Assembly (NCBI RefSeq): GCF_028649395.1
Contig: NZ_JAQSUW010000009.1
Span: 79,989 to 143,988, forward strand
Origin: Pseudomonas sp. Gutcm_11s
Lineage (GTDB): Bacteria; Pseudomonadota; Gammaproteobacteria; Pseudomonadales; Pseudomonadaceae
Length of the DNA: 64,000 nucleotides
Direction of reading: 5' to 3'
In this document: positions 1 to 64,000 of the stretch, piece after piece
Position numbering within the stretch: the first letter of the stretch is position 1
Layout of the letters: each line of letters starts with the position of its first letter
Translations under genes and position numbers: made by a program
Notes under the pieces: model-generated
Databases searched by the model: none
Seen by the model: only the letters and a program-made list of their open reading frames with translations
Told to the model about the DNA's origin: nothing

Positions 1-1140
1 GCCGGCGGTGACGACTTCACCGGCGGCGTTCAGTGCGGTGCCGGCGTGGAACACCTTGCCGTCGATCTTGGCGGCAGCGTCCAGGCCTTCGATCACGTCG
101 CCCTTGGCGTAGTCGGCCGGGTAGCCGCCGGCGGCGATCACCACACCCACGGTCGGACGCGGGTCCCAGGTGGCTTCGACCTTGTCCAGCGCCTTGGCCA
201 GCGCGGCTTCGACCAGCAGCACCAGGGAGCTTTCCAGACGGACCATGATCGGCTGGGTTTCCGGGTCGCCGAAGCGGCAGTTGAACTCGATGACCTTGGG
301 CTTGCCTGCCTTGTCGATCATCAGCCCGGCGTAGAGGAAGCCGGTGTAGACGTTGCCTTCGGCAGCCATGCCGCGCACGGTCGGGTAGATCACTTCGTCC
401 ATCACGCGCTTGTGCACGTCGGCGGTGACCACCGGAGCCGGCGAGTAGGCGCCCATGCCGCCGGTGTTCGGGCCGGTGTCGGCGTCGCCAACACGCTTGT
501 GGTCCTGGCTGGTGGCCATCGGCAGCACGTTCTCGCCGTCGACCATGACGATGAAGGAAGCTTCTTCGCCGTCGAGGAACTCTTCGATCACCACGCGCGC
601 GCCGGCGTCGCCGAAGGCGTTGCCCGACAGCATGTCGCGCACGGCTTCTTCGGCTTCGGCCAGGGTCATGGCGACGATTACGCCTTTACCGGCGGCCAGG
701 CCGTCGGCCTTGACCACGATCGGTGCGCCTTTCTCACGCAGGTAGGCCAAGGCTGGCTCGACTTCGGTGAAGTTCTGGTAGTCGGCGGTAGGGATGTTGT
801 GGCGCGCCAGGAAGTCCTTGGTGAAGGCCTTGGAGCCTTCCAGCTGGGCGGCAGCGGCGGTGGGGCCGAAGATGTCCAGCTTGCGGGTGCGGAACAGGTC
901 GACCACGCCCTTCACCAGCGGTGCTTCCGGGCCGACGATGGTCAGCTGCACGTTCTTCTCGGCGAAGTCGGCCAGCTGCTCGATGGCCAGTACGTCGATG
1001 GCGACGTTCTCGCACTTGGCTTCGGTGGCGGTGCCGGCGTTGCCCGGGGCGACGAAGACTTTCTCGACGCGCTTGTCCTGCGCCACTTTCCAGGCCAGGG
1101 CGTGTTCACGACCGCCGCTGCCGATGATCAATACGTTCAT
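1..1140 (-). CDS. purD: Phosphoribosylamine--glycine ligase (GARS), 3' end cut by window
   Basis: Makes glycinamide ribonucleotide from phosphoribosylamine, glycine and ATP in the cytosol, the second step of purine synthesis. The reading frame starts with MNVLIIGSGGREHALAW, the classic N-terminal nucleotide-fold loop of PurD, and continues through ATP-grasp signatures such as IVVKADGLAAGKGV, GGMGAYSPAP and VIEFNCRFGDPE. About 380 residues lie in the window; the family is about 430 long, so roughly 50 C-terminal residues lie beyond the left edge. The start at 1140 is the only ATG that fits the family N-terminus. It lies downstream of purH on the same strand, separated by 266 bp that hold a REP-like palindrome, so co-transcription as purHD is likely but the spacer is unusually long for an operon. 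Confidence 0.96.
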   Translation of the reverse strand, partial: MNVLIIGSGGREHALAWKVAQDKRVEKVFVAPGNAGTATEAKCENVAIDVLAIEQLADFAEKNVQLTIVGPEAPLVKGVVDLFRTRKLDIFGPTAAAAQLEGSKAFTKDFLARHNIPTADYQNFTEVEPALAYLREKGAPIVVKADGLAAGKGVIVAMTLAEAEEAVRDMLSGNAFGDAGARVVIEEFLDGEEASFIVMVDGENVLPMATSQDHKRVGDADTGPNTGGMGAYSPAPVVTADVHKRVMDEVIYPTVRGMAAEGNVYTGFLYAGLMIDKAGKPKVIEFNCRFGDPETQPIMVRLESSLVLLVEAALAKALDKVEATWDPRPTVGVVIAAGGYPADYAKGDVIEGLDAAAKIDGKVFHAGTALNAAGEVVTAG

Positions 1141-1156
1141 GTTTCAAGCCTCATGT

Positions 1157-1266
1157 TGATCGTTCCCACGCTCTGCGTGGGAACGGAGCTGTGGACGCTC
1201 GGCGTCCGCGGCATGGGACGCCGAGCGTCCCGGGCTGCATTCCCACGCGGAGCGTGGGAACGATCA
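1157..1266. repeat. REP-like compound palindrome between purH and purD
   Basis: The outer arms (1157-1183 and 1240-1266) are inverted copies differing at one position, and each arm is itself a short hairpin around CCCACGCTCTGCGTGGG. Between them sits a second inverted repeat, GGACGCTCGGCGTCC (1193-1207) and its complement (1216-1230). The GTTCCCACGCTCTGCGTGGGAAC core is a repetitive extragenic palindrome sequence I recognise from many Pseudomonas genomes; such elements are thought to be spread by RAYT transposases. No transposase gene is nearby. Transcribed as part of purHD, it would fold into a stable nested stem. Confidence 0.85.
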
Positions 1267-1406
1267 GTAAAACTTGGCAGGCAGGTCGCAATGAAGCCGG
1301 TAGATGCAAGCCGCCTTGGGTTTCGACAAGCGGAGTTGCCTAGTGGCAATGAGCATTGGCGGAACCTAAGGCAACACAGCAGATGCCGGTTTCAGTGCGG
1401 CCGAAA

Positions 1407-3014
1407 TCAATGCCTAAAATGGCGCATGCCGGTGAACACCATCGCGATGTTAGCCTCGTCGGCTGCAGCGATGACTTCCGCATCGCGCATCGAGCCGCCC
1501 GGCTGGATCACCGCGGTGATGCCGACCTTGGCCGCATTGTCCAGGCCGTCGCGGAACGGGAAGAAGGCGTCGGAGGCCATTACCGAACCGGCAACCTGCA
1601 GGCCGGCGTGCTCGGCCTTGATCGCGGCGATGCGCGCAGAGTTGACGCGGCTCATCTGGCCGGCGCCGACACCGATGGTCTGGCGGCCCTTGGCATAGAC
1701 GATGGCGTTGGATTTGACGAACTTGGCCACTTTCCAGGCGAACACCAGGTCATGGATTTCTTGCTCGGTCGGCGCGCGCTTGGTCACCACTTTCAGCTCT
1801 TCGGCGGTGATCATGCCGATGTCGCGGCTCTGGACCAGCAGGCCACCATTGACGCGCTTGAAGTCCCAGCCGGCGGCACGTTCGGCCGGCCACTCGCCGC
1901 ACTCGAGCAGACGCACGTTGGCTTTGGCGGCGACCACGTCGCGGGCGGCCTGGGAGATTTTCGGGGCGATGATCACTTCGACGAACTGGCGCTCGACGAT
2001 GGCTTTCGCGGTCTCGCCGTCCAGCTCGCGGTTGAAGGCGATGATGCCGCCGAAGGCCGACTCGGTGTCGGTGGCGTAGGCCAGGTCATAGGCCTTGCGG
2101 ATGCCGCCTTCGGCGTCGGTGGCTACGGCCACGCCGCACGGGTTGGCGTGCTTGACGATGACGCAGGCCGGCTTGACGAAGCTCTTCACGCACTCCAGCG
2201 CGGCGTCGGTGTCGGCCACGTTGTTGAACGACAGTTCCTTGCCCTGCAGCTGGATGGCGGTGGCGACGCTGGCCTCGCCCTTCTGTGCTTCCACGTAGAA
2301 CGCCGCGCTCTGGTGCGGGTTCTCGCCGTAGCGCATTTCCTGGGCCTTGATGAACTGGCTATTGAAGGTGCGCGGGAAGGAGCCACGATCTTCGGTCGAC
2401 AGGGTGTCGCGCGCCTGGTCGATGGTGCCCAGGTAGTTGGCGATCATGCCGTCGTAGGCGCTGGTGTGCTCGAAGGCCTTGAGGGCCAGGTCGAAGCGCT
2501 GGGCGTAGGTCAGGCCGCCGGCTTTCAGACCTTCGACGATGCTGGCGTAGTCGCCGGCGTTGACCACGATGGCCACGTCCTTATGGTTCTTCGCGGCGGA
2601 GCGGACCATGGTCGGGCCGCCGATGTCGATGTTCTCGATGGCGTCGGCCAGGTCACAGCCGGGCTTGGCCACGGTGGCGGCGAAGGGGTAGAGGTTGACC
2701 GCGACCAGGTCGATCGGTTTGATGCCGTGCTGCTCCATCACCGCGCCGTCGAGGGCGCGACGGCCGAGGATGCCGCCGTGGATCTTCGGGTGCAGGGTCT
2801 TGACGCGACCGTCCATCATTTCCGGGAAGCCGGTGTAGTCGGCCACTTCCACGGCCGCGACGCCGTTGTCCTTGAGCAGCTTGTAGGTGCCGCCGGTGGA
2901 GAGGATTTCCACGCCCAGGCTGACGAGCTCACGGGCGAACTCGAGGATGCCGGTCTTGTCGGAGACGCTGATCAGGGCGCGGCGAACGGGGAGGCGGGTG
3001 GTCTGGTCGGTCAT
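1407..3014 (-). CDS. purH: Bifunctional AICAR transformylase / IMP cyclohydrolase
   Basis: Catalyses the last two steps of IMP synthesis: formylation of AICAR with 10-formyl-THF, then ring closure. The 535-residue product matches the family length. The N-terminal MGS-like cyclohydrolase domain (about 1-150) has SVSDKTGI and [11 protein letters not shown]; the transformylase domain carries KHANPCG with the catalytic Lys-His pair. I start at [16 protein letters not shown] (3014) because homologues begin there; the frame stays open upstream to 3089 but that stretch would read through the terminator sequence at 3045-3065. purD follows downstream on the same strand and fis lies upstream behind a terminator. 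Confidence 0.97.
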
Positions 3015-3044
3015 TGCAAAGTCCATCGGAGCTGGAGATTCAGT

Positions 3045-3065
3045 AAAAAAGGCGACCCCTTTTTT
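3045..3065 (-). terminator. Intrinsic terminator downstream of fis
   Basis: AAAAAAGG and CCTTTTTT arms (3045-3052, 3058-3065) enclose a 5-base loop. The T-run on either strand makes it potentially bidirectional. It sits between the fis stop and the purH start, so it should end the dusB-fis transcript and imply an own promoter for purH, although no space for a strong one is obvious within the 36 bases before the purH ATG. Confidence 0.75.
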
Positions 3066-3100
3066 GTATTGAGGGCCGCCCTTTTCCATGTGTTCGAGAC

Positions 3101-3436
3101 TTACAGCAGATCGTATTGCTTGAGCTTCTTGCGCAGGGTGCCGCGGTTCAGGCCGAGCAGCTCGGAGGCCTTGGTCTGGTTGCCCTTGACGTAGTTCATC
3201 ACGGTTTCCAGCAGCGGCGCTTCGACCTCGGTCAAGACCAGGTTGTAGACGTCGGTGACGTCGGCCCCTTCGAGATGGGCGAAGTAGTTGTGCAGAGCCT
3301 TCTCCACGCTGTCGCGCAGGGTCTGGCCCTGCTCGAACGGAGTGTTCAGGTGCTGCTTCAGGTTGGCGTTGTCGCTCACGGGTACTGCCCCATCAAAAAC
3401 TGATTGCTCAAAAAAAGGCTCGGTCATCCTCGTCAT
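3101..3436 (-). CDS. fis: DNA-binding protein Fis
   Basis: Small nucleoid-associated activator that bends DNA and stimulates rRNA and other promoters in fast growth. The 111-residue product ends in the invariant helix-turn-helix region [21 protein letters not shown], preceded by the dimerisation helices ([27 protein letters not shown]). The N-terminus (about 20 residues before [11 protein letters not shown]) is slightly longer than in P. aeruginosa. Start chosen at 3436 because its ATG overlaps the dusB TGA (ATGA) and an AGGAGAAGGGG sequence lies upstream; an in-frame ATG at 3427 is the alternative. The dusB-fis order and coupling match the arrangement known from gamma-proteobacteria. Confidence 0.95.
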
Positions 3437-4431
3437 GCGGCCACCCCTTCTCCTTTGTTGTTCTGTTCGGCGAAGAACTGCCGAACGGCGGTGCGCTGTG
3501 CGTCCGTACTTTCCAGACGATTGAACTCGGCGCGGAACTCGCGGGCGCCGGGTAGAGTTGCCAGGTACCAGCCGACATGCTTGCGGGCGATGCGTACGCC
3601 CATCAGGTCGCCATAGAAGGCGTGCAAGGCGGCCAGGTGCTCCAGCAGGATCCGTTCTACTTCGTATAGTGTTGGTGCCGGCAGCTCCGTGCCGGTCGCC
3701 AGGTAATGAGCGATCTCGCGGAAGATCCACGGCCGCCCTTGCGCCGCACGGCCGATCAGCAGGGCGTCGACACCGGTGGCGTCGAGCACGGCCTTGGCCT
3801 TGTGCGGTGAATCGATGTCGCCATTGGCGAACACCGGAATGGAGATCGCCTGCTTGATGGCCGCGATGGTGTCGTACTCGGCTTCGCCGGTGTACAGGTC
3901 GGCGCGGGTGCGGCCGTGCACGGCGAGGGCGGCGATGCCGGCCTGTTCGGCGATCTTGGCCACGGTGATGCCGTTCTTGTTCGCGCGATCCCAGCCGGTG
4001 CGGATCTTCAGGGTCACTGGCACGTCGACGGCCTTGACCACGGCGTCGAGGATCGCCGTCACCAGCTCTTCATCTTTCATCAGCGCGGAGCCGGCGGCCT
4101 TGTTACAGACCTTCTTGGCCGGGCAGCCCATGTTGATGTCGATGATTTGCGCGCCCAGTTCGACATTGCGACGGGCGGCTTCGGCCAGCATCTCGGGGTC
4201 GCCACCGGCGATCTGCACCGAGCGTGGCTCGGGATCACCCTCGTGGATCAGGCGCAGCCGCGACTTGCGGCTGTTCCACAGGCGCACGTCGCTGGTGACC
4301 ATCTCGGAGACGACCATCCCGGCGCCCAGGTGCCGGCACAGCTGCCGGAACGGCTGATCGGTGACGCCCGCCATGGGGGCGAGGATCAGCTGGTTGGGCA
4401 GTGTGTAAGGGCCGATGCGTACCACCGACAT
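3433..4431 (-). CDS. dusB: tRNA-dihydrouridine synthase B
   Basis: FMN- and NADPH-dependent enzyme that reduces uridines in the D-loop of tRNA. The 332-residue product begins MSVVRIGPYTLPNQLILAPMAG and holds the family motifs MAGVTDQPFR, NMGCPAKKV with the catalytic cysteine, VTLKIRTGW, VHGRTR and FANGDI, in the order of a TIM barrel followed by a helical C-terminal domain. Start at 4431 is favoured over 4437 by the AGGGA placed 5 bases before it. The stop overlaps the fis start, so Fis synthesis is probably translationally coupled. Confidence 0.96.
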   Translation of the reverse strand: MSVVRIGPYTLPNQLILAPMAGVTDQPFRQLCRHLGAGMVVSEMVTSDVRLWNSRKSRLRLIHEGDPEPRSVQIAGGDPEMLAEAARRNVELGAQIIDINMGCPAKKVCNKAAGSALMKDEELVTAILDAVVKAVDVPVTLKIRTGWDRANKNGITVAKIAEQAGIAALAVHGRTRADLYTGEAEYDTIAAIKQAISIPVFANGDIDSPHKAKAVLDATGVDALLIGRAAQGRPWIFREIAHYLATGTELPAPTLYEVERILLEHLAALHAFYGDLMGVRIARKHVGWYLATLPGAREFRAEFNRLESTDAQRTAVRQFFAEQNNKGEGVAA

Positions 4432-4614
4432 GGTCATCCCTGTTGTCTCGAGGGTCGTTTCGGGCAATGGCGTAGCCTGCCAAAGTGCGGAACGGCGATC
4501 GGGGGAGTGCGAAAAAGGGAGGGCATGATACCCGCTCTCGGTGACCGGATAAAGGCTGTTTTGAACAAATTATGAGCAGCCATCGGGTTATTGCCGTTGG
4601 CTAGGTGGCGCGCT

Positions 4615-4640
4615 GCAAGTGCCGGAAATCCGGCACTTGC
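4615..4640. terminator. Strong hairpin after the DUF3426 gene
   Basis: GCAAGTGCCGG (4615-4625) and CCGGCACTTGC (4630-4640) form a perfect 11-bp stem with an AAAT loop, starting 3 bases past the stop codon of the upstream gene. There is no U-run, so it may be a processing or Rho-assisted end rather than a classical terminator. Confidence 0.5.
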
Positions 4641-4643
4641 AGG

Positions 4644-5999
4644 CTATTCCGGGGAGTAGAAGCTGAGGCTGTAGTTGACCGCCCGGTCGCCCGGATCCTT
4701 GATCTCCAGGGAGATGTGGATCGGCGTCTGCGGTGGCATTTCGGCCTGGCCGGCCAGCTCGCCACTGAGGTATTCGCTGGGGCGGAAACGGCTGCTGGCG
4801 ATCAGCTGGCCGTTGAGGTCGGCGAAGCGCAGTTCCAGCAGCGGGAAGGGCTGGGCGAACTGGGCGCGGTTGTAGAGGATGGCGTCGACCATCAGCGCAT
4901 CCATGTATTGCGGATGGCTGCGCACCACCAGGTTGGTGCTGCGTACCTGGGCGATGTCGACCTTGGACGGCAGGGTGCAGCCGATTTCCGGGCAGAGGGT
5001 CTCGAACCAGGGGCGGTACTGGTCCTGGCGCGCCAGTTCCTCGAAGTGGTAGGCCACGTACTGGGTGGCCAGTGCGCCGGCGGCGATCAGGTTCAGCAGG
5101 CCCCAGCCGATCCAGCGGCCCCAGGGTTTCTTCGGCTGTTGCCAGTCCAGTTGCAGCGGGTCGTCATTGAGGTCGAGCAGGCCGTTGTCGCGCAGGGCCG
5201 GCTCGCTGCGCGCGGGCTTGGCGGTGGCTGGCGCCGGTGCCGGCTCGGCGGCGATGCGGTAGTCGCCATCGCCGATTTCCTCGGCATCGTCCTCGTCATG
5301 GGCATCCAGGTCGCCGAGGGACGGCTCGTCGCGCTCGCGCGGCGCTTCCGCGACAGGCTTGGCGATGGGCGCCGGCACTGTCTCTTCGGGCTTGGTCGCT
5401 GCGAGCTGGGGCTCGGGCTGCGGCTCGACGACAGGGCGGGCGATGACGGCAGGGGCCGGCTTGCGCGGCGGCTCTTCCTTGATCAGCGATTCGGCCCAGC
5501 TCTCGTCGTGGCGGTTGTCTTCGTCATCGTCGTGCGGCAGGTGCTCGGCGGGCTTGGCGCCGCTGTCCATGGCGAGGAACTCGCGGGACAGCTGCATCTC
5601 CTGCTCTTCCAGCTTGGCCAGCTCCTCGTCCAGGTCGAGGCTGTCGAGGTCGAGGTCGTCGTGAATCCACAGGGTGTCGACGGACTTCTTGTCCGGCGTT
5701 GCGGCGGGGCGCGGCGCGGCAGTTGGCTGCGCCTGAGCGGTCGGCGCTGGTGCCGTGGGCTGCACAGGGGCGACAGGCTTGGCTGTCGCCGGAGCTGCCG
5801 GCTTGGCGGGGATAGGTGCAGGCGTTGGCGCGGCAGGCTTGCTGGCGCGGTTCTGATCCACCAGCAGCTGTTGGGCGGCGTTGAACACGCGCATGCAGGC
5901 GCCGCAGCGGACCGCGCCATGGGCTGCGCCCAGCTGCGCACGACTGATGCGGAAGCTGGTACGGCAGTGGGGGCATTGGGTGACGAAGCTGTCGGTCAT
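4644..5999 (-). CDS. Zinc-ribbon, DUF3426 membrane protein
   Basis: Function unknown; conserved in Pseudomonas between dusB/fis and prmA. The 451-residue protein starts with an MJ0042-type zinc ribbon (CPHC at about 9-12 and CGAC at about 32-35). A long acidic, Ala/Pro/Lys-rich and probably disordered middle (about 50-290) follows, then one transmembrane helix (WIGWGLLNLIAAGALATQYV, about 292-311) and a DUF3426 domain with two cysteines (LCPEIGCTLP). Predicted topology is a cytosolic zinc ribbon on a flexible tether and a periplasmic C-terminal domain. It is co-directional with prmA, 64 bp downstream of it. I infer a structural or sensing role only from this architecture. Confidence 0.85.
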   Translation of the reverse strand: MTDSFVTQCPHCRTSFRISRAQLGAAHGAVRCGACMRVFNAAQQLLVDQNRASKPAAPTPAPIPAKPAAPATAKPVAPVQPTAPAPTAQAQPTAAPRPAATPDKKSVDTLWIHDDLDLDSLDLDEELAKLEEQEMQLSREFLAMDSGAKPAEHLPHDDDEDNRHDESWAESLIKEEPPRKPAPAVIARPVVEPQPEPQLAATKPEETVPAPIAKPVAEAPRERDEPSLGDLDAHDEDDAEEIGDGDYRIAAEPAPAPATAKPARSEPALRDNGLLDLNDDPLQLDWQQPKKPWGRWIGWGLLNLIAAGALATQYVAYHFEELARQDQYRPWFETLCPEIGCTLPSKVDIAQVRSTNLVVRSHPQYMDALMVDAILYNRAQFAQPFPLLELRFADLNGQLIASSRFRPSEYLSGELAGQAEMPPQTPIHISLEIKDPGDRAVNYSLSFYSPE

Positions 6000-6063
6000 G
6001 CGGCGGTCCGTGCGAAGCAGGGCGCTAGTTTACCCAAGCTGGGGCCTGGGAATACAAGCGCTG

Positions 6064-6942
6064 CTAGCGCTTTACCCCGCTGATGCGTACCCAGCCGTCC
6101 TTGATCGCGGTCGGGTCGAGGTCGAAGGCGCCTTCATAGGCGGCGCGGACTTCCTCTGCCTGCTCGGCGAGGATGCCGGACAGCGCCAGGCGGCCACCGG
6201 CCTGGACCAGCGCGGTGATCTGCGGCGCCAGCGATACCAGCGGGCCGGCCAGGATGTTGGCCACCACTACCTCTGCCGGCTGTTGCGGCATGTCGGCGGG
6301 CAGGTAGACCGGGAAGCGCGCCGGATCGATGCCGTTGCGCCCGGCATTGTCGCGCGAGGCTTCCAGGGCCTGCGGGTCGATATCGGTGCCGATGGCCCGC
6401 GGTGCGCCGAGCAGCAGGGCGGCGATGGCCAGGATGCCCGAGCCGCAGCCGAAGTCGATCACGTTGCAGCCTGCCAGCTCCTGGCCGTCCAGCCATTCCA
6501 GGCACAGCGCGGTGGTCGGGTGGGTGCCGGTACCGAAGGCCAGGCCCGGGTCGAGCAGCAGGTTGACCGCCTCCGGCTCCGGCGCGGCGTGCCAGCTCGG
6601 CACGATCCACAGGCGGCGGCCGAAACGCATGGGCTGGAAGTTGTCCATCCAGCTGCGTTCCCAGTCCTGGTCGGCGATGTGCTCGATCTCGTGGGTCGGC
6701 AGATCGCCACCGGTGAGCAGCTGCAGGTGTGCCACCAGGTTGGCCGGGTCGGTGTCGGCCTCGAACAGGGCCAGCAGGTGGGTGTTGGACCACAGCGGGG
6801 TGGTGCCCAGGTCCGGCTCGAAGATCGGCTGATCCTCGGCATCCATGAAGGTTACCGACACGGCGCCGACGCCGAGCAGGGCGTCCTCGTAGGTCTCCGC
6901 CTGTTCCGGGGTGATGGCGAGACGGACTTGTAACCAGGGCAT
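6064..6942 (-). CDS. prmA: Ribosomal protein L11 methyltransferase
   Basis: Trimethylates lysines and the N-terminus of ribosomal protein L11 using S-adenosylmethionine. The 292-residue length is typical. The N-terminal substrate domain begins [11 protein letters not shown]; the catalytic Rossmann domain contains [14 protein letters not shown], the SAM-binding [15 protein letters not shown] and the NILAGPL motif that replaces NPPY in this family. GAGG precedes the ATG at a proper distance. It lies downstream of accC across a terminator, so it probably has its own promoter. Confidence 0.97.
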
Positions 6943-7037
6943 GGCGAACCTCGTGTGCGGTGCAGCAGGATGGTGCGATTTGGGCGCGCAGCTTACTTGA
7001 GGGGGCGACGCCCCGCCAGTTCAGGCGCCGAAACGAC

Positions 7038-7061
7038 AAAGGCCGCCCGAAGGCGGCCTTT
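7038..7061 (-). terminator. Intrinsic terminator of accBC
   Basis: AAAGGCCGCC (7038-7047) pairs with GGCGGCCTTT (7052-7061) over a CGAA loop; on the minus strand the stem is followed by TGTCGTTT. It lies 16 bases past the accC stop. Confidence 0.85.
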
Positions 7062-7076
7062 GTTTGGCTGGACGGC

Positions 7077-8432
7077 TCAGTGCTTGTCCATGCCCAGCTT
7101 CTTCTCGAGGTAGTGGATGTTCACTCCACCCTTGAGGAAGCCCTTGTCGCGGGTGAGGTCGCGGTGCAGCGGGATGTTGGTCTTGATCCCGTCGACCACG
7201 ATCTCTTCCAGGGCGTTGCGCATGCGCGCCATGGCTTCGTCGCGGGTACGACCGTAGCTGATCAGCTTGCCGATCAGCGAGTCGTAGTTCGGCGGAACCG
7301 AGTAGCCGCTGTACAGGTGCGAGTCGACGCGGATGCCGTTGCCGCCCGGGGCATGGAAGTGCTTCACCTTGCCGGGGCAGGGCATGAAGTTGTCCGGGTC
7401 TTCGGCGTTGATCCGGCACTCTAGGGAGTGGCCGAGGATCTTCACGTCTTCCTGCTTGATCGACAGCTTGTTGCCCGCGGCGATGCTGAGCATCTCCTTG
7501 ACGATGTCGACGCCGGTGACCATTTCGGTGACCGGGTGCTCGACCTGTACGCGGGTGTTCATCTCGATGAAGTAGAAGCGACCGTCTTCATAGAGGAACT
7601 CGAAGGTGCCGGCGCCGCGGTAACCGATCTCGACGCAGGCATCGACGCAGCGTTGCAGGACTTCGGCGCGGGCCTTCTCGTCGAGCAGCGGGGCAGGGGC
7701 TTCTTCCAGAACCTTCTGGTGACGACGCTGCAGCGAGCAGTCGCGGTCGTACAGATGGATGGCGTTGCCCTGGCCGTCGGACAGCACCTGGACTTCAACG
7801 TGGCGCGGGTTGCCGAGGAATTTTTCCAGATAGACCATCGGGTTGCCGAACGCAGCACCGGCTTCGGTGCGGGTCAGCTTGGCCGACTTGATCAGGTCTT
7901 CTTCCTTGTGCACCACGCGCATGCCGCGACCACCGCCGCCGCCAGCGGCCTTGATGATCACCGGGTAGCCGACTTCGCGGGCGATGCGCAGGGCTTCATC
8001 CTCGTCTTCCGGCAGCGGGCCGGCGGAACCGGGAACCACCGGTACGCCGGACTTGATCATGGCGTCCTTGGCGGAAACCTTGTCGCCCATCAGGCGGATC
8101 ACGTCGGCGGTCGGGCCGATGAAGGCGAAGCCGGATTTCTCCACCTGCTCGGCGAAGTCGGCGTTTTCGGCGAGGAAGCCGTAGCCCGGGTGAATCGCAG
8201 TGGCGCCGGTGACTTCGGCGGCGCTGATGATCGCCGGGATGCTCAGGTAGGACTGCGCGCCCGGCGCCGGGCCGATGCACACGGTCTCGTCGGCCAGCCC
8301 CAGGTGCATCAGGTCGCGGTCGGCGGTGGAGTAGACCGCTACCGTCTTGATGCCCATTTCCTTGCAGGCGCGCAGGATGCGCAGGGCGATTTCGCCACGG
8401 TTGGCGATCAGGACTTTTTCCAGCTTCTGCAT
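7077..8432 (-). CDS. accC: Acetyl-CoA carboxylase, biotin carboxylase subunit
   Basis: ATP-dependent carboxylation of the biotin on AccB, the first half-reaction of malonyl-CoA synthesis. The 451-residue product begins [19 protein letters not shown] and has the biotin carboxylase N-domain, the ATP-grasp domain with the glycine-rich [15 protein letters not shown], the catalytic [14 protein letters not shown] and the C-domain. The start at 8432 has GGGGAG 8 bases upstream; a longer open frame to 8483 would overlap the accB stop and is not needed. The gene follows accB by 16 bp, the usual accBC operon. Confidence 0.98.
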
Positions 8433-8448
8433 TACGGGCTCCCCGTCA

Positions 8449-8907
8449 TCAGACGATGGTGAACAGGGGCTGGTCGTACTCAACCGGCTGGCCGTTTTCG
8501 ACGAGGATCGATTCGATCACGCCGCTGGCCTCGGCCTCGATGTGGTTCATCATCTTCATGGCTTCGACGATGCACAGGATGTCGCCTTTCTTCACGGTCT
8601 GCCCGACTTCGGCGAAGTTCGCGGAGGTTGGCGAGGCGGCGCGGTAGAAGGTGCCGACCATCGGCGAGCGAACCACGTGGCCGTTCAGCTTGGCGGCGGC
8701 CGGGGCACCGGCTTCGGCCGGAGCGGCGGCTGCGACAGGTGCTGCGGCCGGAGCCGGCGCTGCTGCGTATACCGGTTGCGGGGCGTAGGCCGGCTGCTTG
8801 CTGTGGCGGCTGATGCGCACGGACTCTTCGCCCTCGCGGATCTCCAGCTCGTCGATACCGGACTCTTCCAGCAGCTCGATCAGTTTTTTGACTTTACGGA
8901 TATCCAT
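8449..8907 (-). CDS. accB: Biotin carboxyl carrier protein of acetyl-CoA carboxylase
   Basis: Carries the carboxylated biotin between AccC and AccAD. The 152-residue protein has an N-terminal helical part ([20 protein letters not shown]), an Ala/Pro-rich flexible linker (about 40-75) and a C-terminal biotinyl domain with the biotinylation motif EAMKMMN; the modified lysine is about residue 118. First gene of accBC and directly downstream of aroQ (25 bp), the common aroQ-accB-accC order of gamma-proteobacteria. Confidence 0.97.
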
Positions 8908-8932
8908 AGTTTTGCAACTCCCAAGGGTGAGG

Positions 8933-9376
8933 TCAGGGGCGTTCTAATTGTTCCAGGGCGGCCTCCAGGGCCAGTCGGTAGCCGCTGGCGCCAAGGCCGC
9001 AGATCACTCCCACCGCTACGTCGGAGAAGTAGGAGTGATGGCGGAAAGGTTCGCGTTTGTGCACGTTGGACAGGTGCACTTCGATGAATGGGATGCTCAC
9101 CGCCAGCAATGCGTCACGTAATGCGACGCTGGTGTGAGTAAAAGCCGCCGGATTGATCAGGATGAAGTCGACTCCTTCACCTTTCGCCGCATGAATCCGG
9201 TCGATCAGCTCGTACTCGGCGTTGCTCTGCAGATACATCAGGTGATGGCCGGCGGCACGGGCGTGCTGCTCCAGGTCCTGGTTGATCTCGGCCAGGGTCG
9301 TGGCGCCGTATTTGTCGGGCTCGCGGGTGCCCAGCAGATTGAGGTTGGGGCCGTGCAGCACCAGGAGAGTGGCCAT
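8933..9376 (-). CDS. aroQ: 3-Dehydroquinate dehydratase, type II
   Basis: Dehydrates 3-dehydroquinate to 3-dehydroshikimate in the shikimate pathway. The 147-residue product matches the dodecameric type II enzyme: [20 protein letters not shown] with the catalytic Tyr (about 23), the [13 protein letters not shown] segment and the active-site [16 protein letters not shown] with its histidine. AAGGA lies before the ATG. It is upstream of accB on the same strand and likely in the same transcript. Confidence 0.97.
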
Positions 9377-9498
9377 GGGCGCTTCCTTGTTGTTCTGACC
9401 TTGGAATGGCCGGGACTATGCCGAAAGCGCTGCGGGCTGTCCAGTTGCCGGGAGTAGCCGGCAAGATGGACGAAATTTACGGCAGAAATATGACGAGG

Positions 9499-11298
9499 TC
9501 AGTTCTGGCGGGAGGCGGCGCGGGTCAGGCGTTCGGCGAAGTCGGCGGCGCTGATTTCACCTACGACACGCAAATCCGACCATTCGTCACCCTTTTTGCC
9601 GAAGAACAGGATCGCCGGCGGGCCGAACAGCTGGTAGCGGTCGAGCAGGGTGCGTTGCTCCGGGTTGCTCTCGGTGATGTCGAAGCGGATCAGCCGATAG
9701 CCGCCCAGCTGCGCGGTTACGGCAGGCGCGGTCAGCACTTCGCGCTCGATCACCTTGCAGCTGATGCACCAGTCGGCGTACCAGTCCAGCAGCAGCGGCT
9801 GGCCGGTGCTCTTGGCCTCGGCGAGCGCGGCGTCCAGTTCGGCCGGGGTGGTGATGGTCTGCCATTCGCTGTGTGCGACTCTGGCTTGCGCGCTTACGAC
9901 GGCGGCCTCGGCGCGACCCAGCGGGCGCAGGGGATCGCTCGCCCCCTGCAGGGCACCGACCCAGGCGACCACCGCATAGACCAGCAATGGCAACCCCAGC
10001 AACTGGGCGAATTTCTGGTGATGGGTCTTCGGCGTCAGCTCCAGTACGCCGAGCCACAGGGCGATGCCGGCGGCCAGCAGGCCCCACAGCGCCAGGCTGA
10101 CCGATCCCGGTACGACGCGCTCCAGCAGCCAGATCGCGACCGCCAGCAGCAGGGCGCCGAACAGATTGCGCACGCCGATCATCCAGTTGCCGGATTTCGG
10201 CAGCAGGGCGCCGCCGCCAACGGCGAAGAGTACCAGTGGCGCGCCCATGCCCAGGCCCAGGGCGAGCAGCTTGAGGCCGCCGCCGAGGGCGTCGCCGCTG
10301 GCGCTGATGTACAGCAGTGCGCCGGCCAGCGGTGCCGACACGCAGGGCGACACCAGCAGGCTGGAGAGCACGCCGAGGGCGGCGGCGCTGAGCACGGTGC
10401 CGCCGTTCAGGCGCTGGCTCAGGCGCTGCAGCGGGCCGTCGATGGCGGCCGGCAGGCGCAGTTCGAGGAAGCCCAGGCTGGCGGCGCCGAACAGGGCGAA
10501 GAAGATGGCGAAGGGCACCAGTACCCAGGGCGACTGCAGGCGCGCCTGCAGGTTGAGCTCGGCGCCGAACAGGCCCATCAGCGCGCCGAGGATGGCGAAG
10601 CTGATCGCCATCGGCAGCACGTAGGCCAGCGACAGCACCAGGCTGCGCGCGCCGCCTGGCCGGCCGCGCAGGACCACGCCGGTGAGGATCGGCAGCATCG
10701 GCAGCACGCAGGGTGTGAAGGTCAGGGCCAGGCCGCCGAGGAAGAACAGCGCCAGTTCCTTCCAGGTCCAGCCGCTTTGCGCCGGGGTGCCAGTGGATGT
10801 CTCTGCGGGCTTGGTGGTCTGCGCGGCGCCCTTGCCGTCGACCTCGATGCGCTCGTTCTCCGGCGGGTAGCACAGGCCCTTGTCGGCGCAGCCCTGGTAG
10901 CTGACGTGCACGGTGAAGGGCAGGTCGATGGGGTTGTCGATCGGTAGCGTTACGTCGGTGATGCCGTAGTACACCTCGACATCGCCGAAGTATTCGTCGT
11001 GCTTGGGCTCGCCGGCCGGCAGCACGGCCTCGCCCTTGGCCAGGTCGCTGGGTTCGATGCGGAACTGGAAGCGGTGGCGGTAGAGGTAGTAGCCCTCGGC
11101 GTTGACGAAACGCAGCTTCACCGACTTGGCGTCGCTGCTCACCAGGCTCAGGCGGAAGGCCTCGCGCACCGGCAGGAAGTCGCCGCTGTTGTTCAGCGTG
11201 GAGTCCTCGATCACGCCGCGTGGCTTGGGGTCATCGAACAGTCCGGCCAGGGCCGGCAGGGTGAACAGCAGCAGGAACAGAGGCAGCAGACGGCGCAT
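9499..11298 (-). CDS. dsbD: Thiol:disulfide interchange protein DsbD
   Basis: Inner-membrane protein that passes electrons from cytoplasmic thioredoxin to periplasmic disulfide isomerases and cytochrome c maturation. The 599-residue product has a signal peptide (MRRLLPLFLLLFTLPALA), a periplasmic alpha domain with the redox pair in GCADKGLCYPP, a transmembrane domain with the paired membrane cysteines in FTPCVLPM and VSPCVSAPL, and a C-terminal thioredoxin domain with WCISC. All three cysteine pairs are intact. The start at 11298 is set by the signal peptide; an upstream ATG at 11337 would hide it. Corresponds by position to the DipZ/DsbD gene next to aroQ in P. aeruginosa. Confidence 0.96.
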   Translation of the reverse strand: MRRLLPLFLLLFTLPALAGLFDDPKPRGVIEDSTLNNSGDFLPVREAFRLSLVSSDAKSVKLRFVNAEGYYLYRHRFQFRIEPSDLAKGEAVLPAGEPKHDEYFGDVEVYYGITDVTLPIDNPIDLPFTVHVSYQGCADKGLCYPPENERIEVDGKGAAQTTKPAETSTGTPAQSGWTWKELALFFLGGLALTFTPCVLPMLPILTGVVLRGRPGGARSLVLSLAYVLPMAISFAILGALMGLFGAELNLQARLQSPWVLVPFAIFFALFGAASLGFLELRLPAAIDGPLQRLSQRLNGGTVLSAAALGVLSSLLVSPCVSAPLAGALLYISASGDALGGGLKLLALGLGMGAPLVLFAVGGGALLPKSGNWMIGVRNLFGALLLAVAIWLLERVVPGSVSLALWGLLAAGIALWLGVLELTPKTHHQKFAQLLGLPLLVYAVVAWVGALQGASDPLRPLGRAEAAVVSAQARVAHSEWQTITTPAELDAALAEAKSTGQPLLLDWYADWCISCKVIEREVLTAPAVTAQLGGYRLIRFDITESNPEQRTLLDRYQLFGPPAILFFGKKGDEWSDLRVVGEISAADFAERLTRAASRQN

Positions 11299-11418
11299 GG
11301 CGGGCTCGCACGAGAGACGTGGCGGCATCATACCCAAGTCGGGCGAGCGACCCTAGGCGACGCAACGGCGCAGTGCATGAGCGGATATTGCCGATGACGG
11401 ACGGCTGCGCCGCCTGGC

Positions 11419-13380
11419 CTACACGCGGAAGGCCTGCACCGCCGTGTGCAGGCGGCCACCCAGTTGCAGCAGCTGTTCGCCCTGGGCGCGGCCCTCGCCG
11501 ATGCGGGTCAGGTTATCGCCGCCCAGGTGATGGATGCGTTCGCTGCGGTCACGAATCTCGCTGGCGGCGCCGCCCTGCTGGGCGGTGGCCTCGGCAATGC
11601 GCTCGGCCATGCTGGCGATGGTGCGGATGGCGCCGACCACTTCGTCGAGGGCGCCGTCGGCCTGTTCGGCCTGGCCAGCGGTGGCTTCGGCATGCTCGAC
11701 CTGGGCACGCATCGCCGATACCGACTGCTGGGCGGCCTGTTGCAGGCGCGCAATCAGTTGCTGGATTTCCTCGGTGGCGCCGCTGGTGCGCTGGGCCAGC
11801 GAACGCACCTCGTCGGCCACCACGGCGAAGCCACGGCCGGCTTCCCCGGCGCGGGCGGCCTCGATGGCGGCATTGAGCGCGAGCAGGTTGGTCTGTTCGG
11901 CCACGCCGCGGATCACTGTCAGCACCGAACCGATGGTGGCGGTCTCGGCGGCCAGCTGTTCGATGGATTGGGCGTTGCCTTGCACCTCGCCGACCAGCGC
12001 ATGCAGACCGGTGAGGCTCTGCTCGATCACTCGCTGGCCCTGTTCCACCGCCTGGCTGGCGGCGCGGCTGGCCTCGGCGGCCTGGCTGGCGTCGTCGGCG
12101 ACCTGGGCGATGGTGCCTTCCAGTTCGCCCAGCGCATCGCGGATCTGCGCCGTGTCGGTGAGCTGGCGCTCGGCGCCACCGTGCAGGCCCTGGCTCAGCT
12201 CGGCCAGGGTGCGGCTGCTGCCCGCCACCTCGCCAGCGTGTTGGTGGATGGTGCCGACCAGCTCGACCAGGTAGCGACGCAGGTGATTGAGCGATTCCTC
12301 GATGTCGCGCAGTTCGCGGGTGTTCGAGTCCAGGCGCACGTCGCCGGAGAAGTCACCGGCGGCCCAGGTGGAGAGCTCCGGGGCGAGGCGGCCGAGCAGG
12401 TTGCTCAGACGGCGCTGGATGCGATCCAGGCCAAGGGCGATGAGCAGGATCACGCCGATCACCAGGCCCTGGCCCAGGCGTACCTCGCCCTGGATGCGAC
12501 CGTGCTCGGCGCGCACCTGCGGCTCCAGCGCGGCCAGTGCCTGTTGCAGGTCGTCGATGCGTGCGCTGCTGGCGCTGGCCAGTTCCGCGCGCTGACGGAT
12601 CAGCGCCTGGGTGCGTTGCAGTTCGGCGGGGTAGCGTTTGATCAGGCTGCTCAGCTCGCGCTTGAGAGCGATGCCCTTGTCCTCGGCCTGTTCCTGTTCG
12701 CCATCGCTGGCCAGGCCGAGCATGGCGGCGAAGCTGTCGCCGGAGTCGCTGCTGTCGGCCACGCCGAGCAGCGGCAGGCTGTCCAGCGCGCTGGCGTTCT
12801 GATTCAGCGCGGCCAGTTCGCGTTCGACGTCGGCGGCTAGTTCTTCGCGGCCGCTGGTCACCAGCTTGCCGCGGGCGTGGCCGAGGCGGGTCAGGTGCTG
12901 GGCGGAGAGGAACAGGGGCTTGGCGTAGAGAGCGGCCTGCGCGTTGCCACTGTCCTCGGCGTATTTGTTCAGCTGGTCGAGGGCGCCGCCGATCTCGCGC
13001 TCGGCCTGCAGCAGCAGGCCCTGGGGATCGCCGGCGAGCTTGCCAGCCGCCAGCAGGTCGCCGGCGACGAACTGGTTCAGCTCGGTCAGGCTCGGGCGCA
13101 AGTCATCGGCCAGCTCCGGCGGCAGCTCGGCGAGCTGGCTTTCCAGTTGTTCGATGGCTTGCTGGGCCTGCTTGTGGCGCAGGGCGTCGCCGCTGCCGAG
13201 GTAGGCCTGGACGTTGTCCGCGACCTGCTGCTGGAACTGCTGGGACAGGCCCAGGTAACGCTGCATCAGCAGGTAGGGGCGCTCCAGGGCGCCCTCCGAC
13301 CACCAGAGCGTGGCACCGAGGGCAACGCAGGCGGCTACCAGGAGCGCGGTGGAGAGGTTGGTGAGCTGCTTGAGACGCAT
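11419..13380 (-). CDS. Methyl-accepting chemotaxis protein (CtpL-like)
   Basis: Membrane chemoreceptor. The 653-residue product has TM1 (about 10-28), a long helical periplasmic region rich in Gln/Leu (about 30-300), TM2 around [15 protein letters not shown], a HAMP-like segment and the signalling domain with the hairpin tip [32 protein letters not shown]. Its position between dsbD and a GcbA-like diguanylate cyclase is that of CtpL in P. aeruginosa, which has been linked to phosphate taxis; ligand specificity cannot be read from this sequence. No C-terminal CheR-binding pentapeptide is present. Confidence 0.9.
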
Positions 13381-13462
13381 GTTCGGGCACCAGAAAACGA
13401 CTGAGGTGGTGCCCGAAAGGTTATTGCGGTTTGGTTACAGCCTGATGACTGCGTGAAGCGCA

Positions 13463-15094
13463 TCACGCTTCGCCGCGGTACACCTCGACCTTGTTGCGCC
13501 CGCCGCGCTTGGCGACGTAGAGCGCTTCGTCGGCCTGCTTGGACAGGCTGTTGCTGTCCATGCCCTCGGTCATTTCGGCGATGCCGCAGCTGAAGGTGCA
13601 GGACAGGTCATGCGGTTGCGCCGGGTAGTGGATCTCGGCGAAGCGCCGACGGATCTCGTCGAGCACCTTGGCCGCGGTGGCGGCATCGGTGTCCGGCAGA
13701 ACCACGGCGAATTCCTCGCCACCGTAGCGGCCGATGTGGTCGGTCTTGCGCAGGCGCTGCTTGAGGAACAGCGCCAGGCTCTTGATCACCCGGTCGCCCA
13801 TGGGGTGGCCGTAGGTGTCGTTGACCTTCTTGAAGTGATCGATGTCGAGCATGGCGAAGGTCAGCGGCTGACCATCGCGACGGGCGCGGAAGCGCGCGTC
13901 TTCCAGCAGCTGCAGGGTGTGGGTGTGATTGAACAGCCCGGTGAGGCTGTCGCGCACCATGCGTGCCTTGAGGTTGCGTGCCCGCGCCGCGCGGTTGCGC
14001 ACGGTGGCGATCAGGTGGCGCGGCTTGATCGGCTTGGTCAGGAAGTCGTCGCCGCCCTCGCTCATGGCGTCGAGCTGCTTGTCCAGGTCGTCTTCGGCGG
14101 ACAGGTAGATGATCGGCACACTGACGTAGCGGTCGTTGTGGCGGATCACCTTGGCCAGCTCGGTGCCGTTGCAGTCCGGCATGTACATGTCGAGGATGAT
14201 CAGTTCCGGCTGGAACTCGGCCAGTTCGGCCATCGCCTGGATCGGCTCGGTCAGGGTGCGGGTGACGATGCCGGCGCTGTTCAGCACGCGCTCGGTGTGC
14301 GTGGCCTGGGCCCGCGAGTCGTCGACGATCAGTACCTTGTAGGGCTCGTAGTGGACCACGTTGGTCAGCACTTCGATGCGCTCGATCAGGCCGGAGGCGT
14401 CCAGGGTGCCGGTGAAGAACTCCTGGCCACCGGCGCGCACGGCTGCCAGTCGGGTCGGGGTGTCCACGTCCTCGTGGCTGAAGAACAGCAGCGGCAGCTT
14501 GTGCTCCAGACCCTGCTGGGCCTCGCTGGCCAGCACCAGGCCCTGGCCGGGGCCGGCGAAGTCGACTTCCATCAGAATGGCCGAGGGATGGCGCTCGGCC
14601 ATGGCGGCGCGGAACGCGGCGGCGCTGTCCAGCTGCTGGGCGCTGAGGCCGAAGAACTCCAGTTGCTGGGCCAGGCGCTCGGCGCGCTCGAGGTCCTGCA
14701 GGGCCAGGTACACCGGCTTGCGCAGTGGCGGCAGGTAGGTCTGTTCGTATTGATCGCCGTGGCGCAGGCCGGTGCGCGACAGGCGCTGCATCAGCTGGTT
14801 GAGCTCGGTGATCAGGGCGCTGGTCAGGCGGCCGCGGTTGGCTTCCACCGCCTCCAGGCAATGGCCGATGGAGCGGGCCAGTTGCACGTGCAGGTCCTGT
14901 TCGAAGCGTTCGGCATAGCGCAGCAGGCCGAGGTTGGCCTCGACCAGTTCGGCCATCACGCTGTTGCCCCATTCTTCCTGCTGCAGGCGCTGCCACACTT
15001 CCAGCACCTGGCGCGCCTGGTGAATGACGCGCTTGGCGAAGTGTTGCTTGAGCCGATCGCGGCTGGGGTCTTCTTGCTCGTTCATGACTGGCAT
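13463..15094 (-). CDS. Response regulator diguanylate cyclase (GcbA-like)
   Basis: Synthesises cyclic-di-GMP. The 543-residue product has a helical N-terminal part (1-125), a degenerate first receiver (about 128-245), a complete second receiver (about 253-370, phospho-acceptor Asp302 in LDMYMP, Lys354 in TKPI) and a GGDEF domain with GGEEF at 458-462. RKTD at 449-452 is the RxxD inhibitory site five residues upstream, so product inhibition is expected. The order matches GcbA (PA4843 position), known to promote early surface attachment. An alternative start is the ATG at 15085; neither start has a strong Shine-Dalgarno sequence. Read divergently from the DUF2333 gene. Confidence 0.93.
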   Translation of the reverse strand: MPVMNEQEDPSRDRLKQHFAKRVIHQARQVLEVWQRLQQEEWGNSVMAELVEANLGLLRYAERFEQDLHVQLARSIGHCLEAVEANRGRLTSALITELNQLMQRLSRTGLRHGDQYEQTYLPPLRKPVYLALQDLERAERLAQQLEFFGLSAQQLDSAAAFRAAMAERHPSAILMEVDFAGPGQGLVLASEAQQGLEHKLPLLFFSHEDVDTPTRLAAVRAGGQEFFTGTLDASGLIERIEVLTNVVHYEPYKVLIVDDSRAQATHTERVLNSAGIVTRTLTEPIQAMAELAEFQPELIILDMYMPDCNGTELAKVIRHNDRYVSVPIIYLSAEDDLDKQLDAMSEGGDDFLTKPIKPRHLIATVRNRAARARNLKARMVRDSLTGLFNHTHTLQLLEDARFRARRDGQPLTFAMLDIDHFKKVNDTYGHPMGDRVIKSLALFLKQRLRKTDHIGRYGGEEFAVVLPDTDAATAAKVLDEIRRRFAEIHYPAQPHDLSCTFSCGIAEMTEGMDSNSLSKQADEALYVAKRGGRNKVEVYRGEA

Positions 15095-15324
15095 CGGATC
15101 GTTATGCAGCCTTGCGGGCTGAATGATGGCTTGATGCTACCACTGGTAATAACCCTAGAGACAACCTTCGGTCATTTGACGCCAAATTTCCAGCTTTTGG
15201 CCGAATCGGCATCATCGCTGCTGATCTGTGGCTGCCTCACCTGTGCGCTTCACTTATAGTGCAAGTCAACGATCCGCCGCGGATGAGGTCGGATCAAGCG
15301 AACACGCAAGCAAGGACCATGATC

Positions 15325-16395
15325 ATGCTGGACTGGAAGAATCGCGCGGGAGAGCCGCGCGGCAATGCCGATGACTCGCTGGATAGTGTGCGCAGCTACT
15401 TCGGTGGCGGCTGGGTTGGCAAGACGCTGGGCACCCTGCTGGGCCTCTATCTGCTGGGCGCCATGCTGGTGGGCTGGTACTGGAGCCAGGAGCCGGGGCT
15501 GTTCCCCGTGCAGCAGCGCGCCCAGGCCGCGGCGGAGCAGGCGCAGCGTAAGCTGGTCAGCGGCTACACCACGGTGGAGACCCTCAAGCAGGTATCCGAG
15601 ACCCTGCTGAACAAGCCCGGCGGCTACCTCTCGAACGACATCGCCCCGCCCGGCCTGTGGCTGGACAACATGCCGAGCTGGGAGTACGGCGTGCTGGTGC
15701 AGGTGCGCGACCTGTCGCGTGCGCTGCGCAAGGACTTCGCCCGCTCGCAGTCGCAGTCCACCGAAGACCCGGACCTGGCCAAGGCCGAGCCGCGCTTCAA
15801 CTTCGACAACAAGAGCTGGGCCCTGCCGGCGTCCGAGTCGGAGTATGCCGAGGGCATCAAGTCGCTGGATCGCTACCTGGCCAACCTGAGCAACCCCACC
15901 CAGCAGCGCACCCAGTTCTATGCGCGTGCCGACAACCTCAACAACTGGCTGGGCGATGTCGCCACGCGCCTGGGCTCGCTGTCCCAGCGCCTGTCTGCCA
16001 GCGTCGGCCGGGTGCGCCTGAACACCGATGCCGAGCCGAACCAGCCGGTGCCGACCGGTGAGGTGGTGGCGGTGCGCGAGGAGGAGGTGAAGACCCCCTG
16101 GCTGCAGATCGACAACGTTTTCTACGAGGCCCGTGGCCAGGCCTGGGCGCTGTCGCACATCCTGCGCGCCATCGAGGTGGACTTCGCCGACGTGCTGGCG
16201 AAGAAGAACGCCACCGTCAGCGTGCGCCAGATCATCCGTGAGCTGGAGGCCGCTCAGGAAACCCTGTGGAGCCCGATGGTGCTCAACGGCAGCGGCTATG
16301 GCGTGCTGGCCAACCACTCGCTGGTGATGGCCAACTACATCTCCCGCGCCAACGCCGCGATCATCGACCTGCGCACCCTGCTGAGCCAGGGCTGA
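15325..16395 (+). CDS. DUF2333 family membrane-anchored protein
   Basis: Conserved Pseudomonas protein of unknown function, 356 residues. It begins MLDWKNRAGEPR, has one transmembrane helix near residues 34-52 (GKTLGTLLGLYLLGAMLVGW) and a soluble, probably periplasmic remainder with KPGGYLSNDIAPPGLWLDNM and WALPASESEYAEGI. The start at 15325 lies 8 bases after AAGGA; an ATG six bases earlier is too close to it. Its TGA overlaps the ATG of the NUDIX gene (TGATG), so the two are translationally coupled. Confidence 0.88.
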   Translation: MLDWKNRAGEPRGNADDSLDSVRSYFGGGWVGKTLGTLLGLYLLGAMLVGWYWSQEPGLFPVQQRAQAAAEQAQRKLVSGYTTVETLKQVSETLLNKPGGYLSNDIAPPGLWLDNMPSWEYGVLVQVRDLSRALRKDFARSQSQSTEDPDLAKAEPRFNFDNKSWALPASESEYAEGIKSLDRYLANLSNPTQQRTQFYARADNLNNWLGDVATRLGSLSQRLSASVGRVRLNTDAEPNQPVPTGEVVAVREEEVKTPWLQIDNVFYEARGQAWALSHILRAIEVDFADVLAKKNATVSVRQIIRELEAAQETLWSPMVLNGSGYGVLANHSLVMANYISRANAAIIDLRTLLSQG

Positions 16396-16928
16396 TGGCC
16401 ATCTCCGAGCGCGAGGCGGTGCACCGCGCCGCCTCCGACGCCGAGCGAGTGGCCTGGGTCGACGAGCAGGACCAACTGCTCGGCGGCCTGGTGCGGGCCG
16501 AATTGCGCGAGCGTGGCCTGATCGGCCGCGGCACCTTCATCCTGCTGTTCAATTCGCGTGGCGAGCTGTGCGTGCACCGTCGCACCTTGAGCAAGGCCAT
16601 CTACCCCGGCTACTGGGATGTGGCGGCCGGCGGCATGGTGGGTGAGGGCGAGAGCTACGCCGAGTCCGCCGCCCGCGAGCTGCATGAAGAGCTGGGCATC
16701 GTTGGCGTGGCATTGCGCGAGCATGGCCGCTTCTATTTCGACGAACCCGGCAATCGCCTGTGGGGCGCGGTGTTCTCCGCCGTGTCCGATGCACCGCTGG
16801 TGCTGCAGCCGGAGGAAGTGATGGAGGCGCACTTCATCGCGCCGAGCCAGGCTCTCAGCGATGCCCTGGAGAAACCGTTCTGCCCGGACTCCCTGCGCGC
16901 CTTGCAGTTGTACCTGGCCAGCCTCTGA
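16395..16928 (+). CDS. NUDIX hydrolase (YfcD-like)
   Basis: Hydrolyses a nucleoside-diphosphate-linked substrate that cannot be named from sequence. The 177-residue product contains a complete Nudix box, GGMVGEGESYAESAARELHE followed by ELGI, and the upstream VHRRTLSKAIYPGYWDVAAGG typical of the YfcD/Idi-like subgroup. The start ATG shares two bases with the DUF2333 stop codon. The conserved pairing with DUF2333 in this neighbourhood hints at a common role, which is inference. Confidence 0.9.
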   Translation: MAISEREAVHRAASDAERVAWVDEQDQLLGGLVRAELRERGLIGRGTFILLFNSRGELCVHRRTLSKAIYPGYWDVAAGGMVGEGESYAESAARELHEELGIVGVALREHGRFYFDEPGNRLWGAVFSAVSDAPLVLQPEEVMEAHFIAPSQALSDALEKPFCPDSLRALQLYLASL

Positions 16929-17238
16929 GCCGAGCGCAAGGAAGTCTCGCCGGCACCTTGGTTTGCTCTACTGTCTTCGGCGAGCACACCCCCTGCAAGC
17001 CGCGCAGGGCTTGGTTTTGTGCAGTATTTCCCGTCGCGCTGTGCATGATGCCGCACGAGGTCGCCAATCCGTCGATCAATGGCGCAATTTCGCACTTAGC
17101 AACCCGGCCTTTTGCCCTTACACTGCGCCACCTTCAAAGCCAGGCGCCATGCCTGGTTGCGCTGCCCCTGCCTGAGTGGGGCTTCGCGGTCGGCTTTAGC
17201 CGGCCAGTCGCTATCCTGACCCCTATGAGGAAAAGCCG
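16929..17238. other. Intergenic region before the SUI1-domain gene
   Basis: 310 bp without a convincing gene. It holds small inverted repeats (CCAGGC 17140-17145 with GCCTGG 17151-17156; GTCGGCT and AGCCGGC arms around 17190-17205), which could end the NUDIX transcript or be part of a leader, and presumably the promoter of the next gene. TGAGGAAA at 17225-17232 is the likely ribosome binding site for the GTG at 17239. Confidence 0.5.
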
Positions 17239-17610
17239 GTGGTCAAGAAAGCTTCGTCGTTCTCCGCGCTGAGCGGTCTCGTCTATTCCACCGATGCCGG
17301 TCGGCACTGCCCCGACTGTGGCCAGCCCGTGGCTGCCTGTATCTGCAAGCAGAGCCAGATTCCCGAAGGCGACGGCATCGCCCGCGTGCGCCGCGAGACC
17401 AAGGGCCGTGGCGGCAAGACCGTCACCACCGTCACCGGCGTGCCCCTGGCCGAAGCCGAGCTGAAAGAGCTGGCCAGCGCGCTGAAGAAGCGTTGCGGCT
17501 GCGGCGGCGGGCTCAAGGACGGGGTCATCGAGATTCAGGGCGACATGGTCGAGCTGCTCCTCGAAGAGTTGAGCAAGCGCGGCTTCAAGGCCAAGAAGTC
17601 CGGCGGCTGA
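17239..17610 (+). CDS. yciH: SUI1/eIF1-domain translation factor, YciH family
   Basis: The 123-residue product has an N-terminal zinc-ribbon-like cysteine cluster ([13 protein letters not shown], about 24-36) and a C-terminal SUI1 fold ([35 protein letters not shown]). The family is related to eukaryotic eIF1 and in E. coli affects start-codon and initiator-tRNA fidelity. The gene starts with GTG; TGAGGAAA lies 7 bases upstream and no ATG is in frame. It precedes speA on the same strand with a 118-bp spacer that contains two hairpins. Confidence 0.92.
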
Positions 17611-17632
17611 CGCGCCACTTCCTAAACTTCCA

Positions 17633-17711
17633 TGCAGGAGGGGGAGTCCACTCTCCTGCAACCTTCATATTCGTACCGTACAAGAGCTGCCGGGCGGCAG
17701 CCCTTTTTCTT
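17633..17711 (+). promoter_or_regulatory. Two-hairpin leader with terminator upstream of speA
   Basis: First stem: TGCAGGAG (17633-17640) with CTCCTGCA (17653-17660). Second stem: GCTGCC (17686-17691) with GGCAGC (17696-17701), immediately followed by CCTTTTTCTT, a canonical intrinsic terminator ending 17 bases before the speA start. The simplest reading is the end of the yciH transcript. However, its position directly before the speA ribosome binding site (AGGAG, 17718-17722) also allows an attenuator role if transcription starts upstream. Confidence 0.65.
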
Positions 17712-17728
17712 GCCTACAGGAGATCTCG

Positions 17729-19642
17729 ATGGCCGCAAGACGCACCCGCAAAGACGATGGCAGCCAATGGACAGTCGCGGACAGCCGCAGCGTATATGGC
17801 ATTCGCCACTGGGGCGCCGGCTTCTTCTCGATCAATGATGCCGGTCGGGTGGAAGTGCGCCCGAACGGCCCGGACAGCGCGCCCATCGACCTCTACGCGC
17901 AGCTCGACGGCCTGCGCGGCAGCGGCCTGTCGCTGCCGCTGCTGGTGCGCTTCCCGGACATCCTGCAATACCGCGTACGCCAGCTGACCGGTGCCTTCGA
18001 CGCCGCCATCGAGCGCCTCGAATACGGCAGCCGCTACACCGCCCTGTACCCGATCAAGGTCAACCAGCAGGAAGCGGTGGTGGAGAACATCATCGCCACC
18101 CAGGACGTCTCCATCGGCCTGGAAGCCGGCTCCAAGCCCGAGCTGATGGCCGTGCTGGCGCTGGCGCCGAAGGGAGGCACCATCGTCTGCAACGGCTACA
18201 AGGACCGCGAGTTCATCCGCCTGGCGCTGATGGGGCAGAAGCTCGGTCACAACGTGTTCATCGTGATCGAGAAGGAATCCGAGGTGCAGTTCGTCATCGA
18301 GGAGGCGGCCAAGCTCAAGGTCACTCCGCAGGTCGGTCTGCGCGTGCGCCTGTCCTCGCTGGCGTCCTCCAAGTGGGCCGACACCGGCGGCGAGAAGTCC
18401 AAGTTCGGCCTGTCCGCCGCGCAGATTCTCTCGGTGGTCGATCGCTTCAAGGCGGCCAAGCTGGAGCAGGGCATCCGTCTGCTGCACTTCCACATGGGTT
18501 CGCAGATCGCCAACATCGCTGACTACCGCAAAGGCTTCCGCGAAGCCATCCGTTACTACGGCGAGCTGCGCGGCCTGGGCCTGCCGGTCGATCACATCGA
18601 CGTCGGCGGCGGCCTCGGCGTGGACTACGACGGCACCCACTCGCGCAACGCCAGCTCGATCAACTACGACATGGAGGACTACGCCTCCACCGTGGTCGAC
18701 ATGCTCAAGGAGTTCTGCGACCGCCAGGACATCCCGCATCCGCACATCTTCTCCGAGAGCGGCCGGGCCATGACCGCGCACCACGCCGTGCTGGTGGTGC
18801 AGGTGACCGACGTCGAGCGCCACAACGACGACGTGCCGGAGATCGACAAGTCCGTCGAACAGCCGGAAGTGCTGCAGAACCTCATCGAGCTGCTGGCCGA
18901 CAGTGACCCGGAAATGGTCGCCGAGACATACTGGCGCGCGACCCACTACATCGAGGAAGTGGCCGCACAGTATTCCGCTGGCAAGCTCAACCTGACCGAG
19001 AAAGCCCTGGCCGAACAGTGCTACTTCGCCATCTGCCGTCGCCTGCACAACCAGCTCAAGGCCCGTCAGCGCTCGCACCGCGCGGTGCTCGACGAGCTCA
19101 ACGACAAGCTGGCGGACAAGTACATCTGCAACTTCTCGGTGTTCCAGAGCCTGCCGGATACCTGGGCCATCGGCCAGATCCTGCCGATCCTGCCGCTGAC
19201 CCGCCTGGAAGAAGAGCCGCTGCGCCGCGCGGTGCTGCAGGACCTGACCTGCGACTCCGACGGCAAGATCCGCCAGTACGTCGACGAGCAGTCGATCGAG
19301 ACCAGCCTGCCAGTGCACGAAGTGCGCGAGGGCGAGGACTACGTGCTCGGCGTGTTCCTGGTCGGCGCCTACCAGGAAATCCTCGGTGACATGCACAACC
19401 TGTTCGGCGACACCGACTCGGTGAACATCTACCAGCGCCCGGACGGCAGCGTGGCCCACGCCGGCATCGAGACCCACGACACCATCGAGGACATGCTGCG
19501 CTACGTGCACCTGTCGCCCGAGGAACTGATGACCTACTACCGCGACAAGGTGGCCGGCGCCAAACTCTCGGCCAACGAACGCGCGCAGTACCTCGACGCC
19601 CTGCGCCTGGGTCTGACCCGTTCGTCCTACCTGGCGACCTGA
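17729..19642 (+). CDS. speA: Biosynthetic arginine decarboxylase
   Basis: PLP enzyme converting arginine to agmatine and CO2, the entry to putrescine through agmatine. The 637-residue length fits the SpeA group-IV decarboxylases. Lys110 in YPIKVNQQ is the PLP-binding lysine; [23 protein letters not shown] and [14 protein letters not shown] form the barrel active site, and LTCDSDGKI in the C-terminal part supplies the catalytic cysteine. AGGAG lies 6 bases before the ATG. A strong terminator follows directly. Confidence 0.98.
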
Positions 19643-19657
19643 TAGGTCTGCACCATG

Positions 19658-19686
19658 AAAAAGCCCGGCCAGTGCCGGGCTTTTTT
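19658..19686 (+). terminator. Intrinsic terminator of speA
   Basis: AAAAAGCCCGGC (19658-19669) pairs with GCCGGGCTTTTTT (19674-19686) over a CAGT loop, 15 bases past the speA stop. The A-run also lets it serve the convergent DUF2214 gene. Confidence 0.95.
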
Positions 19687-19698
19687 CTGCGCGTCGTT

Positions 19699-20154
19699 CT
19701 AGACGAAGAAGCCCGCGCCGCGCGCCATCAGGCTGGCGAGGAAGGGCAGGCAGACCAGGATCAGCAGCTCCAGGCGGATCACCATGATCGTGCGCCGGGC
19801 CTGGGCCGGGCTGATCGTCGGTGCCTTGCCGGCCAGCAGGTCATTGCGCCAGCCGAAGAAGGTCAGGGTCGGCAGGATCGACAGCAGGCCGACCAGGATG
19901 AACAGGCTGACCTTGGCGTGGAACACCCAGTTGTGCAGGTAGTAATCCAGGCCCTTGCCGTACCAGATCACCCGCGCCGCGCCGGTGACCAGCACCAGGC
20001 CGGCGGCAACCCCGTAGATCATGTCGATGCGCAGCAGGCGCCGCGCCGTGGCGTGGTCGAGATCGGCACGAAACAGCACGTGCTCGCAGGTGAGCAGGGC
20101 GAACAATACGAAGATCGACAGGTAGTGCAGGCTGGCGGCAATGGCGTCGGCCAT
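19699..20154 (-). CDS. DUF2214 integral membrane protein
   Basis: A 151-residue protein with four predicted transmembrane helices: about 8-22, 45-63, 78-97 and 126-145. LHYLSIFVLFALLTCEHVLF and LRIDMIYGVAAGLVLVTGAAR resemble DUF2214 (COG3556) membrane proteins of unknown function; the fold is also reminiscent of CopD-type cytochrome-b-like bundles, but no copper ligand set is evident. It is convergent with speA and shares its terminator. Confidence 0.8.
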   Translation of the reverse strand: MADAIAASLHYLSIFVLFALLTCEHVLFRADLDHATARRLLRIDMIYGVAAGLVLVTGAARVIWYGKGLDYYLHNWVFHAKVSLFILVGLLSILPTLTFFGWRNDLLAGKAPTISPAQARRTIMVIRLELLILVCLPFLASLMARGAGFFV

Positions 20155-20679
20155 GGTGGTTTCCTCGATCAGGCGATGCAGGTCGGCTGCCTGCTTGGAT
20201 GGTGGTGGCTGCGGTCGCCGATCCCCTCAGGACGTGCCGCGGCTGCCAGCCACTGTAGCCCAGCATAGGGCGCTCGCTAGTCGCGCAGATCATGCTCCTG
20301 CCGTTTTGCCGGATAACCTCTCGTGGTCGCTAGTCGATGCGCGGCGCTTTTGCGGGGCGGCGAGGTTGGCGCTTCCGCAGTGCTCGGGTGCGGAGCATGA
20401 CCGTTCATCGCTTTGCCGGGCTGCCGCTTCATTCCCGGCTGGCCCGGGCCGATGAACAGGTGAAGGCGCGCGGGTGGAAATGCACGAAGTGTGTGCATTG
20501 GTGTGTGATTTTGTGACTTATCTGTTTCTGTTTTGGTCGCAATCTTCGCTCGGATTTGCCGCGTGGCCTCTAGGGCGGGGCTCTGTTGTGGTGGCGTGAT
20601 CCTTGCTCGATATCGCTCTGGCCGTTTTCTGGCCGTATCCAACAAGCGGCGTCCACGTCGCGAATCGTGAGGGTGAAGC
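20155..20679. other. 525-bp intergenic region upstream of a chemoreceptor
   Basis: No coding frame with Pseudomonas-like codon use. The part around 20490-20560 is clearly more AT-rich than its surroundings and contains the inverted repeat AATGCAC (20479-20485) / GTGCATT (20493-20499). It probably holds divergent promoters for the DUF2214 gene and the chemoreceptor; no clear FliA-type promoter was found. Confidence 0.45.
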
Positions 20680-22608
20680 ATGCAGTTCTGGCAACGCAGT
20701 ATCGGCCGGCAGTTGATTCTGAGCATGGGGGCGGCGCTGCTGGTCAGCGTGCTGGTGGTGATTTTCATCTACTCCGGCGTCGCCAACCGGCAGGTCGAGC
20801 GGTACCTGGTCAACGGCGAGCTGCCGGCGCGGGTGGAGGCGGTGCGCAATGATCTGGAGCGCGTGCTGGCCACGCCGCTAGAGCAGGCCCGCGCCATCGC
20901 CGGCAACAGCCTGGTGGCGGACTGGATGGCGGGTGGCGAAGACCCGGCCCAGCTCGAGGCCATGCAGCGCTACCTGCAGCAGGAGAAGATCGCCGGCAAG
21001 ACGCTCACCACCTTCCTCGTGGCCCTGGAGACAGGCCACTACCTCACCGATCAGGGCCTCGATCGCACGCTGACGCGCTCCCCGGAGAACGCCTGGTTCT
21101 ACAGCTTCATCGATGGCGGCAAGCAGCGCGCGCTGGATATCGACATCGATACCACTACCAAGGTACCGACCCTGTTCATCAACCAGCGCATTGCCGCCAA
21201 CGGCAAGACGCTTGGTGTCGGCGGGCTGGGCCTGGGGCTGAGCGCGATGTCCGACCTGGTCCGCGGCTTCCGCCTCGGCGAGGCCGGGCGCATCTACCTG
21301 GTGGATGCCGCCGGCAAGGTCAAGATCCATCCCGACGCGGCGCTCAGTGACCAGGCCAGCCTGGCGCAGCTGGTCGGCGATGCGGCGTCGGGCCAGCTGA
21401 CGGCGCAGTCCGGCAAGGTGGTTTCCTTCGATCGCGAGGGCGAGCAGTTCTTCGCCATGGCCCTGCCACTGCAGTCGGTCGACTGGCAGCTGGTGGCCGA
21501 GATACCCGAGGAGCAGGTCTATGGCGAGGCGCGGCGTGCCCTGCTCACCAGCGCCCTGACCGGCCTGTTGGTGGTGGTGCTGAGCCTGGGCCTGGTGGTC
21601 ATGCTGGCGCGTGGCCTGGTGCGGCCGATCCAGCGCGTCACCGAGGCGCTGGTGGAAATCGGCGGCGGTGGCGGCGACCTGACCCGGCGCCTGGACGAGT
21701 CGCGCCGTGACGAGCTGGGTGATCTGGCGCGCGGCTTCAACCGCTTCCTCGAGGGCCAGCGCCAACTGATCGGCGAGGTGCTGGAAACCAGCGAGCGCCT
21801 GCGCGACTCAGTGGGGCAGGTGGCCAAGGTGGTCGACAACACCGCTCAGCGGTCCGACCGCCAACAGGAGATGACCAACATGGTCGCCACGGCGGTACAC
21901 GAGATGGGCCTGACCGTGCAGGAGATCGCGCGCAACGCCGGCTCGGCGGCGGAGGTCTCGCAGAGTGCACGCGGCCAGGCGACCGCTGCGCGGCGCGAGG
22001 TCAGCGGCTCCATCGCGCATATCCAGAGCATGTCCGGCGAGATCGGCGAAGCTGCCAGCGCAGTCGGCGAACTGGCCGCCGAGGTGGCGTCCATCGACCA
22101 GGTGCTGGCAGTGATTCGCGGCATCGCCGAGCAGACCAACCTGCTCGCGCTCAACGCCGCCATCGAGGCGGCGCGGGCCGGCGAGATGGGCCGTGGTTTT
22201 GCCGTGGTCGCCGACGAGGTGCGCACCCTGGCCAGCCGCACGCAGAATTCGACGGCGGAAATCCAGCAGATGATCCTGCGCTTGAAGCAGGGCGCCGATA
22301 CTGCGGTCAGCTCGATGCAGGCCGGCCAGCAGGCCACCGGCGTTGGTGTGCAGGCGAGTGAGAGCACCGGGCGTGCGCTGGAGGAGATCGCCGAGCAGGT
22401 CGAACGCCTCAGCGACATGAACCATCAGGTCGCTGCTGCCACCGAGGAGCAGAGCTCGGTGACCGAGGAGATCAACCGCAACGTGCAGGGCATCGCCGAC
22501 CTGGCGTTGCAGACCGCCAGCGAGGTGCAGAGCTGCAACGAGGATTGCCGGACCCTGCACCGCCTGGCCGAAGACCTCAGCCGGCAGATGGGCCGCTTCC
22601 GCCTGTGA
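20680..22608 (+). CDS. Methyl-accepting chemotaxis protein with dCache-like sensor
   Basis: Chemoreceptor of 642 residues. TM1 lies at about 10-32; a periplasmic dCache-like sensor spans about 35-285 ([38 protein letters not shown]); TM2 is about 288-312; a HAMP domain follows ([32 protein letters not shown]); the signalling domain has [33 protein letters not shown] dCache sensor commonly binds amino acids, polyamines or organic acids; the actual ligand is not readable here. It stands alone, convergent with the diguanylate cyclase gene. Confidence 0.92.
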
Positions 22609-22637
22609 GGCGTTAGTGGTGGCGCTGCGGCGACGCC

Positions 22638-23672
22638 CTAGAAGGCGTCGTCGGTGTGCACCGCGCGGTTGTAGCCCAGCTGCTTGGCGCGATACAGCGC
22701 GCGGGAGGCGCGTTCCAGCACCTGAGTCTGGTTCTCGCCAGGCAGCAACAGCGCGCTGCCGAGGCTGAGGCTCAGGGCCAGCGACTGCCCGGCGGCGGTC
22801 ACCGGCGCGTCGGCGATGGTCTTGCGCATGCGTTCGGTAACGTGCCCCAGTTCGCTGGCATCGTGCACCGCCAGCACGGCGATGAACTCCTCACCGCCCA
22901 GGCGCACCAGCAGGTCGTCCGGGCGCAGCGCCGCGCTCAGGCGCCGCGAGCACTCCCACAGGGCCTGGTCGGCACCGGCGGCGCTGCTGCGGTCCTTGAC
23001 CGTGTCGAAGTGGTCGAGCTCGGCGTAGATCACCCCCAGGCGCAGGCCGGCATCGCGCGCGCTGTTCTGCTCGCGGCTGAAGAACTGCAGCAGGGCGGCG
23101 CGATTCCACAGCTGGGTCAGCGGGTCGATCAGCGCCTTGCGCTGCTCGCGGTCCACCGCCTCGCGCAGCTTGTGGGTCTCGCGGCTCATGCTGCGTAGCT
23201 GCAGGTAGCCTTCGACCAGTGTGCCCAGGTCGCGCAGGCGCAGGCGTTCCTGCGCGGTCAGTACGCGTGGCTCGGGATGCAGCATGCACAGCGTGCCGAT
23301 CGGCTGGTCGTTATTGAACAGTGGCTGGCCGGCATAGAAGCGGATGAAGGGCGGGCCGGTGACCACCGGGTTGTCGGAGAAGCGCGGGTCCTGCCTCGCG
23401 TCCTCCACCACCAGCGGGCTGCGCGCCGCCACGGCGTGGCCGCAGAAGGAGATGTCGCGCGGGGTTTCGGCCACGTCCAGGCCGACACGTGCCTTGAACC
23501 ACTGGCGATCACGATCCACCAGGCTGATCAGCACCGTCTCCACTTCGAACAGCTCGCGGGTCAGGCGCACCAGGGTGTCCAGGTACAGCTCGGCGGGGGT
23601 GTCGAGCAGCTCCAGGTTGTCCAGCACCTGCTGGCGCTGGGATTCGTCGATGGGGCAGGGGGCAGGCAGCAT
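22638..23672 (-). CDS. GAF-domain diguanylate cyclase
   Basis: A 344-residue cytosolic cyclase. The N-terminal GAF domain (about 20-165) has the recurring ETPRDISFCGHAV and FYAGQPL motifs of GAF-GGDEF proteins; the GGDEF domain (about 180-340) has an intact GGEEF, with RPDD placed five residues before it as RxxD inhibitory site. The start at 23672 is favoured by GGGAG six bases upstream (an ATG at 23678 abuts it). The gene follows the MATE exporter by 11 bp on the same strand and is probably co-transcribed with it. Confidence 0.92.
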   Translation of the reverse strand: MLPAPCPIDESQRQQVLDNLELLDTPAELYLDTLVRLTRELFEVETVLISLVDRDRQWFKARVGLDVAETPRDISFCGHAVAARSPLVVEDARQDPRFSDNPVVTGPPFIRFYAGQPLFNNDQPIGTLCMLHPEPRVLTAQERLRLRDLGTLVEGYLQLRSMSRETHKLREAVDREQRKALIDPLTQLWNRAALLQFFSREQNSARDAGLRLGVIYAELDHFDTVKDRSSAAGADQALWECSRRLSAALRPDDLLVRLGGEEFIAVLAVHDASELGHVTERMRKTIADAPVTAAGQSLALSLSLGSALLLPGENQTQVLERASRALYRAKQLGYNRAVHTDDAF

Positions 23673-23683
23673 GGTCATCTCCC

Positions 23684-25030
23684 TCAATGGCCGGCGCTGA
23701 GCCAGGCATCTTTCAGTTGCAGCCGCCGGGCCTGGATGGCCAGGCTCAGGCCGCGCATCAGCATGAAGCATAGAAAGGCCAGCCACAGACCGTGGTTACC
23801 CAGGCCGCGCAGCAACCAGCCGACGAGCAGACCCAGGGCCACGCTGAGCAGCATGGCGTTGCGCATTTCCCGCGCCCGCGTGGCACCGATGAACAGGCCG
23901 TCGAGCAGGTAGCTCCATACCGCAATCAGCGGCAGTAGAGCCAGGTACGGTAGATAAGGGTAGGCGGCGCCGCGCACTTCGGCGATGTCGCTCTGCAGGT
24001 CGACGAACAGTTGGCCGCCGAGCAGGAACAGCACGGCGAACAGCAGGCTGCCGAGCAGTGACCAGCCACCGGCCACCACCAGCGAGCGACGCAGGCCGAG
24101 GCGGTCCCTGGCGCCGATGGCATGCCCGCACAGGGCCTCGACCGCATGAGCCAGGCCGTCCAGGGCGAAGGCGGCGAGCAGCAGGCCATTGAGCAGCAGG
24201 GCGTTGGCCGCCACGGTGGCATCGCCCAGGCGCGTGCCCTGCACGGTGATGAGGAAGAACACCAGGTGCAGCGCCAGGGTGCGAATGAGGATGTCGCGAT
24301 TCACCGCCAGCAGCGCGCTCCAGCTGCGCCGCTGGTGCAAGGCGGCCATGTCGATCTGCCCGGGGTGGCGGCCGAGGGTGCGCCAGGCCAGCAGCAGGCC
24401 GAGCAGGGCGCCGCACCATTCGGCGATGACCGAGGCGCGTGCCGAGCCGAGCACGCCCCAGTCCAGGCCAAGGACGAACCACAGGTTGAGCGCGACGTTG
24501 AGCAGGTTGGTGGTCAGCATCACCGCCAGCGCGCCACGGGCGTTCTGCGTGCCCAGCAGCCAGCCGACCAGCGCCGCGCCGGCCAGGGTCGCTGGCAGGC
24601 CGAACAGGCGGGCGTGGAAGAATTCGCGGGTCAGAGCATCGAGCTGCGCCGAGGGCTGCATCAGCTGCAGCGCCAGGTCGCTCAGGGGGATCGCCAGCAG
24701 GCCGACCAGCAGCGCGATCAACCCGGCCAGCGCCAGGCTCTGCAGCAGCACCTGGCGCAGCGCGCCGCCATCGCCGCGCCCGGTGGCCTGGGCGGCGAAA
24801 CCGGTGGCGCTCATGCGCAGGATGCCGAACACCCCCACCAGCATCGCGTAAAGGCTGCCGCCCACCACCACCGCGCCGAGCTGCTGGGTGTGCGGCAGGT
24901 GGCCGATCACCGCGGCATCCACCAGCGCCACCAGCGGCACCGAGAGGTTGGAGAGGATCATCGGCGCGGCCAGCGCCCAGACCCGACGGTGGGTCGGCGC
25001 GTGTCGCCAGGCGTCGAGCAGTGCGGACAT
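23684..25030 (-). CDS. MATE family efflux transporter (DinF-like)
   Basis: Cation-coupled exporter of 448 residues with about twelve transmembrane helices in two homologous halves. The N-terminus ILSNLSVPLVALVDAAVIGHLP and WLLGTQNARGALAVMLTTNLLNVALN are typical of the DinF branch. Flanked on both sides by diguanylate cyclase genes in the same direction (74 bp after the upstream cyclase, 11 bp before the downstream one). Substrate not predictable; DinF proteins are linked to oxidative stress or toxic organic compounds. Confidence 0.9.
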   Translation of the reverse strand: MSALLDAWRHAPTHRRVWALAAPMILSNLSVPLVALVDAAVIGHLPHTQQLGAVVVGGSLYAMLVGVFGILRMSATGFAAQATGRGDGGALRQVLLQSLALAGLIALLVGLLAIPLSDLALQLMQPSAQLDALTREFFHARLFGLPATLAGAALVGWLLGTQNARGALAVMLTTNLLNVALNLWFVLGLDWGVLGSARASVIAEWCGALLGLLLAWRTLGRHPGQIDMAALHQRRSWSALLAVNRDILIRTLALHLVFFLITVQGTRLGDATVAANALLLNGLLLAAFALDGLAHAVEALCGHAIGARDRLGLRRSLVVAGGWSLLGSLLFAVLFLLGGQLFVDLQSDIAEVRGAAYPYLPYLALLPLIAVWSYLLDGLFIGATRAREMRNAMLLSVALGLLVGWLLRGLGNHGLWLAFLCFMLMRGLSLAIQARRLQLKDAWLSAGH

Positions 25031-25104
25031 GGGGGCTCCCGGAAAAGGCCGCAGTATAGGCCGGCTCTAGCCGTCAGCAGCACACTGCGCCACGTGGGCG
25101 GACG

Positions 25105-26232
25105 TCAGGGAGTGGACAGCACCAGGCGGTCGCGGCCCTCGGCCTTGGCCCGGTAGAGGGCATCGTCGACCCGCTTGAAGAAGGCTTCGGCGCTCTCGCC
25201 CTGCACGGCGTCGAGACTGCCGACGCCTAGGCTGCTGGTCAGCGGCAGCGTCTGCCCGGGCAGGGAAAAGCCCTGCTCGGCCAGCTTCTGGCGGAAGTGC
25301 TCGGCCAGGTCGCGTGCTTGTTCCAGCGGCGTGTTCGGCATCAGCACGCCGAACTCCTCGCCGCCCAGGCGCAGCAGGGCATCGCTGTCGCGACGGAACA
25401 CCTGGCGCATGCGTTCGGCGAAGGCGCTCAGGCAGGCGTCGCCGGTGCTGTGGCCATGCTCGTCGTTGACGCGCTTGAAGAAGTCGATGTCCAGCAACAC
25501 CAGCGACAGCGGAGTGCGCTGGCGGCGGGCCTCGGCGACCATGGCCGGGAACAGGTTGTTGAACTGCAGGCGATTGCCCAGCTGGGTCAGGCTGTCGGTG
25601 CGGCTGAGCTGGTCGTAGCGCTCGCGCTGGTCGACCAGTTGCTGCTCCATGACCAGGGTGCCGTGGTATTCGCGGTGGCTGCGGTTGAGGGCGAGCAGCA
25701 GGTAGCTGAGGTAGAACGCCAGGGTTACCGCCAGCGCCTCCTGCGCCGGCCACTGCCAGCCCAGCACGGCCAGGCCTGGCAGGTAGAGCAGGAGAATGGC
25801 GCTGACGCAGCGGCGCTTGCGCATCGAGAAGTTGAACGCCATGGCCGTGCTGAAGGCCACGGTGCTGAGGGTGGCGATCAGCCGTGACGGCTCGAGCTCC
25901 GGGCGCAGCAGGGCCCAGGCGTGGGCCAGGCCCCAGCCCAGGCTGGTGGCGAGGATCAGCAGCCAGTGGCGGTCGATCCAGCGATGCAGGGCGGCGTCAT
26001 TTTCCTCGCTGGGCAGGCGATGCAGCCAGCGCAGCAGCATCATGGCCGTGAAGAACAGGGTGCCCAGGATGCCCAGCACCGGCATCGCGCCGGGCGCCGC
26101 GGAAAAACCCCAGGTCAGCAGCCAGGCGAGCAGGTAGTAGATGCCGCCCAGGCGGGTACGGACATGGGTGTCCTGGCTTTCCCGAAGAAGGGTGAAGGTG
26201 GTGTGGGGGGAGAATTGCGGGTCGGTGGCCAT
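25105..26232 (-). CDS. Membrane-bound diguanylate cyclase
   Basis: The 375-residue protein has an N-terminal membrane domain with about five or six helices (about 30-200; GGIYYLLAWLLTWGF, SAILLLYLPGLAVLGW) and a C-terminal GGDEF domain (about 215-372). The catalytic motif reads GGEEF and RDSD lies five residues upstream as inhibitory site, so an active, product-regulated enzyme is expected. The membrane part resembles MASE-type sensor domains but I cannot assign a subtype. It is the first gene of the cyclase-MATE-cyclase cluster. Confidence 0.9.
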   Translation of the reverse strand: MATDPQFSPHTTFTLLRESQDTHVRTRLGGIYYLLAWLLTWGFSAAPGAMPVLGILGTLFFTAMMLLRWLHRLPSEENDAALHRWIDRHWLLILATSLGWGLAHAWALLRPELEPSRLIATLSTVAFSTAMAFNFSMRKRRCVSAILLLYLPGLAVLGWQWPAQEALAVTLAFYLSYLLLALNRSHREYHGTLVMEQQLVDQRERYDQLSRTDSLTQLGNRLQFNNLFPAMVAEARRQRTPLSLVLLDIDFFKRVNDEHGHSTGDACLSAFAERMRQVFRRDSDALLRLGGEEFGVLMPNTPLEQARDLAEHFRQKLAEQGFSLPGQTLPLTSSLGVGSLDAVQGESAEAFFKRVDDALYRAKAEGRDRLVLSTP

Positions 26233-26316
26233 GTGCTGATGTGATCACAAATACGGCGTATCAACATCATAGGCTTGCCACCGAGCCATGCAAGGCAAAG
26301 TGCCAGTATTTCGTCG

Positions 26317-26760
26317 TCAGCCGCGGCGGATCATCCAGATGCCGCCGACGATCAGCACCAGCCCGGCAATCTTGCCGGCGGTGATCGGTGCCTCGCGGAA
26401 GCCCGCCCAGCCGTTGTGATCGAGCAGTACCGCCATGCCCAGCTGGCCGGCCAGTACCAGCACCATGAACAGCAGGGCGCCGATGCGCGGCCCGGCAAAG
26501 GCGGCGACGGCAATGAAGAATGCGCCGAGCAGGCCGCCACTCCAGTGCCACCAGTTCAGCTCGCGCAGCGCGGCCATGCTGGGCACGCCGCGGTTGAGCA
26601 GGACCAGCGCGAGCAGCGCGGCGCTGCCGACCAGGAAGGAGATCAGCGCGGCGGTCAGGGTGTTGGGGACGTGTCGGGCCAGTTGGCCATTGATGCCGGC
26701 CTGCAGCGGCAGCATGGCGCCAGCGACCAGGGCCATGGCTAGGAGCCACCAGTTGGACAT
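26317..26760 (-). CDS. DMT-like membrane protein, DUF606/YdcZ family
   Basis: A 147-residue protein with five predicted helices; MALVAGAMLPLQAGINGQLARHV, FLVGSAALLALVLL and LVLIVGGIWMIRRG are typical of the small YdcZ half-size drug/metabolite transporters, which act as dimers. Substrate unknown. The start at 26760 is supported by GGAGAA six bases upstream; the frame remains open further up without a ribosome site. Confidence 0.87.
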   Translation of the reverse strand: MSNWWLLAMALVAGAMLPLQAGINGQLARHVPNTLTAALISFLVGSAALLALVLLNRGVPSMAALRELNWWHWSGGLLGAFFIAVAAFAGPRIGALLFMVLVLAGQLGMAVLLDHNGWAGFREAPITAGKIAGLVLIVGGIWMIRRG

Positions 26761-26915
26761 GGAGTTCTCCATGGAAGAGGGGCCGGTCATTATGCGTACT
26801 TTTGACCGGTGAGTCAGCTTAAGCCGGTAGACGGCCATTTAGCATGATTGCCAGCCCGCGAGCGGGCTGGCGTGGCGGGCACGCCAGACTTGATGGTTGC
26901 TCAGTGCGGGATGGC

Positions 26916-27479
26916 TCAGTGTGGCGGGTACTGCGCCAGCACCTTGCTCACGGTTTCGCGAATCGCCGCCTCGCGCTCGGTCGGGCCCGGCGGCGACTGG
27001 CGCATGACCTGTTCGGCACTGCCGCGCCAGACCAGCTTGCCGTCCTTGCCGTCGAACAGGTCGACCTGGATGGTGGCCACCTTGTAGTCCACGGTGCGGG
27101 TCTCGGTGTACGCCGGGCCGCCCCAGTAGCCACCCCAATATCCGCCCCAGTAGCCACCGCCATAGTTGGTGCTGACCTGGTCCTGGCGCTCGTCGACGAT
27201 CAGCCAGGCCTGCACCTTGAGGTCGCCGGCGCTGCCGGCCTGGGCCGGGCGCAGGCCGCGCTGGTCGAGTTGCTGGCCGATGGCGGCACGGATGCGCTGC
27301 TCGGTCAGGTCGCTCTTGATCCGTGGATCGTCCGGGCTGTACTGCAGGGCCGGCTCCTGCCAGGCCCAGCTGCGGTAGCTGGCGAAATCGCGGCTGGCGT
27401 CGAAATCACGTTCGACGCGGGGGCTCTGGCAGGCTGCCAGCAACAGCAGAAACGGGACCAGCAACAGGCGGGACAACAT
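26916..27479 (-). CDS. DUF4136 lipoprotein (copy 1)
   Basis: A 187-residue lipoprotein with signal peptide and lipobox LLAAC (Cys17). The mature part is a DUF4136 domain: DFASYRSWAWQEP near the start, then DLTEQRIRAAIGQQLDQRGL, and VWRGSAEQVMRQ near the end. An unusual low-complexity stretch YGGGYWGGYWGGYWGG (about 105-120) interrupts the domain. GGAGG lies 8 bases before the ATG at 27479. It follows a paralogue directly downstream (64 bp). Function of DUF4136 is unknown; the family is outer-membrane associated in Pseudomonas. Confidence 0.87.
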   Translation of the reverse strand: MLSRLLLVPFLLLLAACQSPRVERDFDASRDFASYRSWAWQEPALQYSPDDPRIKSDLTEQRIRAAIGQQLDQRGLRPAQAGSAGDLKVQAWLIVDERQDQVSTNYGGGYWGGYWGGYWGGPAYTETRTVDYKVATIQVDLFDGKDGKLVWRGSAEQVMRQSPPGPTEREAAIRETVSKVLAQYPPH

Positions 27480-27543
27480 GGTGAAAACCTCCGTGGCAGA
27501 GCCTTTATCCAACTCCAGTTCGTAGCGTTCGGCAAGCGCCGGA

Positions 27544-28137
27544 TCAGTTCGGCGGGTAGGCCGCCAGAGCATCTTCCACGGCGCGGCGCAGGGCATCGCT
27601 GCGCTCGCTCTGGCTGCCCTGGTTGCGCGCCTCGGCGCTGCCGCTCCACACCGGCTGGCCGCTGGCGCCGTCGTACAGTTCGATCTGCACCACCGCGACC
27701 TCCACTTCATAGGTGCGTACCAGCGGCACGCTGCCGTACATGCCGTAGTGGTCGCCCCAGGGGCCGTTGCCGTAGTAGCCGCCGTAGTCGTCGCGTACCT
27801 GGTACTGGCGGCGCTCCAGGCTCACCGCGGCGCTCACCTGCAGGTCGGCGGCCTTGCTCCCGTGCGCAGGGCGCAGGCCGCGTTGGTCCAGGCCGCCACC
27901 GACGGTTTCGGCGACCAGCGCGCCATCGGCCCAGGCGCTGCCAGCCGGTTGTTCGCGCCAGGACCAGTCGCGATAGCGGGCGAAGTCGCGCGGCGTGGCC
28001 GGGTAGGCGCTGCGGTCGAAATGATTGGCGGCATTGGCCGGCGCCGGCGGCAGCGACTTGCCGTCGGCGAGATAGGGGTTGCTGCTTTGGCAGGCGCCCA
28101 GCAGGAGCAGGGCGGGCAGGAGCGAAAGGCGTTTCAT
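27544..28137 (-). CDS. DUF4136 lipoprotein (copy 2)
   Basis: A 197-residue paralogue of the neighbouring gene. MKRLSLLPALLLLGAC gives a lipobox with Cys16. The domain shows DFARYRDWSWREQ, GGGLDQRGLRPA, VWSGSAEARNQG and ends AAYPPN, matching the other copy's AQYPPH. It has a Tyr/Gly-rich segment (DDYGGYYGNGPWGDHYGMYG) at the same place as the repeat in the partner. An in-frame GTG at 28167 is possible but would bury the signal peptide. Confidence 0.86.
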   Translation of the reverse strand: MKRLSLLPALLLLGACQSSNPYLADGKSLPPAPANAANHFDRSAYPATPRDFARYRDWSWREQPAGSAWADGALVAETVGGGLDQRGLRPAHGSKAADLQVSAAVSLERRQYQVRDDYGGYYGNGPWGDHYGMYGSVPLVRTYEVEVAVVQIELYDGASGQPVWSGSAEARNQGSQSERSDALRRAVEDALAAYPPN

Positions 28138-28191
28138 GACAGTCCGTGGAATGCGTTCGGCATTCACCTCAGCGTAGCTCGAATAGGCAGT

Positions 28192-28941
28192 TTAGAGCGG
28201 CCGGCAGACCCAGTGCAGATAACGGCCGAGGCCGGCGAAAGTCGGGTGGCGGCGGTTCGCCAGTTCCATCTCCAACAGGTCGGCCAGTTCGGCCTTGGCC
28301 TGGAACTCGCTCGGCATGTAGTCGTGGAATACACGCACGCCACTCTGGCTTTCGACCTGCCAGTGGCCGTCGAGTTGCGCCGCCAGTTCGCGTGGGTCGA
28401 GCGGTTTCTGCGGCGTCAGGCTCTGGCCCTCGCCGGCGAAGCGCTCCTTGCGCAGCTTGCGGAAGTGGCCCTTGAGCAGGTTGCGGTAGACCAGCGCATC
28501 CTTGTTGTAGAAGGCCAGCGACAGCCAGCCGCCGGGGGCGACCAGTTGGTGCAGCACCGGCAGGATGGCGTGGGGCTCGGCCAGCCACTCCAGCACCGCG
28601 TGGCACAGCACCAGATCGTAGGGTTCGGTGAGCTGGCCGAGCAGGTCCTGCCAGGGTGCCTGGATGAACTGCGCTTCCACGCCTGCCTCGGCGAAGCGCT
28701 GGCGTGCGCCTTCCAGCATCGGTTCGGCCGGCTCGGCCAGGGTCACGCTGTGGCCGCGCTGGGCCAGCCACAGGCTCATGTGGCCGAGGCCGGCGCCGAC
28801 ATCGAGCACGCGCAGCGGGCGTTCGGGCAGCGCCTCCTTGAGATCGGCCTGCAGCACGGCCAGGCGGATGGCACCCTTGGCGCCGCCGTAGATCTTCTCG
28901 GCGAAGCGGGTCGCCAGTTCGTCGAAGTGTCTGTCGCTCAC
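28192..28941 (-). CDS. SAM-dependent methyltransferase, SmtA/CmoM-like
   Basis: The 249-residue product begins with a GTG that overlaps the stop of the MazG-like gene (GTGA), with GAGAGG 8 bases upstream. DRHFDELATRFAEKIYGGAKGAIR and the SAM motif VLDVGAGLGHMSLWLAQRGH, followed by LAEPAEPML and CHAVLEWLAEP, are characteristic of the SmtA/CmoM group; CmoM in E. coli methylates 5-carboxymethoxyuridine in tRNA wobble position 34. Assignment to CmoM is likely from motif similarity and length (E. coli about 260) but not proven. Confidence 0.85.
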   Translation of the reverse strand: MSDRHFDELATRFAEKIYGGAKGAIRLAVLQADLKEALPERPLRVLDVGAGLGHMSLWLAQRGHSVTLAEPAEPMLEGARQRFAEAGVEAQFIQAPWQDLLGQLTEPYDLVLCHAVLEWLAEPHAILPVLHQLVAPGGWLSLAFYNKDALVYRNLLKGHFRKLRKERFAGEGQSLTPQKPLDPRELAAQLDGHWQVESQSGVRVFHDYMPSEFQAKAELADLLEMELANRRHPTFAGLGRYLHWVCRPL

Positions 28942-29240
28942 TTGAAGCGCCTCTCGCTGTCGGCCAGCTTGGCGCGCACCGCCTGTTCCATGTCGATGCC
29001 GGCCTCGGCGCACAGCAGCAGGAGGTAGAGCACGATGTCGCCGACTTCCTGGCCAGCATGTTCCAGCTGCTCGGCGGAGAGTTGGCGCGACTCGTCCTCG
29101 GTCTGCCACTGGAAGATTTCCACCAGCTCGGCCATCTCCACGCTGGCGGCCATGGCCAGGTTCTTCGGGCTGTGGAAACGGCGCCAATCGTTGTGGTCGC
29201 GAATGGCGTGCAGGCGTTGGGTGAGTTCAGCGATATCCAT
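28938..29240 (-). CDS. MazG-like nucleotide pyrophosphohydrolase
   Basis: A 100-residue all-alpha NTP pyrophosphatase of the MazG/RS21-C6 type. The metal-binding pattern E-x-x-E ... E-x-x-D is seen in ASVEMAELVEIFQW and EVGDIVLYLLLLC. Such small enzymes hydrolyse dCTP or modified nucleotides to monophosphates; the exact substrate is not predictable. AGGAGA lies 5 bases before the ATG at 29240. Its stop overlaps the start of the methyltransferase, so the two are co-translated. Confidence 0.9.
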   Translation of the reverse strand: MDIAELTQRLHAIRDHNDWRRFHSPKNLAMAASVEMAELVEIFQWQTEDESRQLSAEQLEHAGQEVGDIVLYLLLLCAEAGIDMEQAVRAKLADSERRFK

Positions 29241-29295
29241 GGGCTCTCCTTCAGGCCGCATAGCTTCGGCCCGAAGCTCGCGCCCCGCAAGCCCG

Positions 29296-30330
29296 TTACT
29301 CGATGAGCGCGCCTTCCTTCTCCAGCAGCGCCTGCTTGCGTGGCACGCCCCAGCGATAACCGGTAAGCGCGCCGTTGGCGCCGATCACCCGGTGGCACGG
29401 CACCAGCAGGCCCAGCGGGTTGCTGGCGCAGGCGCGGGCCACGGCACGAGCGTGGCTGCCGATCTGCTCGGCCAGCTCGCCGTAGCGCCGCGTCTGCCCC
29501 GGCGGAATCTCACGTAGGGCTTGCCAGACCTGTTGCTGGAAGGCGGTGCCGCGCATGTCCAGCGGCAGGTGGGCGGCGCGCGCCGGCTCCTCGATCTGCA
29601 CCACCACCTCGCGCAGCCAGTCGCGCAGGCCGCGCTGGTCACGGCGCAGTTCGGCGGCGGCGAAGCGTTGCTGCAGTTCGGCCTCCAGCTCGCACTCGTC
29701 GTCGCCGAACAGCACGGCGCAGGCGCCCTTGTCGCTGGTGGCGAGCAGCAGCAGGCCGAGCGGGCAGAGGGTGATGGCGTAGCGCAGCACTTCGCCTGCG
29801 CCCTTCTGCCGGCGCTGCGCCGGGCTCAGGGCGGAGGTCTCCTCGTACAGGGCGCGGGTGCCGGAATAGCCGGCGTCCAGCGCGGCCTGCAGCACCGATG
29901 GCGCGCCGGGCAGGGTGGCTTCGAGGCGCTGGCGGCGATGGGCGTCGAACCAGGCTCTCGGGCTCATCCCGGTGCGTGCCTTGAAGGCGCGCGCCAGGTG
30001 CGAGGCGGACAGGCCGATGCGCGCCGCCAACTGCTCCAGCGTCGGCGGCTGCTCGCTGTTCTCCAGCAGGCGGCAGGCGGAGATGACCAGCTCGTCCAGT
30101 TGCTCGGCCGGGCTCTTGCCCTGCGGCGTGCAGCGCCGGCATGGGCGGAAGCCGGCTGCCTCGGCACTGGCTGGGTCGACATGGAAACTGACGTTGTCGC
30201 GCCGGGGGCGCCGTGCCGGGCAACTGGGCCGGCAGTAGATGCCGGTGCTGCGCACGGCGAACACGAAGCGCCCGTCCTGCGTTGCGTCGCGGTCGCACAA
30301 GGCCTGCCAGCATTGGTTCTGATCGAGCAT
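29296..30330 (-). CDS. ada: Bifunctional DNA-repair methyltransferase / regulator Ada
   Basis: Repairs methylphosphotriesters and O6-methylguanine and activates the adaptive response. The 344-residue protein has the complete E. coli-type layout: N-terminal zinc domain with Cys33, Cys37, Cys64 and Cys67 (CRPSC ... PCRRC), an AraC-type helix-turn-helix (about 105-180; LAARIGLSASHLARAFKARTG), and the C-terminal methyltransferase with the acceptor Cys312 in PCHRV. The start at 30330 has GGGAG upstream. Both acceptor cysteines are present. It lies head to head with the hybrid kinase gene. Confidence 0.96.
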   Translation of the reverse strand: MLDQNQCWQALCDRDATQDGRFVFAVRSTGIYCRPSCPARRPRRDNVSFHVDPASAEAAGFRPCRRCTPQGKSPAEQLDELVISACRLLENSEQPPTLEQLAARIGLSASHLARAFKARTGMSPRAWFDAHRRQRLEATLPGAPSVLQAALDAGYSGTRALYEETSALSPAQRRQKGAGEVLRYAITLCPLGLLLLATSDKGACAVLFGDDECELEAELQQRFAAAELRRDQRGLRDWLREVVVQIEEPARAAHLPLDMRGTAFQQQVWQALREIPPGQTRRYGELAEQIGSHARAVARACASNPLGLLVPCHRVIGANGALTGYRWGVPRKQALLEKEGALIE

Positions 30331-30446
30331 GACGATCTCCCGAATTCCGTTGTGGCGATTGTCGATCCGCCGCCGCTGGCTGCCAATCCGTATCTGACTT
30401 TCAAAGCCTATGCTGAGGGTGCCCCCGTTCCGCAAGGAAGCCGTCC

Positions 30447-33938
<3,492 letters not shown>

Positions 33939-33948
33939 CGGGGGAAGG

Positions 33949-35136
<1,188 letters not shown>

Positions 35137-35176
35137 TCGCCCGCGCGGGGAGTGCTGGAGCTGCGGGTGGGGTGGC

Positions 35177-37822
35177 TCAGGTCGGCAAGCGGGTGCTGCG
35201 CCAGTGCTCCAGATCGCCGGCCGGCATCGGTCGGCCGAAGTGGTAGCCCTGGGCTATGTCGCAGCCCTGGCGGGTGAGCGCGGCGGCGGTGTCCTCGTCC
35301 TCCACCCCTTCGGCGACCACCTGCATGGCGAAGTTGTGCGCCAGGGCCAGGGTCGACTGCACGATCACCGCGTCGGAGGCGTTCTCGGTCATGGCCGAGA
35401 CGAAGGTGCGGTCGATCTTCAGCACTTGCACCGGCAGGCGCTTGAGGTAGGCCAGCGAGGAATAGCCGGTACCGAAGTCGTCGATCGACAGGTTCACCCC
35501 CAGCTCGCGGATCGCCTGCAGGCTGCGCAGGGCCAGCTCCGGATCTTCCATCAGGGTGCCCTCGGTCACTTCCAGCTCGAGCAGTTCGGCGGCCACCCGG
35601 TGGTGGGCGAGCAGCTCGGCGAGCTCCGGCAGGAAGTGCGGGTTGAGCAGGTTGTGGGTGCTGATGTTGACCGCCAGGCAGGTGCCCAGTCCCTGGTCCT
35701 GCCACTGCCGTAGCTGGCGCAGGGCCTCGTTCAGCACCCAGCGGGTCAGCGGGTGGATCAGCTCTGTACTCTCGGCCAGGGGGATGAAGTCGCCCGGCGG
35801 AATCATGCCCTTTTCCGGATGCTGCCAGCGCAGCAGCGCCTCGAAGCCGACCACCTGGCGGTCGCTCAGGCGGATCTTCGGCTGGTAGTAGAGCTGCAGG
35901 CCGCCCTCGCGGATCGCCCGCCCCAATTGGGTGTGCAGGGCCAGGCGCTCGGGCGTGTAGTTGTCGGTGCTGCGTTGGTACAGGGCGTATTCGCGGCGCT
36001 CGCGCTTGGCCTGGTACATGGCGATGTCGGCGCAGCGCAGCAGGTCGCTGGCGCTCATGCCGTGCTCGGGGAACATGGCGATGCCGATGCTGGCCGTCAG
36101 CTCCAGGTGGATGCCGTCGACCAGCAGCGGCCGGGCGATGACCTGGGCGACGCCGCTGCACAGGCCATGCAGCGCCGCCTGGTCGATCAGGTGCGCGGAG
36201 ACGATGGCCATCTCGTCGCCGCCCAGCCGCGCCACGCAGGCATTCTGCTCCGCCAGCCACTCCTGCAGGCGCTCACCCAGTTCGGTCAGCACACGGTCGC
36301 CGTGCTGATGGCCGAGGGTGTCGTTGACCTCCTTGAAGCGGTTCATGTCGAGCAGCAGCACGGCGAAGTGCTGCCCCTTGTCCAAGGCGGCGCGTTCGTC
36401 GATATGGCGCACCAGCCAGTAGCGGTTGGGCAGTTGCGTGAGGCTGTCGTGGGTGGCGAGGAATTCCTGCTCGGCCAGGTAGCGCTTGCGCTCGGTGATG
36501 TCGTGCAGCACGCCCAGCAGCAGGGTTTCGCCACGCCAGTGGAACTGCGAGACGCGCAGCTCGCAGTCGAAGTGGCCGGCGCTGTCCTGGCGCAGGAAGC
36601 GCCATTCGAACTGCTGGTCCTCGCCCTCCAGCGCGGCGTGGCGCATCAGGTTGGCGGCGACCACCGACAGGCGCCCGTCCAGCTGCCGTTCCGGGGCCAT
36701 CAGGGCCGGCTTGCGGCCGCGCAGCTGCTCGGCGCCCTCCAGGCCGAACAGGCGTGCGGAGACCGGGTTGGCGGTGAGGATGGTGCCTTCGCGGTCGACC
36801 AGCAGCAGGCCGTCGTTCACGTCGGTGAACAGGCGGCGGTAGAACTCTTCGTCCTGGCTCACCTGGCCGATCAGGCGCCGCAGCTGCAGGGCGGCGAGCC
36901 CCAGCAACAGCAGGCTGGCGGCCAGCAGCACCAGGGTCAGCCCCGAGCGGCGCAGCCACGGGCCGTGGAAGCTGCTGCGGGTCTCGCCGATCACCGCGTA
37001 CAGGGGGAAGCGTGGCGACGGGGTGAGCACGTAGTAGGTGGGCACGCCGGCCAGACTGTCGGCTTCGACGAAGCTCGCCGTCGAACGGGTGCCCAGCTGG
37101 CGCAGCGGCGACTGTTCCGGCAGCTCGCGGTTGGTGTAGGTCTCCGGCTGCGGCATGCGGTAGAGGATCGTGCCCCAGGCGGAGATAAGGCCGCCGTTCA
37201 TCTCCTGCTCCAGGCCCAGGCGCTCGAGCAGGTAGCCAAAGCGCTCGGTGGGTATCAGGGCGCCCAGCTGCAATGGCTGCTCGGAGCCGGTCTGTGGGGA
37301 AATCATCAGCGGCAGCAGGAAGCCATCGCGATCTGGGTTGCGCAGGGGCGGGTAGAGCGGCTCTTCATGCACGCCCTCGGTCAGCGCGGCGAGCTGGCGC
37401 TTCAGCGTCGGGTTGTGCACGGCGCGGCCGGCCGCATCGACGATGAATATCTGTCCGTCGATGAGGGCGAACAGGTGGCTGGAGACCGGGTCGTAGCGCA
37501 TCGCATCCTGCAGCACCTGGAGGATGCGGTCGCGCTCCTGGCTGGTCACCCGTGGCTCGTTGAGCTCCTCGAAGGAGACTCGCACGCTCTCGTAACTCTG
37601 TTGCAGCAGGGCGCTGGTATAGCCCTCCAGCGCCCGTGACAGCGCCATCATGTTGTGGCGATGCTGGTCCGTGCTGGCCTGGTAGTCGCGCAGGATGCTC
37701 CAGCCGCTGAAGCCCACGGCGAGCAGTAGCGCCAGGGCCATGCTGACAAAGAAACTCAGGCCGATGCGCCGCCGGCGCAGGCCATGCTGAGGATGCAACT
37801 GCAGCTGGAAACTGTTCGGCAT
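35177..37822 (-). CDS. Membrane PAS-GGDEF-EAL protein
   Basis: An 881-residue cyclic-di-GMP turnover protein. TM1 (about 21-43), a long periplasmic sensor (about 45-295, no family recognised), TM2 (about 298-316), PAS (about 325-445), GGDEF (about 450-610) and EAL (about 625-875). The GGDEF motif reads GGDEM and no RxxD site precedes it. The EAL domain keeps EALLRW, the Asn of AVNIS, ELEVTE, DDFGTGYSS, KIDR and AEGVED, so phosphodiesterase activity is likely. It is convergent with the response-regulator gene; a functional link is possible but unproven. Confidence 0.9.
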   Translation of the reverse strand: MPNSFQLQLHPQHGLRRRRIGLSFFVSMALALLLAVGFSGWSILRDYQASTDQHRHNMMALSRALEGYTSALLQQSYESVRVSFEELNEPRVTSQERDRILQVLQDAMRYDPVSSHLFALIDGQIFIVDAAGRAVHNPTLKRQLAALTEGVHEEPLYPPLRNPDRDGFLLPLMISPQTGSEQPLQLGALIPTERFGYLLERLGLEQEMNGGLISAWGTILYRMPQPETYTNRELPEQSPLRQLGTRSTASFVEADSLAGVPTYYVLTPSPRFPLYAVIGETRSSFHGPWLRRSGLTLVLLAASLLLLGLAALQLRRLIGQVSQDEEFYRRLFTDVNDGLLLVDREGTILTANPVSARLFGLEGAEQLRGRKPALMAPERQLDGRLSVVAANLMRHAALEGEDQQFEWRFLRQDSAGHFDCELRVSQFHWRGETLLLGVLHDITERKRYLAEQEFLATHDSLTQLPNRYWLVRHIDERAALDKGQHFAVLLLDMNRFKEVNDTLGHQHGDRVLTELGERLQEWLAEQNACVARLGGDEMAIVSAHLIDQAALHGLCSGVAQVIARPLLVDGIHLELTASIGIAMFPEHGMSASDLLRCADIAMYQAKRERREYALYQRSTDNYTPERLALHTQLGRAIREGGLQLYYQPKIRLSDRQVVGFEALLRWQHPEKGMIPPGDFIPLAESTELIHPLTRWVLNEALRQLRQWQDQGLGTCLAVNISTHNLLNPHFLPELAELLAHHRVAAELLELEVTEGTLMEDPELALRSLQAIRELGVNLSIDDFGTGYSSLAYLKRLPVQVLKIDRTFVSAMTENASDAVIVQSTLALAHNFAMQVVAEGVEDEDTAAALTRQGCDIAQGYHFGRPMPAGDLEHWRSTRLPT

Positions 37823-37899
37823 GGCGATACTGCGGCCGGGTAGGGAGACTCCAGCATAGGCGATGGCATCCTGCTATCGCCAGATAAATGAATACAGGT

Positions 37900-38184
37900 T
37901 CAGCGCCAGTCCAGCTGCAAGGCTGCCTGCCAGGCGAAACGCTCGAAGTGGCTGGCGACCACGCCCTGCAGTTTCTCCAGATCGGTGCTGTTGCTGCTTT
38001 CCACGCGCAGGGTCAGGCCCTGTTCGTCGGCCTGCAGCAGGCTCAGGCCGAAGGCGAATTCGATGCGCCCCTGCTGCTCGTCGAAGCTGACCGGAATCTT
38101 GTGGGCGAAGTGCTTGCACAGGCGGCTGATATAGCGCGCCGGGGTGTCGGTGGTGACGTGGGCGGATGCGGTGAAGGTGCTCAT
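37900..38184 (-). CDS. DUF2218 family protein
   Basis: A 94-residue cytosolic protein of unknown function. The pattern ARYISRLCKHFAHKIPVSFD, GRIEFAFG and LQGVVASHFERFAW matches DUF2218, small proteins often found next to siderophore or metal genes. GGAG lies 6 bases before the ATG. It follows the oxidoreductase gene by 47 bp on the same strand. Confidence 0.87.
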   Translation of the reverse strand: MSTFTASAHVTTDTPARYISRLCKHFAHKIPVSFDEQQGRIEFAFGLSLLQADEQGLTLRVESSNSTDLEKLQGVVASHFERFAWQAALQLDWR

Positions 38185-38231
38185 GCGATCTCCATAAGGA
38201 AGCAGCGCCCCGGTTGCGGGGCGCGAGGGGC

Positions 38232-38873
38232 TCAGTAGGCGACGGTGAAACGCTGACGGATATGCTGCGGCCGCTCGGTTTCATCGAGCAGGGCCACGGC
38301 GAGGTCGGCGACCGAGATATGGCCGGGCGCATCGCCGTTCATCAGCAGCTGTTCGCCGCCGAGGCGGAACTGGCCGGTGCGAGGGCCGGGCTGCAGCAGC
38401 GCAGCGGGGGAGAGGAAGGTCCAGTCGAGGTCCTGTTCGTCGCGCAGCTGGTTGAGGGCCTGGCGCGCGCCTTCGGCGCCCTCCTTGTACTCGGCGGGGA
38501 AGTCCGGCGTGTCGATCAGTTGCAGGCCCGGCGCCACGTACAGGCTGCCAGCGCCGCCGACCACCAGCAGGCGCCGGACTCCGGCGGCCTTGCTCGCGGC
38601 ATTGATGGCCGAGGAGCCAGCGATGAACTGCGCGCGGATATCGGCCTCGCCCCAGCCGGGGTTGAAGGCGCTGAGAACGGCGTTGTGACCGCGCAGCTGC
38701 TCGGTGAGGCCGGCGACATCGTGCACGTCGGCGCGCAGGCCGGTCAGGTGCTCGTGGCTCGGCAGTTTCTCCGGGTGGCGGACCAGGGCGGTGACCTGGT
38801 GGCCACGGTTCAGGGCTTCTTCCAGCAGGGCGGCGCCGACGTAGCCGGTGGCGCCGATCAGGGCGAGTTTCAT
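38232..38873 (-). CDS. NAD(P)-binding oxidoreductase, YwnB-like
   Basis: A 213-residue atypical short-chain dehydrogenase/epimerase-like protein. MKLALIGATGYVGAALLEEAL gives the dinucleotide-binding GxxGxxG, and LLVVGGAGSLY and FLSPAALLQPG are typical of the NAD(P)H-binding YwnB family. No classical YxxxK is present. GAGGA precedes the ATG at 38873. It is divergent from a LysR regulator, which likely controls it, and is followed by DUF2218. Confidence 0.87.
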   Translation of the reverse strand: MKLALIGATGYVGAALLEEALNRGHQVTALVRHPEKLPSHEHLTGLRADVHDVAGLTEQLRGHNAVLSAFNPGWGEADIRAQFIAGSSAINAASKAAGVRRLLVVGGAGSLYVAPGLQLIDTPDFPAEYKEGAEGARQALNQLRDEQDLDWTFLSPAALLQPGPRTGQFRLGGEQLLMNGDAPGHISVADLAVALLDETERPQHIRQRFTVAY

Positions 38874-38944
38874 TGCGGTGTCCTCGGTGTGTTTGCGTGG
38901 GACACATAATCGCTTCTGGATAAATGAGGGAAAAAGACGCCTAA

Positions 38945-38966
38945 TCCGCTTTAACAATTAAGCGGA
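38945..38966. promoter_or_regulatory. Palindrome in LysR/oxidoreductase promoter region
   Basis: TCCGCTT (38945-38951) and AAGCGGA (38960-38966) flank an 8-base AT spacer, ending 9 bases before the LysR ATG. The position in the divergent region suits an autoregulatory LysR binding site. Confidence 0.55.
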
Positions 38967-38974
38967 GCTTAATA

Positions 38975-39862
38975 ATGGAGCAGCTCAAGCGCATGGCCCT
39001 GTTTGCCTCCGTGGTGGAAAAGGGGTCCATGGTCGCGGCCGCCGAGGCGCTGGGCATGACCGCCTCGGCGGTCAGCCAGCAGATTCGCAAGCTGGAGGAG
39101 AGCACCCAGGTCAGCCTGTTGCACCGCACCACGCGCAAGCTGACCCTGACCGAGGCGGGCGCGCAGCTGTACCAGAGCTGCCGGCAGATCGTGCAGCTGG
39201 CCGAGCAGGCCGAGCAGCGCCTGGCCGAACTGCGCGATGCACCGGTGGGCGAGTTGCGCATCGCCGCGCCCGTGGGCTTCTCCGGGCACCTGGTGACCAG
39301 CGCCCTGGCGCCGCTGTTGAGCGCTCACCCGCAACTGAGCCTGCGGCTGTTCTTTCAGGACGAGCAGATCGACCTGGTCGAGCAGCGTATCGACCTGGCC
39401 ATCCGTGTCGGCAGCCAGGAGGATTCCAGCCTGGTGGCGCGTTACATCGGCGACTGGCCGATGCTGCTGTGCGCGGCGCCGGCCTACCTGGCGCGCTGCG
39501 GCGCCATCGATGGCCCGGAGCAGCTGAGCAGCCTGGACTGGCTGAGCCTGGGCCACGAGCGTGGCAGCCAGCTGGCGCTGCGCGGGCCGGATGGCACGGT
39601 CCAGCGCCTGCGGGTGGAGGGGCGGGTGGTGTGCAACAACATCCTTTCGGTGCGCCAGTTCACCCTGGCCGGCATGGGCCTGTCGCTACAGCCGGAGCCG
39701 GAGATCCGCGATCTGCTGGCGCGCGGCGAGCTGCTCAGGGTGCTGCCGCAGTGGCAGCCGGCGGCCATCGGCCTGTATCTGGTCACGCCACGGCGTGACG
39801 CCCAGCCGGCCAAGGTGCGCTACGCCATCGACGCGTTGCGTCGCGCCCTGCTGGCGGGCTAG
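38975..39862 (+). CDS. LysR family transcriptional regulator
   Basis: A 295-residue regulator. The N-terminal winged helix (MEQLKRMALFASVVEKGSM, MTASAVSQQIRKLEE) is followed by the substrate-binding domain (about 90-293). The sequence belongs to the CrgA/AaeR-like branch that typically regulates an adjacent oxidoreductase. Transcribed away from the YwnB-like oxidoreductase gene with 101 bp between the starts. GGAG lies 9 bases before the ATG. The effector is unknown. Confidence 0.93.
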   Translation: MEQLKRMALFASVVEKGSMVAAAEALGMTASAVSQQIRKLEESTQVSLLHRTTRKLTLTEAGAQLYQSCRQIVQLAEQAEQRLAELRDAPVGELRIAAPVGFSGHLVTSALAPLLSAHPQLSLRLFFQDEQIDLVEQRIDLAIRVGSQEDSSLVARYIGDWPMLLCAAPAYLARCGAIDGPEQLSSLDWLSLGHERGSQLALRGPDGTVQRLRVEGRVVCNNILSVRQFTLAGMGLSLQPEPEIRDLLARGELLRVLPQWQPAAIGLYLVTPRRDAQPAKVRYAIDALRRALLAG

Positions 39863-39918
39863 CCGCGGATTACGTATAACGCCAGCAGAACCACCACATT
39901 GGAGCCCCCTCGTTCACG

Positions 39919-40806
39919 ATGAAAACCCCGAAACGCCTGGAACCCCTGCTCGAAGACGGTCTGATCGACGAGGTAGTGCGGCCACTGATGAGTGGCAAGG
40001 AAGCCTCGGTCTATGTGGTGCGCTGCGCCGGCGAGTTGCGCTGCGCCAAGGTCTATAAGGAGGCCAACAAACGTGGCTTCCGCCAGGCGGCCGAGTACCA
40101 GGAGGGGCGCAAGACGCGCAACAGCCGTGATGCCCGGGCCATGGCCAAGGGCAGCAAGTACGGCCGCAAGGAGCAGGAGGACGCCTGGCAGAACGCCGAG
40201 GTTGCTGCGCTATTCCGTCTCGCCGCCGCCGGTGTACGAGTGCCCAAGCCCTACGACTTCCTCGACGGCGTGCTGCTGATGGAGATGGTCAATGACGGCT
40301 ACGGCGATGCGGCGCCGCGCCTCAATGACGTCGACCTGCTGCCCGAGGACGCCCGCGAGTTCCACGCCTTCATGATTGGCGAGATCGTCAAGATGCTCTG
40401 CGCCGGCCTGGTGCACGGCGACCTCTCGGAATTCAACGTGCTGCTCGACCCCTACGGCCCGGTGATCATTGACCTGCCGCAAGCGGTGGATGCCGCCGCC
40501 AACAACCACGCTTTCAGCATGCTCGAGCGCGACGTGCGCAACATGGCCGAGTACTTCGGCCAGTTCGCCCCGGAGCTGCTGGAGACCCGCTATGCCAAGG
40601 AAATGTGGGCGCTCTTCGAGGAAGGCAAGCTGACCCCGGAGACCCAGCTCAGCGGCCAGTTCGCCGAGCCGGAGGAACAGGCCGATGTTGGCGCGGTGAT
40701 GCGCGAGATCAAGGCCGCCCTGGCCGAACAGGCCCGCCGCGAGGCGGCACGCAACGCCGAGGATGCACCGAGCGACGAGCCGCCACCACCGCCCTGGGCG
40801 CAGTGA
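39919..40806 (+). CDS. RIO1-like protein kinase
   Basis: A 295-residue atypical kinase. SGKEASVYVVRC is the RIO P-loop equivalent, CAKVYK contains the ATP lysine, LVHGDLSEFNVLL the catalytic loop with Asp and Asn, and VIIDLPQAVD the metal-binding Asp. The C-terminus ends in an acidic/proline tail (EPPPPPW). Bacterial RIO1 proteins are poorly studied; substrates unknown. It stands alone and is followed by a strong terminator. Confidence 0.9.
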   Translation: MKTPKRLEPLLEDGLIDEVVRPLMSGKEASVYVVRCAGELRCAKVYKEANKRGFRQAAEYQEGRKTRNSRDARAMAKGSKYGRKEQEDAWQNAEVAALFRLAAAGVRVPKPYDFLDGVLLMEMVNDGYGDAAPRLNDVDLLPEDAREFHAFMIGEIVKMLCAGLVHGDLSEFNVLLDPYGPVIIDLPQAVDAAANNHAFSMLERDVRNMAEYFGQFAPELLETRYAKEMWALFEEGKLTPETQLSGQFAEPEEQADVGAVMREIKAALAEQARREAARNAEDAPSDEPPPPPWAQ

Positions 40807-40816
40807 CGACCCAATG

Positions 40817-40848
40817 AAAAACGCCCGCTGCTGCGGGCGTTTTCTTTT
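40817..40848 (+). terminator. Intrinsic terminator after the RIO1-like gene
   Basis: AAAACGCCCGC (40818-40828) pairs with GCGGGCGTTTT (40833-40843) over a TGCT loop and is followed by CTTTT. It probably also ends the convergent siderophore-receptor transcript at 40864. Confidence 0.9.
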
Positions 40849-40863
40849 GTGTGGCGCTCGTGC

Positions 40864-43227
40864 CTACCAGCGGTAGGCGACGCCGGCGGTGATCTGCCGC
40901 TCGGCGCCGTAGAAGGCGGCGTAGGTGTAGCTCAGGTAGTCCTCGTCGGTGAGGTTGGTGACGTTGAGGGTCATGTCCCAGGGGCCGACCTCGTAGCCGA
41001 GCATGGCGTCGACCAGGGTGTAGGACGGCGCGACGATGTCGGTGTTGAACAGGCCGGGGACCTCGTCGACGTAGCGCACGCCGGCGCCGGCGCGCAGCTG
41101 GCCACTGCCGATCTGGCCGAAGCGATAGTCGCCCCACACCGAGAACATGTTGCGCGGCATGCCGCCGTTCTTCTGGCCCTCGGTGCCGGTGTTGCTCTTG
41201 GTCACCTCGGCTTCGGTGTAGGCGTAGGAGGCGGTCAGGCTGAGGTCGGCGCCGATGTCGGTCTTGGCCTCCAGCTCCAGGCCGCGGGCGCGGATTTCAC
41301 CGGTCTGCACCTGGTAGTTGGTATCCACCGGGTCGGTGGTCAGCACGTTGCTCTGGGTCAGCTGGTAGATGGCGGCCGAGTACAGCGAGTTGCTGCCCGG
41401 AGGCTGGTAGCGAATGCCCAGTTCGTACTGCTCGCCTTCGGTCGGGTCGAAGTCCTGGCTGCTGCGATCACGCCCGCTCTGCGGCTCGAAGGACTCGCTG
41501 TAGCTGATGAAGGGCGCCAGGCCGTTGTCGGCCAGATAGACCAGACCGGCGCGCTTGGTGAAGGCATCGCTGTCCTGGTCGCTCTTGCTGTCGATGAAGA
41601 TCGCGTCTTCCTTCTGCTTGGCCCAGTCCTGGCGGCCGCCGAGCAGCAGCACCCACTTCTCGTCGAACTTGATCTGGTCCTGCAGGTAGACCCCGGTCTG
41701 CTCGGTGGAGCTGGTATAGCTTGCGAAAACGGCCGGTTCGGCGGGGCCGAAGGTGCCGCCGTAGACCGGGTCGAAGATGTTCAGTGGGGTCAGGTCGCGG
41801 TTGTAGCGCTCGGTGCGCAGGTGGCGGTCGCCGTAGTCCAGGCCGCCGAGCAGCACGTGATCGACGCGCTCGCCGTGCAGGCGATATTCGAGCTGGGTGT
41901 CGACCACGAAGTTGCGCGAGTCATCGACGCGATCCTGCGCGCCGCGGGCCACGGTGGTCATCTGCGGGTCGATGAAGCCATCGATCCACACCGAGGGCAT
42001 CTCGTTCTCCGACTCGAAGTAGCGCAGGTTCTGGCGTAGCTTGAGGTTGTCGCTGAAGGCGTGCTCGAAGCGATAGCCGAGGTCCCAGGCGGTTATCTCG
42101 GCCTTGTCGTAGCCCGGCTCACCGAGGAAGGTGTGGCGTGAGATATGACCGTTGGGGTTGGGCAGCACGGTGCCCTCGGCTGGCAGGCCGTAGACGTAGG
42201 CGGTGCGGCTCTTCTGGTAGGTGGCCAGCAGGGTCAGGCTGGTGGCCTCGGTGGGCTGCCAGGTGATCGACGGAGCGATGAAGGTACGGTCATCCGGTAC
42301 GTGGTCGACCGTGGTGTCGCTCTTGCGCTCCAGTGCGGTGAAGCGATAGCTCAGGGTGTCGGTCAGTGCGCCGCCATGGTCGGTGGCCAGCTGGTGGCGG
42401 TCATTGCTGCCGGTCTCGGCTCTTATCTCGTGCAGCTCCTCGCGGGTCGGCAGCTTGCTCACCACGTTGATGATACCGCCGGGTGCCGCCTGGCCGAACA
42501 GCACCGAGGAAGCGCCGCGCAGCACTTCCACGCGCTCCATGCCGTACGGCTCCTGGGAGCCGTCGTAGATGTTGCTCATGTAGCGCATGCCGTCGCGGTA
42601 GGTGCTGCCATTGATCTGGAAGCCGCGCAGGATGAAGCCGTCGGTGGTGCGGTCGTCGGCCTCGGTGGCGATTACCCCGGCGGTGTAGCCGAGGGCGTCG
42701 CGCAGGTTCTGGGCGTGGATGTCGGTGATCTGGTCGCGGGTCACCACGGAGATCGACTGCGGCGTCTCGATGATCGGCGTGTCGGTCTTGGTGCCGGTCG
42801 TGGCGGCCTTGGCCACGTAGCCCTGCACCGGGTCGGCGGCCGACGGGGCACCGCTGGCCTGGATGTCGGTCGTTGGCAGTTCGATCGCCGAGCCGTCGAC
42901 GCGCTGCAGGGTGAGGGCGCCTTGCGCGTTGTGGCGGATGCTCAAGCCGCTGCCCTGCAGCAGCAACTGCAGCGCTTGCTCGGCGCTGTATTGGCCACGT
43001 ACTGCCGGGGCAGGAGCGGATAGCGATTCGTCCGCGGCGCGCAGCACGGCGATGCCGGTGGTGGCGGTGAACTCGCCGAGGGCATCGAGCAGTGGCTGGG
43101 CGGCGATATCGAACTGGTACTGGCGTTGCTCGGCGCCGGCTTCGGCGGCCTGGGCATGCAGCGGGGCAATGGCGGCGAGCAGGGCGCCGGCCAGCAGCGT
43201 GCGGGCCAGGCGGTGGCGATGAGTCAT
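40864..43227 (-). CDS. TonB-dependent siderophore receptor with STN signalling domain
   Basis: Outer-membrane transporter of 787 residues. A signal peptide (about 1-27) is followed by an N-terminal STN domain (about 38-108; FDIAAQPLLDALGEFTATTG), the plug with TPQSISVVTRDQI and RVEVLRGASSVLFGQAAPGG, and a 22-strand barrel ending in aromatic W (ITAGVAYRW). STN domains contact a cognate FecR anti-sigma factor, which is encoded directly upstream with its sigma factor, so this is a cell-surface-signalling receptor. The plug and length resemble ferrichrome/ferrioxamine-type receptors; the siderophore is not determinable here. GGGGAG precedes the ATG. Confidence 0.94.
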   Translation of the reverse strand: MTHRHRLARTLLAGALLAAIAPLHAQAAEAGAEQRQYQFDIAAQPLLDALGEFTATTGIAVLRAADESLSAPAPAVRGQYSAEQALQLLLQGSGLSIRHNAQGALTLQRVDGSAIELPTTDIQASGAPSAADPVQGYVAKAATTGTKTDTPIIETPQSISVVTRDQITDIHAQNLRDALGYTAGVIATEADDRTTDGFILRGFQINGSTYRDGMRYMSNIYDGSQEPYGMERVEVLRGASSVLFGQAAPGGIINVVSKLPTREELHEIRAETGSNDRHQLATDHGGALTDTLSYRFTALERKSDTTVDHVPDDRTFIAPSITWQPTEATSLTLLATYQKSRTAYVYGLPAEGTVLPNPNGHISRHTFLGEPGYDKAEITAWDLGYRFEHAFSDNLKLRQNLRYFESENEMPSVWIDGFIDPQMTTVARGAQDRVDDSRNFVVDTQLEYRLHGERVDHVLLGGLDYGDRHLRTERYNRDLTPLNIFDPVYGGTFGPAEPAVFASYTSSTEQTGVYLQDQIKFDEKWVLLLGGRQDWAKQKEDAIFIDSKSDQDSDAFTKRAGLVYLADNGLAPFISYSESFEPQSGRDRSSQDFDPTEGEQYELGIRYQPPGSNSLYSAAIYQLTQSNVLTTDPVDTNYQVQTGEIRARGLELEAKTDIGADLSLTASYAYTEAEVTKSNTGTEGQKNGGMPRNMFSVWGDYRFGQIGSGQLRAGAGVRYVDEVPGLFNTDIVAPSYTLVDAMLGYEVGPWDMTLNVTNLTDEDYLSYTYAAFYGAERQITAGVAYRW

Positions 43228-43334
43228 GCGGTTCTCCCCAAGGATGGCAAATGCGAACTATTCGCTGCCGATACAACGGACGAGCCGCATGCTTCCCTCA
43301 TCAGTCAGGCGAAGTTTTTTTCGCCGGGTGCTGC

Positions 43335-44282
43335 TCAGCGGTGCAGCACTACCGCCAGGCCGGGCAGTCGGGTGCTCTTCAGGCCCAGTTCTGCACTTAT
43401 CGCGGCCAGCAGCGCTTGCGGGTTGTTGCTCGGGAAAGTGCCGGACAGGCGCCGCTCACGCAGTTGCCGATCCAGCAGCACGACGGGCGGATGGTCCATG
43501 CGCTGCAAGCTGTCGAGCACCTCGCCGAGGCTGGCGCGATCAAAGATCAGCAGGCCGCGACGCCAGGCCAGGGCACGTTCGCCATCCACCGTGCGCGGGC
43601 CCTGCAGGCCGTCCGCATCGAGGCTGGCCTGCTGGTCGGGCGTGAGCTGCAGGTGAGCGCCGCTGGCGGTACGCACCTCGACCCGGCCACGGCTGACGGT
43701 GACCTGCTCGCTCGCGCCGCTGGCGTCCACGGCGAAGGCGGTACCCAGCACTCGCGTGGTCAGCTTGCGGCTCTCGACCACGAACGGGCGGCCGGCATCG
43801 TGTTGCACATCGAACCAGGCGCGGCCACGCAGCAGGGTGACCCGGCGTTCGCCGGCGCTGAAGTGCAGGTCCATGGCGCTGTCGGCATCCAGCAGCACCT
43901 GGCTGCCATCGGCCAGCGTCAGTTGCTGCTGGCTGCCGGGGGCGCTGGCATGGTCCGCGGTGTAGCGCTGCATCACGCCCGGGTCGCGCCAGAACAGCGT
44001 GGCGACGGCCAGGCCGAGGATGCAGGCTGCGCTGAGCATGGGCCCGCGTAGCCATTGTGGCGTTGGCTTGCGTCGATGCCAGCCGGTGCTGGCCAACCGC
44101 TGAGCCGGGGCCGCGAGCTTCTTCCACAGCAACTCGACAGCATGGAAGGCTTCGGCGTTGGCCGGATCGCTGTCCAGCCAGCGGCGAAAATCGATGCGCT
44201 CGCTGGCCGGCAGCTGTGGGTTCTGCAGGCGCACGTACCAGTGGGTCGCCGCTTCCTGACGCTGTTGTTCGGACGAATTCAC
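43335..44282 (-). CDS. FecR-type anti-sigma factor
   Basis: A 315-residue inner-membrane regulator. The cytoplasmic N-terminal part (about 1-80) has the HWYVRLQNPQLPASERIDFRRWL pattern, then one TM helix (about 82-98, MLSAACILGLAVATLFW), the FecR domain (about 115-215, QLTLADGSQVLLDADS) and a C-terminal STN-like region (FDRASLGEVLDSLQR). The start is GTG (44282) with GGAG about 10 bases upstream. Lies between the sigma factor and the receptor and relays ligand binding. Confidence 0.92.
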   Translation of the reverse strand: MNSSEQQRQEAATHWYVRLQNPQLPASERIDFRRWLDSDPANAEAFHAVELLWKKLAAPAQRLASTGWHRRKPTPQWLRGPMLSAACILGLAVATLFWRDPGVMQRYTADHASAPGSQQQLTLADGSQVLLDADSAMDLHFSAGERRVTLLRGRAWFDVQHDAGRPFVVESRKLTTRVLGTAFAVDASGASEQVTVSRGRVEVRTASGAHLQLTPDQQASLDADGLQGPRTVDGERALAWRRGLLIFDRASLGEVLDSLQRMDHPPVVLLDRQLRERRLSGTFPSNNPQALLAAISAELGLKSTRLPGLAVVLHR

Positions 44283-44336
44283 TCTGCTTGCGCTCCACTC
44301 GGCGGGAGGGTTGCCAATACAACGTGCGACACGGGC

Positions 44337-44816
44337 TCAGTCCTCAATCCGCTGGCAATGCTGGAGGACACGAATCATGTCCTTTTCCACGGTGCTCAGG
44401 GAGACGCCGAGGCGTTCGGCAATGCTCGCATAGGGCATGCCGTCGACACGACTGAGCAGGAACACCTGCTGGCTGCGACGTGGCAGACCACGCAGGCGTT
44501 GCAGCAGGAGTTCCAGTTCCTGGCGGGCCTCGGCCTGCTGCTGCAGATCGAGTGCCTGTTCCTCTTCGTCGGCTTGCTGGCAGGCATGGCGCTGGCGCAC
44601 CTGGCGGGCACGCAGATGATCCAGGGCCAGGTTCTGCGCGGTACGGAACAACAGGCCGCGGTCGCTTTCGCCGAGCTGGCGGTCCCAGAGTCGCAGGAAG
44701 GTGTCCTGGGCCAGGTCCTCGGCCGTGCTGCGGTCGCCGACGATGCGGCGGATCAGCTGCAGCACGCGGCTCTGCTCGCGCAGGTAGAGGGAAAGGAAGG
44801 GCGACGACTTGCTCAT
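44337..44816 (-). CDS. ECF sigma factor, FecI family
   Basis: A 159-residue extracytoplasmic-function sigma factor. Region 2 (about 10-75) includes DLAQDTFLRLWDRQ and region 4 (about 105-155) includes LPRRSQQVFLLSRVDGMPY and IAERLGVSLSTVEK. It begins the three-gene fecI-fecR-receptor unit, with only 54 bp to fecR. A Fur-box-like site lies 50 bp upstream, so iron starvation should start the system. Confidence 0.93.
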   Translation of the reverse strand: MSKSSPFLSLYLREQSRVLQLIRRIVGDRSTAEDLAQDTFLRLWDRQLGESDRGLLFRTAQNLALDHLRARQVRQRHACQQADEEEQALDLQQQAEARQELELLLQRLRGLPRRSQQVFLLSRVDGMPYASIAERLGVSLSTVEKDMIRVLQHCQRIED

Positions 44817-44867
44817 GGGCTTAGGCGGCGGCGGGGTGGCTGGTTTGAGGTGAGAGACTAATACGCC

Positions 44868-44882
44868 TGAGATTTATTCTCA
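44868..44882 (-). promoter_or_regulatory. Fur-box-like site upstream of the FecI-type sigma gene
   Basis: On the minus strand TGAGAATAAATCTCA, a palindrome agreeing with the 7-1-7 Fur core TGATAATGATTATCA at 11 of 15 positions by my count. It sits in an unusually AT-rich stretch 52 bases before the sigma gene start. Confidence 0.6.
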
Positions 44883-44971
44883 ATTATGTGTTTGCCAGCG
44901 ATTGGCTCTCGTGCGCCATGGCCCCGCCGCTCGCGGGGGCTTGGGTCCGCTATTTCTCGTGGTAGTCGCTA

Positions 44972-45895
44972 TCAGCCTCGTGGTGGGTGCTCCGTGTCGG
45001 CGAGGTAGTCGCGCACCAGGCGGCCCAGCCAATCCATGAACACCTGCACGCGCTTCGACAGGTTGCGTCGGTGCGGGTAGAGCAGCGATACCGGCATGGG
45101 AGCGGCGCGGTATGCGGGGAGGATATCTACCAGGCGGCCGTCGTCCAGGTAGTGGCGGATGCCGGCGAGCGGTACCTGGATGATGCCGAGCCCGGCCAGG
45201 CAGGCCTGGGTATAGGCATCGGTGCTGTTCACCGTCAGCGCACCCGGCATGTCGAGGACGCGCGTCGCGCCGTCCTGCACATATTCCCAGCCAATCGGCT
45301 TCATGCCCAGGGTCGGCACGTAATGCACCAGGCGATGCTGGTCCAGGTCGGCGAGGCTGTGGGGTGTACCGAAGCGCTGCAGGTAGTCGGGGCTGGCGCA
45401 GTTGATCTGCACCATCTCCCCCAGTGGGCGGGCAATCAGCCCGGCGTCGGCCAGGCTGCCGACACGCACCACGCAGTCGAAGCCTTCGCGCACCAGGTCG
45501 ACGCGATGGTCGGTGCAGCTCAGCTCCAGTTGCAGTTGCGGGTGTTCGGCGAGGAAGGCTGGCAGGTGCGGCAGCACCAGGTTGCGCGCCAGGGCCTGGC
45601 CCATGTCCACCCGCAGGCGACCGCGCAGCTGTGCGGCATCGTGCTGGAACAGCGAGGCGAGTTCGTCGGCGTCGGCCAGCAGGTCCTTGCAGCGTTCGTA
45701 GCAGGCCTGGCCGTCCTGGGTCAGCTGCACGCGCCGGGTGGTGCGGTGCAGCAGGCGCGTGCCCAGCTGGTTCTCCAGCTGTTGTACCAGCAACGACACA
45801 CTGGCCTTGGGCTGCCCCAGGCTCTCGGCAGCACGAGTGAAGCTGGCCAGCTCGGCGACCCGGACAAACGCGAGCATGGCGTGCAGTCGGTCCAT
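44972..45895 (-). CDS. LysR family transcriptional regulator
   Basis: A 307-residue regulator. The winged helix begins MDRLHAMLAFVRVAELASFTRAAE, followed by PKASVSLLVQQLEN and the substrate-binding domain (about 92-297). Read divergently from the short-chain dehydrogenase gene with 117 bp between the starts. The typical role is control of that divergent gene, which is inference. Confidence 0.93.
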   Translation of the reverse strand: MDRLHAMLAFVRVAELASFTRAAESLGQPKASVSLLVQQLENQLGTRLLHRTTRRVQLTQDGQACYERCKDLLADADELASLFQHDAAQLRGRLRVDMGQALARNLVLPHLPAFLAEHPQLQLELSCTDHRVDLVREGFDCVVRVGSLADAGLIARPLGEMVQINCASPDYLQRFGTPHSLADLDQHRLVHYVPTLGMKPIGWEYVQDGATRVLDMPGALTVNSTDAYTQACLAGLGIIQVPLAGIRHYLDDGRLVDILPAYRAAPMPVSLLYPHRRNLSKRVQVFMDWLGRLVRDYLADTEHPPRG

Positions 45896-45919
45896 GAGAT
45901 TCTCATTGTCTGATTCTGC

Positions 45920-45930
45920 TAGACAGTCTA
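45920..45930. promoter_or_regulatory. TAGACAGTCTA palindrome between LysR and dehydrogenase genes
   Basis: A perfect 11-base palindrome, TAGAC-A-GTCTA, with a related GTCTGATT upstream (45908-45915), in the divergent promoter region. Its position fits a LysR operator. Confidence 0.5.
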
Positions 45931-46012
45931 AACAGATTTGCCTGATTTATCGGTATCAAGGCAATCAATAACCTTGCCTCGTCAGTTAGCCACCCACGAC
46001 GAGGTAGACCAG

Positions 46013-46771
46013 ATGAACAACTCCATCACCCTGATCACCGGTGCCAGCCGCGGCCTGGGCAAGAACGCTGCCCTGCACCTGGCCCGCCATGGTCATGACC
46101 TGATCCTCACCTACAACAGCGGCCAGGCCGAGGCCGAAGCTCTGGTGGCGGAGATTCGTGCTCTCGGCCGCAAGGCGGTAGCCCTGCAACTGGATGTGAG
46201 CCGCAGTGCCGGCTTTGCCGATTTCGCCGAGCGTGTGCGCCAGGCGCTGGCGGTGACCTGGCAGCGCGACAGTTTCGATGCCCTGGTGAACAACGCCGGC
46301 ATCGGTATCCACGTGCCGTTCGCCGAGACCAGCGAGGAGCAGTTCGACCAGTTGCTGAACATCCATCTCAAGGGCACTTTCTTCCTCACCCAGAGGCTGC
46401 TGCCTCTGCTGGCCGATGGTGGGCGTATTCTCAATGTCTCCACCGGTCTTGCGCGCTTCTCCCTGCCGGGCTACGCCGCCTATGCGGCGATGAAGGGTGG
46501 CATCGAGGTGCTGACTCGCTACCTGGCCAAGGAGCTGGGGCCGCGCGGCATTCGCGCCAACGTGATCGCTCCCGGCGCCATCGAGACCGACTTCGGCGGC
46601 GGCGTGGTGCGCGACAACTCCGAGCTGAATGCGGCCATCGCCGGGCAGACTGCGTTGGGCCGGGTCGGCCTGCCGGATGACATCGGCAATGCCATCGCCA
46701 TGCTGTTGTCGAGCGAGGCAGGATGGGTCAATGCGCAGCGCGTGGAAGTGTCCGGCGGCATGTTCCTCTAA
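46013..46771 (+). CDS. Short-chain dehydrogenase/reductase
   Basis: A 252-residue classical SDR: cofactor motif TGASRGLG (about 8-15), NNAG, catalytic Ser in NVSTGL and YxxxK in YAAMK, then [15 protein letters not shown] and the C-terminal VEVSGGMFL. The substrate is unknown. The start at 46013 has GAGG 8 bases upstream. Controlled most likely by the divergent LysR regulator. An imperfect hairpin follows the stop. Confidence 0.93.
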
Positions 46772-46781
46772 GCCGAAAATC

Positions 46782-46816
46782 AGGCTCCGATTCAGCTCGA
46801 GTCGGGGCCTGTTTGC
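46782..46816 (+). terminator. Imperfect terminator after the dehydrogenase gene
   Basis: AGGCTCCGATTC (46782-46793) can pair, with G-T pairs, with GAGTCGGGGCCT (46799-46810), followed by GTTTG. Weak U-run. Confidence 0.5.
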
Positions 46817-46826
46817 GAGGCCGATT

Positions 46827-46845
46827 CAAAGTCATTTTCATTATC
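46827..46845. promoter_or_regulatory. Fur-box-like site upstream of the bacterioferritin gene
   Basis: Read on the minus strand the site is GGATAATGAAAATGACTTT-like (GATAATGA plus a diverged second half), matching about 14 of 19 positions of the Fur consensus. It lies 145 bp before the ferritin start, so either a long leader follows or another promoter element is involved. Confidence 0.55.
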
Positions 46846-46989
46846 CTTAGAATTGGCTGGAGCCCAGCAAGCATGCGGCTTTGCGCTAATGCGAATCGCT
46901 CCGTTCGGCCTTGTGAATTGCGACTTGACCAATGTCTTTTTACGGTCGAAGCTGCCGCATTGAACGAGCTATTTTCTGGGGAGCCATTG

Positions 46990-47454
46990 ATGAAAGGCGC
47001 GAGTGAAGTCGTCGATTATCTGAAGGATTTGCTGCGTGGTGAGCTGGCCGCGCGCGACCAATATTTCCTGCATTCGCGGATGTATCAGGACTGGGGCTTC
47101 GAGAAGCTCTACGAGCGAATCAACCACGAGATGGAGGAAGAAACTCAGCACGCCGACGCCTTGCTGCAGCGCATCCTGTTCCTCGAAGGCTCGCCGAACA
47201 TGACGGCGAAGAAGATCCACCCCGGCGCCACCGTGCCGGAGATGCTGAAGAGCGATCTCAAGCTGGAGTACGAAGTGCGTGCGGCCCTGGCCAAGGGCAT
47301 CGAGCTGTGCGAGAAGCACGGCGACTACAAGAGCCGCGACATCCTGGTACTGCAGCTCAACGATACCGAAGAAGATCATGCCTACTGGCTGGAGCAGCAG
47401 CTCGGCCTGATCGAGCGCATCGGTCTGCAGAACTACCTGCAATCCCAAGCCTGA
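46990..47454 (+). CDS. ftnA: Bacterioferritin-like iron storage protein (FtnA type)
   Basis: A 154-residue four-helix ferritin, close in length and sequence to the P. aeruginosa FtnA (formerly BfrA). Ferroxidase ligands are present: Glu18, Glu51, His54, then E93 (one residue shifted) and the EEDH near 127-130. Position 52, Met in heme-binding bacterioferritins, is Thr here, so it should not bind heme at the dimer interface. Start chosen at [11 protein letters not shown] with GGGGAG upstream. It lies in the iron region, before a siderophore receptor. Terminator directly downstream. Confidence 0.93.
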
Positions 47455-47470
47455 GCAGGTAGCTGCAAAC

Positions 47471-47500
47471 AAAAAAGGGAGCCTGGTGCTCCCTTTTTTC
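47471..47500 (+). terminator. Intrinsic terminator of the ferritin gene
   Basis: AAAAAAGGGAGC (47471-47482) pairs with GCTCCCTTTTTT (47488-47499) over a CTGGT loop, 16 bases after the stop. Confidence 0.95.
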
Positions 47501-47649
47501 ATGCCCGTATTTTCTGCTGCGACGACTAAACAGAGCTGCCCTGTGTGGCTGATGCTCGGCAGTTTTCTGGCGCCGTCAGGTTAACTGCAAAAATATTTCA
47601 AATAGACTTGATTCTCAAATAGCTTCCTTACAGAATTTACGTAGCATCT

Positions 47650-47668
47650 GCTAATGATTCTCTAAAAC
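47650..47668 (+). promoter_or_regulatory. Fur-box-like site upstream of the second siderophore receptor
   Basis: The AATGATTCTC core preceded by GCT and followed by TAAAAC matches about 12 of 19 positions of the Fur consensus. It is in an AT-rich 239-bp region, 25 bases before the receptor start, where it would overlap the promoter or start of transcription. Confidence 0.5.
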
Positions 47669-47693
47669 ATTATAATTCTCCGGAAGCATCACT

Positions 47694-49919
47694 ATGACTC
47701 TTGCAATGTCCTCGCGTCGTCAAGGCGCTGTCGTGGGCGCACCTCTGGCTATCCGCCCCCTGGCGATGGCTGTGCACCTGCTCGCAGCCGGCATCGCCTT
47801 CGCGTCTCCCTTCGCCATGGCGGAGCAGACCGAAGCGGAGAAGGCCGTCACTCTGGACGCCGCCTCCATTGTCGACTCCGCCGAAGCTGAGGATGACTCG
47901 GTTACCGAGGGCACGCAGTCCTACACCACCCGTGCGGCCAACACCGCGACTCCGCTGAAGATGTCGCTGCGCGAAACCCCACAGTCGGTCACCGTGGTCA
48001 CCCAGCAGCGCATGGAAGACCAAGACCTGCAGACCATCACCGATGTGGTCAACAACACCACCGGTATCTCGATGAACCGCTACGAGACCAGTCGCGGTCA
48101 GATCAACGCCCGTGGTTTCGAGCTCAATTCGCTGATGATTGATGGCGTCCCCACCATCTGGGAACAGCCGTGGAGCTCGGGTGAGATCTTCGGCAGCCTG
48201 GCCATGTACGACCGCGTCGAAGTGGTCCGTGGTGCCAACGGCCTGATGACCGGTGCCGGCGATCCCTCCGCGTCCCTCAACATGGTGCGTAAGCGTGCCA
48301 GCAGCCGCGAGCTGAAGGGGTCGGTAGAGGCCAGCGCAGGCACCTGGGATACCTACGGCACCTTGGGCGACGTATCCATGGCGCTGAACGAGGAGGGTAC
48401 CGTACGTGCCCGCCTGGTCGGCGAGACCAACCAAGGCGACAGCTGGATCGACATGAACTCGAACGAGCGCCAGACCTACTACGGCACCATGGATATCGAC
48501 CTGACGCCCGATACCACCCTGTGGTTCGGCCTGAGCCGCCAGGAGAACAAGACCGACTCGCCGATGTGGGGCGGGCTGCCAGTCTGGTATGCCGATGGCA
48601 GCCGCACCCACTGGAGCCGTTCCAAGACTACCTCCGCCGACTGGAGCAAGTGGGACAGCAGCTACGAGACCTACTTCGTCAACCTGGACCATACCTTCGC
48701 CAATGACTGGCAGGTCAACCTCAGCTACAACCGTGGCGAGCGCAAGGCCGATTCTTCCCTCCTGTACCTCTCCGGCAACCCGGGCAAGAACGGCTCCAGC
48801 GGCATGTCCTCGTTCCCGGCGACTTACAAGACCGAGACCACCCAGGACGACTATAGCCTCCGCTTGAGCGGTCCGTTCGCACTGTTGGGACGTGATCATG
48901 ATCTGGCCTTCGGCTATATCCACAGTGATCAGGACTTCGACGCCGATCAGGTTCCGGCCTTGACCGGCATGGGCGGCATCCCGAACTTCGACGACTACAA
49001 CGGCGACTTCCCCGAGCCGGTTTGGGGCGCACGCACCGACTATGGCTCTTCGGAGCTTGAGCAGCGTGGTGTCTATGCGGCGACCCGTTTGAACGTGACT
49101 GATGAGCTCAAGGTGATCCTGGGTGCACGCCAAACCGACTATGAGAAGAATGGTGAAGAGTCGGGCACCGAGAGCCGTCTGAAGGACCGTGAAGTCACTC
49201 CCTATGCCGGCGTGGTCTACGACCTGACCGAGAGCCTTTCGGCCTACGGCAGCTACACCAACATCTTCCTGCCCCAGGCCAGGCGCGATGCCAGCGGCCA
49301 GCAGCTCGACCCAATCATCGGCGACAGCTCGGAGCTGGGTCTGAAGGGCGAGTGGTTCGGTGGCAGGCTGAATGCTTCGGCCGCTGTTTTCCAGATCAAA
49401 CAAAATGGTCTGGGTGTGGCGACCGGTGAGCGATTCCCCGAAACCTTCGAGAATATTTACGAAGCAGCCGATGTCGAGAGCAAAGGTTTCGAGCTTGAGG
49501 TATCGGGTGAACTGGTGCCCGGTTGGAATGTGTCTGCCGGCTACACTCAGTTCCGTGTCGAGGATGAGGATGGCCATGACGCCAATACTCTCTACCCGAC
49601 CAAGCTGCTGCGTACCTTCACCACCTACCGTGTGCCTGGCATCTTCAATGACAAGCTGACCATCGGTGGCGGTGTGAACTGGCAGGACAGCATCTACACC
49701 TATGCCACCAACCCGGCCGGCAACGCCGAGAAGATCGAGCAGGACGCCTACGCTCTGGTCAACCTGATGGCGCGCTACGAGATCACCGAGAACCTCTCGG
49801 CTCAGCTGAACGCCAACAACGTGACCGATGAGAAGTACTTCGACATCTTCGATGCCTACGGCGCCCTGACCTACGGTGCTCCGCGCAGCCTCACCGCTTC
49901 CGCGAAGTACAGCTTCTAA
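47694..49919 (+). CDS. TonB-dependent siderophore receptor without STN domain
   Basis: A 741-residue outer-membrane receptor. Signal peptide to about residue 43 (ending AMAEQ), TonB-box region, plug (TPQSVTVVTQQRM, DRVEVVRGANGLMTGAGDPS) and a barrel ending with F in SLTASAKYSF. Unlike the first receptor it has no STN domain, so it should be a plain transporter. SMNRYETSRGQINARGFEL and PQSVTVV resemble FpvA/FhuE-type ferric hydroxamate or pyoverdine receptors. The GGYLSG-like barrel does not allow the ligand to be named. CGGAAG precedes the ATG. Confidence 0.92.
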   Translation: MTLAMSSRRQGAVVGAPLAIRPLAMAVHLLAAGIAFASPFAMAEQTEAEKAVTLDAASIVDSAEAEDDSVTEGTQSYTTRAANTATPLKMSLRETPQSVTVVTQQRMEDQDLQTITDVVNNTTGISMNRYETSRGQINARGFELNSLMIDGVPTIWEQPWSSGEIFGSLAMYDRVEVVRGANGLMTGAGDPSASLNMVRKRASSRELKGSVEASAGTWDTYGTLGDVSMALNEEGTVRARLVGETNQGDSWIDMNSNERQTYYGTMDIDLTPDTTLWFGLSRQENKTDSPMWGGLPVWYADGSRTHWSRSKTTSADWSKWDSSYETYFVNLDHTFANDWQVNLSYNRGERKADSSLLYLSGNPGKNGSSGMSSFPATYKTETTQDDYSLRLSGPFALLGRDHDLAFGYIHSDQDFDADQVPALTGMGGIPNFDDYNGDFPEPVWGARTDYGSSELEQRGVYAATRLNVTDELKVILGARQTDYEKNGEESGTESRLKDREVTPYAGVVYDLTESLSAYGSYTNIFLPQARRDASGQQLDPIIGDSSELGLKGEWFGGRLNASAAVFQIKQNGLGVATGERFPETFENIYEAADVESKGFELEVSGELVPGWNVSAGYTQFRVEDEDGHDANTLYPTKLLRTFTTYRVPGIFNDKLTIGGGVNWQDSIYTYATNPAGNAEKIEQDAYALVNLMARYEITENLSAQLNANNVTDEKYFDIFDAYGALTYGAPRSLTASAKYSF

Positions 49920-49964
49920 GTCAACGCCTCGTGAGGCGGCAGGCCTGGCCTGTTGCCTCGCTCA

Positions 49965-49997
49965 GCACAACGCCGGCCCCTGTGGCCGGCGTTGTGC
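49965..49997. terminator. Bidirectional terminator between receptor and cueR
   Basis: GCACAACGCCGGCC (49965-49978) and GGCCGGCGTTGTGC (49984-49997) form a perfect 14-bp stem with a 5-base loop, followed by TTTCTG. It serves the convergent receptor and copA-cueR transcripts. Confidence 0.88.
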
Positions 49998-50006
49998 TTT
50001 CTGCCT

Positions 50007-50432
50007 TCAGCGTTTTGCAGTGCAGCCACTGTTGCAGTCGTGATTACCTGATTCCAGATCGCGCAGGATCGGGCAATCCGGTCGGTGGTCGCCCTGGCAG
50101 TGCTGCACCAGTTCACCCAGGGTGTCGCGCAGGGTGGTCAGTTCGGCGATCTTGCGGTTCAGCTCCTCGACATGGGCCAGGGCCAGCGCCTTGACGTCGG
50201 CACTGGCGCGCTCGCGGTCCTGCCACAGGGCCAGCAGCCTGCCCACTTCCTCCAGAGAGAAACCGAGGTCGCGCGAGCGCTTGATGAAGGCCAGCACGTG
50301 CAGGTCATTGCCCGAATAGGTGCGATAGCCGCTGTCGCTGCGCCCGGCTGGTTGCAGCAGGCCGATGGACTCGTAGTAGCGGATCATCTTGGCGCTGAGC
50401 CCGCTCTGCTTGGCGGCTTGCCCGATATTCAT
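50007..50432 (-). CDS. cueR: Copper-responsive MerR-family regulator CueR
   Basis: A 141-residue Cu(I) sensor that activates copper export by untwisting promoters with 19-bp spacers. The winged helix is [26 protein letters not shown]; the metal loop has Cys112 and Cys120 ([10 protein letters not shown]), the exact spacing of E. coli CueR, and a cysteine tail (NHDCNSGC). Its ATG overlaps the copA stop (ATGA), so it is translated with the exporter it controls. Confidence 0.96.
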
Positions 50433-52804
50433 AGGTCCTCCGGTTTCCAGGTATTGAGCAGCAAGGCGTTGCTCACCACGCTGACGCTGGACAGGGCCAT
50501 GGCGGCGCCGGCGAGCATGGGATTGAGCAGGCCGAAGGCGGCCAGAGGAATGCCTACCGCGTTGTAGACGAAGGCCCAGAACAGGTTCTGGCGGATCTTG
50601 CTCCAGGTGCGCCGGCTGATTTCCAGCGCCGCCGGCACCAGGCGCGGGTCGCCGCGCATCAGGGTGATGCCGGCCGCGTGCATGGCCACGTCGGTGCCGC
50701 CGCCCATGGCGATGCCGACATCGGACGCGGCCAGGGCCGGCGCGTCGTTGATGCCGTCGCCGACCATGGCCACGGTGGCGCCGCCATTCTTCAGTTCGGC
50801 GACATGGGCGGCCTTGTCCGCTGGCAGCACCTGGGCGTGGATGCGCTCGATGCCCAGCGCCTTGCCTACGGCTCCGGCGCTGCCGGCGTTGTCGCCGCTG
50901 ATCAGGTGGCTCTCGATACTGCGCTCGCGCAGGGCGGAGATGGCCGCTGCTGCACCTTGCTTGAGGCTGTCGCCAAATGCCAACAGGCCGAGCGCGCGAG
51001 AGGGCTCACCACGTTCGATCAGCCAGGACAGGGTGCGACCCTCGGCCTCCCAGGCATGCGCCTGGGGCTGCAGGTCGCTGGCCAGGCCGAGTTCGTCGAA
51101 CAGGCGCTGGTTGCCCAGGGCCAGGTCGCGGCCCTCGACGTTGCCCTGGATGCCACGCCCGGCCAGCGCCTGGCTGGCGTTTACCGACGGCAGGGCGAGA
51201 CCACGCTCCAGAGCAACATCGAGTACGGCGCGCGCCAGCGGATGCTCGCTGCCCTGCTGCAGGGCGCCGGCTAGGCGCAGCAGTTCTGCCTCATCGATCT
51301 CTGCCGTGGCCAGATGGACGATGCGCGGCTGGCCGGAGGTGAGCGTGCCGGTCTTGTCGAAGGCGACCACCGAGACCTTGTGGGCCAACTCCAAGGCTTC
51401 GGCGTCCTTGATCAGGATGCCGTGCCGAGCTGCCACGCCGGTGCCGGCCATGATCGCCGCCGGGGTGGCCAGGCCGAGTGCGCAGGGGCAGGCGATCACC
51501 AGCACCGCCACCGCATTGATCAGCGCCTGCTCCGCGCCGGCACCGGCGAGCAACCAGCCGCCCAGGGTGACGAGGGCGATCAGCAGGACCACGGGCACGA
51601 ACACAGCGCTGACCCGGTCCACCAGCTTCTGGATCGGTGCCTTGGCCGCCTGGGCGTCTTCCACCAGGCGAATGATGCGCGCCAGTACGGTCTCGCCGCC
51701 CAGCGCGGTGGTGAGCACCACGAGGCGTCCCTCGCCGTTGATGGCACCCCCGGTGACCTTGTCACCCGGCGCCTTAGCCACCGGTAGACTCTCGCCGCTG
51801 ATCAGCGCCTCGTCGGCCTGGCTGTTGCCCTCCAGCACTTCTCCGTCGACTGGGAAGCGCTCGCCGGGCCGCACCACGACATGGTCATGCAGATGCAGCG
51901 CGGCGATCGCTACCTCCTCTTCGCGACCCTCGACCAGGCGGGTAGCGCGTTCCGGGCGCAGTGCTTCCAGGGCGCGGATGGCTGCGCTGGTCTGGCGTTT
52001 AGCGCGGCTCTCCAGATACTTGCCGAGCAGCACCAGGGCGATGACCACGCTCGAGGCTTCGAAGTACAGGTGCGGCGTGTGGTGTCCGGCAGTGGCCCAC
52101 AGGTAGAGGCTCAGGCCATAGGCGGCGCTGGTGCCGAGGGCTACCAGCAGATCCATGTTGCCGGTGCCGGCGCGCAGAGCCTTCCAGGCGGCGCGGTAGA
52201 AACGGGCGCCGAGGATGAACTGCACTGGCGTGGCCAGCAGGAACTGCACCCAGGCCGGCGGCATCCAGTGCAGCCCGGCCCATTCGCCGAACATCGGCAA
52301 CACCAGTGGCAGGGCCAGCAGCAGGGCGGCGATCACTGCCAGGCGCTCGCGGCGCAGGGAACTCTGTGGGTCTACTCGGGGCGCCTCCTGCAATAAGCGG
52401 GCGCCATAGCCGGCGCCTTCCACGGCGGCGATCAGGGTTGCCACCGCGGTGCCCTCCAGCAGCTCCACATGGGCGCGCTCGCTGGCCAGGTTGAGGCTCA
52501 CCGAGCGGACCCCAGGCACCTTGCGCAGGGCCCGCTCGATGCGCCCGGCGCAGCTGGCGCAGGTCATTCCGTCGAGGGCCAGGTCGAGGCTGCTCAGTGC
52601 TACCTCATAGCCGGCCTGTTGCACGGCATCGATCAGCGCGCCCAGTTGCTCCGGGGCGGTCTCGACATGGGCGCGCTCGCTGGCCAGGTTGACGCTGGCC
52701 GCGCTGGTGCCGGGCACCTTGCTCAGTGCGCGCTCGACGCGGCCGGCGCAGCTGGCGCAGGTCATGCCGCGTATGGGGAGGTCGAAGGTCTGGATGCTGC
52801 TCAT
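50429..52804 (-). CDS. copA: Copper-exporting P-type ATPase CopA
   Basis: Pumps Cu(I) from the cytosol to the periplasm. The 791-residue product has two N-terminal metal-binding domains with [15 protein letters not shown] and [15 protein letters not shown], eight predicted helices, the transport motif CPC in [13 protein letters not shown], the phosphorylation site [11 protein letters not shown] in SEHPLA and the hinge [21 protein letters not shown] precedes the ATG. A CueR-type promoter lies just upstream (52831-52861), and cueR overlaps its 3' end. Confidence 0.97.
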
Positions 52805-52830
52805 GGGGCGTCTCCATCGGATTCGCCCCT

Positions 52831-52861
52831 AGGATCAACCTTGACACTGGGTCAAGGTCAA
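52831..52861 (-). promoter_or_regulatory. CueR-type promoter of copA
   Basis: On the minus strand: -35 TTGACC (52856-52861), a 19-bp spacer and -10 GATCCT (52831-52836). The spacer holds the dyad ACCTTGAC-CCAGT-GTCAAGGT (52838-52858, perfect 8-bp arms). The 19-bp spacing is the hallmark of MerR-family-activated promoters. Confidence 0.9.
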
Positions 52862-52892
52862 GCGGCGGGATGTCGCAGCGCCGGAGCGGGCC

Positions 52893-53357
52893 TCAGTAGT
52901 TGAGCGGCGCCGGGATCAGCTGCAGGCCGAGGGAGTCCATGGCGATGCGGAACTTGGCCACCTCGCCGGCGGTGATACGCAGGGTCTGGCTGCGCAGCTG
53001 CTCGAAGCGCGGCTGGCAGTCATGCCCGCCAATCTGGCCGAGGCGCACCAGCACCTCGCCCGGCGGCAGGTTGAGGGTGATGGACTGGCCCTGGTACAGG
53101 CGCGCGGTCAGGTTGCCCTGCAGGTACAGGCCGATCTCGCAGGGCGTCGACACTTCCAGGCGCTCGCGCGACACCATCAACACGCCGTAGTCGATGGGCG
53201 TGGACAGAGTCATGGGTGCCATCGGCACGGCGGCGGGTTGCGGCGCCGGCGCGGCTGCGGGCATCTCTGTGGTGGGCGTGGAGGAGGGCTCGGGCACCGC
53301 CTCGTCGGCCAGGGCCGGCAGGCAGATCAGGGCGAGCAGGGCGACTAGCAGACGCAT
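52893..53357 (-). CDS. Uncharacterised exported protein inside the copper module
   Basis: A 154-residue protein of unknown function. MRLLVALLALICLPALADE is a cleavable signal peptide; a Pro/Ala/Thr-rich linker (about 20-48) follows, then a compact domain with two cysteines (STPCEIGLY and GGHDCQPRF) that could form a disulfide. There are few His or Met residues, so it is not an obvious copper carrier. GAGG precedes the ATG at 53357. It is divergent from copZ and follows copA's promoter region on the same strand as copA. Periplasmic location is inferred from the signal. Confidence 0.78.
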   Translation of the reverse strand: MRLLVALLALICLPALADEAVPEPSSTPTTEMPAAAPAPQPAAVPMAPMTLSTPIDYGVLMVSRERLEVSTPCEIGLYLQGNLTARLYQGQSITLNLPPGEVLVRLGQIGGHDCQPRFEQLRSQTLRITAGEVAKFRIAMDSLGLQLIPAPLNY

Positions 53358-53423
53358 GGCGATCACCTCGGAGCTTTTCCTGCAGCTTGGGCCAGGCCAG
53401 CGCTGACGACAAGTTGCCAGGAC

Positions 53424-53454
53424 TTGACCTTGCCACGATGGCAAGCTCGACACT
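53424..53454 (+). promoter_or_regulatory. CueR-type promoter of copZ
   Basis: -35 TTGACC (53424-53429), a 19-bp spacer (53430-53448) and -10 GACACT (53449-53454). The dyad CTTGCCA-CGA-TGGCAAG (53429-53445) is perfect. It drives the copZ gene that starts 33 bases downstream. Confidence 0.9.
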
Positions 53455-53487
53455 GCAAGCAACACCACTCGAAGAAGGAGAGTTGCC

Positions 53488-53685
53488 ATGCAAGTCCTGA
53501 AGGTTTCCGGCATGAGTTGCGGCCACTGCGTTCGCGCCATCACCAATGCCGTGCGGGCCGGTGATCCGGCGGCCGAGGTGCAGGTCGACCTCGGTGCTGG
53601 CGAGGTGCGTGTGGCCAGTCGCCTGAGCCTGGAGCAGCTGCTGGCTGCGATCCGCGAGGAGGGCTACGTCGCGGAAGCGGACTGA
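53488..53685 (+). CDS. copZ: Cytosolic copper chaperone, HMA domain
   Basis: A 65-residue heavy-metal-associated protein. The metal-binding motif GMSCGHC at residues 8-14 binds Cu(I) and the fold QVDLGAGEVRVAS is standard. It delivers or buffers copper for CopA. AGGAG lies before the ATG and a CueR promoter upstream. Its terminal region abuts the convergent TetR gene, with one base between the stop codons. Confidence 0.95.
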   Translation: MQVLKVSGMSCGHCVRAITNAVRAGDPAAEVQVDLGAGEVRVASRLSLEQLLAAIREEGYVAEAD

Positions 53686-53686
53686 G

Positions 53687-54334
53687 CTACTGCGTCGGCG
53701 GGCACCAGGCTGGCGGGTTCCATTCGTGCAGCAGACCACGCAGCTGGGCGTCGATCAGGGCGGCGGTGTCGCGCTGCGGGTCGAACAGTTGCGGGTCGCG
53801 GGTCCAGTCGGTGAACAGGCCGATGATCAGTGCATGCACCGCGCGTGACGCCAGGCGCGGGGTGACTCCCGGCAGCAGGCGGGCCTGGCAGGCCGGGCGG
53901 GCAAACAGGTTCTGCACCAGTTCGATGAACTGGTTGATGAAGGCGTTGTGCCGTTCTTCCGCCTCGCGCAGCTCATCGGTGAACTCGCAGCGGTGCAGCA
54001 GGATGGTGAAGATGCGCCGGCGCTGCTCGTCCACCGCCAGGTTGTAGATCGCCTCGATGCACAGGTCGCGCAAGGCCAGGAGCGGGTCGACCTCGCCGCA
54101 GCCACACAGGCGCTCCGTCATCTGCTCTGGCGGCAGGCGCACCTGGCTGAGCATCTCGTGGAACAGGTGGGCCTTGTTCTGGAAATGCCAGTACACCGCG
54201 CCGCGCGTCACCCCCGCTGCGCGGGCGATCTGATCCAGGGTGCTATGCGCCACCCCTTTCTCGAGAAACAACTGTTCGGCTGCTGCCAGGATATCGGCGC
54301 GGGTCTGCTCGGCTTGTTCTTTGGTTCTGCGCAT
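53687..54334 (-). CDS. TetR/AcrR-family repressor (TtgR-like)
   Basis: A 215-residue repressor. The N-terminal helix-turn-helix reads MRRTKEQAEQTRADILAAAE and TLDQIARAAGVTRGAVYWHF, the pattern shared with AcrR, TtgR and similar regulators of RND pumps. The C-terminal ligand domain (about 65-210) has ALIIGLFTDWTRD. Read divergently from the efflux genes; a TtgR-like inverted repeat lies between the starts. It most likely represses the efflux operon and itself. Confidence 0.92.
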   Translation of the reverse strand: MRRTKEQAEQTRADILAAAEQLFLEKGVAHSTLDQIARAAGVTRGAVYWHFQNKAHLFHEMLSQVRLPPEQMTERLCGCGEVDPLLALRDLCIEAIYNLAVDEQRRRIFTILLHRCEFTDELREAEERHNAFINQFIELVQNLFARPACQARLLPGVTPRLASRAVHALIIGLFTDWTRDPQLFDPQRDTAALIDAQLRGLLHEWNPPAWCPPTQ

Positions 54335-54407
54335 GGCGGGCTAGAGGAATCGGGCTAGGCTCTGTTCTGGGGAACTCAGTGTAACTACTTCTGTGCCGTA
54401 ACTTCAT

Positions 54408-54434
54408 GTTTACAGACGACGCTGTATGTAAGTG
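54408..54434. promoter_or_regulatory. TtgR-like operator between repressor and efflux genes
   Basis: TTTACAGACGACGCTGTATG plus TAAGT contains TTACA (54410-54414) and TGTAA (54427-54431) as inverted arms. The pattern TTTACA-n-AC-n-AC...ATGTAAGT is as I recall for the TtgR operator of P. putida. It lies 74 bp from the tetR start and about 55 bp from the efflux start. Confidence 0.65.
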
Positions 54435-54486
54435 TCGTGGCACACCTTCCGGGCTTTGCCCATTTAAAGACGTCATGGAGACGACC

Positions 54487-55638
54487 ATGCTTTCTCGCCC
54501 GCTCCCATTCGTACTGCATACGCTGGCCTTCGGCGTGCTGTTCAGTCCGTTGCTGCACGCCGCTGAGCCGGCCCAGCAGCAGATGCCGCCGCCCGAAGTG
54601 GTGGTCGAGCAGGCCACGGTCGGATCGTTGCCGCTGCAGTTCGAATACCCGGCGCGTACCGCTGGTTTCCGCGAGGTGCAGGTGCGGGCGCAGGTCAGCG
54701 GCATTCTGCAGGAGCGCACCTACCAGGAGGGCAGCCAGGTCAAGCAGGGCCAGGTGCTGTTCCGCATCGACCCGCGCCCTTACCAGGCCGCCTTGTCGCG
54801 CGCCAAGGGCACTCTGGCTCAGGAGCAGGCGCGCTACCGGCAGACCGAACGTGACCTCAAACGTATCCGCGAGCTGCAGAAGAAGGGCTTCGCCAGCGAG
54901 AGCGAACTGGACAACGCGGTCTCCAACTTCGAGCAGAGCAAGGCCAATATCGAGGCGGCCAAGGCCGAGGTGCAGTCCAAGCAGATCGACCTCGACTACA
55001 CCACGGTGGAGGCGCCGATCTCCGGCATCACCAGCAAGGAGACGGTGTCCGAGGGCAGCCTGATGGTGGCCGGCGACCCCAATGCCAGCCTACTGACCCA
55101 GATCACCCAGCTCGACCCGATCTACGTCAACTTCGCCGCGCCTGACCGCGAGGTGTCCAACGTACGCAGCGGCCTGCAGAGCGGCAGCCTGGTGCGCGAG
55201 GGCGGCCAGCAGATGAGCGTGGACATCAAGTTCGGCGACGGCTCCAGCTACCCGCTGGAGGGCAAGGTGGACTTCACCGACAGCACCATCGACCGCAGCA
55301 CCGGCACCGTCAGCGTCCGCGCCGTGGTGCCCAACCCGAATCATGCGCTGATGCCGGGGCAGTTCGTGCGCGTGGTGGTCAAGGGCATCAACAAGCCCAA
55401 CGCGGTCACCGTGCCGGAGCGCGCGCTGTCCCAGGGGCCGAACGGCACCTTCGTCTACGTGGTGGACGAGCAGGGCATGGCGCGCATTCGCCCGATCGCC
55501 ACCGGGCAGACCGCCGGTGGGCGCTGGGTGGTGGAGAGTGGCATCGCTGCTGGTGACAAGGTGATAGTCGAGGGCCTGCCCAAGGTTCACCCCAATGCCC
55601 CGGTCAAGGTGGTCGACGCCGCCCCTGCCAAGCAGTAA
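54487..55638 (+). CDS. RND efflux periplasmic adaptor (membrane fusion protein)
   Basis: A 383-residue adaptor bridging the RND pump to an outer-membrane channel. Barrel-sandwich and alpha-hairpin parts are clear (VRAQVSGILQERTYQEGSQV, RAKGTLAQEQARYRQTERDL, SELDNAVSNFEQSKANIEAA), then a beta-barrel and membrane-proximal domain (NHALMPGQFVRV). The signal peptide lacks a cysteine (LLHAAEP), so unlike MexA/AcrA it is probably not a lipoprotein. GGAGA precedes the ATG at 54487. The RND gene follows by 12 bp. Confidence 0.93.
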   Translation: MLSRPLPFVLHTLAFGVLFSPLLHAAEPAQQQMPPPEVVVEQATVGSLPLQFEYPARTAGFREVQVRAQVSGILQERTYQEGSQVKQGQVLFRIDPRPYQAALSRAKGTLAQEQARYRQTERDLKRIRELQKKGFASESELDNAVSNFEQSKANIEAAKAEVQSKQIDLDYTTVEAPISGITSKETVSEGSLMVAGDPNASLLTQITQLDPIYVNFAAPDREVSNVRSGLQSGSLVREGGQQMSVDIKFGDGSSYPLEGKVDFTDSTIDRSTGTVSVRAVVPNPNHALMPGQFVRVVVKGINKPNAVTVPERALSQGPNGTFVYVVDEQGMARIRPIATGQTAGGRWVVESGIAAGDKVIVEGLPKVHPNAPVKVVDAAPAKQ

Positions 55639-55650
55639 GGAGCAAGGCCC

Positions 55651-58600
55651 GTGATCTCCAAGTTCTTTATCGATCGCCCGATCTTCGCTGCCGTCATTTC
55701 CATTGTCATCATCCTCGCCGGCCTCGCGGCCATGCGTTCCTTGCCCGTCTCCCAGTACCCGGAGATCCTGCCGCCGCAGGTCTCGGTGACCGCTAGCTAC
55801 CCCGGCGCCAGCTCGCAGGTCATCGCCGAGACAGTGGCCGCGCCACTGGAGCAGGAGATCAACGGCGTCGAGGGCATGATCTACCAGCTGTCCAACTCCG
55901 ACAGTAACGGTGCGATGAGCCTGACCGTGTACTTCGAGGTTGGAACCGACCCCGACCAGGCGACCATCGACGTCAACAACCGGGTCCAGGCCGCGCTGGC
56001 CAAATTGCCCGAGGAAGTGCGCCGGCAGGGCGTGAAGGTGGAGAAGAAATCCTCCGACATCCTGCAGGTGGTGACCCTGTTCTCGCCGGACGATTCGCGC
56101 GATCCGATCTTCATCAGCAACTACGCGCTGATCAACGTGATAGACGAGCTCAAGCGCATCCACGGCGTCGGTGACGCCAGCCAGTTCGGCTCCAAGGACT
56201 ACTCCATGCGCATCTGGCTGCGACCGGACAAGCTGGCGCAGTACGACATGACGCCCAGCGACGTGGTCAGCGCCATCCAGGAGCAGAACTCGCAGTTCGC
56301 CGCCGGCAATTTCGGCAAGGAGCCGCTGTCGTCGCCGCAGGACTTCACCTACACGGTGAGCACCAAGGGCCGCTTCACCACGCCGGAAGAGTTCGAGCAG
56401 GTGATCCTGCGTACCGACGCGACCGGCGCCAGCCTGCTGCTCAAGGACGTGGCGCGCATCGAACTGGGCGCCCAGGACTACTCGCTGGTCACCAGCCTCA
56501 ACGGCAAGAAGAACGCCGCCTTCGGTATCTACCTGCAGCCCGGCGCCAACGCCCTGGATACCGCCGCGGCGGTGCGCAACACCATGGAGCGCTTGTCCAA
56601 GCGCTTCCCCGAGGGCATCGCCTACAAGATCCCCTACGACACCACCAAGTTCGTCGAGGTATCCATCGAGGAGGTGATCCATACCTTCATCGAGGCCCTG
56701 ATCCTGGTGATGCTGGTGGTCTACATCTTCCTGCAGAACTGGCGCGCCACGCTGATCCCGGTGCTGGCCATCCCGGTGTCGCTGATCGGTACCTTCGCCG
56801 GCATGTACATGCTGGGCTTCTCGATCAACCTGCTGACCCTGTTCGGCATGGTGCTGGCCATCGGCATCGTGGTGGACGACGCCATCGTGGTGCTGGAGAA
56901 CGTCGAGCGGGTGATGCGCACCGAGAAACTCAGCCCACGGGAGGCGGCGATCAAGGCCATGGAGGAGGTGACGGGGCCGATCGTCGCCATCGTCCTGGTG
57001 CTGTGCGCCGTGTTCATCCCGGTCGGCTTCCTTGGCGGCCTGGCGGGGCAGATGTACAAGCAGTTCGCGATCACCATCGCGGTGTCTGTGGTGATCTCCG
57101 GCATCGTCGCGCTGACCCTGTCGCCGGCGCTCTGCGCGCTGATTCTCAAACCCGAGCACAAGGAGCCGGCGGCGCCATTCCGCTGGTTCAACAACGCCTT
57201 CGAGCGTTTCACCAACGGCTACACCGCCGGCGTGCGCTTCTTCCTCAAACGCTCGCTGATCGGCGTGGCGCTGTTCGGCGGCATGATCGCCATCATGGTC
57301 GTGCTGTTCGGCCGGGTACCGGGCTCACTGGTGCCGGACGAGGACCAGGGCTATGTGATCAACGCCTACTTCCTGCCACCGGCAGCATCGCTGAGCCGTA
57401 CCGACAAGGTCACCAGCGCGGTCACCGAGGAGCTGATGAAGCATCCGGCGGTGGAAGACGTGGTGACCTTCGCCGGCTTCGACGTGCTGACCTTCGGTAC
57501 CCGCAGCAACGCCGGGGTGTCGTTCATCCCGCTGAAGGACTGGAAGGAGCGCACCACCGAGGAACTCGACGCGCGCAACCTGCCACCGCAGTTCATGGGC
57601 ATGGGCGCCAAGCAGAAGGACGCGGTGGTGATGACCTTCAACCCGCCGCCGATCAGCGGCATGAGTACCACCGGCGGGTTCGAGGCCTATATCCAGGACC
57701 GCAGTGGCGGCTCAATCGAGGACCTCAGCGCGGTAGTGCAGAAGTTCGTCGCTGCCGCCTCCAAACGCCCGGAACTGGCTGGAGTCAACAGCACCTTCCA
57801 CGCCGACGTGCCGCAGTACTTCATCGATCTCGACCGGACCAAGGCACGCGCCTTGGGAGTGGCGATCAATGACGTGTTCACCGCCATGCAGGCGACCTTC
57901 GGCAGCTACTACGTCAACGACTTCAACCTGTTCGGTCGTACCTGGCAGGTCAGCCTGCAGTCGGAGGCGAACTTCCGGCGCAGCCCGGAGGACCTGACCC
58001 AGGTCTACGTGCGTTCCAGCAGTGGCGACCTGATCCCGCTGGCGTCGCTGGTGCGGGTGCAGCGCATCCTCGGCCCGGATTCCTATGCGCGCTTCAACGT
58101 CTATCCGGCGGCCAAGCTGCTCGGTGGCCCGGCGCCGGGCTACAGCTCCGGCCAGGCGCTGGAGGCCATGCAGGAGGTGGCCGACGAGGTGCTCGGCGAG
58201 CAGTACAACCTGGCCTGGATCGGTTCGGCCTTCCAGGAAGTGGCGACCCAGGGTTCGGGCAGCACCGCGTTCCTCTTCGGCCTGATCCTGGTGTTCCTGA
58301 TCCTGGCCGCGCAGTACGAGCGCTGGACGCTGCCGATGGCGGTGGTCACGGCGGTGCCCTTCGCCGTGTTCGGCGCGATCCTGGCGATCTGGATGCGCGG
58401 GCTGGCCAACGACGTGTACTTCCAGGTCGGCCTGGTCACGCTTATCGGCCTGGCGGCGAAGAACGCCATCCTGATCATCGAGTTCGCCGTGATGTGCCGC
58501 GAGGAACAGAAGATGGGTATCTTCGAAGCGGCGATGGAGGCGGCCAAGCTGCGCTTCCGGCCGATCGTGATGACCTCGCTGGCCTTCATCCTCGGTTGTG

Positions 58601-58791
58601 TACCATTGGCCATCAGCAGTGGCGCCGGCTCGGCCAGCCGCCACTCGATCGGTACCGGGGTGATCGGTGGCATGCTCGCCGCCACCCTGCTGGCGACCTT
58701 CATGATCCCCATGTTCTACCTGCTGGTAGAATCGCTGGCCGACAAACTGGACAACCGCAAGGCCAAGCACGATACGGCCGAGCAGCACTGA
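55651..58791 (+). CDS. RND multidrug efflux pump, HAE-1 family
   Basis: Inner-membrane proton-driven transporter of 1046 residues, starting with GTG. The N-terminus [20 protein letters not shown], the first large loop ([12 protein letters not shown]), the proton-relay Asp pair in [17 protein letters not shown] and [18 protein letters not shown] are those of AcrB/MexB-like pumps, with the second periplasmic loop ([12 protein letters not shown]). TAAGGAG precedes the start. No outer-membrane channel gene follows, so it must recruit an OprM/TolC encoded elsewhere. Repressed presumably by the divergent TetR protein. Confidence 0.96.
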
Positions 58792-58800
58792 CTGCGGTGC

Positions 58801-58858
58801 GCGGGAGTAATATCTCCCGCCTGCAGACATTCAGGGCGCCCATGGGCGCCCTTGGTTT
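58801..58858 (+). terminator. Two hairpins after the RND gene
   Basis: GCGGGAG-TAATAT-CTCCCGC (58801-58820) and the palindrome AGGGCGCCCATGGGCGCCCT (58833-58852), the latter followed by TGGTTTTT. The second is a good intrinsic terminator separating the pump from the MFS gene. Confidence 0.85.
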
Positions 58859-58888
58859 TTCCGGGGGTGACCCCGCAGTGGATAACAC

Positions 58889-60076
58889 ATGAATTTTCGC
58901 ATCCTGCTCATCCTCGGCACCCTGAGCGCCTTCGGCCCCATGGCCATCGACTTCTACCTGCCGAGCTTCCCGGCGCTGGCGCAGTATTTCGCCACCGACG
59001 TCGAGCACATCCAGATGTCGCTGGCCTCCTACTTCGCCGGTGTCGCCTTCGGTCAGTTGCTGTACGGTCCGCTGGCCGACCGCTATGGCCGACGCGTGCC
59101 GCTGCTGATCGGCGTGGTGCTGTTCACCCTGGCCTCGCTGGCCTGTGCGCTGGCGCCGAGCCTGGAATGGCTGATCGGTGCGCGCTTCGTCCAGGCACTG
59201 GGCGGCAGCGCCGGCATGGTCATCTCGCGCGCAGTGGTGCGCGACCTGTGCGACCCGCTGACCTCGGCCAAGGTGTTTTCCAAGCTGATGCTGGTGATGG
59301 GCGTGGCGCCGATCCTCGCCCCGCTGGGCGGCGGGATTCTGCTGCAGCTGTTCGGCTGGCAGTCGATCTTCTTCGGCTTGATGCTGTTCAGTGCCCTGTG
59401 CCTCATCGCGGTCCTGCTGTGGCTGCCGGAGACCCGGCCAGCCGAGTTCGCACCGCAGCCATTGAATGGCGCGCTGGGACGCTACATGACGCTATTGGGT
59501 GATCGCCTGCTGGTCGGCTTCGGGCTTACCGGCGGTGTGGCCATGGCGGGCATGTTCGCCTACATCTCCGGCTCGCCCTTCATCTTCATCGAGTTGTACG
59601 GCGTGCCGGCCGAGCACTATGGCTGGCTGTTCGGCGCCAATGCCGCCGGCTTCATCCTCACCGCCCAGTTCAATGGCTGGCTGCTGCGCCACCACGGTCC
59701 GGGTTACTGGCTCAAGCGCACGGTGTGGGTGTATGGCGCCTCGACCCTGGCGCTGCTGGCGGTGGCCATGGCTCAACCGGAGCAGCTGTGGCCGCTGCTG
59801 ATTCCGCTGTTCCTCAGCACTGCCAGCCTGTCGTGCGTGCTGCCCAACGCCACCGCCTGTGCCATGGCCGGGCAGGGCGCCCTCGCGGGCAGTGCCTCGG
59901 CGCTGATGGGCTCACTGCAGTTCTGCGTGGCGGCGGCGACCTCGTCGCTGGTCGGTATGCTGCATGACGGCACCGCACGGCCGATGGCCGCGGTGATCGC
60001 CCTGTGCGGCGTGATCACCGTGATCCTGGCCCTGGCCAGTACCCGTCATGCCCGGGCGCGCAACCTGGAGTTCTGA
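58889..60076 (+). CDS. Bcr/CflA family multidrug MFS transporter
   Basis: A 395-residue drug:proton antiporter with twelve helices. FGPMAIDFYLPSFPALAQYF at the start, the motif GPLADRYGRRVPLL between TM2 and TM3, ARFVQALGGSAGMVISRAVVRD and PLGGGILLQLFGWQ are diagnostic of the Bcr/CflA subfamily (bicyclomycin, chloramphenicol, sulfonamides). A second exporter next to the RND pump, but separated by a terminator and thus likely independently transcribed. Confidence 0.94.
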   Translation: MNFRILLILGTLSAFGPMAIDFYLPSFPALAQYFATDVEHIQMSLASYFAGVAFGQLLYGPLADRYGRRVPLLIGVVLFTLASLACALAPSLEWLIGARFVQALGGSAGMVISRAVVRDLCDPLTSAKVFSKLMLVMGVAPILAPLGGGILLQLFGWQSIFFGLMLFSALCLIAVLLWLPETRPAEFAPQPLNGALGRYMTLLGDRLLVGFGLTGGVAMAGMFAYISGSPFIFIELYGVPAEHYGWLFGANAAGFILTAQFNGWLLRHHGPGYWLKRTVWVYGASTLALLAVAMAQPEQLWPLLIPLFLSTASLSCVLPNATACAMAGQGALAGSASALMGSLQFCVAAATSSLVGMLHDGTARPMAAVIALCGVITVILALASTRHARARNLEF

Positions 60077-60082
60077 CTCGGC

Positions 60083-60274
60083 TCAGCTGGCGCTGCGTAC
60101 CGGGCTGGCGCCGCGCCACGGCAGTGGGTGAGGTGCCTGCAGGCGCGCGCGCAGCACGTTGACGAAGCTGCGCGCCTCGGCCTCGCTGCGGAAGCTGACT
60201 CCGTGCTGGTCCAGGCATACCTGCCAGAGCGCGCCGCCGGTGGCGCTCTTCACCTGTTGGATGCTGATGTTCAT
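60083..60274 (-). CDS. Small conserved-looking hypothetical protein
   Basis: A 63-residue protein, MNISIQQVKSATGGALWQVC..., of no recognised family. It is probably real: CAGGAGG lies 5-7 bases before the ATG and the codon use is typical. The core WQVCLDQHGVSFRSEAEARSFVNVLRARL reads like a small alpha/beta fold; single cysteine. It sits between the convergent MFS gene and the large PAS-GGDEF-EAL gene. Function unknown. Confidence 0.72.
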   Translation of the reverse strand: MNISIQQVKSATGGALWQVCLDQHGVSFRSEAEARSFVNVLRARLQAPHPLPWRGASPVRSAS

Positions 60275-60340
60275 CGCGATCCTCCTGAAAAGGGTGAAGC
60301 TGCAGTGTAGTCCTGCACCTGCGGCCTTCCATGACCTGGG

Positions 60341-63300
60341 TCAACCGACCGACTGCTGGTCGTTGTGCAGCCAGTGGGCCAGTTGCACGGCGCTCAGCGG
60401 GCGGCTGAACAGGTAGCCCTGGCATTGCTCGCAGCCCAGCTGGCGCAAGGCCTGCAGCTGCTCCAGGGTCTCCACGCCCTCGGCCAGGACGCAGAGCTTG
60501 AGGTTGCGCGCCAGGCCGATGATGGTGGCGACGATTTCCAGGTTGGCCTGGTCCTCCGGCACGCCGCGCATGAAGCTCTGGTCGATCTTCAGCTTGTCCA
60601 GCGGGAAGCGCCGCAGGTAGGCCAGCGACGAGTAGCCGGTACCGAAGTCGTCGATGGCCAGCTTCAGCCCCAGCTCCTTGAGGGCGGCCAGGGTGGCCTG
60701 GGCCTGCTCGACATTCTCGATCAGCGCGCCCTCGGTGATCTCCAGCTCCAGGTGTTCGGCCGGTAGGCCGCTGTCGTGCAGGGCCTCGCGCACTTGCTGG
60801 ATCAGGTCGGCCTGGCGGAACTGGCGCGGTGACAGGTTCACCGCCAGGGTGTGCAGGTCCATGCCCTGCTGGCGCCAGAACTGCATCTGCCGGCACGCCT
60901 CGCGCAGCACCCAGTTGCCGATGGGCACGATCAGCCCGGTTTCCTCGGCCAGGGGGATGAACTGCGCCGGCGAGATCATCCCGTCGGTGCTGTTCCAGCG
61001 CAGCAGGGCCTCCACGCCAATCGCATGGCCGTCGCTGCCGCGCAGCAGCGGCTGGTAGTGGAGGATGAATTCGTTGCGCTTGAGCGCCTGGCGCAGCTGG
61101 CCTTCTAGGGTCAGGCGGGTGTGCGCCTGGTGGGTCAGGCCCTGGGTGTAGAAGCGGAAGGTGTTGCGGCCCTCCTGCTTGGCCTGGTGCAGGGCGCTGT
61201 CGGCATTGCGCAGCAGGTCGTCGCTGCTCTGCCCGTCGTCCGGGTACAGGCTGATGCCGATGCTGGCGCCCAGGTAGGCCTCGCGGCCGCTGCCCAGCGG
61301 CAGGGGGCGTTCCAGCAGCTCGATCAGGGTACGGGCGATGCTGGCGGCCTCCTCGGGGCGCAGCAGGTTTTCCAGCACCACGAGGAACTCGTCACTGCTC
61401 AACCGCGCCAGGGTGTCCTCGTTGCGCAGGCGTTGCTGCAGGCGCCGCGCCACGGCCACCAGCAGTTCGTCGCCGACCTTGTGGCCGAGGCTTTCGTTGA
61501 TGGTCTTGAAGTTGTCCAGGTCGAAATACAGCACGGCCACCCGCTCCTTGTGGCGCTGCGCGTGTTCCAGTGCGTGGCTCAGGCGCTCCATGGCGTAGAG
61601 GCGGTTGGGCAGGTCGGTGAGCGGGTCGAAGTGCGCCAGGTGGGCCAGGCGCTCCTGGCTGTCGCGATACTGGCTGAGGTCGGTGAAGGTCAGCACGTAC
61701 TGCGGCTGCTGCGGGTCGCAGTCGCGCACCCGGCTGACGGTGAGCCAGAAGGGGAAGCGCGAGCCATCGCGGCGGCGGCTGTTCATCTCGCCCTGCCAGT
61801 TGCCGCTGTGCTGCACCTTGCGCCACAGGCTGCGATAGCGCGAGCGGTCCAGGCTGTTGTCGGGCAGCAGCGGCAGGCGCCGGCCGATGGCATCTTCGGG
61901 GCTGAGCCCGGTGATGCTGGTGAAGGCCGGGTTGCTGGTGAGGATGCGTCGCCGCGCATCGACGATCACCACTGCCTCCTGGGTGCTCTCGAACACCGTG
62001 GCGGCCTGCTGCAGGGCGCGCTCCTGCTGCTTGCGCACGCCGATGTCCTCGACCACCGAGATGAAGTAGTGCGGCTCGCCATTGGTATGCCGCACCAGGG
62101 TGGCGCTGAGGTTGGCCCAGAGCACGCTGCCGTCGCGGTGCAGGTAGCGTTTCTCCATGGTCAGCCGCGGGATCTCGCCGGCCAGCAGCTGGTGGGTCAG
62201 GCCCAGGTCCTTGTCCAGGTCGTCGGGGTGGGTGATGTCCTGGAAGGTCAGCTCCAGCAGCTGCTCGCGGCTGTAGCCGAGCATCTGGCACAGGCGCTGG
62301 TTGACCCGCAGCCAGCGGCCATCGGGTGCCAGGTGGGCGATGCCGACGGCGGCCTGCTCGAAGGTGGAGCGGAAGCGCAGCTCGCTCTGCAGACGCTCGG
62401 CGTCGCGCTGTTGCTGGCGCAGGGCCAGGCCGGCCAGGCGGGTGAATTCGGTGACCAGCTCGATATCCTCGCGGCTCGGCCGTGCTGGGCGCCGGTAGTA
62501 GATGCCGAAGACGCCGAGCACCTGGTTCTGGTCGTTCTTGAACGGCAGCGACCAGCAGGCGCGCAGCCCGGCCTGCTGCGCGGCCTCGCGGAAGTTGATC
62601 CAGTTGGGGTGGCTGCGGATGTCCTCGACTATGGTCAGCTCGCCGCTGGCCGCAGCATTGCCGCAGCTGCCCTGGTTGATCCCGGCGGCCATGCCTTCCA
62701 CCACGCTGGTATAGCCGCTCGGCAGGCTGGGCGCGGCCATGACCCGCAGCAGGCCGTTGTTCAGGCTGAGGATGGACACCAGCATCTCCGGGCTGATGCG
62801 CTCCAGGCGCCGGGCCATGTCGGTCAGGCTGTCCTCCAGCGGGGTCTGCGCCAGCATGCGGTCGAGCACCTCGTTGCGCGCCTCCTGCACGGCCTGGCTG
62901 TGGCGCCGCTCGTGGATGTCGTCGAGGCTGCCGCGCAGGCCCAGGCCGTGCTGCGCGCCGGCAGCCAGGCGCAGCGATACCCAGTGCGCGCGGCCGTTGG
63001 CGTCACGCAGGCGCAGCTCGCCGAGCCAACTGCTCTGCTGGCGCGCCAGGATGGCGGCGATGTACTGGCCGACCTCCTCGCGCTGGTCGTCTTCGATGAA
63101 GTCGAGCAGCGGGTGGCCGATGCTCTGCTGGATGCTGTAGCCGGTGACGGTCTGCCAGGCCGGGTTGACGAAGGTCAGGCGGCCAACGCCGTCGGTGAGG
63201 AAGATCGCCTCGTGCAGCTGCTCCACCAGCTCGCGGTAGCGGCTCTCGCTGGCCTCCAGTTGCTGGTGCGCCGCCATCTGCCGGCCGAGGTCGATATCGA

Positions 63301-64000
63301 CGCAGTACATCTCCAGCTGGTTACGCGCATTGCGCAGTATCAGGTGGCTGGAATACACGTGCACTTCATTGCCGTCGCGATGGCGCAGGGTCAGTTCGGC
63401 GGCGGGAATGGCCGGGCCGCCGATCATCCAGGCGCTGACGCCGCTGACCACCTTGGCGCGCATCGGTGCCGGGATGATCAGCTCCTCCAGGCGCCGCCCC
63501 AGGGCTTCGGCCAGGGTGTAGCCGTACAGCTGGGTGCTGGCCTGGTTCCAGAAGATCACCCGGCGCTCGCTGTCGTAGCCCTGCACGGCGATGTGCGGGG
63601 TCTGTTCGAACAGCTGGCGGAAGCGCTGCTCGCTTTCGCGCAGGGCCTGTTCGTCGCGTTTCTGCCCGCTGACGTTCTGCACGCTGCCGAGCAGGCTGCC
63701 GTCTTCGGCGCGGCTGCCGCGCAGCATCAGCCACAGCGGCGGTTCGCTGGCCGGGCGGTTCAGGCGCACGTTGATCAGCAGTGGCGCGCCTTCGCGGCTG
63801 AGCATGTCGAGGGCGCGCTGGGCGGCGTTGCGATCGCTGGGGTAGAGCCAGCCGAGCAGGTCGTCGAGGCCAGCCTCGGTTTCCGTGGCCGGGCGCTCGA
63901 ATAGTTGCAGGGCCTCGGCGGAGCAGCGCAGGCGGCCGTCGTATTGCCACAGGCCGAGCCCAGCATCGTGTTGCGCCTGGCCCAGCTTAAGGGCCACCTC
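60341..64000 (-). CDS. PAS-GAF-GGDEF-EAL signalling protein, 5' end cut by window
   Basis: At least 1219 codons on the minus strand; the start lies beyond the right edge (a GTG at 63997 is only a possible start). Visible order: a PAS-like region, several PAS domains (about 120-370), a GAF domain (about 385-535, SLPFKNDQNQVLGVFGIYY), two more PAS (about 545-780), GGDEF (about 790-950) and EAL (about 965-1215). The cyclase motif reads SSDEF, both glycines replaced, so this half is likely inactive. The EAL half keeps EALLRW, AVNLS, ELEITE, DDFGTGYSS, KIDQ and AEGVET, consistent with a phosphodiesterase. No transmembrane helix is seen in the window part. Confidence 0.92.
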   Translation of the reverse strand, partial: EVALKLGQAQHDAGLGLWQYDGRLRCSAEALQLFERPATETEAGLDDLLGWLYPSDRNAAQRALDMLSREGAPLLINVRLNRPASEPPLWLMLRGSRAEDGSLLGSVQNVSGQKRDEQALRESEQRFRQLFEQTPHIAVQGYDSERRVIFWNQASTQLYGYTLAEALGRRLEELIIPAPMRAKVVSGVSAWMIGGPAIPAAELTLRHRDGNEVHVYSSHLILRNARNQLEMYCVDIDLGRQMAAHQQLEASESRYRELVEQLHEAIFLTDGVGRLTFVNPAWQTVTGYSIQQSIGHPLLDFIEDDQREEVGQYIAAILARQQSSWLGELRLRDANGRAHWVSLRLAAGAQHGLGLRGSLDDIHERRHSQAVQEARNEVLDRMLAQTPLEDSLTDMARRLERISPEMLVSILSLNNGLLRVMAAPSLPSGYTSVVEGMAAGINQGSCGNAAASGELTIVEDIRSHPNWINFREAAQQAGLRACWSLPFKNDQNQVLGVFGIYYRRPARPSREDIELVTEFTRLAGLALRQQQRDAERLQSELRFRSTFEQAAVGIAHLAPDGRWLRVNQRLCQMLGYSREQLLELTFQDITHPDDLDKDLGLTHQLLAGEIPRLTMEKRYLHRDGSVLWANLSATLVRHTNGEPHYFISVVEDIGVRKQQERALQQAATVFESTQEAVVIVDARRRILTSNPAFTSITGLSPEDAIGRRLPLLPDNSLDRSRYRSLWRKVQHSGNWQGEMNSRRRDGSRFPFWLTVSRVRDCDPQQPQYVLTFTDLSQYRDSQERLAHLAHFDPLTDLPNRLYAMERLSHALEHAQRHKERVAVLYFDLDNFKTINESLGHKVGDELLVAVARRLQQRLRNEDTLARLSSDEFLVVLENLLRPEEAASIARTLIELLERPLPLGSGREAYLGASIGISLYPDDGQSSDDLLRNADSALHQAKQEGRNTFRFYTQGLTHQAHTRLTLEGQLRQALKRNEFILHYQPLLRGSDGHAIGVEALLRWNSTDGMISPAQFIPLAEETGLIVPIGNWVLREACRQMQFWRQQGMDLHTLAVNLSPRQFRQADLIQQVREALHDSGLPAEHLELEITEGALIENVEQAQATLAALKELGLKLAIDDFGTGYSSLAYLRRFPLDKLKIDQSFMRGVPEDQANLEIVATIIGLARNLKLCVLAEGVETLEQLQALRQLGCEQCQGYLFSRPLSAVQLAHWLHNDQQSVG

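Follow-up and report, generated by a model that had tools for sequence, protein, structure and literature searches.

Candidate promoter modules and covarying hairpins in the conserved gap between yciH and speA of Pseudomonas

The yciH-speA locus

The window, a 64,000-nucleotide stretch of DNA from Pseudomonas sp. Gutcm_11s that sits in a 4.7 Mb genome, contains the gene order hypothetical protein, Nudix hydrolase, yciH and speA. Arginine decarboxylase, the product of speA, is the entry to a putrescine route in Pseudomonas. The two last genes are separated by 118 bases, from the yciH end at 17610 to the speA ATG at 17729, and the features of this gap are collected in Table 1. The C-terminus of yciH lies at most 400 bases upstream in 156 of the 163 unique speA upstream regions compared here.

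Table 1. Features of the yciH-speA gap and its flanking genes, in window positions
Feature	Position	Strand	Basis or remark
yciH (SUI1-related), upstream gene, GTG start	17239..17610	+	NCBIfam NF005297, TIGR01158
CTAAACT, module 1 upstream half (ECF -35-like)	17622..17628	+	alignment C4 to T10 invariant or at least 90%, 56 representatives
Hairpin I, TGCAGGAGGGGGAGTCCACTCTCCTGCA	17633..17660	+	arms covary between species; position relative to GTC varies by genus
GTCCAC (RGTCNA), module 1 downstream half (ECF -10-like), 17 nt past CTAAACT	17646..17651	+	predicted start ~17658
CTTCAT, altered CGTCAY, module 2 upstream half	17663..17668	+	comparison of loci, letters checked
TACAAG, degraded -10-like TANNNT box, exactly 10 nt past CTTCAT	17679..17684	+	predicted start ~17691
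Hairpin II, GCTGCC-GGGC-GGCAGC, 6-pair stem, the terminator of the sequence-only reading	17686..17701	+	terminator rule, folding, arm-swap
Tail CCTTTTTCTT after hairpin II	17702..17711	+	at least 5 consecutive T here in 6/163 unique loci
ACAGGAG, speA ribosome binding site	17716..17722	+	by eye
speA, biosynthetic arginine decarboxylase, ATG start	17729..19642	+	TIGR01273

Loci compared

Upstream regions of speA were assembled from 176 loci, of which 163 were unique, with the window included as L002; these and all counts below are of species and not of independent events, as related species share descent. They comprised 30 loci from a first search, 46 of the 80 loci from a second, 60 more genomes and 40 from a family-wide search, the sampling having drawn on 90 of 149 genomes and then on 40 more out of 198 from the family-wide search. 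Left out were 33 distant loci (L079-L111) and L075. Sixteen of 136 loci were without the box-1 anchor, and the restoration of L047 gave 121, which were thinned to 56 representatives. Arm-swap tests, in which the 5' half of each hairpin was joined either to the 3' half from its own species or to permuted partners, used 54 of these 56, excluding L046 and L069, which had no anchor.

Two modules of rigid spacing

The upstream module, module 1, is a two-part motif that in its strict form (CTAAACT-N15/16-RGTC) occurs in 120 of the 163 unique loci, as compared with 0.0 in mononucleotide shuffles. When spacings from 11 to 21 were scanned, 100 loci fell at 15, 35 at 16 and no more than five at any other distance, while in 54 of the 56 representatives CTAAACT was followed by a GTC at either of two neighbouring offsets, with 0 to 4 at other offsets. 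The strict form was found in six sampled genera and was not found in g12 and g20, which are included by a looser form (AACTN-N14/15-RGTCNA; 116/163 loci, shuffles 0.15); neither form was found in g11, g16, g21, g22 and g23, each sampled with 2 to 4 loci. The window retains an intact module 1, as CTAAACT-N17-GTCCAC. This layout and spacing are those of an ECF sigma promoter, from which we infer a predicted promoter at this site. A minus-strand promoter reading of the same module was rejected, as the spacing is suitable but no -10-like hexamer could be seen by eye.

The frequency of module 1 beyond speA was addressed in 24 genomes using a pattern with RGTCWA as the downstream half, together with a reversed control pattern. 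One match was located at speA in 22 of the 24, and the remaining two, G000 and G012, are missed only because their W position is occupied by C or G; both match when N is allowed. Away from speA there were five matches, each a copy of the same site in a fluorescens-type genome, as against 19 for the control across the same 24 genomes, and these five sites are thus no sign of a regulon. A stricter pattern likewise gave four matches, three of them at speA, against six for its control. Approximately one copy per genome speaks for module 1 as a single-target element, or as the site of a factor whose exact sites are few. The recurrent copy away from speA (CTAAACTCTGCCCTTAAGGGGAGAGTCAA, L221:1501-1529) is held by 5 of the 24 genomes, some 350 bases upstream of a small ORF that appears by eye to be cupin-like, and may be a chance occurrence common to close relatives.

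Comparison with known ECF promoters shows both agreement and departure. The AlgU consensus is reported as GAACTT-N16/17-TCTNN (PMC7641640) and the PvdS iron-starvation box as TAAAT-N16-CGT (PMC2235872), and module 1 is alike in having two parts, an AAC-type half followed by a GTC-type half, at a spacing of 16/17. Unlike AlgU promoters, it has CTAAACT in place of GAACTT, with GAACT in 0 of 116 loci; against the TCTNN half, the spacing fits N16/17, and the base after TC is T in 72 of 116 loci and another base in 44. Unlike the PvdS box, it has TAAAC with RGTC in place of TAAAT with CGT, and TAAAT occurs in module 1 only at L048 and L150, there with AGTC. Module 1 further departs from both classes in being essentially single-copy, at speA. 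The text available for PMC8120321, where a link between AlgU and speA was sought, does not name the gene. SigX was also considered and set aside, as by eye no copy of module 1 stands upstream of oprF in the same genome; the SigX consensus is described as not precisely defined (PMC7641640), and the fatty acid operons as having no discernible consensus upstream (PMC3875570).

Module 2 (CGTCAY-N10-TANNNT) lies closer to speA and is also rigid, being present in 127 of all 176 loci and in 116 of the 163 unique ones (mononucleotide shuffles, 0.6), with no matches at any other spacing from 6 to 14 except N6 (six loci). Both modules are found together in 104 of the 163 unique loci. Module 2 resembles the -10 box of a sigma-70 promoter, preceded by an element at a fixed distance. 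In PhoB-type promoters the activator site stands 10 bp ahead of the -10 box, and the placement of CGTCAY 10 nt upstream of TANNNT is alike; such promoters have two direct half-sites 11 bp apart, and by eye a second half-site 11 bp further up is not evident. In L053 and L058 (Pseudomonas cichorii and P. viridiflava), both module 1 and hairpin I are missing and CGTCAT-N10-TACACT is kept, which argues for the promoter reading. The CTTCAT-N10-TACAAG of the window falls outside the module 2 pattern for want of the final T, and a simple sigma-70 scan of 17001-18200 returned no promoter. With module 2 degraded in this way, the window's lineage would have both a decayed second promoter and a hairpin II that resembles a terminator.

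Two hairpins maintained by compensating change

The sequence-only reading had described two stems in the 118-bp spacer and had proposed that relatives be searched for covarying base pairs. Both stems were found, at 17633-17660 and 17686-17701. Folding of the gap region as a whole gave a z-score of only -0.98, with 36 of 200 shuffles equally or more stable, so that the single sequence is weak evidence and comparison had to decide. In the arm-swap tests over 54 of the 56 representatives, hairpin I had a mean of -14.4 kcal/mol with its own partner and -9.5 kcal/mol with permuted partners (z -12.0), and hairpin II a mean of -12.1 as compared with -9.5 kcal/mol (z -7.9); the lowest means in 10,000 permutations were -11.3 and -10.9 kcal/mol, respectively. 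Thus, both stems covary. Row by row, the native partner ranked in about the best 5% for 18 of 54 (hairpin I) and 6 of 54 (hairpin II), and the signal accordingly comes from the set rather than from each member. As own arms fit far better than those of other species, these comparisons indicate that both hairpins are real and are maintained by compensating change.

By eye, hairpin I is located between the halves of module 1 in genera g8, g15 and g18 and around the GTC in others. Since its placement differs while the spacing of module 1 holds, the module and the hairpin appear to be separate constraints.

The tail behind hairpin II

Hairpin II had been read as a full intrinsic terminator, a stem at 17686-17701 with a T-run ending 17 bases before the speA ATG, and these sequence features are confirmed, including the 17-base distance. 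A terminator rule applied over 1,200 bases returned two overlapping matches, both at hairpin II, where shuffles gave 0.7 (sd 0.9). Across the relatives, 64 of the 162 unique 130-base regions satisfied the rule at some position, against 13-24 in shuffles, so that terminator-like matches are enriched, many of them elsewhere in the gap or weak-tailed. A run of at least five T behind hairpin II is limited to 6 of 163 unique loci, namely the window, its near relatives L003, L005 and L215, and also L019 and L155; at least four T are found in 15 of 163. In L019 and L155, which stand outside the near relatives of the window, a hairpin with five T stands some 27 bases ahead of the speA ATG. Other relatives of the window carry the tails CCTTTCTCG (L004) and TCTTTATCT (L033). 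As judged from these sequences, the T tail comes and goes, and has appeared outside the clade of the window at least in L019 and L155.

The element resembles intrinsic (Rho-independent) terminators in its G+C-rich 6-pair stem followed by a T-rich tail, and has the sequence form expected of them. It is unlike them in the two C between stem and T-run, in the restriction of a run of at least five T to so few loci, and in lying 17 bases from the next start codon. Hairpin II is best read from the comparison as a real, terminator-like hairpin with a lineage-specific T-run. An sRNA gene ending at hairpin II was rejected, because at least four T are present there in only the 15 of 163 unique loci given above.

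Proposed attenuation of speA

One branch of the sequence-only reading held that, if speA is transcribed through hairpin II, the leader would be an attenuator responding to polyamine or arginine. By this account, a leader RNA begun upstream of 17633 would choose between hairpin II and an anti-terminator. Its appeal is evident in the window, where hairpin II and the T-run separate module 1 from the ribosome binding site, and where a seven-base pairing between that site and the hairpin I 3' arm is feasible (-11.7 kcal/mol); it is this pairing that makes the idea attractive from one sequence. The T-runs of L019 and L155 at the same place also favour it. Against it, over the representatives the 3' arm of hairpin I does no better than permuted partners, either with the ribosome binding site (z -1.0) or with the hairpin II 5' arm (z 0.0). 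Of all 15 pairings among six segments, only hairpin I with itself (z -11.7) and hairpin II with itself (z -3.8) surpassed permutation, and the other 13 pairings were no better than permuted partners, such that the conserved alternative pairing sought among relatives was not found in these segment pairs. Nor is the terminator conserved with speA, as an attenuator would need, given how few loci have the T-run. Rfam 15 gave no match at the gathering score for seven loci and the window, and at E up to 1 a single match far below that score.

A leader peptide fares no better. The sole ATG in the gap lies at 17632, at the foot of hairpin I, and begins a reading frame of 68 codons that runs across the speA start in a different frame; when ATG frames were compared, this candidate was rejected, as the ATG is absent in L003, L004 and L033, and its lack of conservation also counts against attenuation. 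The speF leader of Salmonella, as described in PMC6386406, is alike in being leader control of a polyamine gene, which is the idea taken up in the sequence-only reading, and unlike in that it serves another gene and that the speA gap is without a conserved ATG or conserved alternative pairing. A pseudoknot in which the loop of hairpin I (GTCTA) would pair with the second box (TAGAC) was also tried and rejected, since by eye it suits the fluorescens-type and fails in the putida-type (TACAC) and mendocina-type. Conditional attenuation of speA is thus not supported, and the arginine- or polyamine-responsive leader is judged very improbable.

A proposed transcription-start region for speA

The account that we hold to be somewhat probable is that the yciH-speA gap is a conserved transcription-start region for speA, composed of predicted promoters and an unconditional, partial terminator. 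Module 1 would serve as an ECF-sigma-type promoter with a start near 17658, and module 2 as an activator-assisted sigma-70 promoter with a start near 17691. In the lineage of the window, hairpin II and its T-run would act as a partial, unconditional terminator that ends most read-through from the yciH operon, is crossed by a share of the speA transcripts, and may constitutively damp transcripts from module 1. Hairpin I lies upstream of both predicted starts or is cut by them and so would be limited to read-through RNA, in which a role in protecting the 3' end of yciH mRNA is possible. Ligand-dependent anti-termination would not be needed. The other branch of the sequence-only reading, in which the hairpin ends yciH and the speA promoter overlaps it, is upheld in outline, as modules of rigid spacing are found upstream of hairpin II and directly adjoining it; these are candidate promoters, and the starts are predicted positions. 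Both starts fall between 17633 and 17705, the limits that had been proposed for starts speaking for and against attenuation.

What stands against the promoter reading is that module 1 occurs about once per genome, unlike a sigma regulon, and matches neither AlgU nor PvdS promoters. Were module 1 the main promoter, with module 2 degraded in the window, transcripts would have to cross hairpin II, which leaves some room for attenuation. A related scheme places the halves of an ECF-type or single-target speA promoter inside a covarying inverted repeat, with a terminator having evolved and the second promoter having decayed in the lineage of the window to leave one promoter with built-in attenuation; this we regard as rather unlikely. 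Comparable doubt attaches to the proposal that CTAAACT and TANNNT are plain -10 boxes of tandem sigma-70/RpoS-like promoters, whose +1 hairpins protect the mRNA 5' end. CTAAACT does resemble an RpoS-type -10, and by eye several species have a hairpin about 7 nt after each box; the fixed GTC downstream of CTAAACT is then left unexplained, however, no clear -35 lies upstream of box 1, and the hairpin of g8, g15 and g18 appears by eye too near the box to be transcribed whole.

Alternatively, the gap may encode one structured RNA, riboswitch-like or protein-bound, with the conserved stretches as RNA motifs rather than promoter boxes. Although two covarying hairpins with conserved stretches between them speak for such an RNA, the distance from GTC to CTAAACT stays constant by eye while the hairpin apex moves past between genera, which fits DNA better than RNA, and the N10 spacing of module 2 hardly varies. 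RNAalifold on a MAFFT alignment also gave no consensus pairs, for which misplaced gaps may be the cause. A structured RNA is accordingly considered distinctly unlikely, somewhat less so than the arginine- or polyamine-responsive leader.

Expression of speA and additional observations

In the literature located on Pseudomonas speA, as far as the portions available extend, no mapped start site or described promoter was found, and the main text of a start-site paper on P. syringae DC3000 does not name the gene. One speA plasmid of P. syringae is reported to contain the gene together with its native promoter (PMC10017717), and the vector could contribute. With raised RpoH in P. aeruginosa, reported increases were 7.2-fold for PA4842, 15.6-fold for PA4841, 3.9-fold for PA4840 and 3.0-fold for PA4839, which is speA (PMC9866376). 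This gradient fits an upstream operon promoter with partial passage into speA, and could instead reflect a separate action on speA.

A rigid two-part motif with its strict form in six sampled genera offers a concrete target. An ECF promoter at module 1 would link polyamine synthesis to a signal of envelope or iron stress; otherwise, the gap would hold an ordinary internal operon promoter and a terminator.

Two further features of the relatives were observed. In one genome, speA falls into two matches that overlap, suggestive of a frameshift (G108:C1:779445-780414). Many fluorescens-type loci have about 75-100 bases between the yciH stop and CTAAACT, bounded by an inverted repeat that in L034 reads CTCTGTGAAAACCA ... 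TGGTTTTCACAGAG; L023 likewise has a spacer between yciH and module 1, and this spacer may represent a small insertion or a hairpin at the 3' end of yciH.
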